Below, piece after piece: positions 1 through 64,000 of a DNA stretch of 64,000 nucleotides. The notes beneath the pieces were generated by a model, which was not told where the DNA came from, did not search any database, and saw only the letters and a list, made by a program, of their open reading frames with translations. How positions within the stretch are numbered: position 1 is the stretch's first letter; every line of letters begins with the position of its first letter. Location: contig NZ_WIQU01000065.1 of the NCBI RefSeq assembly GCF_015732285.1, positions 9,058 to 73,057 of the forward strand. Reading direction: 5' to 3'. The translations under genes and the position numbers were made by a program. The DNA comes from Pectinatus frisingensis (GTDB lineage Bacteria > Bacillota > Negativicutes > Selenomonadales > Selenomonadaceae).

Positions 1-27
1 TATAAATTCTTTATATACTATTATCAA

Positions 28-75
28 AAACAAATGGACTGTCACACAGAAAAAGTGCACACAGTCCATTTGTTT
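28..75 (-). terminator. Terminator of the mannose-type PTS sugar operon
   Basis: Bases 28-42 and 61-75 are exact inverted repeats of 15 bp. On the minus strand the stem is followed by a run of T residues. It lies 43 bases past the stop codon of the last gene (SDR, stop at 118), so it should end the operon that begins near 6400. Confidence 0.85.
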
Positions 76-117
76 ATATTCCGCTATTTAATAACAATAT
101 ACTTGCAATGATTATGA

Positions 118-894
118 TTAACTCATTAGACTTCCACCAGTAAGATTTATTGCTTGTCCCGTGATATATGATGATTTTTCTCCCGCCAGATAAAATGCCA
201 AATCAGCGACTTCTTGATATTCACAAACCCGTCCCATAGGAATAGTCCCACAAAAATAAGGCATAACCTCTTCTGGTTTCAACTTCCGTTTTTGGGCATA
301 ATCACCTATTTGTCTATCCCACATAGGTGTCTTAACAACACCTGGGCAAATAGCATTTACTCTAATGTTTTGCTTGGCAAACTCCACCGCCACTGATTGT
401 GTTAAACCAATAACACCTGCCTTACTTGCACAATATGCCTGATATCTTGCACCACCTTTTTTGCCCGATTGCGACGAAAAATTAATAATACTACCTCCCC
501 CATTTTTAAGCATTTTGGACACAGCACATTGACATCCTAAATACATTCCCTTTAAATTTACCGCCAGTGTCTTATCCCATATCTCTTCGGTACACTCCAA
601 AAAAGGAATAATAATTGAAATTCCCGCGCAATTTATCCAAACATCGATTTTACCAAATTTATTAATAATTGTATTTCCTGCACCAAATACATCATTTTTA
701 GATGTTATATCTATTTTTTGTTTTAAACATATCCTTCCCATTTTATTTATTTCATCATAACTGTTATTGAGCCCTTCTTCGTTTATGTCTAGTAATGATA
801 CATTAGCCCCTTTTTGTGAAAATGCTTTTGCTATAAAAGCTCCTATACCACTACCAGCACCTGTTATTACCACTGATTTATTTTTTATTGGCAT
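118..894 (-). CDS. SDR family sugar (alcohol) dehydrogenase
   Basis: This 258-residue protein is a classical short-chain dehydrogenase that should oxidise or reduce a sugar, polyol or sugar phosphate with NAD(P) in the cytoplasm. The nucleotide-binding motif TGAGSGIG is at residues 11-18, NCAG at 88-91, the catalytic serine near 140 and YCASK at 154-158. The length is usual for the family. It is the last gene of a PTS operon, behind a zinc-dependent dehydrogenase. The pairing of an SDR with an MDR beside a mannose-family PTS recalls the L-sorbose operon of Klebsiella, where SorD (glucitol-6-phosphate dehydrogenase) is an SDR. A glucitol-6-phosphate-like substrate is therefore possible, but the sequence does not fix it. 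Confidence 0.85.
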   Translation of the reverse strand: MPIKNKSVVITGAGSGIGAFIAKAFSQKGANVSLLDINEEGLNNSYDEINKMGRICLKQKIDITSKNDVFGAGNTIINKFGKIDVWINCAGISIIIPFLECTEEIWDKTLAVNLKGMYLGCQCAVSKMLKNGGGSIINFSSQSGKKGGARYQAYCASKAGVIGLTQSVAVEFAKQNIRVNAICPGVVKTPMWDRQIGDYAQKRKLKPEEVMPYFCGTIPMGRVCEYQEVADLAFYLAGEKSSYITGQAINLTGGSLMS

Positions 895-935
895 ATATAT
901 TCCATCATCCTTTAGGAAATAAATTTTATTTCAAT

Positions 936-1979
936 TCACGAAAAATTTACTACTACTCTGAATTTATCCGCTTTAGCTGCTGATTCAAATGCTTTCTCTA
1001 TCTTTTCTATCGGATATATTTCACTTATGAATGGTTTTAAATCAATTACATGTTCTGATACCATTTGCGCTGCCCGCATAAAATCGCGATCATTGGAATT
1101 AGCTGTTCCCAATATTTGTATTGATTTTCCATGCACCCAATTAGGATCGAACAAAACCGGTTCTGCTGGATGAATAGAACTGTACAAGACAATCTTTCCC
1201 GCATTGCTGACACATCCAAAAGTATCCTGCACCACTGTAGGAATAGGTGTTGTGTCAAAAACCACCTGTGCTTTTATTCCTCCCGTGATATCTTTTACCG
1301 CTTCACTCAAATCGATTTTTGCCGGATTAACTGTACATATTGCACCCAATTTCTTAGCCAATTCTAATCTTGCTTCATTCACATCTGAAACTATTACCGC
1401 GGCTCCTCGTTTTTGACACAATATCGTGTGAATCAATCCCATAATTCCGCAACCAATGATCAATACAAAATCACCCATTTGCACATTTGCTGTTTCTACA
1501 CTATGAATTACGCATGACAGCGGTTCTATGATACAAGCCTCATTTGGAGTTACATTTTTATATTTAAATATACAATCAGGTGATACCAATAAATACTCAC
1601 TTAATCCGCCCATTCCTTTATATGGTAATCCTTCCAAATGAGCACTATGGTCAAAATGCTCACAACTTTGCGAATTCCCCGTTTTACAATAATAACAATT
1701 ACGACACTGCAATGTAGCACCTACAACTACTTTATCACCAACACCCCACTCAATTTTATTGACATTTTCACCAAGTGCCGCAATTTCACCAGCGATTTCA
1801 TGCCCCCCAATAAAAGGAAATTCAACCTTATTTACCCCTGTATAAACTCTTTGCTCCCATGTACATATTGCACAGGAATTGACCTTAACTAAAACTTTAT
1901 TACCACTTACATGCGGAGTTTCGCATTCTTGTAACTCCACTTTTCTAATTCCCGTAAATACCGCTGTTTTCATTACCAT
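936..1979 (-). CDS. Zinc-dependent medium-chain dehydrogenase (polyol/sugar-phosphate type)
   Basis: This 347-residue MDR-family oxidoreductase probably acts on a polyol or sugar phosphate with NAD(P). Catalytic zinc ligands can be placed at Cys39 and His60-Glu61 (GGHE). Four structural-zinc cysteines are at about 92, 95, 98 and 106. A Rossmann motif GCGIMG is near 176-181. The usual C-G-S-D around the catalytic cysteine is C-T-W-E here, so it is not a plain threonine or galactitol-phosphate dehydrogenase. AAAGGAG precedes two possible ATGs, at 1979 and 1973; the second has the better spacing. GatD (galactitol-1-phosphate dehydrogenase) has this length and SorE the same operon role; I cannot choose between them. 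Confidence 0.85.
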   Translation of the reverse strand: MVMKTAVFTGIRKVELQECETPHVSGNKVLVKVNSCAICTWEQRVYTGVNKVEFPFIGGHEIAGEIAALGENVNKIEWGVGDKVVVGATLQCRNCYYCKTGNSQSCEHFDHSAHLEGLPYKGMGGLSEYLLVSPDCIFKYKNVTPNEACIIEPLSCVIHSVETANVQMGDFVLIIGCGIMGLIHTILCQKRGAAVIVSDVNEARLELAKKLGAICTVNPAKIDLSEAVKDITGGIKAQVVFDTTPIPTVVQDTFGCVSNAGKIVLYSSIHPAEPVLFDPNWVHGKSIQILGTANSNDRDFMRAAQMVSEHVIDLKPFISEIYPIEKIEKAFESAAKADKFRVVVNFS

Positions 1980-1988
1980 CTTACTCCT

Positions 1989-2813
1989 TTAACCAACAAT
2001 TCCCGTTACACCCAATATAATTCCTATTATAACTAATATTCCCATAACTGTAGTTGATTTTAACTGTTTATCCTTTAACAGATATAATGTCAGCAAAGTA
2101 ATTCCCAAAGGAATCATGCCTTTAAATAATTTATCCAATATATCTGTTTGCAAAGACAATTGAGCTTGCCCCAAAGGTATATTCATCGTTGACTGTGCTT
2201 TTACATAACTAGCGGTCAATGATCCCAACACAGTCGCCCCCATTATAGAAGCTGCTGCTATAAGTTGTTTCATTTTCCCTCCGCTTAAAATTGCCTGTAC
2301 ACCTTCTTTACCAGTTTTATAACCACGCATGTACATAATATAGGCAATCGTAAGCATTATTATAGCTTCTGTCACTCCAAATACTGCTGCACCAAGCATA
2401 TTTCCTGCTGAAGCAATACCTATACCAACTGCAAGTAATATTGGTTGTAATGTTCCCTGCCACAAAGTATCACCAATTCCAGCAAATGGTCCCATCAGTC
2501 CTGTCTTCACACTATTGATAGCGTCATCTGGAATATCAGCTCCGTTAGCTCTAGCTTCTTCCATAGATAAAACCATGCCGTTTATTATACCGCCAAAATG
2601 TGGTTCTGTATTATAAAATTGCATATGACGTTGCATAAAAGCTTTCTGGGCTTTTTCATCACCAGGATACAATTTCTTAGGCAAATGTGACATAGAAAAC
2701 AAAACACCACTTGCCTGCAAACGTTCATAGTTATAATTGGCATGAGAAAAAAACGTCCATTTCCAAAAAGCACTGAGAACATCCTTTTTACTAAGACTGA
2801 CTTTATTTTCCAT
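1989..2813 (-). CDS. PTS mannose/fructose/sorbose family component IID
   Basis: This 274-residue membrane protein is the IID subunit, which with IIC forms the sugar channel of a mannose-family PTS permease. It begins MENKVSLSKKDVLSAFWKW and carries the IID hallmarks: a cytoplasmic N-terminal part with an RLQASG-type motif, a GLMGPFAGIGDTLWQGT-like core and hydrophobic segments to the C-terminus. I chose the ATG at 2813 because AAGGGAG lies about 11 bases upstream and because an upstream in-frame ATG would make the gene overlap IIC. It is the fourth PTS gene of the operon. The sugar cannot be read from this subunit. Confidence 0.92.
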   Translation of the reverse strand: MENKVSLSKKDVLSAFWKWTFFSHANYNYERLQASGVLFSMSHLPKKLYPGDEKAQKAFMQRHMQFYNTEPHFGGIINGMVLSMEEARANGADIPDDAINSVKTGLMGPFAGIGDTLWQGTLQPILLAVGIGIASAGNMLGAAVFGVTEAIIMLTIAYIMYMRGYKTGKEGVQAILSGGKMKQLIAAASIMGATVLGSLTASYVKAQSTMNIPLGQAQLSLQTDILDKLFKGMIPLGITLLTLYLLKDKQLKSTTVMGILVIIGIILGVTGIVG

Positions 2814-2835
2814 ATTAATATTTTCTCCCTTATTA

Positions 2836-3615
2836 TTAAAAGTCATCATCAGCTGCAGATACTGTGGCAGCATTTGCTGTTAATCCTGTGTATAAATAAG
2901 CAACTATCCCAGCAATAATGGCAACAGGCATAGTTGTAAGTCCTAAATATACTGTAACCACAAATCCTAAAATAAACCATAAAAGAATACCTGGTTTACT
3001 TATAGCCCGTAAATTCATCGCAATACCAATAGCAGGAAGAATTCCACCTATTACTTCAAGTACTTTGAGAGGTGTTCCATCTAGTGTTGCAATAATATTC
3101 GACACTACACCAGCACCATAATAACAACCAAGTGCAACAGGAATTACCCCTATTATAAAAGCTATTATCTGTGGAGGTACGACGTGCAAAAAACAAGCTT
3201 TTTTCATATCTCCATTCAGTGCGCATTTATCAATCATATGAACAAAAAATACATCTACAGTCATATGCACCACCCAAATTATCGTGCCCAATAAACCTAA
3301 TGGAACAGCTATAGTTATTGCAACAGCAGGACTTACTCCTGCTGCCAATGCCAATGCAGTTCCTAAAGTTCCGGCCAACCCAGGATCAGTTGGTGGAGCA
3401 CCACCTGCTGAAATATAAGCAATAAATGGTAAATTTATTGCTGCACCAATTATTGCTCCTGCCAATGGATCACCTAAAATTATTCCAACAATAAGCCCTG
3501 AAACAAGTGGTTTTTGTATAATAGTGCTTCCCATGCACGTCAACCAAGGTGTCCCATTAATACCCAAATAATAAACTATACCAATCAAAAATGCCTGTAA
3601 TACAGAAATTTCCAT
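2836..3615 (-). CDS. PTS mannose/fructose/sorbose family component IIC
   Basis: This 259-residue integral membrane protein is the IIC subunit that carries the sugar across the membrane in partnership with IID. It is almost wholly hydrophobic, and glycine-rich stretches such as GDPLAGAIIGAAINLPF and GGAPPTDPGLAG are typical of IIC. The start at 3615 (MEISVLQAFLIGIVYYLG) follows AAAGGAG and gives the usual family length; an upstream in-frame ATG would overlap the IIB gene. The stop is 22 bases from the IID start, consistent with co-transcription. Confidence 0.92.
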   Translation of the reverse strand: MEISVLQAFLIGIVYYLGINGTPWLTCMGSTIIQKPLVSGLIVGIILGDPLAGAIIGAAINLPFIAYISAGGAPPTDPGLAGTLGTALALAAGVSPAVAITIAVPLGLLGTIIWVVHMTVDVFFVHMIDKCALNGDMKKACFLHVVPPQIIAFIIGVIPVALGCYYGAGVVSNIIATLDGTPLKVLEVIGGILPAIGIAMNLRAISKPGILLWFILGFVVTVYLGLTTMPVAIIAGIVAYLYTGLTANAATVSAADDDF

Positions 3616-3649
3616 ATTAACTTCTCTCCTTTTAATAAAAATTTGAAAT

Positions 3650-4126
3650 TTACAAATATTTTGCGACATTAATTTTTTTATCTTCAGCAATAATCTGTAT
3701 TTCTAATTTGCAGCCACTATCCAGTATTTTTTTAAATATCTCACGCTCCTCATCTGATGCTGATATATTTTTATAAAATTGATGCCTATTTATATTAGCT
3801 CCCATACCACCTATATTTATACAATCAAATTTAATTCCTTTTTCAATCAACTTCGATACTGTCTTTGGAAATTTAACCAGAATAATAACGTTATCCCCAT
3901 CCTTGAATCCTTTTATTAATCGTTCAGCCGCCCTATCAACTGAAAAAACACCCAATCCAATATTCCCTGGCACTGCATTTTTTAAAATATTTTTCATAAA
4001 TGGATCTGCTGCCACTTCATCATCAATTACCATTATTTTGGTTGCTTGGGTAAAATTGAGCCACGATGTCATAACTTGTCCATGAATAAGTCGATCATCT
4101 ATTCTGATCAATACCACATTTTTCAC
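3650..4126 (-). CDS. PTS mannose/fructose/sorbose family component IIB
   Basis: This 158-residue soluble protein passes phosphate from IIA to the incoming sugar. The phosphorylated histidine is His15, within DDRLIHGQV, which is diagnostic for mannose-family IIB. The length matches stand-alone IIB proteins, so IIA and IIB are not fused here, unlike E. coli ManX. It lies 12 bases downstream of the IIA gene and 34 bases upstream of the IIC start, inside a single minus-strand operon. Confidence 0.93.
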   Translation of the reverse strand: MKNVVLIRIDDRLIHGQVMTSWLNFTQATKIMVIDDEVAADPFMKNILKNAVPGNIGLGVFSVDRAAERLIKGFKDGDNVIILVKFPKTVSKLIEKGIKFDCINIGGMGANINRHQFYKNISASDEEREIFKKILDSGCKLEIQIIAEDKKINVAKYL

Positions 4127-4138
4127 TATAAACTCCCC

Positions 4139-4567
4139 CTAAAAATCATTTTTAATATCTTCCTGCATATCAGAAAATACATTATTTAATGAAATCAATG
4201 CATCTTTCCCAACTAAAAGACAATCTTTAAAAAGTTCCTCCAGCCTTATATCTGATTTTCTCGATAATACAGCATGACATACCATAGGCATATTAACACC
4301 GGCAATAGCTTTAAAATTATTATCTTTCAACAGTTTCAAAATTACATTAGATGGTGAACCTCCTAAGATATCCACAAACACTAAAACACCCTTATCACAA
4401 TTAAGATTATTTATCGTTTCCAAAATCTTATCAGTAAATTTCTCCATGCTGTCTCCGTAATAAAGCCCTACCGTTTGAAATTGTTCTTGCTTGCCGGCAA
4501 TCAATTCAACAGCACTTTTTAATCCGTCGGCAAAACCACCATGCGTTACCAATAAAATACCAATCAA
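4139..4567 (-). CDS. PTS mannose-family component IIA
   Basis: This 142-residue protein accepts phosphate from HPr and passes it to IIB. The active-site histidine is His9 in VTHGGFADG. Mannose-type IIA features continue through VFVDILGGSPSNV, the subunit-contact region. The start codon is TTG at 4567, chosen because GGGAGG lies 8 bases upstream and no ATG fits. It is the first of the four PTS genes, just behind the PfkB kinase gene. Confidence 0.92.
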   Translation of the reverse strand: MIGILLVTHGGFADGLKSAVELIAGKQEQFQTVGLYYGDSMEKFTDKILETINNLNCDKGVLVFVDILGGSPSNVILKLLKDNNFKAIAGVNMPMVCHAVLSRKSDIRLEELFKDCLLVGKDALISLNNVFSDMQEDIKNDF

Positions 4568-4592
4568 TTATATGACCTCCCTTTCAAATTAT

Positions 4593-5507
4593 TTACAATT
4601 TTATCACATTTATATTATTTATATATTTTTCCACATTAGAAAAATCTCCTAAAGCATTACTTTCAGCAACATTAGCACCTGTCGCCGCAGATTTCTTCAA
4701 TGCCAGTTCGACTTCACCCCCCTGCAAAAATTCACTCAAGAATGCTGCCAAAGCCGAATCACCCGCACAGGCAGAACTGAGTAATTTTATTTTTTGTGCT
4801 GTTGAATAATATATTTGGCTTCCATCTGTAAAATAGGCTCCTTTGTCTCCCATCGTAAGCAAAATATTCTGCGCCCCTTGGGCAATAAGATTCTGCAATG
4901 CGACAATGATTTTTTTATTCGTGTCAAGTTCATAACCAAAGATTTCCTTGACTTCATCATCATTCGGTTTTATTAGAAAAGGTCTGTATTTCAGCAAATC
5001 TTTCATCTTAGGAGAGCTTATATCTAATATCAGTCTTATTTCTTTTTCTCGACATATTTGAGCTATTTGTTCATAATATACATCTTTTATCCCAGGTGGC
5101 AGGCTGCCGCTTATCAACAGGTATTCACAATCACAAAGATTTTTTATCTCATTTAACATCTCCATCTGCTTCGTCGGTTTAATAAACGGCCCTTTATTGA
5201 CAAATTTATACTCATCAGTTCCGTCATTTAAAAAAACATTTATTCTTGTAATATCATCAATCCATACCGGATTTACTGCAATACCGATATTTTCTAATGC
5301 ATCCACAATATATCTGCCGCTGAATCCACCGAAAAATCCCATGACAATTGATTTATAATTAAAATGTTTTAATACAATCGATACATTCACCCCTTTGCCA
5401 TTTGGAGTATATACTGGGTTCCATGTTCTATTTACATAATTCTTCTTAATATTTTCTCCTGTCATGTTGAAGTCAATAGCAGGGTTCATCGTCAAGGTAT
5501 AAATCAT
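4593..5507 (-). CDS. PfkB-family 1-phosphofructokinase / tagatose-6-phosphate kinase
   Basis: This 304-residue kinase should phosphorylate a ketose phosphate to a ketose bisphosphate, feeding the aldolase encoded just upstream. PfkB features include the substrate-side motif NGKGVNVS at 36-43 and the ATP-site motif ACAGDSALAAF, with catalytic base Asp250. The family holds FruK (fructose-1-phosphate) and LacC (tagatose-6-phosphate) kinases of the same length. Mannose-type PTS systems usually deliver 6-phosphates, or 1-phosphates for sorbose, so the substrate is open. GGAG precedes the ATG. The gene lies 17 bases past the aldolase stop. Confidence 0.88.
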   Translation of the reverse strand: MIYTLTMNPAIDFNMTGENIKKNYVNRTWNPVYTPNGKGVNVSIVLKHFNYKSIVMGFFGGFSGRYIVDALENIGIAVNPVWIDDITRINVFLNDGTDEYKFVNKGPFIKPTKQMEMLNEIKNLCDCEYLLISGSLPPGIKDVYYEQIAQICREKEIRLILDISSPKMKDLLKYRPFLIKPNDDEVKEIFGYELDTNKKIIVALQNLIAQGAQNILLTMGDKGAYFTDGSQIYYSTAQKIKLLSSACAGDSALAAFLSEFLQGGEVELALKKSAATGANVAESNALGDFSNVEKYINNINVIKL

Positions 5508-5524
5508 TCATCATTCTCCTTAAA

Positions 5525-6454
<930 letters not shown>

Positions 6455-6502
6455 AACGAAAAAAACGTTATATTAATTACAGCATAAGTAATTAATATAA
6501 CG
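6455..6502 (-). terminator. Terminator of the rpiR-family gene
   Basis: Bases 6466-6480 and 6488-6502 form a perfect 15-bp stem with a 7-base loop. On the minus strand a T-rich run follows (6455-6465). It separates the regulator gene (stop at 6523) from the sugar operon downstream. Confidence 0.85.
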
Positions 6503-6522
6503 CCTATAACACTTTTCTTTTT

Positions 6523-7278
6523 TTATACTTTATCATTATTTTTTTCTACTAAATAATCAATTATTATACGTGAAATCATCGACAATGGAATACGCGAGGT
6601 AACATCAAATTCTTTAATGGCAATTTTCTTATGATAATATCCCAGCAGGTAATGTGATGCATATTTTAGCAGTGGACTACTGGAGGCACAAGTTATAACC
6701 ACCAGATTTACCTTGTTCAAATAACAATTTTCTGCCACTTTTATAAGTTCCCGGGTTTCTCCCTTTAACGAAAATAATATAACCAGCTGATTATTGGAAC
6801 GTTGGCTTAATTTAACCATAATCGTAGGATCCTCTGTAGCCAAAACATTATATCCCAGCAATTGCAGCCGCAAAGCAAATTCACGCACTACCTGTTCTGT
6901 AGGTCCTCTGCCAAAAACATAAATTTGTTTATCAACAGCTCCTGTTATTTCATTTACCACATCCAATACGTCTTTTAATGATATCCTTTGTAAAACTTCA
7001 TTTGCCTCTACTAATGTTTTTTTCATTATTTCATTTATACTTATTAAATCTTTGTTGTCTTTTGGCAAATTCAGTTTATATCGCAATTCGTTGAATCCAT
7101 TTATACCACATTTTCTGATAGCCCTGGAAACAGTTGCCGGTGAAGTAAAAGTCTCAAATGCAATGTCCACAATCGACATATTGGACAATTCTTTTTCATT
7201 GTCATTTATGTATTGAATAATAGAGACTTCAGTTTTTGACAGTGTTTCCATTATATGCCTGTCAATATTTATCAACAT
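6523..7278 (-). CDS. MurR/RpiR family transcriptional regulator
   Basis: This 251-residue regulator has an N-terminal helix-turn-helix of the RpiR type (about 1-75, including DIAFETFTSPATVSRAIRKCG) and a C-terminal SIS sugar-phosphate-binding domain (about 115-235, with YVFGRGPTEQVVREFALRLQ). Such proteins switch sugar operons in response to a phosphosugar. The ATG at 7278 is preferred over 7293 because the GGGAGAG site overlaps the first ATG and sits 6 bases before the second. It is transcribed in the same direction as the sugar operon but is separated from it by a terminator. It probably controls that operon. Confidence 0.88.
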   Translation of the reverse strand: MLINIDRHIMETLSKTEVSIIQYINDNEKELSNMSIVDIAFETFTSPATVSRAIRKCGINGFNELRYKLNLPKDNKDLISINEIMKKTLVEANEVLQRISLKDVLDVVNEITGAVDKQIYVFGRGPTEQVVREFALRLQLLGYNVLATEDPTIMVKLSQRSNNQLVILFSLKGETRELIKVAENCYLNKVNLVVITCASSSPLLKYASHYLLGYYHKKIAIKEFDVTSRIPLSMISRIIIDYLVEKNNDKV

Positions 7279-7431
7279 ATAAAGCTCTCCCATATTTATT
7301 TAATTAATTTTACTATATTATAAATGGTTAACTTATTCAATGCATATTTTCCTTTGATATAAACCTCGCTGCTATTTTCTGATTTTTCTATCCTAAAATT
7401 TATCAACTGTATATCCTCATTATGTTGTTTT

Positions 7432-7461
7432 TTGATTTTTTATTGCTTATTATGTTATAAT
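7432..7461 (+). promoter_or_regulatory. Promoter of the HAD phosphatase gene
   Basis: TTGATT at 7432-7437 and TATAAT at 7456-7461 are 18 bases apart. A TG one base before the -10 box makes it an extended -10 promoter. The start codon is 36 bases further on, behind a strong GAGGAGGAAGG site. Confidence 0.65.
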
Positions 7462-7497
7462 ATACAATATATTCACAATATTTAGAGGAGGAAGGAA

Positions 7498-8583
7498 ATG
7501 AAAAATTTGAGAAAACTGTGTTCTTTTATCATTGCACTTACAATGACAATTGGTATCACAGTTTACACACAAGCAGCATCCAGAGAAGAACTGTCTAGTA
7601 TTCATGTCTCCCAAGCAGGTGATTTCAAATATTGGACGGATAATTCCCCTGCCAAGCAGATACTAGTCAATTATATCAAAGACATTACCAACAAGAAAAG
7701 TCCTGATTTCGTCCCTGTGCAAGATCGTATCGCAGTTTTTGACCTGGACGGTACATTAATTTGTGAAACGACCCCATCTTATTTTGAATGGATGATGTAT
7801 CTGCATCGTGTTCTGGATGATCCCACATATACACCACCAGCAGATGTTCGTACTGAAGCTCTCGCAGTTAAAAACGCTATCAAAGACGGTCATATGCCGC
7901 CGGAAATGGAACGGGATGAAGCTATTTCTCAAGCGAAAGCGTTTTCCAATATGACTTTCCCTGAATATACCAAATACGTCCGTGATTTTATGCAGACTCC
8001 TGCAGAAGGAATGATTAATCTTAAACGCGGTGAATCATTCTATATGCCAATGGTTGAAGTAGTCTCCTACTTACAATCAAACGACTTTACTGTCTATATC
8101 GTATCTGGTACTGACAGACCTGCTTTGCGTGTACTTGTTGACGGAGTTTTAAAAATTACTCCCAACAACATCATCGGTACCGATACCGCTATCCTAGCTT
8201 CTCATCAAAATGGCAAAGACGGTCTCGATTATGTCTATTCTAAGGATGATCAATTAGTTCGCGGTGATTTCATACTTAAAAATGTTAAAATGAACAAGGT
8301 TTCTAATATTGCCAGAGAAATAGGCAAACAGCCAATATTAGCCTTCGGCAACAGCAGCGGTGATTTTAGTATGTACCAGTACACTATCACAAATAACAAA
8401 TACAAGAGCGCTGCTTTTACTTTACTTTGTGATGATACCAGCCGCGAATTTGGCAATCAACAGAAAGCTGATGCTATGGCTAAAAGTGCTAAGGATAATG
8501 GCTGGACAGTAATTTCAATGAAGAATGATTTTAAAACTATTTATGGCCCGGGTGTAAAAAAGGCTGTCATAACAAATAAATAA
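7498..8583 (+). CDS. Secreted HAD-family phosphatase
   Basis: This 361-residue protein has a signal peptide (basic start, hydrophobic stretch about 9-22, likely cleavage after TQAA near 27), so it should act outside the cytoplasmic membrane. The HAD catalytic motif DLDGT is at 82-86 (nucleophile Asp82, acid/base Asp84). Motif II is in YIVSGTD, and GNSSGD near the C-terminus supplies the metal-binding acid. The layout, with a large insert between motifs I and II, is phosphoserine-phosphatase-like. The substrate is unknown; phosphate scavenging from organic phosphates is a reasonable guess. It is monocistronic with its own promoter and terminator. Confidence 0.85.
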   Translation: MKNLRKLCSFIIALTMTIGITVYTQAASREELSSIHVSQAGDFKYWTDNSPAKQILVNYIKDITNKKSPDFVPVQDRIAVFDLDGTLICETTPSYFEWMMYLHRVLDDPTYTPPADVRTEALAVKNAIKDGHMPPEMERDEAISQAKAFSNMTFPEYTKYVRDFMQTPAEGMINLKRGESFYMPMVEVVSYLQSNDFTVYIVSGTDRPALRVLVDGVLKITPNNIIGTDTAILASHQNGKDGLDYVYSKDDQLVRGDFILKNVKMNKVSNIAREIGKQPILAFGNSSGDFSMYQYTITNNKYKSAAFTLLCDDTSREFGNQQKADAMAKSAKDNGWTVISMKNDFKTIYGPGVKKAVITNK

Positions 8584-8618
8584 TTTCTTACTGACTGCGA
8601 TTTAACGAAAACTATTAA

Positions 8619-8659
8619 TAAAAATCGACCTTCTATAATTATTTAGAAAGTCGATTTTT
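8619..8659. terminator. Bidirectional terminator between HAD and merR genes
   Basis: AAAAATCGAC and GTCGATTTTT form the outer stem, with further pairing inside (TTCT/AGAA). A-rich and T-rich flanks on both sides let it serve the plus-strand HAD gene and the minus-strand MerR gene. Confidence 0.8.
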
Positions 8660-8662
8660 ATT

Positions 8663-9037
8663 TTAGTCATTATTTATACTTTTCTTCTGCCTTGCGTACA
8701 TTTTTAACTTGTTTTCCACTTGTGATAATTGTCCATTCATCTTGACAATTTTTTCAAGAATTTTTTGTTTATGTTCCCGCAGTAAACATTCCCGTTTATC
8801 AATTGTTGTTTCCCCAGCCATACTCCATTCAATAAAATGCCGAATATCTTTTATCGGCATCCCTGTATCCTTTAGACAGCAAATCATCCCCAGATAAAGT
8901 AATCCATCTTCATCGAAAATTCTTTGTCCATTTTTATCACGTTTTAAAAAACTAAGTAATTTTTCTTTATCATAATAGCGGATTGTATATATTGATAATC
9001 CCGTACGTCTTGCTGCTTCGCCTATTTTAAAATACAT
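8663..9037 (-). CDS. MerR family transcriptional regulator
   Basis: This 124-residue protein has the MerR winged-helix start (MYFKIGEAARRTGLSIYTIR, then YYDKEKLL) and a C-terminal coiled-coil (about 80-118). Only two cysteines occur, in MICCLKD, so it is not a typical CueR or ZntR metal sensor. It fits the AdhR/BltR branch, which often controls a neighbouring oxidoreductase. It is divergent from the SDR gene at 9139. No ribosome site sits at normal distance: the nearest, GGAGG, is about 14 bases from the ATG and lies inside the operator, so repressor or activator binding and expression of merR may be linked. Confidence 0.87.
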   Translation of the reverse strand: MYFKIGEAARRTGLSIYTIRYYDKEKLLSFLKRDKNGQRIFDEDGLLYLGMICCLKDTGMPIKDIRHFIEWSMAGETTIDKRECLLREHKQKILEKIVKMNGQLSQVENKLKMYARQKKSINND

Positions 9038-9047
9038 ACTTTTTCAC

Positions 9048-9078
9048 TTGACCTCCAGTCAACTCCAGGTAGTAGTAT
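9048..9078 (+). promoter_or_regulatory. MerR-type promoter with 19-bp spacer and dyad operator
   Basis: TTGACC at 9048-9053 and TAGTAT at 9073-9078 are separated by exactly 19 bases, the long spacer typical of MerR-activated promoters. The spacer carries an imperfect dyad, CCTCCAGT...ACTCCAGG, as expected of a MerR operator. It should drive the SDR gene at 9139 and be bound by the MerR protein encoded divergently, whose start codon is 11 bases away. Confidence 0.75.
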
Positions 9079-9138
9079 TGAATCAGGAAGTTTATAATAT
9101 TTCCAAAATAATTATTACACCAACAGGAGATGATGTAA

Positions 9139-9897
9139 ATGGCTAAGTTTCTCTCATTCAAAAACAAAGTCGTTGTAATAACAGGTGGTATCAAAAATTT
9201 AGGCGGGCTTTCGGCCCAGGCATTTATCAAACAAGGTGCCAAAGTTGTAATCCATTATCATAGTATTACTGATCAGCCCCTGGCTGATCAGCTTTTGGCT
9301 AAAACACAGTCACTGAACGGAAAAGCAGTCCTTTACCAAGCAGATTTAAAAAGTGCTGACGATCTTAAAAATTTATTTGATTTTGCTGAAAAAACTTATG
9401 GGAAAATTGATATTGCCATAAATACCATTGGCAAAGTACTGCGAAAACCAATTGCTGATACAACAGAAAAAGAATTTGACCAAATGGATAATGTAAATAA
9501 CAAAATAGCTTATTTTTTCATCAAAGAAGCCGAAAAACATATGAATGATAATGGGAAAATCATCAGTATAACCACCTCGTTATTAGCTGCTTATACAGAT
9601 GGATACTCCACTTACGCCGGCAATAAAGCTCCACTCGAACATTATACCCGAGCCGCTTCGAAAGAATTTCTGGCACGTGGAATATCCGTAAACACCATAG
9701 CCCCTGGGCCAATGGATACGCCATTCTTCTATGGTCAGGAAACTCCTGAACGAGTTGCTTTTCATAAATCGCAGGCACTAGGAAACAATCTGACTAAAGT
9801 CGAAGACATTGTTCCAATTATATTATTTTTAACTGGTGATGGCTGGTGGATAAATGGCCAGACTATATTTGCCAATGGTGGTTATACTACCCGCTGA
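9139..9897 (+). CDS. SDR family oxidoreductase under MerR control
   Basis: This 252-residue short-chain dehydrogenase has the cofactor motif TGGIKNLG at 15-22, NTIG at 95-98 in place of NAG, a Ser/Thr cluster at 144-147 and YAGNK at 159-163 as the catalytic pair. It ends with the usual NGQTIFANGGYTTR tail of classical SDRs. GGAGATG precedes the ATG. A MerR-type promoter drives it, so it is probably induced by a reactive aldehyde, ketone or other electrophile, as known for AdhR-controlled enzymes. That role is inference from context; the substrate is unknown. Confidence 0.87.
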   Translation: MAKFLSFKNKVVVITGGIKNLGGLSAQAFIKQGAKVVIHYHSITDQPLADQLLAKTQSLNGKAVLYQADLKSADDLKNLFDFAEKTYGKIDIAINTIGKVLRKPIADTTEKEFDQMDNVNNKIAYFFIKEAEKHMNDNGKIISITTSLLAAYTDGYSTYAGNKAPLEHYTRAASKEFLARGISVNTIAPGPMDTPFFYGQETPERVAFHKSQALGNNLTKVEDIVPIILFLTGDGWWINGQTIFANGGYTTR

Positions 9898-9913
9898 TTG
9901 ACTCAGATTATGC

Positions 9914-10056
9914 AAAAGGGGTATCGCATGGACTTGTCTGTCATAAAGATGCAGTTCACTGCCGTGATGCGGTTTTCTGTCCTTTTTAAGGGCAGACAAG
10001 GGAAGTGAGTTATTGCATATTTATGAATGGGCTCAGTTACATACGACGCCCCTTTT
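9914..10056. repeat. Long imperfect palindrome, copy 1 (possible MITE or bidirectional terminator)
   Basis: The ends AAAAGGGG (9914-9921) and CCCCTTTT (10049-10056) are complementary, with pairing extending inward to TCG/CGA (9924-9926 with 10044-10046). Inner blocks TCATAAA (9941-9947) and TTTATGA (10020-10026) also pair. A related element lies at 61628-61769, sharing TCATAAA, TTTATGAATG and CATACGAC in the same order and spacing. Both lie between convergent genes. The A-tract, stem and T-tract arrangement would work as a terminator both ways, and the GC-rich ends resemble those of small insertion elements. Confidence 0.7.
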
Positions 10057-10059
10057 GGT

Positions 10060-10467
<408 letters not shown>

Positions 10468-10471
10468 CTAT

Positions 10472-11794
10472 TTACAATTTTTCAACCTTATCCTTTTCAA
10501 TACGTGCAAATATCAATGGTATTGCCGGTGGTTTTTCATTACCTATTTGTATTGCTTCCTCATACATATTTTCTGCTTGTTCCAATGTATTTTTTTGAGA
10601 TGTGTAAAGTGTCGCCAGACTTTCTTCTTTCCGCACGTATTGTCCATATTTCTTTTTGATTATTATACCTGCTGAAAAGTCAATAGGAGCATCCTTAATT
10701 TCACGTCCAGCTCCCAGTACAACTGAAGCTACGCCACATTTTTCAGCATCCATTTTGGTAATATATCCTGTTTTATCAGCCAACACTTCTTTACTATACG
10801 GCGCCTTGGCAAACTTATCCGTATTTTTCAGCACACTGGTATCACCGCCTTGGGCCGCGACCATTTCAATAAATTTTTCCAATGCGCTGCCATCAGCAAT
10901 AGATTTTTCTGCCATTATCCGGCATTCAGCCAAACTGCCTTTATCCACAAGATAAAGCATATTGGCTGCCAACTGTAAACATATTTCAGTCAAATCTTCC
11001 GGACCATTACCACGCAGTGTATCAATCACTTCTATTATTTCTAATGAATTACCAACTGCATGTCCTAATGGAACATCCATATCAGTGATAACAGCCGCCA
11101 TCTTCCGTCCGGCATGTTCACCAATTGCAACCATCTTTTGTGCCAGTTCAATAGAATCGTCCAAAGTTTTCATGAAAGCACCGCTGCCTGTTTTTACATC
11201 AAGCAATATACAATCACTGCCTGCAGCCAATTTTTTGCTCATAATCGATGATGCAATCAACGGAATGCTATCCACAGTTGCTGTCACGTCACGTAGTGCA
11301 TATATTTTCTTATCAGCCGGAGCCAGATTACCCGTTTGTCCAATTACTGCTGCACCGATTTTGTTGACAACAGCAAAAAATTCCTTTTGAGTAAGTGCCG
11401 TCCTCATACCGGGAATTGCTTCCATTTTATCTATTGTCCCACCAGTATGTCCCAAGCCGCGGCCGGACATTTTAGCGACTTTACCTCCACAGGCAGCAAC
11501 AATCGGTACAATTACCAAAGTAGTTTTATCACCTACACCACCTGTACTGTGTTTATCTACCTTCTTTCCTTGTATCGCTGATAGATCTATCGTATCTCCT
11601 GATTTTGCCATCACTTGTGTCAAAACCGATAACTCATGATCATTCATGCCCTCGAACCAGATAGCCATCAACATTGCTGCCATCTGATAATCAGCAATTT
11701 CTCCGCCAACAAATTTATTGATCATATATTCAATTTCCGCATCAGTTAAAACATTGCCATGCTTTTTCTTGGTAATAATATCAAATATTCGCAT
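10472..11794 (-). CDS. pdp: Pyrimidine-nucleoside phosphorylase
   Basis: This 440-residue enzyme splits uridine, thymidine or deoxyuridine with phosphate to the base and (deoxy)ribose 1-phosphate. The family signature SGRGLGHTGGTIDKMEAIPG is present, as is the phosphate-binding KHSTGGVGDK near residue 81. The length matches Bacillus Pdp and E. coli DeoA (thymidine phosphorylase). Firmicute context with cdd favours the broader Pdp, but DeoA activity cannot be excluded. It lies between cdd and deoB, and its ribose-1-phosphate product is the substrate of DeoB. Confidence 0.93.
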   Translation of the reverse strand: MRIFDIITKKKHGNVLTDAEIEYMINKFVGGEIADYQMAAMLMAIWFEGMNDHELSVLTQVMAKSGDTIDLSAIQGKKVDKHSTGGVGDKTTLVIVPIVAACGGKVAKMSGRGLGHTGGTIDKMEAIPGMRTALTQKEFFAVVNKIGAAVIGQTGNLAPADKKIYALRDVTATVDSIPLIASSIMSKKLAAGSDCILLDVKTGSGAFMKTLDDSIELAQKMVAIGEHAGRKMAAVITDMDVPLGHAVGNSLEIIEVIDTLRGNGPEDLTEICLQLAANMLYLVDKGSLAECRIMAEKSIADGSALEKFIEMVAAQGGDTSVLKNTDKFAKAPYSKEVLADKTGYITKMDAEKCGVASVVLGAGREIKDAPIDFSAGIIIKKKYGQYVRKEESLATLYTSQKNTLEQAENMYEEAIQIGNEKPPAIPLIFARIEKDKVEKL

Positions 11795-11818
11795 AATTAC
11801 TCACCTCATAAAGATAAA

Positions 11819-13000
11819 TTATCTATCCCATATTTTATCAGTCAGACTTTTACCCTGTGTCATAAGTTCAACGTCAAAAAAATCTGTCACTGTCGCTGCA
11901 ATATCAGCAAATGTTGGCCGTGTCCCCAAATTAATTCCTGCTTTTATCGGTCTGCCATAAATGAGCAGCGGTACATATTCTCTCGTGTGATCAGTTCCAG
12001 GAGCCTTAGGATCACAGCCATGATCAGCTGTTATCATCAAAACATCGTCACTATGCATCTTATCTATAAAACTGCCCAATTGTCTATCAAACACTGTTGC
12101 CGCCCTGGCATAGCCGTCAACATCGCGCCGATGTCCATATTTCATATCAAAATCCACTAAATTAACAAAACAAAGTCCCTGAAAATCATCATCCAGCAAT
12201 GCTATCGTCTTATTCATGCCATCCTCATTACCCTCAATGGGGATATGACGACCTACACCCCGGGCGGCGAATATGTCAGATATCTTCCCCACACAGACAG
12301 TCGCCAGATTATTTTTCTGCAGGACATCCAGCATAGTATCAGCCGGCGGAAGCAAAGAAAAATCATGACGGTGCGGTGTTCGTTCATAATTGGGGAACCT
12401 GCCGACAAAAGGTCTGGCTATAATGCGTCCGACACAATGATCTCCCTGCATTATCTTCCTTGCGATTCGGCAATATTCATACAATTTTTCCAAGGGCACT
12501 ATCGATTCATGAGCCGCAATCTGCAATACACTATCAGCTGATGTATAGACGATTAAAGAACCAGTCTGCTCATGTTCTTTCCCATAATCATGAATTACCT
12601 GCGTTCCTGAATAAGGCTTATTACACAGAATTTTCCTGCCAAAAGCATTTTCTAATTCATCTATAACTTCATTTGGAAATCCATTGGGATACGTTGGCAA
12701 TGGCTCCGATGAAACTATTCCGGCGATTTCCCAATGTCCAATAGTTGTATCCTTGCCCATTGATCTTTCTCTCAATCGGGCAAATGAACCACTCGGACTT
12801 TCTTCTTTATCCATATAATCGATACCATCGATATTAAATAAACCTATTTTTTTCATATTTGGTGTTGCGTAATATGAAGATGTCGTAATAGAGTGCAGCG
12901 TATTACAATCATCACTGTCACCAAACTGTGCGGCATCAGGTTCTGCTCCTATACCGCAGCTGTCCAAAACAATCAAAAATACACGTTTTACCTTCATCAT
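11819..13000 (-). CDS. deoB: Phosphopentomutase
   Basis: This 393-residue enzyme converts (deoxy)ribose 1-phosphate to the 5-phosphate. It is a metal-dependent alkaline-phosphatase-superfamily protein with the N-terminal metal motif VLDSCGIG (Asp13) and the later metal sites TADHGCDP and TDHTREYVP. AGGAGG lies 7 bases before the first of two tandem ATGs. It is the third gene of the operon and links the two nucleoside phosphorylases to the pentose phosphate pool. Confidence 0.96.
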   Translation of the reverse strand: MMKVKRVFLIVLDSCGIGAEPDAAQFGDSDDCNTLHSITTSSYYATPNMKKIGLFNIDGIDYMDKEESPSGSFARLRERSMGKDTTIGHWEIAGIVSSEPLPTYPNGFPNEVIDELENAFGRKILCNKPYSGTQVIHDYGKEHEQTGSLIVYTSADSVLQIAAHESIVPLEKLYEYCRIARKIMQGDHCVGRIIARPFVGRFPNYERTPHRHDFSLLPPADTMLDVLQKNNLATVCVGKISDIFAARGVGRHIPIEGNEDGMNKTIALLDDDFQGLCFVNLVDFDMKYGHRRDVDGYARAATVFDRQLGSFIDKMHSDDVLMITADHGCDPKAPGTDHTREYVPLLIYGRPIKAGINLGTRPTFADIAATVTDFFDVELMTQGKSLTDKIWDR

Positions 13001-13035
13001 TTACTGCCTCCTACACAAAATACTGCCATCATTGA

Positions 13036-14307
13036 TTATTGAAAATCAGAAAATAAATCAACAAGAAATAAGAAACCTAATGCGTATACCAAAGGATGAA
13101 CCTGCCTTGCCTTACCTGCAAAAGCCTTCATCAGCGGATACATAATAAAGCCGAAGGCCATACCTGTAGAAATACTGCCGGAAAAAGTAATCATCATCAC
13201 TAACAAAAGCACCGGAAACCATTCAGTAAAATCATTAAACTTCACATACTGCAGCTGACACATCATCATCGTGCCGGTTATTATAATAACCGGTGCTATA
13301 GCACTTGGTGGTATGTAACCTAAAAACGGTGTAAAAAACAATGCTGCAATAAATAGCATCCCTGCTGTAACCGCCATCTTGCCGTTACGTCCTCCACTGG
13401 CAATTCCTGCTGCACTTTCAGCTGCCACCACCGTAGGACAGCTGCCCAACATGCTTGAAAATACAACTGCTATCGACGATACTGAAAAAGCCCTGCCAAA
13501 ATTTTTTTTATCTGGCAATATCCCTTCTAATATTCCAATTGTGTCGAAAATCAATATCATTGTCATTGAAAAAACAGCCAACCAAAAACGAAGACTAAAA
13601 ATATTTGTAAAATCCATCTGCCATACAATATCCTTATATGACCATAAATCGTTTAAACTGACTGATATTGGTGCAGCAGCTCCAATTCCCATAACAGTAC
13701 CAACAATGCTGACTACTGCAATGGCAATGAAAAAATTACCTCTTACCTTACGCAAATATAATATTATGCTCAATACCAATCCTAAAAGCGTCAGTATTGC
13801 TGCCGGATTTTGCAGTGATGCCAATTGAATAATCGAATTTTTTCCGGTTTCTATTAATTCACCTTTTTCCAGTCCTATCTCAACTAAAAACATCCCTATA
13901 CCAGCGGTAATAGCGTGTTTTAATGACTGTGGTACAGCTTCAGCAATAATTTCAGCCAAAGGTGTGCAGGCTATAATGGTAAAAATCACTCCGGAAGTCA
14001 ATGATATTCCCAAAGCCGCCCGCCAGCTGAATCCCATATTCAATACTACTGTATAAGAAAAAAACGCATTGACTCCCATACCTGGTGCTAATACAATCGG
14101 TGCATTCGCCCATGTTCCTGCCATTAAACAACCTATGATGGAAACAAAGATAGTGGCAAATACACCAAGCTGTATCGGGACACCTGCATCAGCCATAATG
14201 AGCGGATTCACCATAATAATATACGATATAGCAAAAAACGCTGTAGTTCCCGCTATAATTTCTGTCTTTAAATCTGTTCTATTTTTATTTCCAATAGTTG
14301 TCAACAC
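13036..14307 (-). CDS. pbuG: NCS2/AzgA-type guanine-hypoxanthine permease
   Basis: This 423-residue membrane protein with about 12 hydrophobic segments belongs to the AzgA branch of the NCS2 purine permeases. The diagnostic stretch APGMGVNAFFSYTVV is present, as is the opening RTDLKTEIIAGTTAFFAISY. It should bring hypoxanthine, guanine or adenine into the cell with protons. The GTG start at 14307 follows AAGGAAG. Placement between deoD and deoB suggests coordinated purine base handling: DeoD releases bases and this protein imports or balances them. Confidence 0.88.
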   Translation of the reverse strand: MLTTIGNKNRTDLKTEIIAGTTAFFAISYIIMVNPLIMADAGVPIQLGVFATIFVSIIGCLMAGTWANAPIVLAPGMGVNAFFSYTVVLNMGFSWRAALGISLTSGVIFTIIACTPLAEIIAEAVPQSLKHAITAGIGMFLVEIGLEKGELIETGKNSIIQLASLQNPAAILTLLGLVLSIILYLRKVRGNFFIAIAVVSIVGTVMGIGAAAPISVSLNDLWSYKDIVWQMDFTNIFSLRFWLAVFSMTMILIFDTIGILEGILPDKKNFGRAFSVSSIAVVFSSMLGSCPTVVAAESAAGIASGGRNGKMAVTAGMLFIAALFFTPFLGYIPPSAIAPVIIITGTMMMCQLQYVKFNDFTEWFPVLLLVMMITFSGSISTGMAFGFIMYPLMKAFAGKARQVHPLVYALGFLFLVDLFSDFQ

Positions 14308-14318
14308 ATATCTTCCTT

Positions 14319-15023
14319 TTATTTTTGCACCGTTTCCAAAGCAATTTTTATCATATCATTGAAGGATCTTTCTCGTTCTTCAGCAGTGGTTTCTTCCCCC
14401 GTAATCAAATGATTACTGACTGTCAGAACAGCTAATGCCTGCACATGATATTTTGCTGCCAGCATATACAAGGCTGCTGCTTCCATCTCCACAGCCAATA
14501 TCCCATAAGATGTCAATTTGGGAATATCTATCTCGTCATTATAAAATCTATCTTCAGAAAGAACATTACCGACTTTTACTGACATTTTATTATTTTCAGC
14601 CACTTCGTAGGCTTTATATAAAAGTGAAAAATCGGCTAATGGCGCGTAATTTATTCCTGCGCCAAATGTATTTAACACTATTCCTGAATCAGTGGTAGTT
14701 CCTTGGGCAATTACTACATCACGTACCCGTATAGAATTGTTTACCGCACCGCAAGTACCCACACGAATAAGTTTTTTTACACCATAATCATTAATAAGCT
14801 CATTTGTATATATTGAAATTGAGGGCATTCCCATGCCTGTCCCCTGTACTGAAACCGGCGTCCCTTTATACAGCCCCGTATAACCAAATGCATTGCGTAT
14901 TTTATTGTAGCACTTTACATCATCTAAAAATGTTTCGGCAATATACTTAGCCCGCAATGGATCTCCTGGTAATAAAACTCTTTCGGCAATTTCATTACTT
15001 TTAGCTTCAATATGTGTACTCAT
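14319..15023 (-). CDS. deoD: Purine-nucleoside phosphorylase, DeoD type
   Basis: This 234-residue enzyme phosphorolyses purine (deoxy)nucleosides to base and (deoxy)ribose 1-phosphate. The N-terminus [29 protein letters not shown] and the core [21 protein letters not shown] are characteristic of the hexameric DeoD family. The nucleoside-recognition stretch [13 protein letters not shown] is also present. It is the promoter-proximal gene of the operon. The operon runs divergently from a Crp-family regulator gene starting 83 bases away. Confidence 0.96.
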
Positions 15024-15043
15024 GATAAGTCCCCTTTTTCTAA

Positions 15044-15065
15044 ATAAATTGTTTTATTAATTTAT
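15044..15065. promoter_or_regulatory. Palindromic operator candidate between deoD and the Crp-type gene
   Basis: ATAAATT at 15044-15050 and AATTTAT at 15059-15065 form perfect 7-bp arms around an 8-base centre. It lies in the 82-base divergent spacer, 21 bases from the deoD start. The 22-bp size suits a Crp-family dimer, although the arms do not match the classical TGTGA or TTGAT half-sites. Confidence 0.4.
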
Positions 15066-15105
15066 ATTTGTTAAAATATAGTTATCTTTTAAGTGAAGTG
15101 ATTTC

Positions 15106-15756
15106 ATGCAACAGTTGTATAAGCTTATAGATGCTATCCCCGAATCTATACAACGTAAGCTGATTAAAAAAAATATCTCCGCTGGTGAAACAATCCTCTA
15201 TAAAGGTGAGGATGTCCAACATGTTTACATCCTTATCAAAGGAATGGTCAGTGTCAGCAACGAATTCAAAAATGGCCAACGATATACTTTTGCCCAATTT
15301 GGAGCTCCCAGTTTTATTGGTGAAGTAGAAAGCCTGGCTGGGCAGCCCATTTATGCTGCAACAGTGCAGGCTGTTACCCCTTGCACCACTTTATCCATGT
15401 CCACTTCCACTTTTTGGCATTGGCTGGAAAGTGATACTTCTTTTTCACTGTTGATGGCACAGCTGGTTGCCACGAAAATGTATCCCACCTCTAATAATAA
15501 TGGTACTATTAAATTCATGTCAGGTAAACAAAAACTTTTGCATTATCTTATTGACCAATACTTACCATATGATAAAAACTATTTTACACTGACTAAAAAC
15601 CACCAGCAAATTGCAGATGAAATAGGCGTAAGCATAAAAACAGTCAGCCGTTGTATCCAATTATTGAAATCAAAAGGTTATATACAGATAATTCATGGCA
15701 AAATATCTATTACACCTGCTCAGATTATAATTTTACATAAGTTAGTGCGATTATAA
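15106..15756 (+). CDS. Crp/Fnr family transcriptional regulator
   Basis: This 216-residue protein has an N-terminal cyclic-nucleotide-binding-type beta barrel (about 15-125, with YILIKGMVSVSNEFKNGQRY) and a C-terminal Crp-type helix-turn-helix (about 145-205, with NHQQIADEIGVSIKTVSRCIQLLKS). There is no N-terminal cysteine cluster, so it is not an oxygen-sensing Fnr with an iron-sulfur cluster. The phosphate-binding RxS of true cAMP receptors is not evident, so the ligand is unknown. The recognition helix VSIKTVSRCI is Crp-like. It is divergent from the nucleoside salvage operon, which it may regulate. A strong terminator follows. Confidence 0.88.
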   Translation: MQQLYKLIDAIPESIQRKLIKKNISAGETILYKGEDVQHVYILIKGMVSVSNEFKNGQRYTFAQFGAPSFIGEVESLAGQPIYAATVQAVTPCTTLSMSTSTFWHWLESDTSFSLLMAQLVATKMYPTSNNNGTIKFMSGKQKLLHYLIDQYLPYDKNYFTLTKNHQQIADEIGVSIKTVSRCIQLLKSKGYIQIIHGKISITPAQIIILHKLVRL

Positions 15757-15826
15757 CTATTACCAAATATATTACATAAAAATCACATAAAAAAGGTCAT
15801 GTGTCTCTTTTAAAAATAATTATAAT

Positions 15827-15865
15827 AAAAATAGACTTTTGTCTTGATGGCAAAAGTCTATTTTT
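15827..15865. terminator. Bidirectional terminator between the Crp-type gene and ribU
   Basis: AAAAATAGACTTTTG (15827-15841) and its exact complement (15851-15865) form a 15-bp stem with a 9-base loop. A and T runs on the two flanks make it work for both convergent genes. Confidence 0.9.
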
Positions 15866-15875
15866 ATTATATTTA

Positions 15876-16421
15876 TTATATTTTATTTATAAACCGACTG
15901 ACCGGTTTATAAATAATCCAGACCAATATGGAATTAATCCCGGCCTTAAGCAAGTTAAATGGGATTATTATCGGCAACAGCATTTCAATTACTTGTTTTA
16001 TTGATGCCCCAAGAAAAAAGGGTGTAATAAGCAAATTGAACGCTACCATCACAATGGTCATTGTTATTGTACCGCAGATCAAAGCAACTTTAGCAGCACG
16101 TTTAGTCCTGGTATGATTATACAAAAGTCCTGCCATCACGACAAAACTTCCTGTTGCTGCAAAATGCATTAAAATGCCAATAGGTCCGCCATCCGTACTA
16201 ATCAATATTCCCTGCAGCAATGCAGTAAAAGCTGTTAATATAATTCCTGCCGACGTTCCAAACAAAAAAGTACCTATCAAAATAGGAATATCTGCCGGAT
16301 CGTACTTCAAATAAGGGGCAGCCGGTATGAGTGGAAAATTAACAGCAGCTACTAATACTAAAGATATGGCAATCAGCATTGACATACTCGTCAAGACTTT
16401 TATTCTTATTTTATTTTCCAT
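15876..16421 (-). CDS. ribU: ECF transporter substrate-binding S component, RibU-like
   Basis: This 181-residue membrane protein with about six hydrophobic segments belongs to the S components of energy-coupling factor transporters. The motif PAAPYLKYDPADIPILIGTFLFG near residues 32-54 resembles riboflavin-specific RibU. It would bind riboflavin and use a shared EcfA-EcfA'-EcfT module, none of which is encoded here. No FMN riboswitch is visible in the 67 bases upstream. It lies downstream of cydC on the same strand, so read-through from the cyd operon is possible. Flavin supply would fit with respiratory and thioredoxin reductase demands, but that is inference. Confidence 0.8.
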   Translation of the reverse strand: MENKIRIKVLTSMSMLIAISLVLVAAVNFPLIPAAPYLKYDPADIPILIGTFLFGTSAGIILTAFTALLQGILISTDGGPIGILMHFAATGSFVVMAGLLYNHTRTKRAAKVALICGTITMTIVMVAFNLLITPFFLGASIKQVIEMLLPIIIPFNLLKAGINSILVWIIYKPVSRFINKI

Positions 16422-16488
16422 AGATTATCCCCAGTTCATCATCTTCTATTATTGTATCATCCTGTCATATCATTCATTACACACATAA

Positions 16489-18171
16489 TCAAACTGCATT
16501 GCGATATGCCAACATAGCAGCAAACGGCCCTTTAACCGTTGCGAGCTGCATCGGTGGGCCAGTTTGCACGATGCGCCCATTTGCCAATACTAATACTTTA
16601 TCAAATCTTTCAATGGCTGCCAAATCATGTGTTATTGCTAAAATTGTACGTTGTCTGCCAATATTCACTATTGTATCAATTATTTCCTGAGCTGTTATAG
16701 CATCGAGCCCGGCTGTCGGTTCGTCAAGAATAATCATATCGCTTTTACCGGCAAGTGCTATAGCAATTATCAACCGTTTACGCTGTCCTCCCGACAAGAA
16801 CATGCCAAAGTGTCCTGTCTTAGTTGCCAATTTTTGTGGCGTATTTGTTACAAAATCATTTAAACCCGCTGCTGTCAATGCCTTATATATCTCTTCATCA
16901 GTTATTGACGGATAAAGTATCCGAAAATTTTCACGGATGCTGGCAGCAAAAATATACTGTTCCTGTAAGGCTACTTTTATATTTTCTCTGATTTTTTCTA
17001 CAGGAATATCATTATAAGGATCGTTACGCCAGTAAACAATCCCATCATTATACGGTAAAAGCCGTACTAAAAGATTTACCAGTGTACTCTTCCCAGTTCC
17101 ACTGCCACCCACAAGCGCTACTTTTTCTCCAATCTGCAGATGAAAATTTAATCCGTCAAACAAATTTTTTTCATCATATCCAAACAATATATTTTCAACT
17201 GTCAGCAAATTTTTATCCGGAATTCGTTTTGTCTGTTGGACGGGTAACATTGTATTACGAACCTGCAGTAATGAATCAAGTCGTTCAATGGCTGATGCAG
17301 CCTTATTCCATTGTTTTCCCATTCCGGACAATGGTACCAATATTTCCAAAGCGGCCAGTACCGCCAGCAGCAATACTGCTGCCTTTACCGCAGTGATATA
17401 CGGTAATATCGTTATAAAAATTGCCAAAATACTAACCACTGCCGCTGCTGCTATGACCTGAGCTATAGTACCTGCTAAAATTTCTAAATGAAAACTTTTT
17501 TCTTCCTGTCCGATCAAGAAGTCAATTTTAGCATTGGTAATTTCTTTTCGTACCTTTCCGTAATTAAATGCGGCCATATCTCTTGCACCATTAATGTATT
17601 CACAAATTTCTCCTTCCAGAGAAATTTGTTTTTCCCTATGCGGGCAAAAAATATAAGGCAGTAACAACCCTATTGATAAAAATGCCGCAACCAAAACAAC
17701 CGCCGCCCCCAGACTATAAGGCAGTATGAATAAAAATAATGCAACAGTCAACAGCAGTCCGCCAACCGGCGGTAAAACTAATCTTAAAACAGCATCACGC
17801 AATTCATCAAGGGATTCTATCACTATAGTAAATACATCACCATTATTCAAAACTTCTTTGCTGAACGGCAAAGCATTTGCCACGTTTATATATATTACCT
17901 GTCTGAGCCGCTGCCAGACTAAAAAAGCTGCATTATGGGAAATATAGCGTTCAGCATAACGAAATACAGCACGAAAAATACCACAGGTTCTGACACCGGT
18001 TATCGCCAAAGAAAGCATGTAAAGAGGAGTATGCAATGCTGCATTAGTCACCAAATATGCCGATGCCGCCATCAAACCTACTATACTCATATCACATAAA
18101 AATCCCAGCAATACTGACAACAATATAATGGGCAAAAGCGGCCTTGTCATCTGCCATAATTTTTCTTTCAA
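16489..18171 (-). CDS. cydC: Thiol reductant ABC exporter subunit CydC
   Basis: This 560-residue half-transporter has six membrane segments (about 1-300) followed by an ATPase domain with Walker A GGSGTGKST, signature LSGGQRKRL and Walker B MIILDEPTAGLD. With CydD it exports glutathione or cysteine and is needed to assemble cytochrome bd. CydC features include the N-terminal VGLMAASAYLV and GVRTCGIFRAVFRYAERYISH stretches. Its start is one base past the cydD stop, so translation is probably coupled. It is the last of the four cyd genes. Confidence 0.93.
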   Translation of the reverse strand: MKEKLWQMTRPLLPIILLSVLLGFLCDMSIVGLMAASAYLVTNAALHTPLYMLSLAITGVRTCGIFRAVFRYAERYISHNAAFLVWQRLRQVIYINVANALPFSKEVLNNGDVFTIVIESLDELRDAVLRLVLPPVGGLLLTVALFLFILPYSLGAAVVLVAAFLSIGLLLPYIFCPHREKQISLEGEICEYINGARDMAAFNYGKVRKEITNAKIDFLIGQEEKSFHLEILAGTIAQVIAAAAVVSILAIFITILPYITAVKAAVLLLAVLAALEILVPLSGMGKQWNKAASAIERLDSLLQVRNTMLPVQQTKRIPDKNLLTVENILFGYDEKNLFDGLNFHLQIGEKVALVGGSGTGKSTLVNLLVRLLPYNDGIVYWRNDPYNDIPVEKIRENIKVALQEQYIFAASIRENFRILYPSITDEEIYKALTAAGLNDFVTNTPQKLATKTGHFGMFLSGGQRKRLIIAIALAGKSDMIILDEPTAGLDAITAQEIIDTIVNIGRQRTILAITHDLAAIERFDKVLVLANGRIVQTGPPMQLATVKGPFAAMLAYRNAV

Positions 18172-18172
18172 A

Positions 18173-19894
18173 TCAGGCTCCCCCCATTGTACTGTTAACC
18201 ATTTTATAATACAATGCCTTATTACGTTTCAACTCACTGTCAGATCCATGTTCAACTATTTTTCCACGGTCCATCACATATATGGCATCAGCCTGCTTTA
18301 TTGATGCCAAACGATGCGCAATAATTACTACCGTCTTATCTTCTGACAGTTGCCGAATTCCCTCTTTTACCACTTTTTCTGTTATTGAATCAAGACTTTC
18401 AAGTGGTTCATCAAGTAGTAAAAGTGGAGCATCAGATAAAAAAGCCCGTGCCAAAGACAATCGTCTCATCTGCCCACTGCTCAATTTTCTACTATCATCA
18501 CCGATAATGGTATCAAGCTGCTGTGGCATCGCCGCAATAACTTTTGTTAATCCTGCTGCGCTAATCGCTTTTTGCAATCTCTCAGCATTAACTTTTCTGC
18601 CAAGACAGATATTTTCCCTTATACTTGCGTTAAATATATATGCCCGCTGCGCTACATATGCTATATTTTCCCGCAATGAATCAGTTGCAATAGTTCCTAT
18701 ATCCTCTCCATTTATCAATATTTTGCCTTTATCAGGCTTAGCAAATTTCATCAGTAATGAGAAAACAGTTGATTTTCCAGCGCCACTCCTACCGATCAAC
18801 GCCGTAACTTTTCCGGCAGCAAACTCCATGTTGATATCACGAAGAACATTTTCCCGATTTGCATTATAATTAAACCCCACTCCGGTAAAAACAATACAAG
18901 GTGCAGAGTCTAAATGTATTTTTTTCTTACAAAACTGTTCTTTGGTAATCTTATCATCAAGTAAATTATATATTTTAGGTGAATTTGTCAAAGCATCCAT
19001 CGCCTGATGAAACATACTACCAGTTTGACGCAGTGGTTTATAAAATTCCGGAGCCAATAATAAAATAAAAAATGCCGCTAAAAAAATTGTTTGCCCTGAT
19101 AATAACCTAAAGCCGATGTTTACCGCTATTATTGCAATACTCAGCGTCGCAATCAACTCCAAAAAAAATGCTGACAAAAAAGCTATACGCAAAACTCTTA
19201 AAACTGCTTGGGAAAATAGTTCTCCGGTATCTACAGCTTTTTTTAACTGATTTTTTGTCTGATTATAAACTTTAATAACTGACATTCCTGACAAAAGATT
19301 CATAAACAACTCACTAAGCCGCGATAAAGCTGTCCATTGACGATTATTTTCAACTTGAGCCTTTTTACCTATAAGTATCATAAAAAATGGAATAAGTGGC
19401 ATTGTCAATAGAAATATAAATCCAGATATCCAATCACAATAAAAAGCTGCGGGAAGTATAACAAGCGGTATCACGACAGTGACTATCATTTGCGGTAAAA
19501 ACTGGGCAAAATATGCATCTAATGAATCAATTCCTCTGGTTAGCAATGGTAATAAATCCGTATTATCGTATATAGAGGAAAGTGGACTGCTTTCACTCAA
19601 TTTGTACACCAACGCCCGACGTATGCGTCTGCGAATGCCGACAGAAATTGAATGTGTTACAGCATGTATCCCATATCCTAATCCCGTTTCCGCCAAAAAA
19701 AGCACAAACAGCAGTACTAACTGTGGTACTGCTGTTTGTAAACTTAATTGAAAGAATAACATCCCATTGATTATATCTGCCAGATAATAACACCGTGCGA
19801 TAATTACACCTGCTAAAACAATATCCGCTAAAATAATAGCATATATTTTGCATCTATACGGCTGTAACTCACTTAGCAAATTCTTATCAAACAT
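18173..19894 (-). CDS. cydD: Thiol reductant ABC exporter subunit CydD
   Basis: This 573-residue ABC half-transporter pairs with CydC. The membrane domain spans about 1-310. The ATPase domain has Walker A GRSGAGKST, signature LSSGQMRRLSLARAFL and Walker B LLLLDEPLESLD. The signature carries a serine in place of the first glycine, as in other CydD proteins. It follows cydB by 34 bases in the order cydA-cydB-cydD-cydC common in Firmicutes. Confidence 0.93.
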   Translation of the reverse strand: MFDKNLLSELQPYRCKIYAIILADIVLAGVIIARCYYLADIINGMLFFQLSLQTAVPQLVLLFVLFLAETGLGYGIHAVTHSISVGIRRRIRRALVYKLSESSPLSSIYDNTDLLPLLTRGIDSLDAYFAQFLPQMIVTVVIPLVILPAAFYCDWISGFIFLLTMPLIPFFMILIGKKAQVENNRQWTALSRLSELFMNLLSGMSVIKVYNQTKNQLKKAVDTGELFSQAVLRVLRIAFLSAFFLELIATLSIAIIAVNIGFRLLSGQTIFLAAFFILLLAPEFYKPLRQTGSMFHQAMDALTNSPKIYNLLDDKITKEQFCKKKIHLDSAPCIVFTGVGFNYNANRENVLRDINMEFAAGKVTALIGRSGAGKSTVFSLLMKFAKPDKGKILINGEDIGTIATDSLRENIAYVAQRAYIFNASIRENICLGRKVNAERLQKAISAAGLTKVIAAMPQQLDTIIGDDSRKLSSGQMRRLSLARAFLSDAPLLLLDEPLESLDSITEKVVKEGIRQLSEDKTVVIIAHRLASIKQADAIYVMDRGKIVEHGSDSELKRNKALYYKMVNSTMGGA

Positions 19895-19928
19895 AAATGA
19901 AATTCCTTATCACTTTATAATTTTACTA

Positions 19929-20939
19929 TTAATATTCCAAATCTTTAGCCGTTACACGTTTCCTGAATATCCAATACGACCATGCCTGATAAATTAATAC
20001 AAGCGGCACAAAAATCACCGCAGCAACCGTCATAATAGATAATGTGTAAGGAGAAGATGATGCATTAGTTATTGTGAGGCTCCAGTCCGGATTCATCGTA
20101 GAAATCAATATCCGCGGAAAAAGACCAACAAAAACACTTATAGTAGTGAACACAACTGCTAAAGCACTGCCAATAAATGCTGCACCGCATCTGCCCTGGC
20201 GCCGAGCAATAATGGCCAGTACAAAAACAATTGCCGCCAGTATCATTAAACCAAGACATAACGAAGATTTGAACATATCCGTATTAGCATAAGTCAATGC
20301 CATGCATAATACATAAAAAATTGCTGCTGTACCACCCAGACATGTGCCGACTAAACGCAGCCGCGGCATAAGATGCGACTTTGCATCAAGTTTCAAAGAT
20401 AAATAAGTCACACCATGAAAAGCAAATACAAGAACAAATGTTATTCCACCGACAATAGTATATATTGACAATAAATCCCAAAATGTTCCCATATAAATCT
20501 TATCACTATTTATCATAAAACCTTTCATGAGATTAGTCACTGCTACTCCCCATAAAAAGGCTGGTAAAAAGCTACCGATAAAAATCATCCAATCCCACAG
20601 GCTGCGCCAACAGGATGTATCATGCTTACTCCGAAATTCAAAAGCCACCCCGCGTACAATTAAACCTATGAGCATCAGAAACAATGCCATATAAAATGCA
20701 CTGAACATCGTGGCATACACATGCGGAAAAGCTGCAAACATTGCTCCTCCAGCTGTAATCATCCACACTTCATTACCATCCCATACAGGTCCGATGCTGT
20801 TTATAAACATACGACGCTCAATATCATCCTTAGCGGCAAAAGGCAATAATATGCCAACGCCATAATCAAATCCTTCTAAAAAGAAGAAGCCGGTAAATAA
20901 GACAACAACAAGAATAAACCACAACACCTGCAAATCCAT
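19929..20939 (-). CDS. cydB: Cytochrome bd ubiquinol/menaquinol oxidase subunit II
   Basis: This 336-residue membrane protein is subunit II of cytochrome bd oxidase, which reduces oxygen to water with quinol as donor. The N-terminus, LQVLWFILVVVLFTGFFFLEGFDYGVG, and the GPVWDGNEVWMITAGGAMFAAFP block are diagnostic. About eight membrane segments are visible, as the family requires. The ATG overlaps the cydA stop codon by one base, which indicates translational coupling in the oxidase complex. Confidence 0.96.
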   Translation of the reverse strand: MDLQVLWFILVVVLFTGFFFLEGFDYGVGILLPFAAKDDIERRMFINSIGPVWDGNEVWMITAGGAMFAAFPHVYATMFSAFYMALFLMLIGLIVRGVAFEFRSKHDTSCWRSLWDWMIFIGSFLPAFLWGVAVTNLMKGFMINSDKIYMGTFWDLLSIYTIVGGITFVLVFAFHGVTYLSLKLDAKSHLMPRLRLVGTCLGGTAAIFYVLCMALTYANTDMFKSSLCLGLMILAAIVFVLAIIARRQGRCGAAFIGSALAVVFTTISVFVGLFPRILISTMNPDWSLTITNASSSPYTLSIMTVAAVIFVPLVLIYQAWSYWIFRKRVTAKDLEY

Positions 20940-22291
20940 TATAAACCGCTCCCTTCTTCAGTTACATCCTTTCTGACAATCTTCACAGCTACAAATATCG
21001 CAGCTATTGCCAGTAAAGCATATACTGCAGTAAAACCAATCAACGATATCCAAACTTCCAATGAAGTTATATTTTGTGAAACAGCATCTCCGACCTTTTG
21101 CAATCCGGTAACCATCCATGGCTGACGTCCACATTCAGCAATAATCCAACCAACCGTATTAGCTATAAACGGTAAAAATATAGCGAGCGACAATAGGCGA
21201 AGCCAGCCTGTATTATATTCAGAAAGACGATTCGTATAACTCATATACAAAGTTACAAGCATCAACAACAGCATGATGCCACCGCAAGCCAGCATAATAC
21301 GAAAACTCCAAAACAAAAGTTCTACATTTGGTATGTAATTATCATATCCGTACTGTTGCTGTTCTTCGGACTGCAATGCTTTTATTCCCTTAACTTCTCC
21401 TGTTGGTGAATTATTGAGCATAAATGACAATGCATATGGTATATCTATGACATTGGTATTTTTTTCCTTATTCATATCTATATTAGCATATATCGTAAAT
21501 GGTGCGGGATCTGCATTGTTCCAAAGAGCTTCCATTGAAGCCAGCTTCATCGGTTGATTATGTCCCACATACTGTGTGTGCAAGTGCCCGCTGCCCATAA
21601 CTGAAAAAATTCCAATAATTGCATATACAGCCCCTATTTTAATACCAGTCTTAAAAATAGCAACATTTTCACGACGCAGCAGTTTATAGGCACTCACTGA
21701 TACAACCAATATCCCTGCTGTCACTATCCCTGAAGTCAATACATGAGCAAATTGTCCAAATACGTACGGATTAGTAAGTAATGCTCCAAAGTCAGTCATT
21801 TCAGCTCGGCCATTATTAATTACATAACCGACCGGATGCTGCATAAAAGAATTCGCCACCAAAATCCAAAATGCCGACAAGTTACTGCCAAATGCTACCA
21901 ACCATATGGATAAACAATGTACTTTAGCTGGTAAACGATTTTCACCAAAAATCCATACTCCAAGAAAAACTGACTCCAGAAAAAATGCTGACAATGCTTC
22001 CAGTGCCAACGGTGCACCAAAGATGTCTCCCATAAATCTTGAGTACTCCGACCAATTCATCCCAAAATGAAATTCTTGTACAATGCCTGTGACTACACCC
22101 ATAGCAAATGAAATTACAAATAATTTGCCAAATAACTTCGCCAACTGTTTATAAACAATTTTCCCATTTTTTAAATATATTGTCGATAATACAGCGACTA
22201 AGAACGACAATCCAAGTGATAATGGAACAAATAAAAAATGGTATATTGTCGTTACAGCAAATTGCAGGCGCGACAATGTGATAACGTCCAT
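20939..22291 (-). CDS. cydA: Cytochrome bd ubiquinol/menaquinol oxidase subunit I
   Basis: This 450-residue subunit carries the three hemes of cytochrome bd. His18 in TTIYHFLFVPLSLG is the heme b595 ligand, and the quinol-site motif ECGRQPWMVTG is present. The quinol loop is short, as in the Firmicute-type enzyme, unlike the long-loop E. coli form. The ATG at 22291 is preferred over an in-frame TTG at 22312, because the GGAGAGGAAGGG site lies between the two. Together with cydDC it suggests the organism meets low oxygen and uses bd oxidase for respiration or oxygen removal. Confidence 0.96.
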   Translation of the reverse strand: MDVITLSRLQFAVTTIYHFLFVPLSLGLSFLVAVLSTIYLKNGKIVYKQLAKLFGKLFVISFAMGVVTGIVQEFHFGMNWSEYSRFMGDIFGAPLALEALSAFFLESVFLGVWIFGENRLPAKVHCLSIWLVAFGSNLSAFWILVANSFMQHPVGYVINNGRAEMTDFGALLTNPYVFGQFAHVLTSGIVTAGILVVSVSAYKLLRRENVAIFKTGIKIGAVYAIIGIFSVMGSGHLHTQYVGHNQPMKLASMEALWNNADPAPFTIYANIDMNKEKNTNVIDIPYALSFMLNNSPTGEVKGIKALQSEEQQQYGYDNYIPNVELLFWSFRIMLACGGIMLLLMLVTLYMSYTNRLSEYNTGWLRLLSLAIFLPFIANTVGWIIAECGRQPWMVTGLQKVGDAVSQNITSLEVWISLIGFTAVYALLAIAAIFVAVKIVRKDVTEEGSGL

Positions 22292-22650
22292 ATCTGCACC
22301 CTTCCTCTCCAAAATTAAATTATAAATTCTTCTTATAGTATAATTTTTTACAGCATAAAATGCAATCTATTATTAATTAATAATTAAAATCCTCTTTATA
22401 ATAAGACTATTCTATATATAGTATACGCCGTTATTCAGCTATATTCCTTCCCATTTTCTTATGCCATAAATCACATAATTTTAAACCCAAATATCATAAA
22501 ATAAAAAAATCCAGGTTTTTACAACCTGGATTTACAATATACATTATATAAAATAAATTATACCACTAATAATATATAAGCCCCAATACGTGTCAATAAT
22601 ATATATAACAAAATCAATAGCTGTGCAATTGATATCTATTACTACCGATT
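22292..22650. other. Intergenic region between cydA and the 125-residue gene
   Basis: Apart from the terminator at 22502-22534 this 359-base AT-rich region holds no open frame of note. The cyd promoter must lie within about 22320-22500; TATACT and TATAAG-like boxes occur near 22335-22350 on the minus strand, but none has a clear -35 partner. I found no Rex-type (TTGTGA...TCACAA) site. Confidence 0.5.
22502..22534 (-). terminator. Terminator of the pts operon
   Basis: AAATCCAGGTT (22507-22517) and AACCTGGATTT (22523-22533) form an 11-bp stem. On the minus strand a T run follows. It lies about 120 bases past the stop of the 125-residue gene. Confidence 0.8.
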
Positions 22651-23028
22651 TTATTTTTTTGCTTTTTTTATTTTTTCTTCAAGAAAGGCAGCAAATTTTT
22701 TATGCTGACCAATAGCGAAACCGATGCGTTTTTTTACATCTTCATCATCAATATCATTCAACGCTTCTTCCATTTTATGACAGCGCTGCTGTACTGCAAA
22801 AAGCTCATCAGTCAATGGCTGCTTTGCTCCCAGTCCTATACCATAAATAGAATCTATACACTCACGCACATTTGCGGCATAGCCCTTCTCACCCGACACT
22901 TTTTCTAAATAATCAACAATATAATAAATTATTTCATAAGGATTTTTTCCCTCATTAATCATCCTCATGATATCCATTTTTATATTTTGATCTTTACCAT
23001 ATGCCGGTTCAATAAATTTATTATTCAT
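22651..23028 (-). CDS. Conserved-looking hypothetical protein in the ptsHI operon
   Basis: I do not recognise this 125-residue protein. It is soluble, charged, mostly helical in appearance, with no signal peptide or membrane segment, and ends in a lysine-rich tail. Residues 50-120 include possible coiled-coil stretches (LFAVQQRCHKMEEALNDI, KFAAFLEEKIKKAKK). It follows ptsI by 15 bases on the same strand and is followed by a terminator, so it is the last gene of the ptsH-ptsI transcript. A role linked to EI or HPr is possible from position alone. Confidence 0.75.
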   Translation of the reverse strand: MNNKFIEPAYGKDQNIKMDIMRMINEGKNPYEIIYYIVDYLEKVSGEKGYAANVRECIDSIYGIGLGAKQPLTDELFAVQQRCHKMEEALNDIDDEDVKKRIGFAIGQHKKFAAFLEEKIKKAKK

Positions 23029-23043
23029 TATTCACACGCTGCA

Positions 23044-24771
23044 TCAAAGATTATTTCTCTTACTAAATTTCCCCTGCAGATATTCCTTAATATCCGCAGC
23101 ATGTTCCATGGACATTACCTTATTCATGGCTTCTTTGGCTTCAACCATACTAACACTGCGAATCAATTCTTTGACACGCGGTATGGAAGGTGCACTCATT
23201 GAAAGTTCAGTGATTCCCATAGCCATTAAAATAACTGCTGCATACGGATCACTGGCCATTTCGCCACACATTCCTGCCCATATTTTATGTTCATTGGCAG
23301 AATCAATAGTCCGCTTAATAAGCGCAAGCACACCAGGGTTAAACGGATCATACAAATAACTTACATTACTATTGACGCGGTCAACTGCCAAGGTATACTG
23401 AATAAGATCATTTGTCCCGATACTAAAGAAATCCACATGTTTGGCAAATATTGGTGTCATAACCGCCGCTGCTGGTGTTTCCACCATTATGCCAAGCTGT
23501 ACATTATCAGAAAAGACTTTATCTTCCTGCTTTAGCATAGTCTTAGCCTCTCCAATGATCTGCTTAACCTTATCAATTTCACTGAGCCTTATGACCATCG
23601 GAAGCATCATTGCAGCTTTGCCATACACTCCAGCACGCAATATCGCCTTCACTTGCGGCATGAATATATCACGGCGTGCCAGACAAATACGCAATGCCCG
23701 CCAGCCTAAAAACGGATTTTCTTCCTTAGGTATATTAAGATAAGGCAGAGGTTTATCACCGCCAATATCCATTGTACGGATTACACACAACTTACCATTA
23801 CACTTTTCAACAGCATCCCTATAAGCCCCAAATTGAGTTTCTTCATCAGGGGGTTCATCTTTTCCCATAAATAAAAATTCTGAGCGGAAAAGCCCAACAC
23901 CCTCAGCACCAAAGTCAGTGACGGCAGCTTCTACATCAAGATGCGTGCTAATATTAGCCACAAGCATTACCCTATGCCCATCAGTGGTTTCTGCCGGCAA
24001 CGAAGTAAGCTCCGCATAATGCTGCTTCAGCTTATTTTGTTCATCAATAAGCTTTTCAAACGATTCCATCAATTCTTCAGTAGGATTGACAAATATTTCC
24101 CCAGTTTCCCCATTTACAATTACTTCATCGCCATTTTTAATCTCATCAATGCTCTTTTCCAAACCAACAACAGTCGGAATAGCGCGTGCTTTGGCAATAA
24201 TAACGGCATGACATGTCGTGCTTCCCTGCCCTAAAATTACACCAGCGATCTGTTCTGTAGGAATGTTAGCAATGACGGATGGTTCAATTTCATGTCCGCA
24301 TAGAATAATCGGATCATTACCTATATCCGGACCTTTTAACCCTAAAATACGACTTACGACACGTTTACCAACATCACGAATATCAACAGCACGTTCACGA
24401 AAATATTCATCAGCCATATTTTCGAAAATAGCAGCCGTTTCTTCCGATGCCAATAAAACAGCCCTTGGGGCAGACTTAACTTCTCCTACTTTGGCAATGG
24501 CATTATTTTTAAACATTGGATCCTGCACCATCGTACGATGTGCTTCCATAATGCCCGCCTGTTCGGTCATTCCCTTACTTTTCAAGGTTTTAACATTTTC
24601 TGCGAGGTCATCAGCAACAGCAGCAAATGCTTTTTCTATCTTGCTGATTTCTGATTCAACATTTTCCGGTGTATATAAATCCATGTATTTTTCAAAATCC
24701 TGCCCAATGAGCAGAACCTTGGCTATAGCAATACCGGTAATGACACCCTTGCCACGCAATTTAACTGACAT
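23044..24771 (-). CDS. ptsI: Phosphoenolpyruvate-protein phosphotransferase (Enzyme I)
   Basis: This 575-residue enzyme takes phosphate from PEP onto a histidine and gives it to HPr, starting all PTS transport. The active histidine is His188. The PEP-binding C-terminal barrel has the sequence LFRSEFLFMG and the catalytic-cysteine motif GMCGEMASDP. Oddly, the segment before the histidine reads GQGSTTCHAVIIAK rather than the usual IGGRTSHSAIMAR; Cys before His is otherwise familiar from PEP synthase. Everything else in length and layout is normal for Enzyme I, and ptsH lies directly upstream. Confidence 0.94.
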   Translation of the reverse strand: MSVKLRGKGVITGIAIAKVLLIGQDFEKYMDLYTPENVESEISKIEKAFAAVADDLAENVKTLKSKGMTEQAGIMEAHRTMVQDPMFKNNAIAKVGEVKSAPRAVLLASEETAAIFENMADEYFRERAVDIRDVGKRVVSRILGLKGPDIGNDPIILCGHEIEPSVIANIPTEQIAGVILGQGSTTCHAVIIAKARAIPTVVGLEKSIDEIKNGDEVIVNGETGEIFVNPTEELMESFEKLIDEQNKLKQHYAELTSLPAETTDGHRVMLVANISTHLDVEAAVTDFGAEGVGLFRSEFLFMGKDEPPDEETQFGAYRDAVEKCNGKLCVIRTMDIGGDKPLPYLNIPKEENPFLGWRALRICLARRDIFMPQVKAILRAGVYGKAAMMLPMVIRLSEIDKVKQIIGEAKTMLKQEDKVFSDNVQLGIMVETPAAAVMTPIFAKHVDFFSIGTNDLIQYTLAVDRVNSNVSYLYDPFNPGVLALIKRTIDSANEHKIWAGMCGEMASDPYAAVILMAMGITELSMSAPSIPRVKELIRSVSMVEAKEAMNKVMSMEHAADIKEYLQGKFSKRNNL

Positions 24772-24817
24772 AGATAGTCCCCCCTTGGAGCCATTTTCAT
24801 ACTAAAAGATCATTTTA

Positions 24818-25081
24818 TTATTCTTCACCAAATTTAGATTTTATAAGATCTGACAATGCAGTAATAGCTGCCTGGTCATCTTCACCTTCAGCACTGATTG
24901 TAACATCTGTACCTTGCTGCAAACCAAGGCTCATGATCATAAGAATACTTTTAGCATCAATGGTCTTGCCCTTAGCTGTTAATTTGATTTTTGATTTAAA
25001 TTTGTTTGCTGTCTGAACAAACATCGAGGCCGGACGAGCATGCAGACCTGTTTTGTTTTCAATAGTTAATGTTTTTTCCAT
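24818..25081 (-). CDS. ptsH: Phosphocarrier protein HPr
   Basis: This 87-residue protein carries phosphate from Enzyme I to the IIA proteins. The phosphorylated histidine is His14 in TGLHARPAS. The regulatory serine is Ser45 in AKSILMIMSLG, the site used by HPr kinase in Firmicutes for catabolite control. It lies 46 bases upstream of ptsI. A minus-strand TATAAT is at 25140-25145, giving a probable promoter with a weak -35 box. It would serve both PTS systems in this window. Confidence 0.97.
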   Translation of the reverse strand: MEKTLTIENKTGLHARPASMFVQTANKFKSKIKLTAKGKTIDAKSILMIMSLGLQQGTDVTISAEGEDDQAAITALSDLIKSKFGEE

Positions 25082-25465
25082 GAGTTATATCCCCTTTTAT
25101 AAAAAATTAATTCTCTAGCAGTTACACTGCACTTCTTAAATTATACCGAATACACAGTAAAATTACCAGCAAAAATTTACATAACCATATTATCATTTAA
25201 CATAAATATTACTATTTTTATCTTGCCGATTTTTTTGCTTCTCACCGATATTTTAAATAATTGTTATTTTTCCAAAAAATATTATATAATTGTAAATAAA
25301 CTTATTTGATTAAAGTTATCAAAACAGCATTGATATTATCAATAAAAACAAATTATATAGTCATATATAATTACTATTTTATTTAACTCTTATATTCATA
25401 ATCGAATGTAAGGTTATTGCAAAATTAACATATCATTTATATCCTCTAAAAGGAAGGTAATTAAC
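25082..25465. promoter_or_regulatory. Divergent spacer between ptsH and patB
   Basis: This 384-base AT-rich region holds the ptsH -10 box (TATAAT on the minus strand, 25140-25145) and the AAAAGGAAGGT ribosome site of patB at its right end. A small inverted repeat GCAGT-N3-ACTGC lies at 25119-25131, in the expected ptsH leader. I saw no riboswitch, catabolite-responsive element or reading frame of note. Confidence 0.45.
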
Positions 25466-26650
25466 ATGTATAATTTTTCTGTAAACCCCGATCGAGCCGA
25501 TTCGGGATCGGTTAAATGGTCAGCCATGAAAAAAATGAACCCACAAGTCCCATCAAAAATAGTCCCTCTTTCAATAGCTGATATGGAACTCATGACACCG
25601 CCGGAAATCATTTCCGGCCTGCAGGCTTTTCTCTCGCACACAGTTCTCGGTTATACCATTCCGACAAAAGGATATCTGCATGCCATATCCAACTGGATGC
25701 AGCAGCGTCACAACTGGACAATTGACCATAGCTGGATAGTTCCATCTCCAGGTGTGGTTCCGGCATTGTTTAATGCTGTCCGGGCTTTTACTGAAGAAGG
25801 CGACGGTGTTATAATCATGCCTCCTGTTTATCATCCATTTTCCCGTGCCATCACCAAAAACAATCGCCGTATAATAGAAAATTCTCTATTAAAGAAGGGT
25901 ACTGATTACTATATTGATTTTGACGATCTTGAAAAAAAAGCTCATAATCCAAAAAACAAATTATTAATTCTCTGTAGTCCGCATAATCCGGTGGGACGTG
26001 TATGGACAAAAAAAGAACTGCAAAAGATTGCCGATATATGTTTGTCCAATAACGTCAACGTCGTCTCTGATGAAATACACTCCGATATAGTTTTGCCTGG
26101 TTATCGGCACACCGTACTGGCTTCATTGAATGATACCATAGCTGAAAATTGTATAATATGTACTGCCCCTTCCAAAACTTTCAACCTGGCTGGTCTGCAG
26201 GTATCAAATATCATCATCAAAAATGATCTGTTGCGCCGTCAGTTTATCAGCACAGCTGTAAAAGCAGGCTATGGTGCTCTCAATATTATTGGTTATAAAG
26301 CATGTGAAATAGCTTATACTGAATGTTCTACGTGGCTGGATGAATTTATATTGCTTATTGCTAAAAACAAAACCCTTTGTGAAGACTTTATAAGAGAAAA
26401 CATTCCACAAATAAAGATAACAAACATGGAAGGTACTTATCTGCAATGGTGGGACTGTCGTGCTCTTGGTATGACAAAAAATGAATTGGAAACTTTTATG
26501 ACACAGCAGGCTTTAATATTTGGTGATGAAGGTTATATTTTCGGGCACTCAGGTGACGGATTCGAACGAATAAATCTGGCTTGCCCGACATCAATCCTGG
26601 AAAGTACTTTAAATCGCTTAAAAACTGCATTAAACAAAACATTAGATTAA
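25466..26650 (+). CDS. patB: MalY/PatB family cystathionine beta-lyase (PLP-dependent)
   Basis: This 394-residue class II aminotransferase-fold enzyme most likely cleaves the C-S bond of cystathionine or cysteine conjugates. The PLP lysine is Lys237 in APSKTFNLAG, with SDEIHSD at 201-207 and SPHNPVGR near 171-178. All three are characteristic of MalY/PatB. The final third includes the EGYIFGHSGDGFERINLACP arginine site. A ribosome site AAAAGGAAGGT precedes the ATG. It appears to be transcribed alone, with bioB having its own promoter. A regulatory role like that of E. coli MalY is not indicated. Confidence 0.9.
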   Translation: MYNFSVNPDRADSGSVKWSAMKKMNPQVPSKIVPLSIADMELMTPPEIISGLQAFLSHTVLGYTIPTKGYLHAISNWMQQRHNWTIDHSWIVPSPGVVPALFNAVRAFTEEGDGVIIMPPVYHPFSRAITKNNRRIIENSLLKKGTDYYIDFDDLEKKAHNPKNKLLILCSPHNPVGRVWTKKELQKIADICLSNNVNVVSDEIHSDIVLPGYRHTVLASLNDTIAENCIICTAPSKTFNLAGLQVSNIIIKNDLLRRQFISTAVKAGYGALNIIGYKACEIAYTECSTWLDEFILLIAKNKTLCEDFIRENIPQIKITNMEGTYLQWWDCRALGMTKNELETFMTQQALIFGDEGYIFGHSGDGFERINLACPTSILESTLNRLKTALNKTLD

Positions 26651-26680
26651 AAATTAACAGCAGTTATCAATCATTAAATG

Positions 26681-26734
26681 TAGTTAACTTTATTGTTAAT
26701 ACCAGTTGACAATATATGCATTAATTAATATACT
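26681..26734 (+). promoter_or_regulatory. bioB promoter with BirA-type operator
   Basis: TTGACA at 26706-26711 and TATACT at 26729-26734 are 17 bases apart, a near-consensus promoter. TAGTTAAC (26681-26688) and GTTGACAAT (26705-26713) are inverted half-sites separated by 16 bases. They are close to the Firmicute BirA pattern TTGTTAAC-N16-GTTAACAA. The right half covers the -35 box, so BirA with biotinyl-AMP would block transcription. Confidence 0.7.
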
Positions 26735-26802
26735 TAAGGAAAACTACTCTGCCGGCATCTATTCAGATTACAGCTGGGCAGAATGATAAAGAGGCTATAA
26801 TA

Positions 26803-27774
26803 ATGCATATTGGTACAACCCTTGCCGAACTTACCGAAAAAATTATCCAGGGAGATCGTATTATGCGTGGCGACGATCTTTCGATTTTTCTAAATGCTCC
26901 GCTTGATGAACTGCAAAAAAATGCCTACATTTTACAAAAACATTTTTGTGGTAATCATGTAGATCTTTGTACCATAATAAATGGCCGCAGCGGTCGCTGC
27001 GGTGAAGATTGCAAGTATTGCGCCCAAGCATCTTGTCATCACACCGGTATCGAGGAATACGATCTGCTGCCACAAAATGAGATCATCAATAATGCCCGTG
27101 CCAATGAAAAAGCCGGTGTGAATCGTTTTGCCATCGTCACTTCCGGACGGGCATTAACCGGAAAAGATTTTTCACGTGCCTTAGAAACATATCGAAAAAT
27201 GAAACAAACTCTAAATATAGAACTTTGCGCATCACATGGTTTTTTGACCGCTGAACAATTTCATCAGCTGCATGAAGCCGGTGTAACAAGCTACCACCAT
27301 AATATTGAAACTTCCCGTCGTTTTTTCCCCAGTATCTGCACCACGCACACTTACGATGACAAAATCCACACAATAAAATTAGCTCAGGATGAGGGATTAT
27401 GCGTCTGCTCGGGTGGAATTATCGGAATGGGAGAAAATTGGAATGACCGGCTTGATATGGCGGTCAGTTTAGCTGAACTTGGTATTCAATCAATACCAAT
27501 AAATGCATTAATGCCAATAAAAGGCACTAAGCTGGCAAATCTGCCCAGGCTCGCCGATAAGGACATTCTTCGGACAATTGCTTTCTTCCGATTTATCAAC
27601 CCAGAAGCTAATATTCGGCTTGCTGCAGGAAGGAAACTACTGCCCGATAATGGTGAAACAGCCTTTATCAGCGGTGCATCAGCCTCTATTACAGGCAATA
27701 TGCTGACCACCTCCGGTACAACGATACATGATGATTTGGAAATACTCGAACGACTCGGCTTATCGAATAAATAA
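26803..27774 (+). CDS. bioB: Biotin synthase
   Basis: This 323-residue radical-SAM enzyme inserts sulfur into dethiobiotin to make biotin. The SAM-cluster cysteines are Cys66, Cys70 and Cys73 in GRCGEDCKYCAQ. Further BioB blocks are ASHGFLT, YHHNIETS and GGIIGMGE, and the auxiliary cluster region includes the conserved RLAAGR. GAGG lies 8 bases before the ATG. No other bio gene is nearby, so dethiobiotin must come from elsewhere in the genome or from outside. The upstream region carries a likely BirA operator. Confidence 0.95.
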   Translation: MHIGTTLAELTEKIIQGDRIMRGDDLSIFLNAPLDELQKNAYILQKHFCGNHVDLCTIINGRSGRCGEDCKYCAQASCHHTGIEEYDLLPQNEIINNARANEKAGVNRFAIVTSGRALTGKDFSRALETYRKMKQTLNIELCASHGFLTAEQFHQLHEAGVTSYHHNIETSRRFFPSICTTHTYDDKIHTIKLAQDEGLCVCSGGIIGMGENWNDRLDMAVSLAELGIQSIPINALMPIKGTKLANLPRLADKDILRTIAFFRFINPEANIRLAAGRKLLPDNGETAFISGASASITGNMLTTSGTTIHDDLEILERLGLSNK

Positions 27775-27788
27775 AACGCCATTATAAA

Positions 27789-27834
27789 TTAATCCCCCCT
27801 TAATAGAATTTTCTACTAAAGGGGGATTAATTTT
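27789..27834. terminator. Bidirectional terminator between bioB and trxB
   Basis: TTAATCCCCC (27789-27798) and GGGGGATTAA (27821-27830) form the base of a stem that continues inward with one mismatch to a 3-base loop. T runs occur on both strands beyond the stem. It serves the convergent bioB and trxB transcripts. Confidence 0.88.
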
Positions 27835-27845
27835 ACACAGGCATA

Positions 27846-28781
27846 TTAATCATGAAACTGTTCTATATATCTTCCAGCAACTTGAACTGCAATTGCACCA
27901 TCATTAACGGCTGTTACTATTTGGCGCAAAAACTTCTTACAAACATCACCGGCACCATATATGCCCTTAACTTTTGTTTGCATATTTTCATCTACTATAA
28001 TATAACCGTCTTTATCGGTGATTCCTAATTTTTTAGCAAACCCAGTTACCGGATCACTGCCAATATAGGGAAAAATTCCACTGGCATGAATCTGCATGAG
28101 TGCATCGCTTTTCGCATCCTTCACAGTCAAACCGGATACTCTATCATTTTCAATAAGCACTTGTTGCGGTAATTTATTTCTAATAATCTCGATTTTATTA
28201 TTAGTCAAAACTTTTTTCTGAACAACTTCATCCGCTCTGAACACATCACGCCGGATAACAATTGTTACCTTATTTACCACTCTTGTTAAATAAATAGCTT
28301 CCTCTAAGGCAGAATTGCCGCCGCCAACGATTATAACATCTCTATCTTTATAAAAACCGGCATCGCAAACAGCACAGAAACTTATTCCCTTGCCAATCAT
28401 TTCCTGCTCACCCGGAATATGCATCAAACGTTCGACTGTCCCTGATGCAATTACCACGCTGTAAGCTTGAAATCTCTTGCCATCTTTACATATAACTGTT
28501 TTCACTTTTCCCTCATCAACAATATCTGCTGCTTCAGCAAAAACAAATTCCGGTCCGAATGAAGTTGTCTGTTCATACATGGACCAGGCCAAATCAGCAC
28601 CATTTACTGATTTTGTTCCCGGCCAATTTTCAATTGCGAATGTCTTGACTAACTTGCCCCCTGGTGCATCAGCTTCCAAAATAAGCGCTTTTAATCCCGC
28701 ACGGCAGGCATATACGGCTGCTGTCATCCCGGCAGGTCCTGCGCCAATTATAGCTACATCATAAACAACATTGTTTTCCAT
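27846..28781 (-). CDS. trxB: Thioredoxin-disulfide reductase
   Basis: This 311-residue flavoprotein reduces thioredoxin with NADPH. The FAD-binding GAGPAG is at 13-18, the redox disulfide is Cys136-Ala-Val-Cys139 in SFCAVCDAGF, and the NADPH site is GGGNSALEEA followed by IRRDVFRADE. The C-terminal FAD motif GIYGAGDV is present. The start at 28781 gives a normal N-terminus, while an upstream in-frame start would overlap trxA. It follows trxA by 4 bases and is surely co-transcribed with it. Confidence 0.95.
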   Translation of the reverse strand: MENNVVYDVAIIGAGPAGMTAAVYACRAGLKALILEADAPGGKLVKTFAIENWPGTKSVNGADLAWSMYEQTTSFGPEFVFAEAADIVDEGKVKTVICKDGKRFQAYSVVIASGTVERLMHIPGEQEMIGKGISFCAVCDAGFYKDRDVIIVGGGNSALEEAIYLTRVVNKVTIVIRRDVFRADEVVQKKVLTNNKIEIIRNKLPQQVLIENDRVSGLTVKDAKSDALMQIHASGIFPYIGSDPVTGFAKKLGITDKDGYIIVDENMQTKVKGIYGAGDVCKKFLRQIVTAVNDGAIAVQVAGRYIEQFHD

Positions 28782-28785
28782 AATG

Positions 28786-29118
28786 TCAGCCAACCTTTTT
28801 AGCTGCCAATTCTTTAAGTTTAGGAAGTAAGACATTTTCAGGAATAAAACCACTCATACTATTTTCAGCTTCACCATTAACGATAAAATAAAGTGTAGGT
28901 ACAACTGTTACATTATATTTTTGTGCTAATTCTGGTTCCTGATCTATATCCACCTTAACAATATCTATATCTACTTCATTCTTGCCTTCTATTGTTTCAA
29001 AAACACGCCCAAGCATCTTACACGGGCCACACCACGTAGCAAAAAAATCAACCATAAATGTTTTCTTTTCCGCTATCATTTTATTAAATAGCTCCTTGTC
29101 TGCATGTATTATAGCCAT
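28786..29118 (-). CDS. trxA: Thioredoxin
   Basis: This 110-residue protein is a standard thioredoxin with active site Cys30-Gly-Pro-Cys33 (ATWCGPCK), the cis-proline region VVPTLYF and no extra domains. The ATG at 29118 is chosen because GAGGAGG lies 7 bases upstream and an earlier ATG sits before that site. It forms a two-gene unit with trxB. A promoter TTGACA-17-TATTAT lies just upstream. Confidence 0.95.
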   Translation of the reverse strand: MAIIHADKELFNKMIAEKKTFMVDFFATWCGPCKMLGRVFETIEGKNEVDIDIVKVDIDQEPELAQKYNVTVVPTLYFIVNGEAENSMSGFIPENVLLPKLKELAAKKVG

Positions 29119-29158
29119 TGCAGATCCTCCTCTCATTTATATATATCCGATTAACTAT

Positions 29159-29187
29159 ATAATATTTTATCCCCTGGAAATTGTCAA
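29159..29187 (-). promoter_or_regulatory. trxAB promoter
   Basis: On the minus strand TTGACA (29182-29187) and TATTAT (29159-29164) are 17 bases apart, close to the housekeeping consensus. The trxA start is about 40 bases downstream. Confidence 0.7.
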
Positions 29188-29235
29188 GTATTTATAGTAT
29201 TTTATCGCAATAATATTTATTAAATAATATTGATT

Positions 29236-29532
29236 TTAATCTATCTTTAGTTCTGTAATTTTTTTATTGCTGCTATATTGTCCTGTTTTCTTACCATCAA
29301 CCATTACATGCATCTTATAATCATCAAGTTTACCGGCCTCATCAGCAATTTGTGCAAATGATTTGTGCTGTTTATAGCTTTCTTCCATTACACTATTCAC
29401 ACTTCTATCAGTCAAATCCGCAACAATTTTTGCTGTTCCAGCTTCACTGGCTGTTGCCGAAAACGCTGTAATCGATGCCAATCCTATAGCAAATATTGTT
29501 GCAGTAATAATATTCATTTTTTTATTTGACAT
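29236..29532 (-). CDS. Small secreted protein, DUF2680-like
   Basis: This 98-residue protein has a signal peptide (lysines at 4-5, hydrophobic stretch about 8-24, likely cleavage after SATA near 28). The mature part carries LTDRSVNSVMEES and HKSFAQIADEAGKLDDYK. This resembles the DUF2680 pattern of short exported proteins, in which GKSFAEIA-like and GKLDEFK-like segments recur. The function is unknown. AAGGAGA lies 8 bases before the ATG. It is divergent from a two-component system gene pair beginning at 29799, which may control it. Confidence 0.7.
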   Translation of the reverse strand: MSNKKMNIITATIFAIGLASITAFSATASEAGTAKIVADLTDRSVNSVMEESYKQHKSFAQIADEAGKLDDYKMHVMVDGKKTGQYSSNKKITELKID

Positions 29533-29798
29533 TATAACGTCTCCTTCGTATAAATAATTTCACTTATCAACCAATAACATATTTATCATTTATATTATAT
29601 TATCATTAAAATATGGCAAATTTATGTCACTTCATATTTATATTATCGTATGAAAAATATATCACAGATATTTTTCTCAATTTATTTTTTTCCATAAAAA
29701 AAACAAATTTATTTGTTATTATAACAATAAATTTATATACTGAAATATATTAAATACTTTAAATAAATTCAAAACTGTTATAAAAAGAGGGATATACT
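29533..29798. promoter_or_regulatory. Divergent spacer upstream of the two-component system
   Basis: This 266-base, very AT-rich region separates the small secreted gene from the response regulator gene. It contains an imperfect dyad centred near 29720 (TGTTA-N3-TAACA at 29714-29726, with partly complementary AAATTTA arms outside), a possible operator. No clear promoter could be assigned amid the AT background. Confidence 0.35.
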
Positions 29799-30494
29799 AT
29801 GAAAAATATGCTTATTGCCGAAGACAATAAACAAATTGCCACAGTTTTAGGAGAATACGCCAAACAGGAAAATTTTAATGTTTTTTTTGCTTCAGATGGT
29901 ACAGTAGCCATTGATATTTTTAATAAAGAAAGCCTCGATATTATTCTCCTTGATATAATGATGCCACAAAAAGATGGTTTTGCCGTTTGTCGTGAAATTC
30001 GTCAAACCTCTAATGTTCCGGTCATAATGATAACCGCACGTGGTGAAGATTTTGAACGAATAATGGGCCTTGATATCGGTGCCGATGATTATATTGTAAA
30101 ACCGTTTTCCCCAGGAGAAGTAATGGCCAGAGTCAGAGCTGTCTTACGCCGCATGGAAATCACTTCCAGCGATCAAAAACGGCTTTTAAAATATAATGAT
30201 ATGTCCATCGATCTTAACAGCTATACTGTCTCTATTAACGGAAGAGATGTTTCTTTAACAAAAAAAGAAATCGAACTGCTATGGTTATTAGCCTCTAACT
30301 ATGGCAAAGTTTTTTCCCGTGATAATCTTTTGGACAGTATCTGGGGATATGACTATTTTGGTGACACCAGAACAGTAGATTCACATATAAAAAGACTGCG
30401 TGCCAAATTGAATACCAAAAGTGACTATGGTAAAATGATAAAAACGGTATGGGGAGTGGGATATAAATTTGAAGCCGCCGAAAATGAAGATTAA
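29799..30494 (+). CDS. OmpR/PhoB family response regulator
   Basis: This 231-residue DNA-binding response regulator has a receiver domain (about 1-118) with phosphoacceptor Asp52 in LLDIMMP, acidic residues EDN at 8-10 and lysine in VKPFSPGE near 101. A winged-helix domain follows (about 130-228, with SLTKKEIELLWLLASN and DTRTVDSHIKRLRAKL). AAAGAGGG precedes the ATG. Its last codons overlap the start of the sensor kinase gene by 11 bases, so the two form one unit. The target genes are unknown; the divergent small secreted protein is one candidate. Confidence 0.95.
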   Translation: MKNMLIAEDNKQIATVLGEYAKQENFNVFFASDGTVAIDIFNKESLDIILLDIMMPQKDGFAVCREIRQTSNVPVIMITARGEDFERIMGLDIGADDYIVKPFSPGEVMARVRAVLRRMEITSSDQKRLLKYNDMSIDLNSYTVSINGRDVSLTKKEIELLWLLASNYGKVFSRDNLLDSIWGYDYFGDTRTVDSHIKRLRAKLNTKSDYGKMIKTVWGVGYKFEAAENED

Positions 30495-32034
30495 AATTGT
30501 TTATAAATTATTTGCTTTTTTTACGGCAGTATTGTTTATCTTCATGCTTATTTTAAACGGTTTTTTCTACTTTTTTTTCAACAAACAGACCGTTGAGTTA
30601 CGCCGCAACGATCTTCGGGAAAAAGTTGGAACAATCGCCAACACAATAAGTATGTTTTTGCAAAATGACGCCCCGACAGATGACCAACAGCCATCTCCAT
30701 CGGTACAAACAGTTCCGCCGCATGAAAATATGCACATGCATATGGGTATGTCCGGCACAGCTATGCCTTATTACCGGGCATTAGTTTACTATATAAAACT
30801 ATTGAATCGTATGGATATGTCAGATATTTGGCTGATAAACGATAATCACCAGTTTTTAATCAGTAATAACCGACATCATCATCCCGTACAATACAATGAA
30901 CTGCCTACAGGTGGTGTTGATGTAATAAATGAAGCTTTACAAGGAAATATTGTCGTTGCTGACAGTTTCAGCGGAGTTTTGGGTACACCGGCTACTACAG
31001 CGGCAGCTCCCATACGTGGTGCCGATGGCAGTTACGTTGGTGCCGTATTAATGCATGTCCCCTTAAATGAAGTCAATAATTCCATTTTTTATGCTATAAG
31101 GCTTCTCATTATAAGTTCACTTTTTGCCATGGTTATTTCCCTGCCGGCCTCATTACTGGTATCTTATTATTGCACAGAACCCTTGCGGAAAATGAAAACA
31201 ATGGCTCTTTCCATTGCCGAGGGAAATTATGCTACAAGAGCACACGTCCATCAATCTGATGAAATTGGCGATCTCGCCTCATCACTTGATCAAATGGCTG
31301 TGCGGCTTGATGCTGCCGCAAAAGAAAGTGGACGGCTTGATAAAGCCCGCCGTATTTTCATTGCCAATGTATCGCATGAATTGAGGACACCTGTTACTGT
31401 TTTGCGTGCCTCACTCGAGGCATTGACCAATGGTCTTATAAAAGATGATGTCCAGCAAAAAGAATATCATCAACAAATGCTTAATGAAACTATTTATCTC
31501 GAGCGGCTGGTCAACGATATGCTGGAACTTTCAAAATTACAAAATCCTGATTTTAAAATAGAAATGACAAAATTTATTCTCAATGATTTGGTAAATGATG
31601 CCTCAAGATCAATGCGGCCTTTTGCCGCAGCCAAGCAAATACACATAAACACCAACATCGAATTACCACCTGCCCAATTAATCGGTGATTATGGACGACT
31701 ACGGCAAATGTTGATGATCGTAATCGATAATGCTATAAAATTTTCGCAAAAAAATGATTTTATTACCATCCATCTTTATAATAAACCAGAAAAAAAATCT
31801 ACCGCCTTTCTTTCCATAAGTGACAATGGCTGTGGTATAGACCCGACTGTCCTGCCGCATATTTTCGATCGTTTTCACAAAACCAATGACGAGCGCAATA
31901 AAAAAGGTACCGGCCTGGGTTTGGCCATTGCCAAACAAATAGCCTTACACCATGATATTGAAATAAAAATAGATAGTATCTTAAATAAAGGCGCAACTTT
32001 TACTTTTTCTTTTAAAGATATTCATCTTTTATAG
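30484..32034 (+). CDS. Sensor histidine kinase with Met/His-rich extracellular domain
   Basis: This 516-residue kinase has a membrane segment at about 8-33 and a second at about 202-229, enclosing an extracellular domain of about 170 residues. A HAMP linker follows (230-285), then a HisKA domain with His298 in ANVSHELRTP and an ATPase domain with N, G1 (SDNGCGID) and G2 (GTGLGLAIAK) boxes. The sensor domain holds a cluster PPHENMHMHMGMSGTAM (78-94) and HHHPVQY (131-137), suggesting binding of copper or another soft metal. The start at 30484 overlaps the regulator gene; an in-frame TTG at 30469 is possible. Confidence 0.92.
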   Translation: MKIKIVYKLFAFFTAVLFIFMLILNGFFYFFFNKQTVELRRNDLREKVGTIANTISMFLQNDAPTDDQQPSPSVQTVPPHENMHMHMGMSGTAMPYYRALVYYIKLLNRMDMSDIWLINDNHQFLISNNRHHHPVQYNELPTGGVDVINEALQGNIVVADSFSGVLGTPATTAAAPIRGADGSYVGAVLMHVPLNEVNNSIFYAIRLLIISSLFAMVISLPASLLVSYYCTEPLRKMKTMALSIAEGNYATRAHVHQSDEIGDLASSLDQMAVRLDAAAKESGRLDKARRIFIANVSHELRTPVTVLRASLEALTNGLIKDDVQQKEYHQQMLNETIYLERLVNDMLELSKLQNPDFKIEMTKFILNDLVNDASRSMRPFAAAKQIHINTNIELPPAQLIGDYGRLRQMLMIVIDNAIKFSQKNDFITIHLYNKPEKKSTAFLSISDNGCGIDPTVLPHIFDRFHKTNDERNKKGTGLGLAIAKQIALHHDIEIKIDSILNKGATFTFSFKDIHLL

Positions 32035-32080
32035 TACCGATATTATATATCGCAATTAAGCGCATTTATCGGTTCGCCGA

Positions 32081-32109
32081 TTGAGGTTTAAATTACAATG
32101 GTGTATAAT
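32081..32109 (+). promoter_or_regulatory. Promoter of the thioesterase-dacF unit
   Basis: TTGAGG (32081-32086) and TATAAT (32104-32109) are 17 bases apart. The next start codon is about 90 bases downstream. A small GC hairpin ATCGG-TTCG-CCGAT sits just upstream at 32068-32081, between the kinase stop and this promoter. Confidence 0.6.
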
Positions 32110-32198
32110 ATTAAATTATTTCTGTAAGCATATCAATATACTTAATTCACCCACTTTTCACAGTATTTTATTTCAAAATCGAAGGAGCACTCATCTAC

Positions 32199-32633
32199 AT
32201 GTCAAAATTTAATTTTCATTTAAATGAATCCTTAGAAAGCGCTATTCGTTCTTTCTATGATGATAACCCTTTTACTAAGGATTTAGGCGTAGTAATCGAC
32301 AAAATTGACTATGGCCGCATTGATATAAGCCTCAAGGTAGAACATCGCCATACCAATATTTATCAAATAACTCACGGCGGTGTCTTGATGTCATTATCAG
32401 ATGCTGCGATAGGCGCTGCATGTTTAAGCCTCAACAAACGTGTCGTTACACTCGACTTCAGTATAAACCTATTAAGGGCTGTACCAGAGGGGCACACAAT
32501 AAAAACCAAAACAGAAATTATCCATAATGGTAAGCAGACAATCGTTGCAGAATGTTCCATTTTCGATGAAACCAATAAGTTATGCTGCAAAAGCCGTGCT
32601 ACAATGTTTGTTGTCGGACAATTGCAGAAATAA
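32199..32633 (+). CDS. PaaI-type hotdog-fold thioesterase
   Basis: This 144-residue protein is a single hotdog domain of the PaaI/4HBT kind. The conserved helix region THGGVLMSLSDAAIGAACLSLN near 64-85 carries the usual HGG motif and catalytic aspartate. It should hydrolyse acyl-CoA or aryl-CoA thioesters in the cytoplasm, substrate unknown. GAAGGAGC precedes the ATG. It is followed after 18 bases by a DD-carboxypeptidase gene, which looks like simple co-transcription and not a pathway link. Confidence 0.87.
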   Translation: MSKFNFHLNESLESAIRSFYDDNPFTKDLGVVIDKIDYGRIDISLKVEHRHTNIYQITHGGVLMSLSDAAIGAACLSLNKRVVTLDFSINLLRAVPEGHTIKTKTEIIHNGKQTIVAECSIFDETNKLCCKSRATMFVVGQLQK

Positions 32634-32651
32634 AAGCAAAGGAGCATTCAT

Positions 32652-33833
32652 GTGCAATTTTTACGCTATTTTATTTTTACAATAATATTTTCTCTATCGA
32701 CAATTTCTTTCGTTTCTGCAGACGGCCTGCCGACAGAATTCAATACAGCAGCCGCACCGGAATATGGTCTTACTGCTAAATCTGCCATATTAATTGAAGC
32801 TTCTACCGGACGCGTAATATTTGAAAAAAACGCTGATGCCCATGAATATCCAGCCAGTATGACTAAAATACTGACAGCTATTTTGTCACTGGAAATGTCC
32901 AGCCCCGATGATATAGTTCACATAGCAGATGAAGCCGCTGATGTAGATGGCTCCTCCTTATATCTGGAAAAAGGCGACATCATGCGAATGGATGAACTTC
33001 GTCAAGGAATGATGCTGGTATCAGGTAACGATGCTGCAGTAGCTATTGCTGATGCAATAAGCGGTAACACTACGGCTTTCGCTGCAGTCATGAATCAAAA
33101 GGCCCAACAGATTGGTGCTATTAACAGTCATTTTGCTAATCCCAATGGATTACCCGATCCCAATCATTATTCTACAGCCCGCGACATGGCTAAAATTGCC
33201 CAATATGCTTATCGCAATAAAGAATTTCGTAAGATAGTCACAGTCCAGGAACAAGAGATTCACTGGCTGACCCCCAACAAAAAAATGGTTTTTGATAACA
33301 CTAATCATCTTTTATGGGACTACCCAGGTGCCAATGGTATAAAAACCGGTTATACAGATGAAGCCGGTGGTTGCCTGACCGCTTCTGCCACCCGCAATGG
33401 CGTCACTTTAATCGCTGTTGTCATGCACACCGATGATGGAGAAGAAAGGTTTACCGAAGCCCGTCAGCTTCTCGACTATGGTTTCAAAAAAGTTCGATCC
33501 CATTCAGCTTATAAAAAAGCCGATTTAAAACGTTCAATCCATGTACATGACGGACAAGTTGCCCAAATTAATATAACACCTGCAAACGACATATATTATC
33601 CATTGATCAATGATGAAGACAGCTCAGCTTATTCTGTTAAGTTTGATATTCCTAAATATGTAAATGCTCCGATTAAGACCGGTGATAAAGTTGGCACCGT
33701 CGATATTTTATACAACAATCAAAAAGTAGGGGAAGTTCCTATGCTCGCTGACAGATCCAGCAATAGGGGCTTTAGTTTCAAATCATTATATTATGTTTTA
33801 TATGACAGCATAACAGATTTATTTACTGTTTGA
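32652..33833 (+). CDS. dacF: D-alanyl-D-alanine carboxypeptidase (DacF/PBP5 family)
   Basis: This 393-residue penicillin-binding protein trims the terminal D-alanine from peptidoglycan stem peptides. A signal peptide spans about 1-23 (cleavage near VSA-DG). Active-site motifs are Ser69-Met-Thr-Lys72, VSGNDAAVA near 124, and KTGYTDEAGG. A C-terminal beta domain follows (about 285-370). The GTG at 32652 lies 7 bases past AAAGGAG. The protein should sit outside the membrane, probably anchored by its C-terminal tail. It shares a transcript with the thioesterase. Confidence 0.92.
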   Translation: MQFLRYFIFTIIFSLSTISFVSADGLPTEFNTAAAPEYGLTAKSAILIEASTGRVIFEKNADAHEYPASMTKILTAILSLEMSSPDDIVHIADEAADVDGSSLYLEKGDIMRMDELRQGMMLVSGNDAAVAIADAISGNTTAFAAVMNQKAQQIGAINSHFANPNGLPDPNHYSTARDMAKIAQYAYRNKEFRKIVTVQEQEIHWLTPNKKMVFDNTNHLLWDYPGANGIKTGYTDEAGGCLTASATRNGVTLIAVVMHTDDGEERFTEARQLLDYGFKKVRSHSAYKKADLKRSIHVHDGQVAQINITPANDIYYPLINDEDSSAYSVKFDIPKYVNAPIKTGDKVGTVDILYNNQKVGEVPMLADRSSNRGFSFKSLYYVLYDSITDLFTV

Positions 33834-33836
33834 CGT

Positions 33837-33867
33837 GCCGGTCAATTTAATGACCGGTATTTTTATT
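33837..33867 (+). terminator. Terminator after dacF
   Basis: CCGGTCA (33838-33844) and TGACCGG (33851-33857) form a 7-bp GC-rich stem with a 6-base loop, followed by TATTTTTATT on the plus strand. It starts four bases past the dacF stop codon. Confidence 0.85.
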
Positions 33868-33905
33868 CTGATTAATTTTTAAATTTACTATAGGGGGCGT
33901 TTATA

Positions 33906-34859
33906 TTGTCTGTTTTTCTTCACGCTATAGAAGGTGTTATAACACTTTTATTAATGGGACTTGCCGGTTGGTATATGGCTTATAAAGGCTGGATAGATAA
34001 AAATAATAAATCTCTTCTACCCAAATTGGTAAATTATATTTCGCTGCCGCTTTTTTTTATCTATAATCTCACCACCACTTTCAGCAAAGATCAATTAGAA
34101 CATTTAATTTCCGGAGCTGCTGTCCCGTTCATTTCAATGATTATTTGTTATTTTCTCAGCTTATTATTCGTCCGCCTTCTTCATATACGACACGGACATC
34201 GTGGAACTTTCAGTGCTTCTTTCACTAATTCCAATTCCATTTTTGTTGGTGTTCCCGTCACCTTGGCTCTTTTCGGTGAAAAAGCTCTGCCTTACGCTTT
34301 ATTATTTTTTTTCGCCAATACCACTTTTTTTTGGACAATAGGCAATGCTTCAATTCAATCCGACGCCAACAAATCGGCATCATGGCGGGATTACATGACA
34401 CTGGCTACTTTAAAAAAAGTTTTTTCGGCACCAATATGCGGCTTTTTAATCTCTGTTTTATTAATTTTATTTGATATAACGCTGCCGCCTTTTTTAATGG
34501 ATACTGCCAAATATCTCGGTTATATGACGACTCCTGTCGCTTTAATCTTTATTGGATCAACTCTATACTCCATGAATTTCAAACAACTTAAATTTGACCG
34601 TGATCTTAACGGTGTACTTACAGGGCGCTTTATAATAGCACCAATTATAACTTACATAGTAGGTTCATTTTTTCCTATCCCAGAACTTATGTTTAAAGAT
34701 TTTATCATCATGGCATCATTGCCGGCAATGATCCAAACGGTAGTCTTATCCAGTTTATATAAGACTGATATTGAATATGCTACTGTCATTGTCTCTATAA
34801 CCACTATATTTTCAATAATTACTATTCCTATCTACATGGTAATTCTCAGTTATTTATAA
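33906..34859 (+). CDS. AEC (auxin efflux carrier) family transporter
   Basis: This 317-residue membrane protein has about ten hydrophobic segments and the AEC features LPLFFIYNL near 44-53 and TNSNSIFVGVPV near 105-118. Members move organic acids, such as malate or malonate, or other anions; the substrate cannot be read here. The TTG start follows an AGGGGGCG site. It is converging on feoB with only eight bases between the stop codons and no terminator in the gap, so both transcripts must run into each other. Confidence 0.87.
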   Translation: MSVFLHAIEGVITLLLMGLAGWYMAYKGWIDKNNKSLLPKLVNYISLPLFFIYNLTTTFSKDQLEHLISGAAVPFISMIICYFLSLLFVRLLHIRHGHRGTFSASFTNSNSIFVGVPVTLALFGEKALPYALLFFFANTTFFWTIGNASIQSDANKSASWRDYMTLATLKKVFSAPICGFLISVLLILFDITLPPFLMDTAKYLGYMTTPVALIFIGSTLYSMNFKQLKFDRDLNGVLTGRFIIAPIITYIVGSFFPIPELMFKDFIIMASLPAMIQTVVLSSLYKTDIEYATVIVSITTIFSIITIPIYMVILSYL

Positions 34860-34867
34860 TTACATAC

Positions 34868-36925
34868 CTACCTAAAAAATATGCTGCCCACCTGATATAC
34901 AATTGTTGCTGCAACCCATGCAACAAATAATTGAAAAAATACAGAAAACAATGCCCATCTCGCCCTACCTGTTTCTTTTCTTATCGTTACTAAAGTTGCC
35001 ACACAAGGAGTATATAGCAAACAAAATACCATTAAAGCATATGCATTCAGCTGTGAAAAACCAATTTGCGACAGCTTACTGACAACATTGGTCATACCCA
35101 TCTGTGAACTTATATCACTCACACCATAAAGGATACTCATGCTTGAAACCACAACCTCTTTTGCAGCCACACCAGATAATAAAGCCACTGCGATCTGCCA
35201 TACATCAAGCCCCGCCGGTGCTAAAATTGGTGCTATAACTCTGCCGATAAAACCGCCAAAACTTTGTCCTATATCACTTACCATACCGGACATATTAAAA
35301 TGTAAAATAAACCATATCAGTAATGATGCCACAAAAATAGTAGTTCCCGCCTTCGAAAGGTATGATTTCACTTTTTCCCAGGCGTAGATGAATATTGATG
35401 CTGCATTAGGTGATTTATATTCCGGCAATTCAATTAAAAGTGTATTGGTATTTTTATTTTTATCAATGCGAGAAAAAATTAACGCCAAAGCTATTGCGAC
35501 TACAATTCCCAAAACATACATAGAAAATGCTGCATACATCGCATTATCCCCAAAAAACATTCCTGCTATCAGTATATAAATAGGTAATCGCGCGCTGCAT
35601 GACATAAATGGTGTAATCAATATTGTTTTCAATCTATCCCGTGGATTTTCCAGTGCCCTTGAAGCCATTATTGCCGGTACACTGCAGCCAAATCCAAGCA
35701 GCAATGGAATAAAAGCCCTGCCGGACAACCCTACTTTACCCATTATTCCATCCATCACATAAGCTACTCGTGACATATAACCACTGTCTTCAAGAACGGC
35801 CAATGCCAAAAATAATATAAAAATATTGGGCAGAAATGATAATATACTGCCAACACCGGTAATTGCCCCATCAACCAAAAGTGATGTTAAGACAGGACTG
35901 ACATTAATATAGGTCAGAAAATTTTTTATTATATCAGATACTTTATCAATTCCCAAAACGATCCAATCCTGGAAAAAATCACCAATTGTAAATGTTAAAA
36001 AGAAAATGAATGCCATTGTCAATAAAAATATCGGTATTCCAAAATAACGATGTGTTAATATACTATCTATGCGATCAGTATTCTTCGACTCCCTGTCTTT
36101 ATGAACAAGAACTTCCTCAATTACCTCTTCAATAAAATCATATTTTTGCTTAATTATTTCTTTTTCATAGCTTTTCTCCGCCACAGTTGTTATATCAAGC
36201 GGATATTTATTCATTATTTCTTCGTCATGTGCCAATAATTTCAATGCATACCAGCGCAAATTATTTATTGCCCCATATTTTTCTCTTAAGGCATTTTCTA
36301 CTATATCAATCTTATCTTCCAGCCAATCATCATAAACTACTACAGTATTTTTATGATGTCTATGCTGATGGCTGCTTTTTTTTTCGCGCTCATTTTTATG
36401 CTGATGCTCAATTTTATCCATGCCATGCCGTCTGTTATGATGTGCTACAGCATGAAGCAAAATTTCCAGCCCCCTTTTCTTACGAGCTGAAACAGGTATA
36501 ACAGGAACCCCCAGCATTTCCGGTAATCGATGTAGATCTATGTCCATTCCGCGTTCTTCAACAACATCCATCATATTAAGTGCTATTATCAATGGTTTTC
36601 CTAACTCAATAAGCTGCAAAGCCAAATATAAATTGCGTTCCAATGACGATGCGTCAACTACGTCAACTATAATATCGACTTCATCTTCCAATATATATTG
36701 ACGGGACAATTTTTCTTCCATGGTATAAGAAGTGAGACTGTAAATTCCCGGCAAATCGACCAATTTATAATGGTTATTATGATATTTCAATGCTCCTTCC
36801 TTTTTTTCTACAGTAACGCCCGGCCAATTAGCAACCTTCAGATGTGCTCCGGTATATGCATTAAATAAAGTCGTCTTCCCGCAATTAGGATTACCGATAA
36901 AAGCTACATGGATATCCTCACTCAT
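34868..36925 (-). CDS. feoB: Ferrous iron transport protein B
   Basis: This 685-residue protein takes up Fe(II). Its N-terminal G domain has G1 GNPNCGKT (11-18), G3 DLPG and G4 NMMD near 117-120. The membrane domain includes the gate regions LLGFGCSVPAIMASR and the later CLLYTPCVATLVTIR. Between them lies an unusual His-rich stretch (158-191, ten histidines). The start at 36925 gives a normal FeoB opening, with GGAG 9 bases upstream; it overlaps the feoA stop by eight bases, so translation is coupled. Confidence 0.95.
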   Translation of the reverse strand: MSEDIHVAFIGNPNCGKTTLFNAYTGAHLKVANWPGVTVEKKEGALKYHNNHYKLVDLPGIYSLTSYTMEEKLSRQYILEDEVDIIVDVVDASSLERNLYLALQLIELGKPLIIALNMMDVVEERGMDIDLHRLPEMLGVPVIPVSARKKRGLEILLHAVAHHNRRHGMDKIEHQHKNEREKKSSHQHRHHKNTVVVYDDWLEDKIDIVENALREKYGAINNLRWYALKLLAHDEEIMNKYPLDITTVAEKSYEKEIIKQKYDFIEEVIEEVLVHKDRESKNTDRIDSILTHRYFGIPIFLLTMAFIFFLTFTIGDFFQDWIVLGIDKVSDIIKNFLTYINVSPVLTSLLVDGAITGVGSILSFLPNIFILFLALAVLEDSGYMSRVAYVMDGIMGKVGLSGRAFIPLLLGFGCSVPAIMASRALENPRDRLKTILITPFMSCSARLPIYILIAGMFFGDNAMYAAFSMYVLGIVVAIALALIFSRIDKNKNTNTLLIELPEYKSPNAASIFIYAWEKVKSYLSKAGTTIFVASLLIWFILHFNMSGMVSDIGQSFGGFIGRVIAPILAPAGLDVWQIAVALLSGVAAKEVVVSSMSILYGVSDISSQMGMTNVVSKLSQIGFSQLNAYALMVFCLLYTPCVATLVTIRKETGRARWALFSVFFQLFVAWVAATIVYQVGSIFFR

Positions 36926-37148
36926 TTTCATATTCTCCAATCTCTATCCCGTCAGTAATTTCCCTTCCCAAAGCGAATCGCGTACCACGCACCTTTAAAA
37001 TAATCGCTCCATTATGCTTTTTATTTAAAATTACAACTTTTACACCGGTGGTCATTCCCAGCATTTCTAAACGTCGCTCAATATTATTAGCCAAATTTAT
37101 ATTTTCAACAACATAACTCGCATTAATATTTCCATTAGATAAAACCAT
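36918..37148 (-). CDS. feoA: Ferrous iron transport protein A
   Basis: This 76-residue SH3-like protein assists FeoB. The family pattern is visible in RRLEMLGMTTGVKVVILNKKHNGAIILKVRGTRFALGREI. GGAGAGG lies just before the ATG. It precedes and overlaps feoB. No Fur box could be identified upstream; a stable hairpin sits in the leader (37177-37211). Confidence 0.92.
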   Translation of the reverse strand: MVLSNGNINASYVVENINLANNIERRLEMLGMTTGVKVVILNKKHNGAIILKVRGTRFALGREITDGIEIGEYENE

Positions 37149-37176
37149 TAATTACCTCTCCATGTGCAAGAATGAA

Positions 37177-37211
37177 ATACCTTGCCGACAACTCCCTGTC
37201 GACAAGGTATT
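37177..37211 (-). promoter_or_regulatory. Leader hairpin upstream of feoA
   Basis: ATACCTTGCCGACA and TGTCGACAAGGTAT form a 14-bp stem with one mismatch and a 6-base loop. It lies 29 bases before the feoA ATG, inside the expected 5' leader. The following sequence has only a weak T run, so it may be an mRNA-stabilising or regulatory hairpin and not a full terminator. The rest of the 290-base spacer up to 37438 shows a plus-strand TATAAT at 37410-37415 that could drive the downstream PTS operon. Confidence 0.55.
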
Positions 37212-37438
37212 ATTATGTAATTTAGTATAATAGAATACATTAATAAAATCAACGTTTTACCATCTCCTAATCTTTATCGGATTTCAAAGAAAATCATATC
37301 AGTCCACAACTTGATAATAAATCTGTATTATATAAGCCAGCTAAAAATAAATCTTTTATTGCCGCAGTCTGAGGAAATTTAATAACTGGAATTATCAGAA
37401 TAATGTTTATATAATACATTCAGATGGAGGATAAAAAA

Positions 37439-39385
37439 ATGGTTATTCAAAATAAAAGAATTTTACAGATATTAAATTTGCTTAATAAGAATGACAAAAT
37501 CATTACTGGTAAATATCTGGCAGATTCAATAGGAGTGAGTACCAGAACTATAAGAAATGATATAAAAGAAGTCGAATATTTTTTAAAAAATAATGGTGCC
37601 CATATCATTGCCGAACCTGGTAGTGGTTACAAATTGTCGATTGATGATAACGATAAATATGACATTTTCACCAACACTCATGCCATTAACACATCAAGAG
37701 AGTATAGGGGAACAAATATTGTTCCGGCAGATTATAATGATCGTATTTCTTTTATTATAGCTCGAATCTTATTAAACTCTTTACACAATAAAATTGTAAA
37801 ACAAGAAGATTTAGCAGAAGAGTTATTTATAAGTCTATCCACATTAAAAAAATATCTAGGTGATATAAAAAAAAGTATAGCTCGTTTTAATCTCAATTTA
37901 ACTACCGACAGAAAAAATGGCATAAAAATAATGGGCGATGAAACAAAAATAAGATATTGCATATCCGAGTATGTTTTCAACCGGGATGATCTGTTAAATC
38001 TATCCAACAATCAATTTTTCAATGACATATTCCCACATCAAGAAATAGAAACAATAAAGCACATATTATTGAAAATTATTTTAAAATATAATATTCATCT
38101 AACAGACATCGCCTTTAAAAACTTATTAGTCCATATTGTTATTACTTTGCGCCGTTCTGGCAAGGGAAATACTGTAGAATACACTAAAAATGAACGCAGC
38201 AAACTTCAAGCATCTCAATACTATAAACCTGCATCTGAAATACTCAATACAGTTGAAAAACAATTGGGAATAGATATCCGTAATGAAATTTTTTATCTTA
38301 CACAACATTTCATTGCCAGTCAAAAATTTATAGTATCAGCAAAAAAAAGATCTGATTTTAAAAAATTATTAACAGATATTTTAAATAAAATCTATAAGCA
38401 TACTGGTATAGATTTATCCGATGACAGCGAATTAGTATCCGGAATAACCATCCATCTGATAGCGGCAATAAGCAGACTTCGTTTTAATATGAATATTCGA
38501 AATGATATCTTAAAATCTATTAAAACCAATTATCCGCTTGCTTTCGATATGGCAGTCATAGCAAGTGAAATAATAGCTCAAGAAGAAAAAGTACAAACCA
38601 ACGAAAATGAAATAGGTTTTCTTGCCATTCATTTTGGAGCTGCCTTAGAAAGAAATAAACTAAATGATGAAATGGGAAAAACTGCTGTTATCGTCTGTGG
38701 TGCAGGACTTTCCACTGCACTTTTACTTAAAAGCAAATTACAAAGAAGATTTGGCAATATTTTACAAATAAAAAAAGTAATGAGTTGTTATGAACTTGAT
38801 GAAAAAATAATAAAAGAAACAGATTTTATATTCACTACCGTACCTATAACCCATATAATTTCAAAAAAAATCATCCGCGTAGAACCTATAATGACAGAAT
38901 ATGATCTTACTAGAGTTGAACAAAAAATAAACGAAATTTGCACTGGTGATGAAATACCACTGAATAATTTTTTTAAAAAAGATTTATTTATCCCATTATT
39001 AAAAGCAAATTCATCTAAAGAAGTGATAGAAAAAATTACTAACAAAATGCTAAAACTTGGTTTTATTGATAAAAATGTCAAAAAATCTATCTTTGATAGG
39101 GAAAAACTTGCTTCTACCGAATTTTCCAATTTTATAGCTATCCCCCATCCTTTAACAAATCAAATGAAAAATCCGGCAATAGCAGTTGCAGTATTAAAAA
39201 ACCCAATAATATGGAATAAAGAAAAAGTGCAAATTATATTTTTACTTAGTATTCCCCAAAATCTTTATAGTGTGTGGGAAAGTATATTTAAAAAAATCTA
39301 TAATAATTTCATTGAAGGCAGCAGTGGTGAAATTTTATTAAAGACACGATCATTCACCACATTAATCAATGAATTAAAATACTAA
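37439..39385 (+). CDS. PRD-containing transcriptional activator with EIIB and EIIA domains
   Basis: This 648-residue regulator of PTS operons has an HTH_11 domain (about 1-60), a second helix-turn-helix region (about 80-160) and two PRD domains (about 165-280 and 290-395). A GatB-like EIIB domain follows (Cys in VIVCGAGLSTALL, near 427), then a EIIA domain of the mannitol/fructose type (His in IAIPHPL). This is the MtlR/LicR/ManR layout: DNA-binding activity is set by phosphorylation from HPr and the cognate EIIB. The ATG at 37439 lies 8 bases after GGAGG; an upstream ATG overlaps that site. It leads the galactitol-type PTS operon and most likely activates it. Confidence 0.92.
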   Translation: MVIQNKRILQILNLLNKNDKIITGKYLADSIGVSTRTIRNDIKEVEYFLKNNGAHIIAEPGSGYKLSIDDNDKYDIFTNTHAINTSREYRGTNIVPADYNDRISFIIARILLNSLHNKIVKQEDLAEELFISLSTLKKYLGDIKKSIARFNLNLTTDRKNGIKIMGDETKIRYCISEYVFNRDDLLNLSNNQFFNDIFPHQEIETIKHILLKIILKYNIHLTDIAFKNLLVHIVITLRRSGKGNTVEYTKNERSKLQASQYYKPASEILNTVEKQLGIDIRNEIFYLTQHFIASQKFIVSAKKRSDFKKLLTDILNKIYKHTGIDLSDDSELVSGITIHLIAAISRLRFNMNIRNDILKSIKTNYPLAFDMAVIASEIIAQEEKVQTNENEIGFLAIHFGAALERNKLNDEMGKTAVIVCGAGLSTALLLKSKLQRRFGNILQIKKVMSCYELDEKIIKETDFIFTTVPITHIISKKIIRVEPIMTEYDLTRVEQKINEICTGDEIPLNNFFKKDLFIPLLKANSSKEVIEKITNKMLKLGFIDKNVKKSIFDREKLASTEFSNFIAIPHPLTNQMKNPAIAVAVLKNPIIWNKEKVQIIFLLSIPQNLYSVWESIFKKIYNNFIEGSSGEILLKTRSFTTLINELKY

Positions 39386-39402
39386 AATCAGGATGTGTTT
39401 TA

Positions 39403-39894
39403 ATGGAAAATACTATAACGTCAATTTTTGACATGAATATAAAACCTGAATATTTATTTATACATTTAGATGCCGTTGACAACATGGATGCTATAAAGCA
39501 AATGGCTGTGAATTTAGCTAAGCAAGGTGTTGTAAAAAATAGTTTTATCCCGGCAGTTTTAGAAAGAGAGCGCATTTTTTCTACCGGGTTACAATTTGAT
39601 GAAACTGGTATAGCTATCCCTCACACCGATACTCAACATATCAACTCATCAGCCATTAGTATTGCCATTTTAAAAAAACCTGTCACTTTTCAGGCGATGG
39701 GCATGCCCGATAGCAAGGTAAATGTCGAAATAATTTTTATGCTTGCAATAAAAACTGCCCATGGGCATATCAAATTTTTGCAAACATTGATGAATCAATT
39801 ACAAAACAAAGTAATTTTGCATAATTTAATAAATAGCACTTCTAAAAAATTATTAATAAATAATTTTAAATCATTATTTAATAAGGAGAACTAA
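39403..39894 (+). CDS. PTS EIIA component, fructose/mannitol (GatA) type
   Basis: This 163-residue soluble protein accepts phosphate from HPr on His74 in GIAIPHTDTQH and passes it to the EIIB encoded next. The fold and length match stand-alone GatA/SgcA proteins. It follows the activator gene by 17 bases and the EIIB gene starts four bases after it. AGGATG precedes the ATG. Confidence 0.92.
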   Translation: MENTITSIFDMNIKPEYLFIHLDAVDNMDAIKQMAVNLAKQGVVKNSFIPAVLERERIFSTGLQFDETGIAIPHTDTQHINSSAISIAILKKPVTFQAMGMPDSKVNVEIIFMLAIKTAHGHIKFLQTLMNQLQNKVILHNLINSTSKKLLINNFKSLFNKEN

Positions 39895-39898
39895 TATC

Positions 39899-40180
39899 AT
39901 GAAAAAAATTCTTGTAGCATGTGGAGCAGGTGTCTGTACTTCAACCGCAGTTTTAAATAAATTAAAGAGTATATTGGATGATCGTGGTTTTAAGGGAAAA
40001 TATGAATTATCCCAATGTAAAGTAGCAGAAGTTCCGGCCAAATCATCTGGCTATGACCTATGTATAGCCACTACAACCGTTTCAGAAGTTAAATGTCCAT
40101 TTATAATGGGAATTCCATTTTTAACGGGGCGAGGATTAGATGATGTCATAAAAAAAATATTAAAAGAATTGGAAAAATAA
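39899..40180 (+). CDS. PTS EIIB component, galactitol type
   Basis: This 93-residue protein carries phosphate on Cys8 in VACGAGVCTST, the P-loop-like pattern of GatB-type EIIB. The small size and a following GatC-type EIIC place it in the galactitol family. AAGGAG lies in front of the ATG. It would phosphorylate the incoming sugar and also signal to the upstream PRD activator. Confidence 0.92.
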   Translation: MKKILVACGAGVCTSTAVLNKLKSILDDRGFKGKYELSQCKVAEVPAKSSGYDLCIATTTVSEVKCPFIMGIPFLTGRGLDDVIKKILKELEK

Positions 40181-40202
40181 TTAATTTTGTGAGGTGAACT
40201 TT

Positions 40203-41579
40203 ATGGATACAGTATTATCTGCTTTTAAATTCATACAAGGACTGGGACCTTCTGTAATGATGCCCATAATTATATTCATTTTAGGAGTAATACTTAAAGC
40301 CGGTATTGGGAAATCAATAAGAGCCGGTTTAACTGTCGGTATTGGATTTATTGGACTTAATTTAGTTATCGGCCTGATGAGTTCCAGTCTCGGACCAGCT
40401 GTTCAGCAAATGGTAGAACGATACGGATTAAGCCTTTCAGTTATAGATGTCGGCTGGCCGGCAGCCGCTGCAATAGCCTTTGCTTCAACACTAGGCACAA
40501 TAATTATACCCTTATGTTTATTGATAAATATAATCATGCTTTTTACCAACACTACACAAACTGTTGATGTAGATATATGGGACTATTGGCATTTTGCATT
40601 TACCGGAGCCTTGGTTGCTATTATTACAGACAGCCAAATATTTGGTATTATTGCGGCTATATTAAATATGATAATAATAATGGTTATTGCCGATTATACG
40701 GCACCAGCATTGGAAAAAACAAACGGTCTAACCGGAATATCGCTTCCCCATGGATTTACCGGTGCTTATGTTCCTATTGCCTGGGTAATAAATAAAGTAT
40801 TTGATTGTATTCCCGGTGTAAGAAATATAAATATTGATTTAAATAAAATACAGAACCGCTTTGGCGTTTTCGGCGAACCAATTCTGGTAGGAACCGTACT
40901 TGGAATAATGATTGGTATTGTAGCCGGTTATCAAATCGGTGGTGTTCTAACTTTAGGCATAACCCTGGGAGGCGTACTTGTATTAATTCCTAAGATGGCC
41001 GCTATGCTTATGGAAGGACTACTGCCAATATCAGATGCCGCATCTGAATTTATTGAAAAAAGGTTCAAAAATAGAGGGAAAATATATATTGGTCTTGATT
41101 CTGCAATAGGGATAGGCCATCCTGTCACATTAGCCGTTTCCTTAATCCTAGTGCCATTAACTGTATTCATGGCCGTTATATTGCCAGGAAACAAAGTTCT
41201 TCCTTTTGCTGATTTAGCTGTAATTCCATTCATGTTTGTTTTGATTATTCCTATGGTAAACGGAAATGGATTTAGGGCTTTAATAACCGGTATAATCACG
41301 ATTGCTACAGGACTTTTAATAGCTACCAACCTTTCTCCGTTGATAACAACTGCAGCAGTTAATGCCAAATTTAAAATGCCTGAAGGTGCAATGGCCATTT
41401 CTAGTATATGTGACGGAGCTAACCCTCTCACATGGCTTATTGTACATCTAAATGATTTAGGTGTAATTGGAGTAAGCTTATTGACTGTAATAGCCATTAT
41501 CTTATTAATATTAAATAGGACACGCATAATAAAAGAAGCTAAAGAAATACATTCTCTAAAAGATGACACTGGTATATAA
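40203..41579 (+). CDS. PTS EIIC component, galactitol (GatC/SgcC) type
   Basis: This 458-residue membrane transporter belongs to the galactitol/SgaT branch, with about 10-12 hydrophobic segments and GatC blocks such as GIGFIGLNLVIGLM, GWPAAAAIAFAST and DSAIGIGHPVTLAVSLILVP. It imports and phosphorylates its sugar with the EIIA and EIIB encoded upstream. I start it at the ATG 40203, six bases past GAGGTG, and not at the in-frame GTG inside that site. Galactitol itself is doubtful, because no dehydrogenase gene is in the operon. Confidence 0.93.
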   Translation: MDTVLSAFKFIQGLGPSVMMPIIIFILGVILKAGIGKSIRAGLTVGIGFIGLNLVIGLMSSSLGPAVQQMVERYGLSLSVIDVGWPAAAAIAFASTLGTIIIPLCLLINIIMLFTNTTQTVDVDIWDYWHFAFTGALVAIITDSQIFGIIAAILNMIIIMVIADYTAPALEKTNGLTGISLPHGFTGAYVPIAWVINKVFDCIPGVRNINIDLNKIQNRFGVFGEPILVGTVLGIMIGIVAGYQIGGVLTLGITLGGVLVLIPKMAAMLMEGLLPISDAASEFIEKRFKNRGKIYIGLDSAIGIGHPVTLAVSLILVPLTVFMAVILPGNKVLPFADLAVIPFMFVLIIPMVNGNGFRALITGIITIATGLLIATNLSPLITTAAVNAKFKMPEGAMAISSICDGANPLTWLIVHLNDLGVIGVSLLTVIAIILLILNRTRIIKEAKEIHSLKDDTGI

Positions 41580-41583
41580 AACT

Positions 41584-42054
41584 ATGAAAACATATATTTG
41601 TTCTTCACAGGAACGTATCTTTCAAATCATAATTCCATCAGTAATATCTGCCTGCGGTCTATTTACTTGTATTGCAGTATTTTTCACTCACATTGAATAC
41701 AGTCTCCCGGCCATATTAATAGGTATAATTTGTCTATACACTATTTATAACACCTTTTTAACTGGAAGTTATCCTGATAAAGTTATTGTAACTAATAATT
41801 ACATTGCATTTTCATGCATGGGAAAAATCCAATATTATAAATATAATGAAATAAAATACTTTAAAGTAAGAGACTCACAATACTCAAAAAATATGTTTCT
41901 TAGAATAAATCGACCCTTATTCGGCAAAGGTCGATTTTGGATAAACACCCGCAGTTTCCACAATGGAAATGACTTATATGAATATATAATAAATTTAGAA
42001 TATAAAATACACCCAAATTCATTAAAAAACATTGCTCGCAATAAAATTATATAA
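41584..42054 (+). CDS. Small membrane protein in the PTS operon (bPH-like tail)
   Basis: I do not recognise this 156-residue protein with certainty. It has two adjacent membrane segments (about 15-37 and 42-60) and a basic C-terminal domain of about 90 residues rich in beta-strand pattern (KVIVTNNYIAFSCMGKIQYYKY), like bacterial PH-type domains found after paired membrane helices. No good ribosome site precedes it. The start at 41584 is four bases past the EIIC stop, and one at 41563 would overlap it; translational coupling is likely either way. A role beside the transporter is only suggested by position. Confidence 0.65.
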   Translation: MKTYICSSQERIFQIIIPSVISACGLFTCIAVFFTHIEYSLPAILIGIICLYTIYNTFLTGSYPDKVIVTNNYIAFSCMGKIQYYKYNEIKYFKVRDSQYSKNMFLRINRPLFGKGRFWINTRSFHNGNDLYEYIINLEYKIHPNSLKNIARNKII

Positions 42055-42068
42055 AAGAGGTAAAAACA

Positions 42069-42716
42069 TTGTTTGAAAATGAAAAACAAAAAATTATCAA
42101 TACTGGTTTAAAAATTGACAAATATGGTCTAATTGCACTTTCCGGCGGTAATGTAAGTCAACGTATGCCCTCTGGAGAAATTCTAGTCACACCTTCAGGT
42201 ATGATCTACGAAGAACTAAATAGAAACGATATTATTATTATGGATATAAATGGTCATATTTTAGAAGGCACACGACGCCCATCTGTGGACACTACCGCAT
42301 TATTATACATCTACAGTCATATGCCGGAAGTTAATGCTGTTATCCACACACATCAACCATATGCAACGGCTGTCAGTTTGATAGCTGATGAGCTTCCATG
42401 TGTTCTTACCACTTTAGCCAATGCTACCAGAGGAAGCGTAAAAGTTTGTCCATTCAGCTCAGCTGCCAGTGAGCAAATGGGTATTGAAACAGTTGAAAAT
42501 ATAGATAATAGATTAGCTGTAATTTTAAAAAATCATGGTGTTATAACAATAGGCAACAGCTTAAAACAAGCCCTTTATTCATGTGTATATTTAGAGGAAG
42601 CTGCCAAAACATATATGATAGCCAAATCAGCTAGTGACAGTATATCTCAACTTACCAGAAAACAAATATATGAAGCTATCGAAGTTTTTAATCATTATGG
42701 ACAAGATAAAAGATAA
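42069..42716 (+). CDS. Class II aldolase/epimerase of the AraD/FucA fold
   Basis: This 215-residue zinc enzyme has the metal histidines His93 and His95 (HTHQPYA) and His156 (KNHGV) of the L-fuculose-phosphate aldolase / L-ribulose-phosphate 4-epimerase family. The N-terminal LSGGNVSQR and TPSG motifs bind the substrate phosphate. The catalytic acid position has Asp74 (RRPSVDT), as in the epimerase AraD, where FucA has Glu. It may therefore epimerise or cleave a ketose phosphate. The TTG start follows AAGAGGT. It is followed by a second, unrelated aldolase gene. Confidence 0.85.
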   Translation: MFENEKQKIINTGLKIDKYGLIALSGGNVSQRMPSGEILVTPSGMIYEELNRNDIIIMDINGHILEGTRRPSVDTTALLYIYSHMPEVNAVIHTHQPYATAVSLIADELPCVLTTLANATRGSVKVCPFSSAASEQMGIETVENIDNRLAVILKNHGVITIGNSLKQALYSCVYLEEAAKTYMIAKSASDSISQLTRKQIYEAIEVFNHYGQDKR

Positions 42717-42731
42717 AAGGTGGAATAAAAA

Positions 42732-43577
42732 ATGCTAGTCTCAACAAAAAAAATGTTATCAAATGCAAAGAATAAAGGGTTTGCCATCCCTTCAGCAAAT
42801 TTTATTGATCAAATATCAGTTATATCACACATAAAAACGGCCGAGAAAATGAATTTACCATTAATTTTATCATATGCACAAGCGCATTCAGTATATCAAA
42901 GCATTGAAGAAGCTGCTATGCTGGGACATTTTTATATAAAAAATTCTAATGTTCCAATTGCATTACATTTGGATCATGGCATGGATTTTCAATTTATAAA
43001 AAAAGCTATCCAACTTGGTTTTACATCCGTTATGATAGATGCTTCACAAAAAAATCTCTCTGACAACATAGCGATAACCAAAGAAATAGTTGATTTTGCC
43101 CATAAGAGAAATGTCGCAGTAGAAGCGGAAATTGGTCATGTGGGAACCGGCGTGAATATTGGTCAAGGCGAAACAGATGTTGATGATAATAGTATTTACA
43201 CAACAGTAACAGAAGCAAAACAATTGGTTGAAGGAAGCGGAATTGACAGCTTGGCTGTATCGATAGGAACAGCGCATGGCCTTTATAAAGGAATACCTAA
43301 AATCAATTTCGATCGTTTAAAAGAACTATCCCAAAATATATCTATTCCATTAGTTTTGCATGGTGGTTCATCTTCAGGTGACAACAATCTTGAAAAGTGT
43401 GCCCTTAATGGTATAACCAAAATAAATATATATACCGATTTTATAGCAAATGCATACACCTATTTGAAAAAAACTGACACTAATAACTATTTCGATGTAA
43501 AAAGCTCTCTATCGCAGAGTATGAGCGATACTTTAGCTCATTATTACAAGATTTTTCACACACAGTCTTTATCATGA
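42732..43577 (+). CDS. Class II ketose-bisphosphate aldolase family (GatY/KbaY-like), second copy
   Basis: This 281-residue protein resembles tagatose-bisphosphate aldolases: N-terminal STKKMLSNAKNKG, HLDHG with Asp81-His82, [17 protein letters not shown] and LHGGSSSG supply the zinc and phosphate sites. It is a paralogue of the protein at 5525-6376 but diverges in the substrate loops (SANFIDQ for AFNIHNM). No kinase to make a bisphosphate is present in this operon, so the substrate may be a monophosphate or the kinase may lie elsewhere. AAAGGTGG precedes the ATG. Confidence 0.87.
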   Translation: MLVSTKKMLSNAKNKGFAIPSANFIDQISVISHIKTAEKMNLPLILSYAQAHSVYQSIEEAAMLGHFYIKNSNVPIALHLDHGMDFQFIKKAIQLGFTSVMIDASQKNLSDNIAITKEIVDFAHKRNVAVEAEIGHVGTGVNIGQGETDVDDNSIYTTVTEAKQLVEGSGIDSLAVSIGTAHGLYKGIPKINFDRLKELSQNISIPLVLHGGSSSGDNNLEKCALNGITKINIYTDFIANAYTYLKKTDTNNYFDVKSSLSQSMSDTLAHYYKIFHTQSLS

Positions 43578-43607
43578 TATCAGTAATTTTGTTTGGAGGA
43601 TTTACGA

Positions 43608-44291
43608 ATGAAAAAAATTAGACACCCTTTCCTAGTGGTCAATCCCAAATCATATCTTTACGGTTTAAGATCATTAAAATTTGCCGAATCAATAGACAAT
43701 ATTGCTGCTAAAAGCAATATACAAATCTTTTTTACGTGTTCTTTCACCGACATCCGTTATATAAAAGAACATACTCACCATCTTATCATAACCGCACAAC
43801 ACATGGATGATCTGAAACCTGGTCGTGGAATGGGACATGTACTTCCTGAATCACTGCAAGACGCCGGTGCAGAGGCCGTATTCCTCAATCATGCCGAAAA
43901 TTCCCTGACAATTTCACATCTTTCAAATTCAATTATTCGCGCAAGAGAACTTGGCATAATATCAATAGCATGTGCAGACTCACTGATTGAAGCCACCTCT
44001 ATAGCTAAATTAAATCCAGATATACTGTTATGTGAACCTACTGATTTAATTGGGACTGGGCACATAGCTGATAATAACTATGTATTGAAAACCACTTCGC
44101 AAATCAAATCTATCAATTCTAATATTTCCGTCATGATTGCTTCTGGTATAACTACTGCACAAGATGTCTACAACGTAATCAAACTAGGAGCCGATGGTAC
44201 AGGTGGAACAAGTGGTATTTTAAAAGCTCCTAATCCTGTACTCAGAGTACAGGAAATGGTTGATGCCATTTTAAAAACAGAAAATGAATAG
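43608..44291 (+). CDS. Triose-phosphate isomerase homologue (short, archaeal-like form)
   Basis: This 227-residue TIM-barrel protein has the isomerase residues Asn12 and Lys14 (VNPKSY), His95 (LNHAEN) and Glu143 (CEPTDLIGTG), and a phosphate loop GGTSGI. The compact length and the EPTDLIGTG form resemble archaeal enzymes and the TIM-like isomerases of tetrose and other sugar pathways, not the 250-residue glycolytic enzyme. In this operon it more likely isomerises a sugar phosphate other than dihydroxyacetone phosphate. The ATG at 43608 lies 8 bases past GGAGG. Confidence 0.83.
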   Translation: MKKIRHPFLVVNPKSYLYGLRSLKFAESIDNIAAKSNIQIFFTCSFTDIRYIKEHTHHLIITAQHMDDLKPGRGMGHVLPESLQDAGAEAVFLNHAENSLTISHLSNSIIRARELGIISIACADSLIEATSIAKLNPDILLCEPTDLIGTGHIADNNYVLKTTSQIKSINSNISVMIASGITTAQDVYNVIKLGADGTGGTSGILKAPNPVLRVQEMVDAILKTENE

Positions 44292-44300
44292 GAGATTAAA

Positions 44301-44825
44301 ATGACTGTTTACAAGGAAACCATTGCTTTACAATCACATGGCGAACGACCTACATTTATAAATATTACATCGTCCGTAAAAGAAAGCATTAAAAAAAGCC
44401 AAATCCAAAATGGAATTTGTACCATAATATCACCACATACAACATGTGCTGTTTTTTTTGAAGAGTTTGTGCACGATTATGATAAAAATGGTGATGAATT
44501 TTTACAGATAGATTTAAATAACACCTTAAAAAAGATAATTCCTGATAATACATCTCAAGGCCAATATAACTATCCCGGTAAAAAGCACTATCAAGCAGTA
44601 GAAGCATGGCCCGATGCAGACTCTTATTTACCCGGAGGGGACCGTAATGCGTTATTAAATTGTGATGCCCATTTAAAAGCTACATTAATTGGTTCAAGTC
44701 AAATATTTGATGTAGATAGTGGTACATTAGGTGTAGGCGTTACAGGATATATTTATTTTGTCGATTTTGACAGGACCAGGCCTCGCACACGAAAGTGTAA
44801 AATTATCATAATTGGAGATTGTTAA
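44301..44825 (+). CDS. YjbQ family protein (UPF0047)
   Basis: This 174-residue protein belongs to the YjbQ/UPF0047 family. The conserved core is visible as ISPHTTCAVFFEE near 43-55 and LLNCDAHLKATLIGSSQ near 117-133. E. coli YjbQ shows secondary thiamine-phosphate-synthase activity, but the physiological role of the family is unclear. It ends a sugar PTS operon here, with nine bases between it and the isomerase gene. A chemical repair or isomerase-like role on a sugar phosphate is conceivable but unproven. Confidence 0.85.
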   Translation: MTVYKETIALQSHGERPTFINITSSVKESIKKSQIQNGICTIISPHTTCAVFFEEFVHDYDKNGDEFLQIDLNNTLKKIIPDNTSQGQYNYPGKKHYQAVEAWPDADSYLPGGDRNALLNCDAHLKATLIGSSQIFDVDSGTLGVGVTGYIYFVDFDRTRPRTRKCKIIIIGDC

Positions 44826-44869
44826 AATTAGAAGGGACAAATTACAAAACATTTGTCCCTTCTAATTTT
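44824..44869. terminator. Bidirectional terminator between the YjbQ gene and thrE-like gene
   Basis: Bases 44824-44842 and 44851-44869 are exact inverted repeats of 19 bp with an 8-base loop, flanked by AAAA and TTTT. It overlaps the YjbQ stop codon at its left edge and serves the convergent gene as well. Confidence 0.92.
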
Positions 44870-44886
44870 ATATTAATAATATAAAA

Positions 44887-46200
44887 TTACCTGCTTCTTC
44901 TGCGCAGAACTCTTTTAAAATGTTCATTTTTCCCTCTGCCCAGATAACTCCTGGCAAACATATGCGGAATAGCTACCCCTACAGCTATTGCTAATATAGT
45001 AAGATTAGCTGTAATACCACTTTGAAACACCTTTATAAAAGAATTTACATCTATGATATTTATATTAATAATACCGAACATCAATCGATACATAAAAACT
45101 CCAGGAATCATCGGAATTACTGAGGGAAGCGTTATTACATGAATAGGCGTATGGACATAATGAACTGCTTTTATAGCTATAAAGCTGACTATCATTGCTC
45201 CGGCAAATGATCCTGTAGGCAATCCCATTCCCAATCCAATATTTATAAAATTCCTTGTACAAACCGAAATCATTCCCCCCAAAGCAACCACCCATAATAA
45301 GCGTTTTGGTACGTTGAAAATCGTTGAAAAACCTACTGAGGCAATTGCCGCCGCAATACCATAAACTAAATATGGACCACTCGGTTGTGTATTTATCATC
45401 GTAAAATCTTCTACCTGACATAACCTAATGGCAAATACTATGCCAAAACTCATACTGAACACCATCAATATTGTATTTACCGCTCTGGTCATACCGGAGA
45501 CAATATAATTGTCCAGCATATCCTCTACTGAATTTATCAATGGTATCCCCGGAACAATAAACAAGGCACATGCTAAAAGCGGGTGCCATGGTGTCGCAGA
45601 CCCTGGCAGGAAATGAACAAAGTACGCTAATATTGTAGACGCAAATGAAGCAATTGCTATTGAAGCATAGGGATTTATCGAAAACTTGCGACAATATCGG
45701 CGAACTTCAAACCCCAATGAGGCACAAACGGCCGTGTACAAAAATGCTGCCCAATCCCCACCAAATAATTTACAAAAACCACCACATGCTAATCCTGCCC
45801 CCAAAGCAATAAATACCCGCGAATATTGCTTTTTTGCATACATTATTGCTTTTAAATCTCGTTCATAATCTTCCAATGTATAATTTTTCTTTATAGCACG
45901 CCATGATAATTTGCTGACTGCGGATATTTTTGTCATGTCTACACCATGTTTTATACATTTTTGAAACTTAGTAACCGATTGGTTATCACCATTTATATTC
46001 ACCATTATAGTTGTATATGTGATATGAATATGGAACGCATCGAGATTAATTCTCATAAAAGCTGCCACCCGCTTCATAGTGCGTGTAATACGATTCGTAT
46101 CAGCAGCATTCTCCATCAATATTTGCCCTGTTTTCAAAATAAGTGTCAATTTCTTATCTATTGCAAAATATGGATCATTTACATCCAATCTATTTACCAT
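44887..46200 (-). CDS. Threonine/serine exporter, ThrE family (fused form)
   Basis: This 437-residue membrane protein is a one-chain ThrE-type exporter. An N-terminal soluble region (about 1-115) leads to about ten membrane segments spanning the DUF1212 and DUF3815 halves. The family motif IVPGIPLINSVEDML near 222-236 is present. It would export threonine, serine or small peptides by proton motive force. The gene is convergent to the PTS operon and divergent from a LysR gene 500 bases away, which may regulate it. Confidence 0.85.
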   Translation of the reverse strand: MVNRLDVNDPYFAIDKKLTLILKTGQILMENAADTNRITRTMKRVAAFMRINLDAFHIHITYTTIMVNINGDNQSVTKFQKCIKHGVDMTKISAVSKLSWRAIKKNYTLEDYERDLKAIMYAKKQYSRVFIALGAGLACGGFCKLFGGDWAAFLYTAVCASLGFEVRRYCRKFSINPYASIAIASFASTILAYFVHFLPGSATPWHPLLACALFIVPGIPLINSVEDMLDNYIVSGMTRAVNTILMVFSMSFGIVFAIRLCQVEDFTMINTQPSGPYLVYGIAAAIASVGFSTIFNVPKRLLWVVALGGMISVCTRNFINIGLGMGLPTGSFAGAMIVSFIAIKAVHYVHTPIHVITLPSVIPMIPGVFMYRLMFGIININIIDVNSFIKVFQSGITANLTILAIAVGVAIPHMFARSYLGRGKNEHFKRVLRRRSR

Positions 46201-46700
46201 ACTATCATTCCTCTAATAATGTATTTTGTATAATATATACATAATGAAACAAAACCTTTATATGAAATCATGAACACATTTTATTTTATATATATTGTGT
46301 ATTAATCGCCATTATATATTTATCAACCGAATTTTATTATATGGAGGTATATATTTTTTTTCAACTAAATTTATATGATTTATAATTATCGTAATAATAC
46401 CCATAATACATAATACAATAATTAAAACTTCCACTGTACCCTGTTCTATGGTATCTCATATATATTATCTTACGCATATTTAACAGTAATTTCAATTTAC
46501 CATAATAATTTATATTATATTTACTAAAACAATCATTTAGGAATATTATAATATTCCTAAATGTAATAAAAATATTTACTATTAATATAATATATATAAT
46601 CTGCTAATTTATGTTATAATTTATATTGATTTAATTTTTCATCACAGATGCATACAGTAATTATTATGATGATTAAATATCATAACCTGAGGGGATATAA
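46201..46700. other. 500-base AT-rich spacer between thrE-like and lysR genes
   Basis: This is the longest gene-free stretch in the window and is extremely AT-rich. It holds a perfect 30-bp palindrome at 46534-46563 and an extended -10 promoter TGT-TATAAT (46615-46620) for the lysR gene. I saw no open frame, tRNA or recognisable riboswitch in it. Confidence 0.6.
46534..46563. repeat. Perfect 30-bp palindrome
   Basis: The half CATTTAGGAATATTA (46534-46548) is followed without any spacer by its exact reverse complement (46549-46563). It lies about 50 bases upstream of the lysR -10 box, in the divergent lysR/thrE spacer. It could be a regulator binding site for a dimer or tetramer. Confidence 0.85.
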
Positions 46701-47576
46701 ATGGAATTTCAACAGTTAGAATATTTTTTGGCCATTGCTCATATCGGTAACTTTACCAAAGCCGCTAAATCGGTATCAATAACGCAATCGGCTTTAAGTC
46801 GTTCTATTATACGATTAGAAAAAGAACTTGGTGTCCAACTGTTGAACCGCAACGCCAAAGAAGTAACTTTGACCAACTACGGTGAAATGCTGCTGACTCA
46901 TGCAGAGCGGATAGTCAAAGAAGAAACAGCCGCAAAAATGGAAATTGACAATTCAGATCGTCAAACAATAAATCTATCATTTCTTCATTCATTGGGAAGC
47001 TACATCGTTCCACGGCTTATAAGCCAATTCAGAAAAACCTATCCTCAATGCCGATTCAGACTTAATCAGGACAATTCAACCATACTGACCGAACAACTGA
47101 TAAAGGGAAAAACCGATTTATGTATATGTTCTAATATACTAATGAGCGAAACAGTTGGCTGGCTGCCTTTATGCTCTGAAGAACTATTTGTCATTGTTCC
47201 TTTGAATCATCCTTTAGCCAAACGAACTACCGTTACTTTAAAAGAAATTGCCGAGGAATCTTTTATAACTTTAAAACCATTTTATGGGCTTCGCCTTTTG
47301 GCAAATCAACTTTTTGACATGGCCGGTGTCATACCGCACATCGAATTCGAAGGTGATGAGATAGTGACAGTAGCTAATTTAGTTGCAGCCGATCTTGGTG
47401 TCTCACTTATTCCGATGATTCCCGGATTGGACAGACTAAATCTCAAATTTCTAAAGCTATCATCACCACATTGCCGCAGAACTATCGGCATAGCTTGGGA
47501 TACCAGCAGAATATTACCACCATTGGTTTATAAATTTCAAAAATTTGCTCTCGACAGTTTTTCCAGCGACCAATAA
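46701..47576 (+). CDS. LysR family transcriptional regulator
   Basis: This 291-residue regulator has an N-terminal LysR helix-turn-helix (MEFQQLEYFLAIAHIGNFTKAAKSVSITQSALSRSI..., residues 1-60). A periplasmic-binding-protein-like effector domain follows (about 90-290). The GAGGGG site precedes the ATG. The closest divergent gene is the ThrE-like exporter, and LysR proteins often control their divergent neighbour, so an amino acid or related effector is plausible. Its own terminator follows. Confidence 0.9.
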   Translation: MEFQQLEYFLAIAHIGNFTKAAKSVSITQSALSRSIIRLEKELGVQLLNRNAKEVTLTNYGEMLLTHAERIVKEETAAKMEIDNSDRQTINLSFLHSLGSYIVPRLISQFRKTYPQCRFRLNQDNSTILTEQLIKGKTDLCICSNILMSETVGWLPLCSEELFVIVPLNHPLAKRTTVTLKEIAEESFITLKPFYGLRLLANQLFDMAGVIPHIEFEGDEIVTVANLVAADLGVSLIPMIPGLDRLNLKFLKLSSPHCRRTIGIAWDTSRILPPLVYKFQKFALDSFSSDQ

Positions 47577-47585
47577 ACATATACT

Positions 47586-47612
47586 AAGCCGCGTAATTTG
47601 CGGCTTTTATTA
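47586..47612 (+). terminator. Terminator after the lysR-type gene
   Basis: AAGCCGC (47586-47592) and GCGGCTT (47600-47606) form a stem with a 7-base loop, followed by TTATTATTT on the plus strand. It lies ten bases past the stop codon. Confidence 0.85.
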
Positions 47613-47644
47613 TTTATTTAAAAATCAACGAGGTGACGACTATC

Positions 47645-48475
47645 ATGCCTGAAATGCCTGAAGTAGAAAGTATACGACGCACATTAAATAAAAATATTCG
47701 AGACAAAAATATTAAAAGTATCAATATTTTATTACCACGATTGATAAAATTTCCCGATCCTGATATTTATAAGCATCGGGTGACTGGCAATAAAATAAAT
47801 AATCTGACACGGCGCGGTAAATATCTAATCATGCATCTGGATAATGGAGTAATGGCTATTTTCCATCTGCGGATGACCGGACGTCTATGCTATGTAAAAA
47901 AAGGCACTTCAGAAGACAAATACAAACGGATAATTTTTAATCTGGATAATAATGATAAATTGATTTATGCCGATACACGTACCTTAGGAACACTATATGC
48001 TATAAAACCAGAAGAAATAAATAAAATCAGCGGTTTATATACATTGGGCTGCGAACCTTTATCCAAAGAGTTTACACTAAAGTATCTGCGTGAAAAATTA
48101 AAAAACTCTCACGGAAAAATTAAACCTTTTTTGTTAAACCAAAAAAATATTGCCGGACTTGGCAATATTTATGTTGATGAATCTTTGTTTCTGTCTGGTA
48201 TAAATCCCAAACAAAATTGTAATACAGTCTCTCTCAATCAAATAAAGCTGCTGCATACAGCTATAAATAAAGTAATCGGCGATGGTATTCGCGACGGCGG
48301 CACTACCTTTCGTGACTATGTGAACGGTGACGGCAACAAGGGTACCCATCAAAATAATTTATTTGTTTATGGTCGTGACAAAATGGCCTGTCAAAAATGT
48401 GGTACAATAATAGAAAAAATTAAGGTTGGCGGGCGTGGTACCTGTTACTGCCCAAAATGCCAAAAATTACGATAA
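47645..48475 (+). CDS. mutM: Formamidopyrimidine-DNA glycosylase
   Basis: This 277-residue repair enzyme removes 8-oxoguanine and formamidopyrimidines from DNA. Pro2 of MPEMPEVE is the Schiff-base nucleophile, which fixes the start at 47645. The helix-two-turn-helix has QKNIAGLGNIYVDE, and the C-terminal zinc finger is C-x2-C-x16-C-x2-C ending GRGTCYCPKCQ. It leads a mutM-coaE-slt cluster, an arrangement known from other Firmicutes, where polA often precedes mutM; polA is absent here. Confidence 0.95.
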   Translation: MPEMPEVESIRRTLNKNIRDKNIKSINILLPRLIKFPDPDIYKHRVTGNKINNLTRRGKYLIMHLDNGVMAIFHLRMTGRLCYVKKGTSEDKYKRIIFNLDNNDKLIYADTRTLGTLYAIKPEEINKISGLYTLGCEPLSKEFTLKYLREKLKNSHGKIKPFLLNQKNIAGLGNIYVDESLFLSGINPKQNCNTVSLNQIKLLHTAINKVIGDGIRDGGTTFRDYVNGDGNKGTHQNNLFVYGRDKMACQKCGTIIEKIKVGGRGTCYCPKCQKLR

Positions 48476-48493
48476 TAAACGTAGGTGCATCAT

Positions 48494-49114
48494 ATGTATA
48501 AAATTGGTCTGACAGGCGGCATTGCCTGCGGAAAAACAACTATATGCTCATTCTTACAAGAATTTGGTGCCAGCATAATTGATACTGATAAAATAGCCCA
48601 TGAATTGGCTTGTCCTGAAAATTCACTATGGCAGGCGTACTATGCTCATTTTGGCGAGAAAATATTACTTAATGATAAAACCTTGAATCGCCGCCTCATC
48701 GGTAATATCGTTTTTTCAAATTCTACGGAAAAAAATTGGTTAAACAAAACCAGCCATCCGCTTATTTTAGCTGAAGTAAAAAAAAGAATCACCAGACTAA
48801 CCGATTTGGGCATAAAAATTGTCATTTTAGATGTGCCTTTATTATATGAAATTGGCTGGGATAGATTTGTCGACGAAACATGGGTTGTCTATGTTGACAA
48901 AAAAACTCAGCTTAACCGTCTACGGCAACGCAACAGTTACACCTTTGCTGAAGCCAGGCATCGTATACAGTCTCAAATGCCTTTATCACGCAAAATAAAA
49001 TATGCTGACAAGGTAATCAATACGGGCAATCCGTTACTTATAAATAAAAAAAATACTTATAAATTATGGACAGCTCTACAGCAAAAGCTGGAGAAGATAA
49101 ATGAACAGCAATAA
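48494..49114 (+). CDS. coaE: Dephospho-CoA kinase
   Basis: This 206-residue kinase makes the last step of coenzyme A synthesis. The P-loop GGIACGKTT is near residues 8-16. The DTDKIAHEL lid and the VLDVPLLYEIG Walker-B-like segment are present. The ATG at 48494 lies six bases past AGGTG, while an earlier in-frame GTG is part of that site. It overlaps the next gene by 14 bases, so the two are translated together. Confidence 0.94.
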   Translation: MYKIGLTGGIACGKTTICSFLQEFGASIIDTDKIAHELACPENSLWQAYYAHFGEKILLNDKTLNRRLIGNIVFSNSTEKNWLNKTSHPLILAEVKKRITRLTDLGIKIVILDVPLLYEIGWDRFVDETWVVYVDKKTQLNRLRQRNSYTFAEARHRIQSQMPLSRKIKYADKVINTGNPLLINKKNTYKLWTALQQKLEKINEQQ

Positions 49115-49727
49115 TCACAAATCGACACTCGATTATATACTAAAAACAGCACAAGGCTTTCTTATAATTATGATATTTTTATCAGTGGTTTTTGCTGGTA
49201 TTTACGAAGGACTGCAAACACATGTAATCGAAAAAGTAGAAAAAAAATATCTTTATCCTTATCCTTATGAAATTACTATTGAAAAATATGCCAGACAATA
49301 CAATATTGATGATTCCCTAGTTGCAGGAATAGTATTGGCAGAAAGCCGTTTTATCCCCGATGCAAAATCGCATCGCGGCGCTATTGGTTTAATGCAGATA
49401 ATGCCGGAAACGGGCCGATGGATAGCCAGCAATATTGATGATAAAACTTATAACGACAACAAACTCTATGATCCTGAAACTAACATTCACTATGGCGTAT
49501 GGTACCTATCTTTTTTAATGAAAGAATTTAACCGCAATGAAATTTTAACGATTGCTGCCTATAATGCCGGACACGGACAAATAGAGAAATGGCGCAATAC
49601 ATACAGCTGGAACAGCAGCTTTGACGACTATAATAAAATTCCGTTTAAAGAAACACGTGATTATGTCCAGAAAGTGTTAAATAACAAGAAATCCTATCAA
49701 AAATTATATCGCGATAAAGAATTTTAA
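49101..49727 (+). CDS. Membrane-anchored lytic transglycosylase (Slt type)
   Basis: This 208-residue protein has an N-terminal membrane anchor (about 17-37) and an extracellular SLT domain (about 55-200). The catalytic glutamate lies in AESRF near 82, followed by GAIGLMQIMPETG and AAYNAGHGQIEKW. It cleaves the glycan strand of peptidoglycan with anhydro-sugar formation. The GGAGAAG site lies within the end of coaE. Its partners in division or growth are not evident. Confidence 0.9.
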   Translation: MNSNNHKSTLDYILKTAQGFLIIMIFLSVVFAGIYEGLQTHVIEKVEKKYLYPYPYEITIEKYARQYNIDDSLVAGIVLAESRFIPDAKSHRGAIGLMQIMPETGRWIASNIDDKTYNDNKLYDPETNIHYGVWYLSFLMKEFNRNEILTIAAYNAGHGQIEKWRNTYSWNSSFDDYNKIPFKETRDYVQKVLNNKKSYQKLYRDKEF

Positions 49728-49730
49728 TAT

Positions 49731-49759
49731 TTGACAACCTAATATCTATGTGCTATGAT
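49731..49759 (+). promoter_or_regulatory. Promoter of the pyr operon
   Basis: TTGACA (49731-49736) and TATGAT (49754-49759) are 17 bases apart, with a TG one base before the -10 box. It starts four bases after the slt stop. Transcription would begin near 49766 and run through the PyrR attenuator. Confidence 0.85.
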
Positions 49760-49777
49760 TTGAAAAATGCAATATGG

Positions 49778-49878
49778 CCCTTTAATATAATCCAGCGAGG
49801 TTGAAAGGGAAATCAAAAGTATATCATCATCAAGATAGCTGTGCTTTCTTATGCCTTGCGCATAAGAAAGCTTTTTTT
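49778..49878 (+). promoter_or_regulatory. PyrR-dependent attenuator leader
   Basis: Bases 49778-49809 form a hairpin closed by CCCTTT/AAAGGG with the internal sequence AATCCAGCGAGGTT, which matches the PyrR-binding pattern (ARUCCAGNGAGGYU). It is followed by a perfect 12-bp terminator stem (49843-49854 with 49860-49871) and seven T residues. With UMP high, PyrR would hold the first hairpin and let the terminator form. pyrR itself is not in the window. Confidence 0.88.
49843..49878 (+). terminator. Attenuator terminator ahead of pyrB
   Basis: GCTTTCTTATGC and its exact complement form a 12-bp stem with loop CTTGC, followed by TTTTTTT (49872-49878). The pyrB start lies 26 bases on. Confidence 0.9.
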
Positions 49879-49903
49879 ATATATAAATTTAAAAGGAGCA
49901 ACT

Positions 49904-50866
49904 ATGGTGGAAAACAAAACGGCTTCATTATGTGGAAAGAATATTCTGGGTCTGGAATATTTTTCCCAGGAAGAAATCGAATCAGTCCTTCAAACGGCAG
50001 TGGAAATGAAAAACATTATTCATCGCGATATCAAAAAAGTTCCTACCCTGCGCGGCAAAGCAATCGTAAATTTATTTTACGAACCAAGTACACGAACACG
50101 CACATCATTTGAACTAGCCGGAAAATATTTAGGGGCAGACGTAATAAACATAACTGCCGGTTCCAGTAGCATCGTCAAAGGAGAAAGCTTACGGGATACA
50201 TTGCTCACCATAGAAGATATGGGCATTGATGCCATCGTTATGAGGCATAAAGCAGAAGGTGCTGCCGAATACGCAGCAAAAATTGTAAAACCCGTAATAA
50301 TCAATGCCGGCGACGGAGCACATGCCCATCCTTCGCAAGGGCTCTTAAATTTATTTACTATCCGCCAGTATAAAGGTGATTTTAAAGGATTAAAATACGC
50401 TATACTCGGTGACATTTCTCATAGCCGTGTAGCTAGAAGTGATATATGGGGAATGCGAAAAATGGGTATAGAAGTACATCTGGCAGGACCACGTACTTTG
50501 ATACCACGCTTCTTGTACAAAGAAAAAGGCATCTTTATTCATGATCATATTGAAGATGCTATTAAAAATGCTGACGTCATAAATGTATTGCGCATACAGA
50601 CAGAACGGCAAAAATCCGGTCTTTTCCCATCGACCCGTGAATATGCCCGCATTTTCGGCCTCAACGAACAAAGATTATCATTAGCCAAAAAAGATGTCCT
50701 AGTAATGCACCCCGGTCCTATGAATAAAGGCTGGGAAATTTCTCCCCAGATCGCCTACAGTACTCATTCGGCCATCCAAGAACAGGTAAAAAACGGTGTA
50801 GCTGTGCGCATGGCACTTTTAGCCCTTGTTTTAACAGGAGGAAAACATGATGAAATTATTGCTTAA
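49904..50866 (+). CDS. pyrB: Aspartate carbamoyltransferase catalytic subunit
   Basis: This 320-residue enzyme joins carbamoyl phosphate and aspartate, the first committed step of pyrimidine synthesis. The carbamoyl-phosphate motif PSTRTRTSFE is near 60-69, and HPSQGLLNL near 145 completes the active site. The start at 49904 follows AAAGGAG; an in-frame ATG in the terminator region is not used. No pyrI regulatory subunit is present, as usual for Firmicutes. The stop overlaps pyrC by 20 bases. Confidence 0.95.
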   Translation: MVENKTASLCGKNILGLEYFSQEEIESVLQTAVEMKNIIHRDIKKVPTLRGKAIVNLFYEPSTRTRTSFELAGKYLGADVINITAGSSSIVKGESLRDTLLTIEDMGIDAIVMRHKAEGAAEYAAKIVKPVIINAGDGAHAHPSQGLLNLFTIRQYKGDFKGLKYAILGDISHSRVARSDIWGMRKMGIEVHLAGPRTLIPRFLYKEKGIFIHDHIEDAIKNADVINVLRIQTERQKSGLFPSTREYARIFGLNEQRLSLAKKDVLVMHPGPMNKGWEISPQIAYSTHSAIQEQVKNGVAVRMALLALVLTGGKHDEIIA

Positions 50867-52139
50867 AGGCGGCAAAGTTATCGACCCAGCCAACAACATA
50901 AATAAAATTGCCGACGTTCTTATAGAAAATGGTAAAATCACTGATATAAGAGAAAATTTATCTATAGATGACGGTAAAACAATTGATGTAACCGACAAAA
51001 TCGTCGTTCCCGGTTTAATTGACATGCATACCCATATGCGTGAACCTGGTCAGGAAGCCAAGGAAGATTTTGTCTCAGGATCACGTGCTGCAGCAGCCGG
51101 AGGCTATACTACTATAGCCTCTATGCCCAACACCAAACCGGTTGTGGACAGTTCCATTATAATAAAAGGACTTAAACAACGTGCCGCAACAGATGCCATT
51201 GTTAATATTGAAATCATCGGTGCACTGACCAAAGGGCAAAAAGGTATGGAATTAGCTGAAATCGGTGACATGAGCCAGGCTGGAGCTGTTGCTTTTTCCG
51301 ATGACGGTCACTATGTACAAAACTCTAAAGTCCTATTAAATGGTCTCGACTATCTGCGTCCTTTCGATAAAATAATCATCTCACATGCCGAAGAAACATC
51401 CCTCGTAGAAGACGGTGTAATGAATGAAGGCAAAAAAAGCGCTATGCTCGGTTTAAATGGTCGTCCAACAGTAGCTGAAGACATTGCCGTAATGCGTGAT
51501 ATTCTGCTGGCTGAATATGCTGATGCCCCAATCCATATCGCCCATATCAGTACCCGACACGCCATTGAACTCGTCCGTCAGGCTAAACAGCGCGGCATAA
51601 AGGTGTCTGCAGAAGTCACACCGCATCATCTCACTATGACTGAAGATATGGTCGATATCACCGATTCATGCACAAAAGTAAATCCGCCGTTGCGCACAAC
51701 AGAAGACACTGATGCTGCTGTAACCGGGCTACTTGATGGTACAATTGATGCTATCGTAACAGATCATTCACCTCATGCTGAGGAAGAAAAAGATAAAGAA
51801 TATCAATACGCCCCAAGCGGTTTTCCCGGACTTGAAACCGCTTTAGGGGTTCTTCTGACCGATCTTTACCACACCGGTAAAATTACTCTACCATTGCTTA
51901 TTGAAAAAATGACGGCAGGACCCGCCAAACTTTTCAAGTTAAATAAAGGCACGTTAAGTAAAAATTCAACGGCGGATATCACCGTAATCGATACCCAAAA
52001 AGAATGGACAGTTGATAATACTAAGTTTTATACAAGAGGCACCCACTCCCCATTTGTCGGCAGAAAACTTAAGGGTAAAGCCATCATGACCATAGTTTCT
52101 GGAAGAATAATTATGCAAAATGGTATAATTATAGATTAA
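50847..52139 (+). CDS. pyrC: Dihydroorotase
   Basis: This 430-residue zinc hydrolase cyclises carbamoyl-aspartate to dihydroorotate. The metal motif DMHTHMREPGQEAKEDF near 59-75 and the later AEVTPHHL and DHSPHAEEEK are those of class I dihydroorotases. AGGAGG lies five and eight bases before two tandem ATGs. Its start lies inside pyrB, so the two are coupled. carA follows after a 115-base leader. Confidence 0.95.
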   Translation: MMKLLLKGGKVIDPANNINKIADVLIENGKITDIRENLSIDDGKTIDVTDKIVVPGLIDMHTHMREPGQEAKEDFVSGSRAAAAGGYTTIASMPNTKPVVDSSIIIKGLKQRAATDAIVNIEIIGALTKGQKGMELAEIGDMSQAGAVAFSDDGHYVQNSKVLLNGLDYLRPFDKIIISHAEETSLVEDGVMNEGKKSAMLGLNGRPTVAEDIAVMRDILLAEYADAPIHIAHISTRHAIELVRQAKQRGIKVSAEVTPHHLTMTEDMVDITDSCTKVNPPLRTTEDTDAAVTGLLDGTIDAIVTDHSPHAEEEKDKEYQYAPSGFPGLETALGVLLTDLYHTGKITLPLLIEKMTAGPAKLFKLNKGTLSKNSTADITVIDTQKEWTVDNTKFYTRGTHSPFVGRKLKGKAIMTIVSGRIIMQNGIIID

Positions 52140-52254
52140 AATATATTATAATATAAATAAGCTAATTCATGCATCGCCTTTCGATAATATTTATTTCGTC
52201 AAAAGGCTGTGATATGAGAATATGCATACTGATAATCTTCGGAGGTGCTTTTAT
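52140..52254 (+). promoter_or_regulatory. Spacer with hairpin between pyrC and carA
   Basis: This 115-base gap is the only sizeable one in the pyr operon. It contains GCCTTT (52176-52181) and AAAGGC (52202-52207) as the stem of a hairpin with ATC/GAT pairing outside. TATAAT boxes occur at 52124-52129 (inside pyrC) and 52147-52152. There is no T run, so it is not a terminator; an internal promoter or processing site is possible. Confidence 0.4.
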
Positions 52255-53322
52255 TTGAAGGGTAAATTAATACTGGAAGACGGTAGTGTATTTACTGGTG
52301 ACCTGCTTAGTGAAAAAACGGCTACCGGTGAAGTTGTATTTAATACAGGAATGACTGGTTACCAGGAAATACTGACAGATCCATCCTATTGTTCACAAAT
52401 AATAACATTGACCTATCCACTTATTGGCAATTACGGCACAGCCAATAAATTTAACCAAAGCCGTAAATGTTTTGCCCGTGGTTTCATAATCGGAGAACTT
52501 TGCGAAAGTGGCAGTAATTGGCAAAAAGAAAATGAACTAAGTGATTTTCTTAATGATAACGGTATTTCTTGTTTATATAATGTAGACACACGGGCACTGA
52601 CCCGACGTTTGCGCTCCGCTGGAACAATGAAAGGTATAATAGTTGCTGAAAATGCTTCAGCAGAAGAATGCAAAAAACTTATGGCTGTTCCTTTTGATAG
52701 ACAAACAGTGACCAAAGTAACTACGCCGGAAAAATATGTGTTGGAAGGTAATGGTCTGCACATTACAGCAATGGATTTCGGTGTTAAAAGGAACATGTTG
52801 GAGTCACTGCATGCCCGGGGCTGCAAAGTAACTGTTGTTCCTGCGCACACCAGTGCCAAAACTATCCTTGATCTTAACCCTGATGGAATATTTCTTTCAA
52901 ATGGTCCCGGCGACCCTAAAGATGTGCCGGAAATAATTGCCGTAATAAAGCAGCTTATCGGTAAAAAACCCATTTTTGGCATATGTCTGGGACATCAGCT
53001 TATAGCTTTAGCCTGCGGTGCCGACACTTATAAATTAAAATTTGGCCACCGCGGTTCCAATCAACCGGTAAAAGATTTGCGCACCGGCCGCGTATATATT
53101 TCTTCACAAAACCACGGTTATGCCGTAGATGAAGCTTCACTGCAAAATCTGCCCTTCAGTATCACTCATATATCAATGAATGACGGTACAGTAGAGGGAA
53201 TGCAGCACAACACTCTACCGCTGTTTTCTGTGCAGTACCACCCTGAAGCTTCTCCCGGACCCGATGATAATACCTACCTATTCGATGAATTTTGCACAAT
53301 GATGAAGAAGGGGGCAATATAA
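52255..53322 (+). CDS. carA: Carbamoyl-phosphate synthase small subunit
   Basis: This 355-residue subunit releases ammonia from glutamine for carbamoyl phosphate synthesis. The class I amidotransferase triad is visible: Cys in FGICLGHQL and His/Glu in YHPEASPGP. The TTG at 52255 is chosen as start since CGGAGGTG lies seven bases upstream and the protein then begins [10 protein letters not shown], as usual; an ATG at 52222 would precede the ribosome site. carB starts three bases after its stop. Confidence 0.94.
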
Positions 53323-53324
53323 TC

Positions 53325-56300
53325 GTGCCGAAAAAAAAATATCTAAAAAAAGTAATGGTAATCGGCTCCGGCCCAATAATAATAGGACAGGCTGCAGAAT
53401 TTGATTATGCCGGTTCACAAGCCTGTCGTGCACTTAAAGAAGAAGGCCTTGAAGTAGTTTTAGTCAACAGCAACCCGGCAACTATAATGACCGATACACA
53501 TATTGCTGACCGTGTCTATATAGAACCACTTACCGTAGATTTTTTAGAAGAAATAATCAGTAAGGAACGTCCTGATGGGCTTTTAGCCACATTAGGCGGT
53601 CAAGCAGGCCTTAATCTTGCCGTTCAATTATCTGAACACGGTATTTTAGAAAAATATAAAGTAGAATTGCTCGGTACACCGCTGAACGCCATAAAAAAAG
53701 CAGAAGATCGCGAACTATTTAAAGAAACTATGCAAAAACTCGGCGAGCCAATACCAGAAAGTACTATAGTCGACAATGTAGATGATGCGATAAAATTTGC
53801 TAATAAAATTGGTTATCCTATAATTGTCCGTCCAGCATATACAATGGGCGGTACCGGAGGCGGCATTGCCGATAAAGAAACCGATCTTAAGGAAATCGTT
53901 ATCCGCGGTCTCAAATACAGCATGATTGGTCAAGTACTGATTGAACGTTCTGTTGCCGGTTGGAAAGAAATAGAATATGAAGTAATACGTGATGGTAATG
54001 ATAACTGTATTACTGTATGCAATATGGAAAATTTTGACCCGGTCGGCGTGCATACGGGCGACAGTATTGTCGTAGCCCCCTCACAAACCCTGACCGATCA
54101 CGAATATCAAATGCTCCGGTCAGCTTCACTACGCATAATCCGTGAACTTGGTATTGAAGGCGGCTGCAACGCACAATACGCACTCGACAGCAAAACAAAC
54201 AATTATTATGTAATAGAAGTAAATCCCCGTGTCAGCAGATCTTCTGCGCTAGCCTCAAAAGCCACCGGATACCCAATAGCAAAAGTCTCGGCAAAAATAG
54301 CAATCGGCTACAATCTCGATGAAATCACCAATGCCGTAACCCAAAAAACCAAAGCCTGCTTTGAACCGGCTCTTGATTATTGCGTAGTCAAATTTCCCCG
54401 CTGGCCATTTGACAAATTTGTCTTAGCAGATCATACTCTCGGCACCCAGATGAAAGCAACGGGCGAAGTGATGTCCATCGACCGCAATTTTGAAGGTGCT
54501 ATATTAAAAGCCGTTCGTTCACTGGAAATAGGCGTTCATCGTCTCTCTATGGAACATATAGCACATTGGGATGACAACACCGTCCTCAAAAGTCTGTCAC
54601 TCATTAATGACGAACGTATTTTTGTCATTGCTGAAGCACTGCGACGCGATATCGCCGATGTAAACCAGATAAACGCCATAACCAAAATAGATAAATGGTT
54701 TATCGAAAAGATAAAAAACATCACTACTATCGAAAATCGTATCCTGCATGAAGAACTAACCAAGGAACTATTAGCAGCTGCCAAAAATGTTGGTCTTGCC
54801 GATCGCTCAATAGCCGAACTGACCGGTAAAACAATGCCACAGATAAGATTCATGCGCAAAAATGCTAATATCTTCCCATGTTATAAAATGGTTGATACCT
54901 GTGCAGCTGAATTTGAAGCAGCCACACCTTACTACTATTCAACTTTCCATGCCCAGGAAGATGAAGTGACTATTTCCAACAAAAGGAAGGTAATAGTACT
55001 AGGATCAGGTCCGATCAGAATTGGTCAGGGAGTAGAATTTGATTATTGCTCAGTTCACTCTGTGTGGGCTTTACGAAAAATGGGCATTGAAGCAATAATA
55101 ATAAACAACAATCCGGAAACAGTAAGTACTGACTTTGATATATCCGACCGACTCTATTTTGAACCATTGACCCCGGAAGATGTACTCAACATTATCGATA
55201 AGGAAAAACCGGAGGGAGTAATTGTTCAGTTTGGCGGTCAAACCGCCATAAATTTGGCTGGTGCACTGCAAAAAGCCGGTGTAAAAATACTCGGTACATC
55301 AGTAGATAATATTGATCGCGCTGAAGACAGGGAGAGGTTCGATGAATTGCTGGAAACAACACATATATTACGGCCTCGCGGTGAAAGTGTCACCACTGTG
55401 GAAGGTGCCGTAAAAGCTGCCGAAGATATCAGTTATCCCTGCGTTATCCGGCCTTCATATGTATTGGGCGGACGCGCTATGGAAATAGTTTATAATGAAG
55501 AAGAATTACGCGATTACATGGCTCGTGCCGTAAAAGTATCACCACAGCACCCAGTACTGATCGATCATTATATGGAAGGCCGTGAAGTCGAAGTTGACGC
55601 TATTTGCGATGGTACCGATGTAGTCATTCCCGGCATAATGGAACATATCGAACGCGCTGGGATTCATTCCGGTGACAGTATCGCTGTATATCCGCCGCAA
55701 ACATTATCTGCCAGAGTTATTTACACTATTGTGGATTACACCAGACGATTGGCTTTGGGACTCAATGTCAAAGGATTAATGAACGTACAATATGTAATTT
55801 TAAACGAACATGTTTATGTAATTGAAGTAAACCCGCGTTCCAGCCGTACCATTCCATTTCTCAGTAAAGTTACCAATGTCAATATGGTCTATGTAGCCAC
55901 ACGGGCAGCCTTAGGTCACACCCTGGCCGAAATGGGTTATCATTCTGGTCTTATCGCACCAAAGCCTTATGTAGCATTAAAAGCTCCTGTATTCTCTTTC
56001 GCTAAGATGCAGGATGTCGATATTTCTCTGGGGCCTGAAATGAAATCCACCGGAGAAGTAATGGGCATCGATTATCACTATTCACGGGCATTATATAAAG
56101 CCATAACCGGAGCTGGCATGAACATTCCCACTCACGGAACAATATTATTTACCGTTGCCGATAAAGATAAAGAAGAAGGACAGCAGCTTGCCAAAGCTTT
56201 CAGTGAACTTGGTTTTAAATTGGTAGCAACAAAGGGTACCGCACAATCTATAAAAAATGTTGGCATTGACGTCGATGTAGTTGGCAAGGTCCATGAAAGC

Positions 56301-56552
56301 AAAGGTGATATTTTAGAAATGATAAAAGACGGAAAAATAAATATGGTAATAAATACACTGACACCAGGTAAAACCTTTGCCAAAGACGGATTTAAAATAC
56401 GTCGTTCCACTGTCGAACACGGTATTGCCTGTTTAACTGCACTTGATACTGCATGGCAGGTCTTGCGCGTACTTTCTTTTATGCGGGAACGTCGTCTTGT
56501 CTACACTCTGGCATTACAGGATTATGTTGGTGGTGGTGATGATCTTGCATAG
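53325..56552 (+). CDS. carB: Carbamoyl-phosphate synthase large subunit
   Basis: This 1075-residue protein has two ATP-grasp halves. The first (about 1-400) contains [18 protein letters not shown] and phosphorylates bicarbonate. The second (about 555-935) contains [18 protein letters not shown] and phosphorylates carbamate. A C-terminal MGS-like domain (about 940-1065) is where UMP or ornithine act in other bacteria. The GTG start at 53325 follows AGGGGG. It ends the operon; pyrD, pyrE, pyrF and pyrK must be elsewhere. Confidence 0.96.
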
Positions 56553-56630
56553 GTTATCCCTAAAAATCATATAATTAACTTATGCAGATCATAAACTTCA
56601 TTTAAATAAACTACAAAAGTTCAAACCTGA

Positions 56631-56687
56631 TATAAAATATCCCGGTCATTACATTAATAAATAATGTAATGACCGGGATATTTTATA
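56631..56687. terminator. Bidirectional terminator between carB and uraA
   Basis: Bases 56631-56655 and 56663-56687 are perfect inverted repeats of 25 bp with a 7-base loop. The stem has a GC core (CCCGGTCATT) and A/T-rich base, so it ends both the carB and uraA transcripts. Confidence 0.93.
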
Positions 56688-56713
56688 TACCTGTTTATAC
56701 TATATAAACATCA

Positions 56714-57985
56714 TTAATTTTTATTATCTATATTAAGCTTTTCAAATATTCCAAAGCACATACTTAAAACAATGGCAGTGACTGTTGCCAATCCCATGCC
56801 TTTAAGTTGCACAGGTCCGATAATAAGCGTTGCTCCGCTCAATCCGCTTATCAGGGTAACTGCCGTCAATATCATATTTTTTGATTTAGTATAATCCACC
56901 TTTTTTTCAATCAATATACGAATTCCCGAGCAGGCAATTATACCAAATAATAATATGCTCACTCCCCCCATCACCGGAACAGGAATGGCATGAATAATCG
57001 CGGCAATTTTCCCAATAAAAGAAAACACAATAGCAAATATTGCCGCTCCACCGATCACCCATACACTATAGACACGAGTTATCGCCATCACTCCCATATT
57101 TTCTCCATATGTAGTATTTGGTGTAGATCCAACAAACCCAGAAATTATATTAGAAAGTCCGTCAGCAAATAAAGATCGATGCAGACCGGGATCTTTTATT
57201 AAATCACGATGCACAATGCTGCCGGTCACAAATAAATGTCCGATATGTTCTGCAAAAACGACGAATAATGCCGGTAATATCATCATTATTGCGCTGAGAT
57301 TAAAATGTGGTTCATAAAATGTAGGAACACAAAACCATGGCGCACTTTGTACTCCTGACCAATCGACAATTCCAAGGAAAAATGAAATTATATAACCGGC
57401 TACAACACCAATGAGAACCGGAATTATTCCAATAAAACCACGCCCCAAAACTGAAGCCAAAATAGTAATTATCAAGGTGAGTCCTGATGCAATCATTGCC
57501 AAATGATTAGGAATATTAGATGCAGATGATGAATTTCCCATAAATCCTGCCATAGTGAGTGCAAGCGGTGCAAGCTCCAAGCCTATTACACTTACCACAG
57601 ATCCCATCGCTGCCGGCGGTAAAACAAAATCAATCCATTTTGTGCCAACCTTGCCGATAATTAATGATAAAATGATAAATGATATCCCAAAAGCAATAAA
57701 TCCACCCTGCGCATCACCATAACTCATGCCGGCTGTTCCGATTACTGCTAAAACCGGTGAAATAAATGCGAAACTTGATCCCAAATAAGCCGGCAGCCGA
57801 CCTTTACAAATTACCAAATATAAAATAGTCCCTACGCCGTTCATAAATAATGCCGTAGCCGGATTTACCTTAAGCAAAAATGGAACCAGTACAGTCGAAC
57901 CAAACATAGCAAATAAATGCTGCAGGCTGAGCGGTATCCCTTCCAATAAAGGCACCCGCTCTTCGACATCATAATACTTTTTCAT
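56714..57985 (-). CDS. uraA: Uracil permease, NCS2 family
   Basis: This 423-residue membrane protein is a nucleobase-proton symporter of the UraA branch. The N-terminus (VPLLEGIPLSLQHLFAMFGSTVLVPFLL), the GSSFAFISPV segment and the GSTPNTTYGENMGVMAITRV segment are diagnostic. About 12-14 membrane segments are visible. It converges on the pyr operon, so uracil uptake and de novo synthesis sit side by side. GGATGTAGGAAG precedes the ATG, and a structured leader lies upstream. Confidence 0.92.
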   Translation of the reverse strand: MKKYYDVEERVPLLEGIPLSLQHLFAMFGSTVLVPFLLKVNPATALFMNGVGTILYLVICKGRLPAYLGSSFAFISPVLAVIGTAGMSYGDAQGGFIAFGISFIILSLIIGKVGTKWIDFVLPPAAMGSVVSVIGLELAPLALTMAGFMGNSSSASNIPNHLAMIASGLTLIITILASVLGRGFIGIIPVLIGVVAGYIISFFLGIVDWSGVQSAPWFCVPTFYEPHFNLSAIMMILPALFVVFAEHIGHLFVTGSIVHRDLIKDPGLHRSLFADGLSNIISGFVGSTPNTTYGENMGVMAITRVYSVWVIGGAAIFAIVFSFIGKIAAIIHAIPVPVMGGVSILLFGIIACSGIRILIEKKVDYTKSKNMILTAVTLISGLSGATLIIGPVQLKGMGLATVTAIVLSMCFGIFEKLNIDNKN

Positions 57986-58051
57986 CTTCCTACATCCTTT
58001 ATAAAGTTTTATTGGTGAATTACAGATAAATTACCTTATTACAATACAATT

Positions 58052-58099
58052 GCCCTGGAGTGAGCGGTAAATCACTTATCCCAAGGCATTCTTATTATA
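58052..58099 (-). promoter_or_regulatory. uraA promoter box and 5' leader hairpin
   Basis: A minus-strand TATAAT lies at 58094-58099. Immediately downstream, GCCTTGG and CCAGGGC (58081-58087 with 58052-58058) pair, and inside them AGTGA pairs with TCACT around an 8-base loop, leaving an asymmetric GATA bulge. The hairpin would be at the very 5' end of the uraA mRNA. It does not match the PyrR site and no T run follows. Confidence 0.5.
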
Positions 58100-58174
58100 A
58101 AATTAACATATTCACCTTATTCATTCTGCCACAACAACAGTAAAATTACAAGGTACATCAAAATTCCATAAAAC

Positions 58175-58996
58175 TTATTCTATGCTAATTCCCGCATTTT
58201 GGCTGCCCATTTTATAACCATTAATGTCAAAGGTTACAAATGTAAACCCTAGTTCACTTAATTCCTTATATATTTCAGAACGCAGTTTTTTTGACATTAA
58301 CTTAGGCATTTCGTCCGGCATGACTTCAATACGTGCTAAATCGCCATGATGGCGCACCCGTAATTGTCCTTCCACATACTTATGAAGAAATTTTTCTGCC
58401 TGTTCCACTTGATCAAGACGCTCAGGTGTCAATTTCAACCCATATGATAAACGGGAAGCAAGACATGCCTGGCTTGGTTTATTCCAAACAGGCAGGGCAA
58501 ACTTCTTAGCTAATGCACGGATCTCTCTTTTCCCCATACCAACTTCTAAATACGGTGATTTCACCATATCTGACAATTCCTCAACAGCTTTCATACCAGG
58601 GCGATAATCGCCCTTATCATCTAGATTTGACCCTTCAATTACATACCTAAACCCATTTGCCCTGGCCCAGCTACACATATTAGTAAACCTGAATTTCTTG
58701 CAGTAGTAACAACGATATTTGTCATTAGCTGCAATCTCCGGTACACCAACATCATCACTATTCATCAAAATGTGTTTTATTCCTATCATGCCCGCCACCT
58801 TAACAGCATCCTGCTTCTCACTATCCTGCAGCAGTGGTGAATCAGCCGTAATGGCCACAGCATTATTCTCCAATGCCAGATAGGCAGCCTGGGTAAGCAA
58901 TGAACTATCTACCCCACCGGAAAAAGCAATGACTAATTTTCCATAACCACGTAATATATTGATCAATTCATCGAACTTATCCATACAGCACCCCAT
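58175..58996 (-). CDS. larE: ATP-dependent sacrificial sulfur transferase LarE
   Basis: This 273-residue PP-loop enzyme gives its own cysteine sulfur to build the nickel-pincer nucleotide cofactor first known in lactate racemase. The PP-loop SGGVDSS is at 26-32. Cys178 in SQACLASR aligns with the sacrificial cysteine of the Lactiplantibacillus enzyme. Cys96 and Cys99 (CYYC) are additional, raising the possibility of a cluster-bearing form that reuses external sulfur, as reported for some LarE proteins. larA, larB and larC are absent from the window. Confidence 0.88.
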   Translation of the reverse strand: MGCCMDKFDELINILRGYGKLVIAFSGGVDSSLLTQAAYLALENNAVAITADSPLLQDSEKQDAVKVAGMIGIKHILMNSDDVGVPEIAANDKYRCYYCKKFRFTNMCSWARANGFRYVIEGSNLDDKGDYRPGMKAVEELSDMVKSPYLEVGMGKREIRALAKKFALPVWNKPSQACLASRLSYGLKLTPERLDQVEQAEKFLHKYVEGQLRVRHHGDLARIEVMPDEMPKLMSKKLRSEIYKELSELGFTFVTFDINGYKMGSQNAGISIE

Positions 58997-59285
58997 AACT
59001 TACCTTTTATTTTAACCATCCAGATACTTTTATAAAATTCATGCCAGACAATGACTATTATAATTATAAATAATAGTATTTCCACATTTTTAACAACACC
59101 TTATGTACTATTATAGCAAAACTCACCTATATTTTATAGAGATTAAAAGTAACCCATTATTTATAGATAATAGCAAAATCAAAAAAGTTTACACGGATTT
59201 TACTTTTTCTTAAAAAAAATCAGCTGCATTTATGTTAGCGTAATAAGGGAATTTAAATCCAGCCCTTAAATAGCAGGTGAATATA

Positions 59286-60992
59286 TTGAAAATAAAGCTC
59301 CGTTTGACAATAACTTTTGCCATCATTATCTTATTTACCGCTTTTGTCGGTATCTATGCTGGTTTTTGCCTAAAAACAGTTAATAATTATTTACAGACTA
59401 TGGCCAATTCCAATCTGCCGCGTATGACTGCAATGCAAGAAACTGTGCGTTTAATTGAAGCCTATCACGCAACCACATATAAACTGCTTTGGTATCGAAA
59501 AAGCAGCCATTTCTCACAGCAAAATGAAAACTATATCATTAAAGATCTAAATGAATATTCTCAAGAAATAGATGACAAAATAACTAAAATGAAAAATTTC
59601 CCCAATGAAAGTCAGTTGGCAAACATCAGTGACATGGCAGCTACCTGGCAAAATTATAAAACAACTACTGCCACGGCAATAATCAACAATAAAATCGATG
59701 ATTCTGCCGAAAAAGAACTATCCAATACAGGTAGTATTGGCAAATATTACAGTAGTTTATTGACACAGGCAGAAGAATTCAAACAACTTAATGAGGGCTA
59801 TGTAAACATAGCCGTAAATGACAGCAATATCAAATATAAAGAAGCAATTACTGCCGTAATTGTTTCAGTGCTGCTATCTATACTCGTAACAATAGTCATC
59901 GCAGCTTCATTCGGTCGTTATTTTAATAAATTTGTCAATAGTTTTCTTTATGTCAGCAATCAAAATGCTTCCGGTAACCTTCGTGAACATTTAGACATCA
60001 CCGGTAAAGATGAATTTTCAATGATAGCTGCATCATATAATATCATGTTAAACAAAATATGTATATTAATAAAAAACATACAGCAAATAACGTTAAAAGT
60101 ATCAGATATTTCCAGCCAGATAACAGTTATTGCCTCCCAATCAGCACAAATGATAAATCAGTTTGTAAACTCTTCCGTAACAACTGCTGGCTCCATCAAA
60201 GAACAGACAATCAATGTCACCAACACCGTACAAGTTGTCAATAAGATGGTTAAAAATATGGCTCAAATATCAAATCAAACTGAACAATCGGTGGCTAAAG
60301 CAGAAGAATCTGCCCAAATCGCCAATATCGGTGACAATTCCATCAGGCAGACGGTACAGCAAATGTCTTCCATTTCCACCACCAATGAAAAATTAGTCTG
60401 TCGAATAAATACTCTCAATGAGAATTTGTCACAAATAGTCAAAATAATCGACACAATAGCCAATATTGCAAAGCAAACCGATCTTTTGGCACTTAATGCA
60501 GCGATTGAAGCCACCCATGCCGGTGAATATGGTACCGGCTTTACCGTAGTAGCCAGTGAAATCAGGGATTTAGCCGAACAATCAAAGACAGCTGCCCAGC
60601 GAATTGAAAAAATAATACTCTCTATATGTGAAATGACCGATAAAACCACTGAATTAATGATGTTGAACAGCAAAGAAATCAACATTGGCAGTGCTGATGT
60701 CAATAATTCAGGAAAATCTTTTCAAAAATTGCTGTCCATAAGCAGCGAAATGTCTTCACAAATAAAACTGATTGCCCAGAACATAACTGAGTTAACCGAT
60801 TCCTCCCACCATGTGATCAAAAAAGTAAACCATATGCATGAAGAAATAAATGATGTCAATTTACAGGTACAATCCGCTTCAAATTCAATTCAGCAGCAAT
60901 CATCATCACTGGAAGCAATAAGTTCAGCAAGTAATTCTCTTGCTGCCATAACCGAAGAGCTTACCGACAAAGTAAAACAATTTCAAATCTAA
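59286..60992 (+). CDS. Methyl-accepting chemotaxis protein with four-helix-bundle-type sensor
   Basis: This 568-residue chemoreceptor has membrane segments at about 7-29 and 188-210, enclosing an all-helical extracellular region that looks like a 4HB_MCP domain. A HAMP domain (about 211-265) and a cytoplasmic signalling domain (about 280-568) follow. The signalling tip reads [25 protein letters not shown], a divergent form of [17 protein letters not shown] use the TTG at 59286, five bases after AGGTGA; a GTG nine bases earlier is within that site. No che genes are nearby. The ligand is unknown. Confidence 0.88.
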
Positions 60993-61062
60993 TATTTTCT
61001 CTACTATTGAATCCCTTCAGCAAACTTTGCAGTATGCAGGTGAATTGCCAATTTATTTGTGC

Positions 61063-61068
61063 TATACT
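61063..61068 (+). promoter_or_regulatory. Extended -10 promoter of the small secreted gene
   Basis: TATACT at 61063-61068 is preceded by TGC, an extended -10 element. No consensus -35 is present. The start codon is 50 bases on. Confidence 0.45.
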
Positions 61069-61117
61069 ACCCCTAAGCAATAAAATAATCCAATTAGTGA
61101 GAGTGGGGAAACAGTAT

Positions 61118-61615
61118 ATGAATAAAAAATTCCTGGCCGCTGTATTTATTTTTGTTTTTTCATTAACAGCTTTTGCTTCAGCAGAACCGCGCTGGCAAAA
61201 AATAATAACCACAGATCAATATAGATATTATTTTGATACATTGACTATTTCATATGGTAAAACCGTTCCTAAAAACGAACGAGATGATATAAAAACAGAC
61301 CGAAACATAATAGATTTTAATGCTCAAAAAATTTATTGGAATCCACAGGATATGGTTAAAACATTACAGCAGATCGATAATCATACAGACTGGTCCACAC
61401 TTTCCTATTCTGTTGGACACTACCAATATGATAAGAAAAATAAAAAATTATTCCAAGGCAATATTTCATTTTTCGATGCTAACGGTATGTTGATTGGTGC
61501 CATCAACCGCAGCATATGGCAGGATATAATTTTAGGCAGTGATGAGGAAAAAATATACAATTATTTAGTAGAATATGCCAAAAAACACAATCAGGAATTA
61601 ACAACCCGTTCATGA
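61118..61615 (+). CDS. Small secreted protein of unknown function
   Basis: I do not recognise this 165-residue protein. It has a clear signal peptide (MNKKF, hydrophobic 5-17, cleavage near ASA-EP at 22-23), so it is exported. The mature part is a single domain with alternating beta and aromatic residues (YRYYFDTLTISYG, IYWNPQDMVKTLQQ) and no cysteines or enzyme motif. The ATG at 61118 follows GTGGGG; an upstream in-frame ATG gives an implausible N-terminus. It sits between two chemoreceptor genes with its own promoter. Confidence 0.75.
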   Translation: MNKKFLAAVFIFVFSLTAFASAEPRWQKIITTDQYRYYFDTLTISYGKTVPKNERDDIKTDRNIIDFNAQKIYWNPQDMVKTLQQIDNHTDWSTLSYSVGHYQYDKKNKKLFQGNISFFDANGMLIGAINRSIWQDIILGSDEEKIYNYLVEYAKKHNQELTTRS

Positions 61616-61627
61616 AATTTTTAATAA

Positions 61628-61769
61628 AAAATGGAGCTGTCGCACAAACGACATCGATCTCATAAAAATGCAATTTATCACCACTTTAACGGTCTTCCGT
61701 CCGCATATAAGGGGATATGATATTACAATATTTATGAATGAAAATGTTTGCATACGACAGCCCCATTTT
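61628..61769. repeat. Long imperfect palindrome, copy 2 (possible MITE or bidirectional terminator)
   Basis: AAAATGGAGCTGTCG (61628-61642) and CGACAGCCCCATTTT (61755-61769) pair with one mismatch. Inner blocks TCATAAA (61660-61666) and TTTATGA (61731-61737) also pair, and a small hairpin ACGG-TCTT-CCGT sits at the centre. The right end stops one base before the stop codon of the minus-strand chemoreceptor gene. Copy 1 at 9914-10056 shares the order and spacing of blocks. Confidence 0.72.
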
Positions 61770-61770
61770 C

Positions 61771-63765
61771 TTACATATTGACTTTAAATACATTAGTAGC
61801 CGATTGTAATTCCTGAGCCATTTGAGCCAGACTCTGACTTGCTGAAGTTATCTCATCCATAGATGCCAGCTGCTGCTGCGCCGCTGCTGAAACCATTTGT
61901 GATTCATCAGAATTTGTCTTGCTTATATTGTCAATTGATTTTATTGACATATTAAGTTTTTCACTGTTATCGGCAATCTGTTGCAATGAAGTATGAATAT
62001 TTTTTATTCCCTTGCTGCTGGTATGGATTAAATCGGCTATCGATTTCAAACTATTGCCCACAATCCCAACACTTGCCACACCATCTTTTACCTTTTCGTT
62101 CCCGGTCATCATGGCCTGTACAGCCGATTCAGTGTCTTTTTGAACCATATTGATTTCTTCAGCAATTTTCTGTGCTGCCTGCTGCACTTCTTCTGCCAGC
62201 TTACGTACTTCTTCAGCAACTACAGCAAATCCCCGCCCCTGTTCTCCAGCGCGAGCTGCTTCAATAGCGGCATTTAACGCCAATAAATTAGTTTGTGATG
62301 CTATACCTGAAATAGTATCGGTTATCTGACCAATATGTTTTGATTGTTCACCAAGTTTTACTATTACACTGGTTGAATTTTGTACAGCTTTTTCTATTTC
62401 TTCCATATTCCTAACCATAGAATCAACATCACGGCTGCCTTTATCAGCATGTTCTGCTACTTGAGTAGATTCATTCGCAACCTCAACACTATTGTTTACA
62501 ATTTCCTCAATTGTTTTATTTACATGAGCAACTGTAGCAGCCACTTCATTGGTAGACTCGGTCTGCCTATTGGTTCCATCAGCGACTTTTGTTATCGATA
62601 CTGCCACCTGGTTAGCCGCCTGCGTAGTTTGGGCCGCACTTGCTGTAAGCTCTTCGCTTGACGCTGCTATAGTATCGGATTTTTCTTGAACCTTTTTAAT
62701 CAAAGAATACAGTTCATTACGCATCTTATTAAAATCTTTTCCCAAAATAGCTATTTCATCATGTCCGGTTATCTCTATTTTTTGAGTAAAATCACCTGCA
62801 GCTATTTTTTCTACATGTCCGGATAATACCTGTAATGGCAAGGTTATACGCTTAGCGACCATCCGTGTTACTACCAATACTATCAACAAAGCCAATACTG
62901 TGCCAATAATAAATATCCATCTGAGTGCAATAAGTGGTGCATAAATTACAGCTGTAGGTATATTTACTCCTAACAGCCATTTTGTCGCAGGTATCTTTTC
63001 ATATACCAACAAATTTTCTTGTCCATTCATAGAGTATGTAACAATACCACTATTTTGGTTATCGATATTCGCATTACCAAGAGCTGTATTAAGCGGTGCT
63101 AATTCGTCAACTTGTTTGATGTCTTTATCTACAAAATCTTTGTTCGGATAAGCCATTATTGTACCCTTATCATTGAGCAAAAAAGCATTGCTGTCCTCAA
63201 ACGGATGTATTTCGCTGACGTTTTTCAGTAACGTATCAATTAACACGTCTTCCGACAAAACACCATTTACTTGTCCTGCATTATTTTTTATCGGCATGCT
63301 TATCGATATGGCAATTTTTTTAGTAATTGCATCTGAGTAGGGTTCACTAAATGTCAGATTTCCCGCTGTCATCGCATCTTTATACCATGAACGAGTACGC
63401 GCATCAAAACCAGCCGGCGGTGTCCATCCCGAGCCATCAATTATTGCCCCATCCGCCGCCGTACCAAAATAAAAATCGCTAATATCCTCATCTGCTTCCT
63501 TAATTCCGCTTACCATTGGAAATGTCACCGACTCGTTACCAGTCAATTGATGTATTGTTGCTGCTTTTGTCCTTAATATCGCAGCTTTGTTAGTCAGCCA
63601 ACCATTAAGCTTGTTACTATAAGAATCCATCGTTGCTGCTGCTTTTCCTTCTATCTGATTTTTTAAAGCCCGTTCGGCATAAAAATATGCCACACAAGAA
63701 ATTACTACTATAATTGCAGTCATCAACACAGAAAATATAACCGTTAATTTTTTTTCTAGATTCAT
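61771..63765 (-). CDS. Methyl-accepting chemotaxis protein with dCache amino-acid-type sensor
   Basis: This 664-residue chemoreceptor has membrane segments at about 8-30 and 275-298. Between them is a dCache sensor in which Arg125, Trp127, Tyr128, Tyr143, Asp145 and Asp173 match the amino-acid-binding motif known from PctA-type receptors; the first motif tyrosine is Phe120. A HAMP domain and signalling domain follow, with the canonical tip [25 protein letters not shown]. The start at 63765 lies seven bases past GGAG. It probably senses amino acids or relatives. Confidence 0.92.
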
Positions 63766-63795
63766 CATTCGTCTCCACCAATCCATTGTAATAAA

Positions 63796-63823
63796 AAGAC
63801 TCGGACATATTCGTCCAAGTCTT
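63796..63823 (-). terminator. Terminator-like hairpin in the chemoreceptor leader
   Basis: AAGACT (63796-63801) with AGTCTT (63818-63823) and GGAC with GTCC inside form a stem around a 6-base loop. On the minus strand TTTTTATTA follows. It ends about 30 bases before the receptor start, leaving little room for a promoter after it, so it is either an attenuator in the leader or the terminator of a gene beyond the window. The rest up to 64000 is AT-rich and shows no gene. Confidence 0.6.
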
Positions 63824-64000
63824 CATTGACAGAACATAAATTTCATTTCTATAAATTAGGATAATACATAAAATATAACTTGTCCATAAAAACATCTAAT
63901 TTTATGACAAATTTTATTGTTTTTAGATAAAAATAATAATAAAAGTATCTATATTACATCTATTTACCTTACAATAACAATCAATATTATTTCTTATTAA

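What the first reader, a model, noticed from the sequence alone, without database searches (positions are those of the whole stretch)
37439..44825. Unassigned sugar pathway: galactitol-type PTS with two aldolase folds, a TIM-like isomerase and YjbQ
The operon encodes a PRD activator, EIIA-EIIB-EIIC, a small membrane protein, an AraD/FucA-fold enzyme, a GatY/KbaY-like aldolase, a TIM homologue with intact Asn12/Lys14/His95/Glu143, and a YjbQ protein. No dehydrogenase or kinase is present, so it is not galactitol catabolism as in E. coli. The parts could isomerise a PTS-made sugar phosphate (TIM homologue), epimerise it (AraD-type) and cleave it (aldolase). The order of steps and the sugar are inference.
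Basis: partly seen in the sequence, partly recalled or inferred. Interest (0 to 1): 0.68.

Follow-up and report, generated by a model that had tools for sequence, protein, structure and literature searches.

The report
Rare-sugar operon with paired isomerase and YjbQ
Bacteria as different as gut anaerobes, enterococci and a soil Shinella carry the same small gene set, an odd triose-phosphate-isomerase relative paired with an odd YjbQ protein and usually an aldolase, attached to different sugar importers; it looks like an undescribed way to break down short sugars, possibly four-carbon ones, and can be tested directly.

Summary
The operon is real: nine genes at 37424-44825, gaps of at most 17 bases. 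The TIM homologue and YjbQ form a discrete, linked pair. In 398 genomes of one phylum (Bacillota by my reading) both occur in the same 12, always adjacent. Of 43 non-redundant loci, 41 have YjbQ near TIM on the same strand and 34 have the FBA-type aldolase, with importers of different kinds. TIM+YjbQ(+aldolase) is thus a portable module.

The TIM homologue keeps Lys/His/Glu but has Gly where TIM has Leu230, which suggests a substrate longer than a triose. The aldolase lacks the DPR motif of GatY/KbaY. My reading: the isomerase moves a ketone next to the CH2-O-phosphate, giving a ketose-1-phosphate, and the aldolase cuts it to DHAP plus a short aldehyde, so no second kinase is needed. A tetrulose (D-erythrulose-4-P to L-erythrulose-1-P) needs the fewest assumptions; a pentulose is the main rival. 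YjbQ's step is unknown. Nothing here is wet-lab evidence. Novelty: new variant of a known kind.

The parts
37424..39385 (+). Activator: HTH_11, Mga, two PRD stretches, IIB-like and EIIA_2 domains (653 aa)
   Evidence: Pfam
39403..39894 (+). PTS EIIA (PTS_EIIA_2, 163 aa)
   Evidence: Pfam; below the NCBIfam galactitol EIIA cut-off (79.5 against 139)
39899..40180 (+). PTS EIIB (93 aa)
   Evidence: Pfam; below the NCBIfam galactitol EIIB cut-off (50.6 against 95)
40194..41579 (+). PTS EIIC of GAT type (461 aa)
   Evidence: PF03611 308.7 bits; TIGR00827 479.9 against cut-off 542.2
41563..42054 (+). Small membrane protein of unknown family (163 aa); relatives in GAT-type loci L072, L080, L095, L101, L139
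   Evidence: no family hit; relatives aligned
42069..42716 (+). AraD/FucA-fold enzyme, Asp at the FucA Glu73 position
   Evidence: PF00596; alignments
42732..43577 (+). Class II (FBA-type) aldolase without the C-terminal DPR motif
   Evidence: PF01116
43593..44291 (+). TIM homologue of archaeal type, Leu230 to Gly; likely start at the ATG at 43608
44301..44825 (+). Long-form YjbQ (174 aa)
   Evidence: TIGR00149 73.2 bits, cut-off 67.75

Best explanation
The operon imports and phosphorylates a short ketose through a GAT-type PTS. The AraD-type enzyme may correct a hydroxyl. The TIM homologue moves the ketone next to the CH2-O-phosphate (R-CO-CHOH-CH2OP to R-CHOH-CO-CH2OP), which gives a ketose-1-phosphate. 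The FBA-type aldolase splits that into DHAP and a small aldehyde, without a second kinase. My leading substrate is a tetrulose: D-erythrulose-4-P to L-erythrulose-1-P to DHAP plus formaldehyde, because only in a four-carbon chain does the normal C2 ketone already stand where TIM chemistry can use it. Elsewhere the same module is fed by other importers, kinases or dehydrogenases. Shown: gene content, co-conservation, active-site states. Inferred: reaction, substrate, order. YjbQ is a tightly linked partner of unknown step, perhaps supplying the TIM substrate or handling the aldehyde.
For: Linked pair: TIM family in 12 of 398 genomes, long YjbQ in the same 12, 8 to 75 bases apart, and a gap from E 4e-71 to 1e-14 before the next YjbQ. 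Aldolase in 34 of 43 non-redundant loci. Catalytic Lys/His/Glu and Gly204 invariant in 23 of 23 TIM homologues; ordinary and archaeal TIM have Leu there, and Leu230 is part of the clamp on the catalytic Glu (passages of PMC12874384). Aldolase: no DPR motif near the C-terminus in 19 of 19, whereas GatY and KbaY have it and 4 of 6 paralogues read from this genome. Feeding genes that suit a short ketose: Dak1-type kinase proteins, FGGY kinase with an epimerase, DRL oxidoreductase with the sorbitol-type PTS. LerI with DHAP aldolases interconverts DHAP plus formaldehyde, erythrulose-1-P and erythrulose-4-P (passages of PMC10733421). Propionispira arboris, which holds two modules (L100, L127), is listed as using erythritol (table in PMC10491768).
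Against: No substrate is shown. Many partners (RPE, KdsD-like, AraD, FGGY of pentulose type, transketolase) are ordinary pentose-phosphate enzymes. No RpiB-like match, which the known erythritol route uses, near any of 95 loci, and no dedicated formaldehyde gene identified; the FrmA-like matches are the medium-chain dehydrogenases also matched by GatD. HxlA is not over cut-off in the three genomes with the HxlB variant. In PMC10733421 FucA and RhaD, but not FbaA, supported growth by joining formaldehyde to DHAP (passage). Cleavage to formaldehyde is chemically uphill and toxic (my knowledge). P. arboris uses many sugars, so its erythritol use is weak support. That the DPR Arg binds the second phosphate is recalled; the papers were not held. 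YjbQ is missing in 4 of 95 loci (L102, L103, L104, L132); two of these end at a contig edge.
Confidence: 0.42

Rival explanations
1. Five-carbon version: a pentulose-5-P is the input. A 2-keto to 3-keto shift (by YjbQ, or HxlB where present) and then the TIM homologue (3-keto to 4-keto) turn it end for end into a pentulose-1-P, cut to DHAP plus glycolaldehyde; run backwards, it converts an L-pentulose-1-P into a D-pentulose-5-P.
For: Pentose-type partners: RPE (over the TIGR01163 cut-off in L100 and L124), HxlB over cut-off (L124), KdsD-like (L126), FGGY nearest to the pentulose-kinase and ribulokinase models but below their cut-offs, AraD-type in 4 of 43 loci and transketolase parts in 3 of 43.
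Against: Needs a further ketone shift of unproven origin in loci without HxlB. No AldA-like match for glycolaldehyde near 95 loci; FucO-like iron dehydrogenase matches in only 4 of 95 (L038, L043, L044, L088).
Confidence: 0.25
2. Another chain: a hexulose, a deoxy- or a branched sugar phosphate goes through the same isomerase and aldolase logic.
For: The pocket opened by Leu230 to Gly does not set the chain length. YdjI, another class II aldolase without DPR, is annotated as acting on an octuluronate-1-phosphate.
Against: Needs more ketone shifts; Dak1-type kinases usually take short ketoses (recalled).
Confidence: 0.15
3. Ordinary chemistry: the TIM homologue is a spare triose-phosphate isomerase and the aldolase a ketose-bisphosphate aldolase.
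For: PRK04302 is named triose-phosphate isomerase and its cut-off is passed; TIGR00167 (ketose-bisphosphate aldolase) is passed.
Against: Leu230 to Gly, no DPR motif, no second kinase in the operon, a separate ordinary TIM in the genome, and a strict link to a special YjbQ.
Confidence: 0.1
4. The module runs in the building direction and fixes formaldehyde onto DHAP (a natural EuMP route).
For: The enzymes would be reversible; the authors of PMC10733421 ask whether such a cycle exists in nature (passage).
Against: The module sits with sugar importers and sugar-sensing regulators (SorC, PRD), which points to catabolism.
Confidence: 0.04

Closest known systems
Erythritol/threitol catabolism with LerI/EryH (TIM-fold L-erythrulose-1-P isomerase), EryC epimerase and DerI (RpiB)
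   Same: A second TIM-fold isomerase beside kinases, dehydrogenases and epimerases in a sugar operon; the proposed isomerase reaction is the same
   Different: Different TIM branch (archaeal type, Gly at position 230; the EryH-like branch has Phe); no RpiB-like match nearby; an aldolase and YjbQ instead; PTS uptake in most loci where an importer was seen
E. coli galactitol operon (gatYZABCDR)
   Same: GAT-type EIIA/B/C and a class II aldolase
   Different: No GatD, no GatZ; aldolase 35% identical to GatY and without DPR; PTS parts below the galactitol cut-offs
YdjI aldolase (E. coli ydj cluster)
   Same: Class II aldolase without the DPR motif; its alignment covers residues 7-275 of the window protein
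   Different: 31% identical; its cluster has a sugar kinase, and no TIM or YjbQ is annotated in the stretch shown
Archaeal triose-phosphate isomerase
   Same: Fold and catalytic Lys/His/Glu; Foldseek TM 0.90 to 1hg3
   Different: Leu of loop 8 replaced by Gly in every member aligned
YjbQ/UPF0047 family
   Same: Family profile passed; fold matches (Z 19.1, rmsd 1.6 A over 139 residues to 1vmj)
   Different: Longer by an internal insertion, a separate sequence class, linked to the TIM homologue

Membership tests
Triose-phosphate isomerase | Catalytic Lys, His, Glu | tested here: met
   K19, H100, E148 invariant in 23 of 23
Triose-phosphate isomerase | Hydrophobic clamp Leu230 of loop 8 | tested here: not met
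   Gly204 in its place in 23 of 23
Triose-phosphate isomerase | DHAP/GAP interconversion | not testable with these tools
   needs an assay
L-erythrulose-1-P isomerase (LerI/EryH) | Membership of the EryH-like sequence branch (canonical-length TIM) | tested here: not met
   The window protein is of the short archaeal type and aligns differently from L144, L146, L147, L148; the label EryH-like is mine
L-erythrulose-1-P isomerase (LerI/EryH) | Activity on erythrulose phosphates | not testable with these tools
   needs an assay
Tagatose-bisphosphate aldolase (GatY/KbaY) | Score over the family cut-offs | tested here: not met
   TIGR01858 215 against 443.55; GatY model 220.7 against 383
Tagatose-bisphosphate aldolase (GatY/KbaY) | C-terminal DPR motif | tested here: not met
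   0 of 19; present in GatY and KbaY
Class II DHAP aldolase superfamily | Metal ligands and catalytic Asp | tested here: met
   D81, H82, H182, H210 invariant in 19 of 19; roles recalled
Ketotetrose-phosphate aldolase (EC 4.1.2.2) | Cleavage of erythrulose-1-P | not testable with these tools
   needs an assay; no sequence of a known member was found to compare
AraD / FucA | Over an AraD or FucA model cut-off | tested here: not met
   araD 97.3 against 389.1, fucA 110.9 against 400.25, PRK06557 188.3 against 251
AraD / FucA | Asp (AraD) or Glu (FucA) at position 73 | tested here: met
   Asp, the AraD state as recalled
YjbQ / UPF0047 | Family profile and fold | tested here: met
   TIGR00149 73.2 bits over 67.75; fold
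E. coli galactitol system | Galactitol-1-P dehydrogenase and GatZ in the unit | tested here: not met
   None in 37424-44825; gatD and gatZ are annotated in E. coli

The most novel reading that the evidence does not exclude
The aldolase of this module is a natural ketotetrose-phosphate aldolase. With the TIM homologue it forms a natural erythrulose-phosphate route (D-erythrulose-4-P, L-erythrulose-1-P, DHAP plus formaldehyde), used by fermenting bacteria to eat erythrulose, erythritol or threitol, with the long YjbQ as a new pathway enzyme, perhaps dealing with the aldehyde. It would give genes to a cleavage proposed for erythritol in Propionibacterium and show that the chemistry of the synthetic EuMP cycle exists in nature.
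Probability: 0.27. Interest if true: 0.82.

Novelty: new variant of a known kind. Interest (0 to 1): 0.6.

Why it matters
YjbQ/UPF0047 is widespread (10 of 14 named control genomes) and, to my knowledge, has no settled function. A subfamily linked to one isomerase in a small operon gives a concrete pathway in which to find what YjbQ does. The module is also a gene-level candidate for the cleavage of erythrulose-1-phosphate: a 2015 study of 21 Propionibacterium freudenreichii strains could not find an erythritol pathway although all strains ferment it (passages of PMC4437456), and the EuMP paper calls co-occurrence of such an aldolase with the isomerases worth further study (passage of PMC10733421). 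If the substrate is longer than four carbons, walking a ketone along a sugar phosphate would be the new part.

Tried and rejected
Considered and set aside: (1) galactitol or tagatose pathway: no dehydrogenase or kinase in the operon, no DPR motif. (2) RuMP-type formaldehyde fixation in the HxlB loci: HxlA is not over cut-off in G560, G710 or G696; it is over cut-off in 2 of 16 genomes asked. (3) MEM as a relative of GutM: hhalign probability 0.5%. (4) A structural hint for YjbQ outside its own family: after the YjbQ entries the best row has Z 4.3, which leaves the question open. (5) Literature: 'triosephosphate isomerase' with 'galactitol' and 'YjbQ' gave 0 papers; YjbQ gave 24 and UPF0047 5, 27 distinct titles as I count them. 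I read passages of two of them; none of the listed titles names such an operon. Only open-licence papers are held, so this is not proof that nothing is in print. The papers of 1968 (Propionibacterium), 2014 (Brucella) and 2015 (Mycolicibacterium) on erythritol were not seen; they are cited in passages or from memory.

Against my reading: pentose-type neighbours are at least as common as tetrose-type ones; no formaldehyde gene was identified near the loci; FbaA did not do the formaldehyde reaction in vivo in PMC10733421 (passage); L132 and L102 lack YjbQ without a contig edge beside the gene.

Limits of counts: I used 95 loci and collapsed them to 43 at 85% TIM identity; two archaeal loci (L107, L108) and the short loci L001-L032 and L109-L122 were left out beforehand. 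'None seen' for 16 importers partly reflects contig ends and a reference set without TRAP. ORFs were called by my own simple script. 'EryH-like' for L144-L148 is my label (216-236 bits, model cut-off 509); the L145 row was mistranslated and is dropped, leaving 4. In one search one wrong ORF was picked and the comparison was repeated. Rows L072, L124 and L126 of A2 lie in genomes among the 12 and match by construction; of A1 only L072. Phylum names for searches are read from the species behind the centre loci (Vibrio sinensis, [Clostridium] citroniae).
Full report
OBSERVATION. The nine genes at 37424-44825 are present, intact and closely spaced on the + strand. Profiles confirm the assignments: activator, EIIA, EIIB, EIIC-GAT, a membrane protein without family, AraD/FucA fold, class II FBA fold, TIM and YjbQ. 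The TIM homologue scores 173.5 bits with PRK04302 (cut-off 132), and its nearest solved relatives by sequence are archaeal TIMs, 1hg3 first (Pyrococcus woesei by its title). The genome carries an ordinary TIM elsewhere, so this one need not serve glycolysis.

CONSERVATION. A scan of one genome per species with the TIM homologue returned 72 loci, 70 of them bacterial by title. Plasmid records added Enterococcus, Lacticaseibacillus and Shinella. Whole-genome searches found PRK04302 over cut-off in 8 of 150 genomes of the window's class, the window's own included. With the family alignment A1, 12 of 398 genomes of the phylum of [Clostridium] citroniae had a match, and 1 of 398 of the phylum of Vibrio sinensis, that one being the Vibrio genome itself. 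A profile of the long YjbQ on the same 398 genomes of the first phylum found it, at E 4e-71 or better, in the same 12, next to the TIM homologue on the same contig with 8 to 75 bases between the matches. The next hits, to shorter YjbQ proteins, start at E 1e-14; counting those, 259 of 398 genomes match at E 1e-5. Long YjbQ and this TIM branch therefore go together.

NEIGHBOURHOODS. Labelling 95 loci with reference proteins and collapsing them to 43 by TIM identity gave: YjbQ within 9 kb on the same strand in 41, aldolase in 34, PTS-Gut in 12, PTS-Gat in 11, PTS of the sorbose/mannose family in 1, PTS-Fru in 1, ABC in 2, none seen in 16. The two without YjbQ are L104 (contig edge) and L132; among all 95 also L102 and L103. 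Examples: GutM, EII-GUT, EIIBC-GUT and IIA-gut with a DRL oxidoreductase (L045); sorbose-type PTS with ribulose-phosphate 3-epimerase (L100); FGGY kinase with RPE (L048, L128); Dak1, Dak2, BtpA, FGGY and a sugar ABC importer (L096); a diverged Dak1 protein before the aldolase (L041, L046) with TRAP genes DctQ and DctM upstream in L046 and an aldo/keto reductase upstream in L041; fructose-type PTS with HxlB and RPE (L124); FGGY, medium-chain dehydrogenase and a KdsD-like isomerase (L126); SDR, AP_endonuc_2 fold and FGGY in Shinella. The window's own variant, GAT-type PTS plus MEM plus AraD, recurs in L072, L080, L095 and L139.

ACTIVE SITES. In 23 aligned TIM homologues the catalytic Lys, His and Glu are invariant, and so is Gly204. 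It aligns without a gap to a Leu of archaeal TIM and to Leu230 of the genome's ordinary TIM; a second TIM branch that I take for EryH-like has Phe in 4 of 4 readable rows. Leu230 is part of the hydrophobic clamp on the catalytic Glu, and water fills its place in the L230A variant (passages of PMC12874384). The loops that bind phosphate keep the archaeal pattern. I infer a substrate in which the phosphate and the two reacting carbons sit as in DHAP, with extra carbons beyond. Not every reader-listed residue is fixed: the Asn is Gly in Shinella, L124 and L126.

The aldolase keeps its metal ligands and catalytic Asp in 19 of 19 rows, but none of the 19 has the DPR motif near the C-terminus, against 4 of 6 paralogues read from this genome. 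GatY and KbaY have it, YdjI does not. From memory its Arg holds the second phosphate of bisphosphate substrates. The AraD-type protein has Asp where FucA has Glu73; L133, where an AraD/FucA-type protein stands in place of the FBA-type aldolase, has Glu.

MECHANISM. Both enzymes point to the same compound class: a 2-ketose-1-phosphate made by the isomerase and cut by the aldolase, with no second kinase. A four-carbon ketose needs the fewest steps, because D-erythrulose-4-P already has its ketone next to the carbon that bears CH2-O-phosphate. DHAP aldolases, with LerI, interconvert DHAP plus formaldehyde, erythrulose-1-P and erythrulose-4-P (passages of PMC10733421); in that work FucA and RhaD served in vivo and FbaA did not. 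The DRL protein of a PTS-Gut locus matches the solved oxidoreductase 3upy/3upl over residues 10-431 of 433 (327 bits). From memory that entry is the DXR-like enzyme whose product is a branched erythritol-4-phosphate; relatives of unknown function, DLO1 and DLO2, are described (passages of PMC3847144). A polyol-phosphate dehydrogenase role would fit.

Against this, RPE, KdsD, AraD, FGGY kinases of pentulose type and transketolase are normal partners of pentose-5-phosphates, so a five-carbon version stays open, with YjbQ or HxlB doing one more ketone shift. Near the 95 loci there was no RpiB-like and no AldA-like match; FucO-like matches occurred in four (L038, L043, L044, L088) and FrmA/GatD-like ones in three (L095, L126, L132).

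LITERATURE. A 2023 paper states that an erythrulose-phosphate aldolase was suggested to act in the cleavage direction in Propionibacterium pentosaceum and Sinorhizobium meliloti, and asks for study of its co-occurrence with the isomerases (passage of PMC10733421). A 2015 paper could not reconstruct the erythritol pathway of P. freudenreichii (passages of PMC4437456). A 2025 paper says that transporters with kinases, or PTSs, specific for tetroses have not been reported (passage of PMC12780249). The 1968 Propionibacterium paper itself was not seen.

STRUCTURE. The predicted models are confident: YjbQ pLDDT 95.5, TIM homologue 94.0. The YjbQ model matches YjbQ-family entries well above everything else listed and gives no hint of function. 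The TIM model matches archaeal TIM best.

VERDICT. Its substrate is not proven.

Noticed in passing
window 118-7293 (- strand): A second sugar operon in the window: a GatY-type tagatose-bisphosphate aldolase over cut-off and with the DPR motif, a 1-phosphofructokinase-type kinase over cut-off, a medium-chain and an SDR dehydrogenase, four ORFs that look like a mannose/sorbose-family PTS and one like an RpiR regulator (the last five by eye). It has the kinase and dehydrogenases that the finding's operon lacks.
   Followed up: partly
L085 9227-10678; also L086 and L089: Two different TIM homologues (37 and 59% identical to the window's) stand in tandem in a GAT-type PTS operon, and L086 and L089 also hold two YjbQ matches.
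   Followed up: no
L132: TIM homologue and aldolase with a sorbitol-type PTS, a medium-chain dehydrogenase and DeoC, but no YjbQ match nearby.
   Followed up: no
L034 (E. faecium pQL50), L035 (L. paracasei pLPCN-1): The whole PTS-aldolase-TIM-YjbQ set lies on plasmids typed as conjugative, with transposase genes near it.
   Followed up: no
L045 14190-15488 and other PTS-Gut loci: A DRL-family oxidoreductase (PF21135) in a sorbitol-type PTS operon: a possible polyol-phosphate dehydrogenase role for DXR-II-like oxidoreductases of unknown function (PMC3847144 passages).
   Followed up: partly
L041 7706-8710, L046 8018-9010: A diverged Dak1-only protein stands just before the aldolase; I saw no Dak2-like match in the labelled loci.
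   Followed up: no
window 41563-42054: Small membrane protein of unknown family, also found in five other GAT-type loci; not detectably related to GutM.
   Followed up: partly
G000, whole genome: Eleven class II aldolase-like matches in one 2.9 Mb genome, one of them with an in-frame TGA.
   Followed up: no
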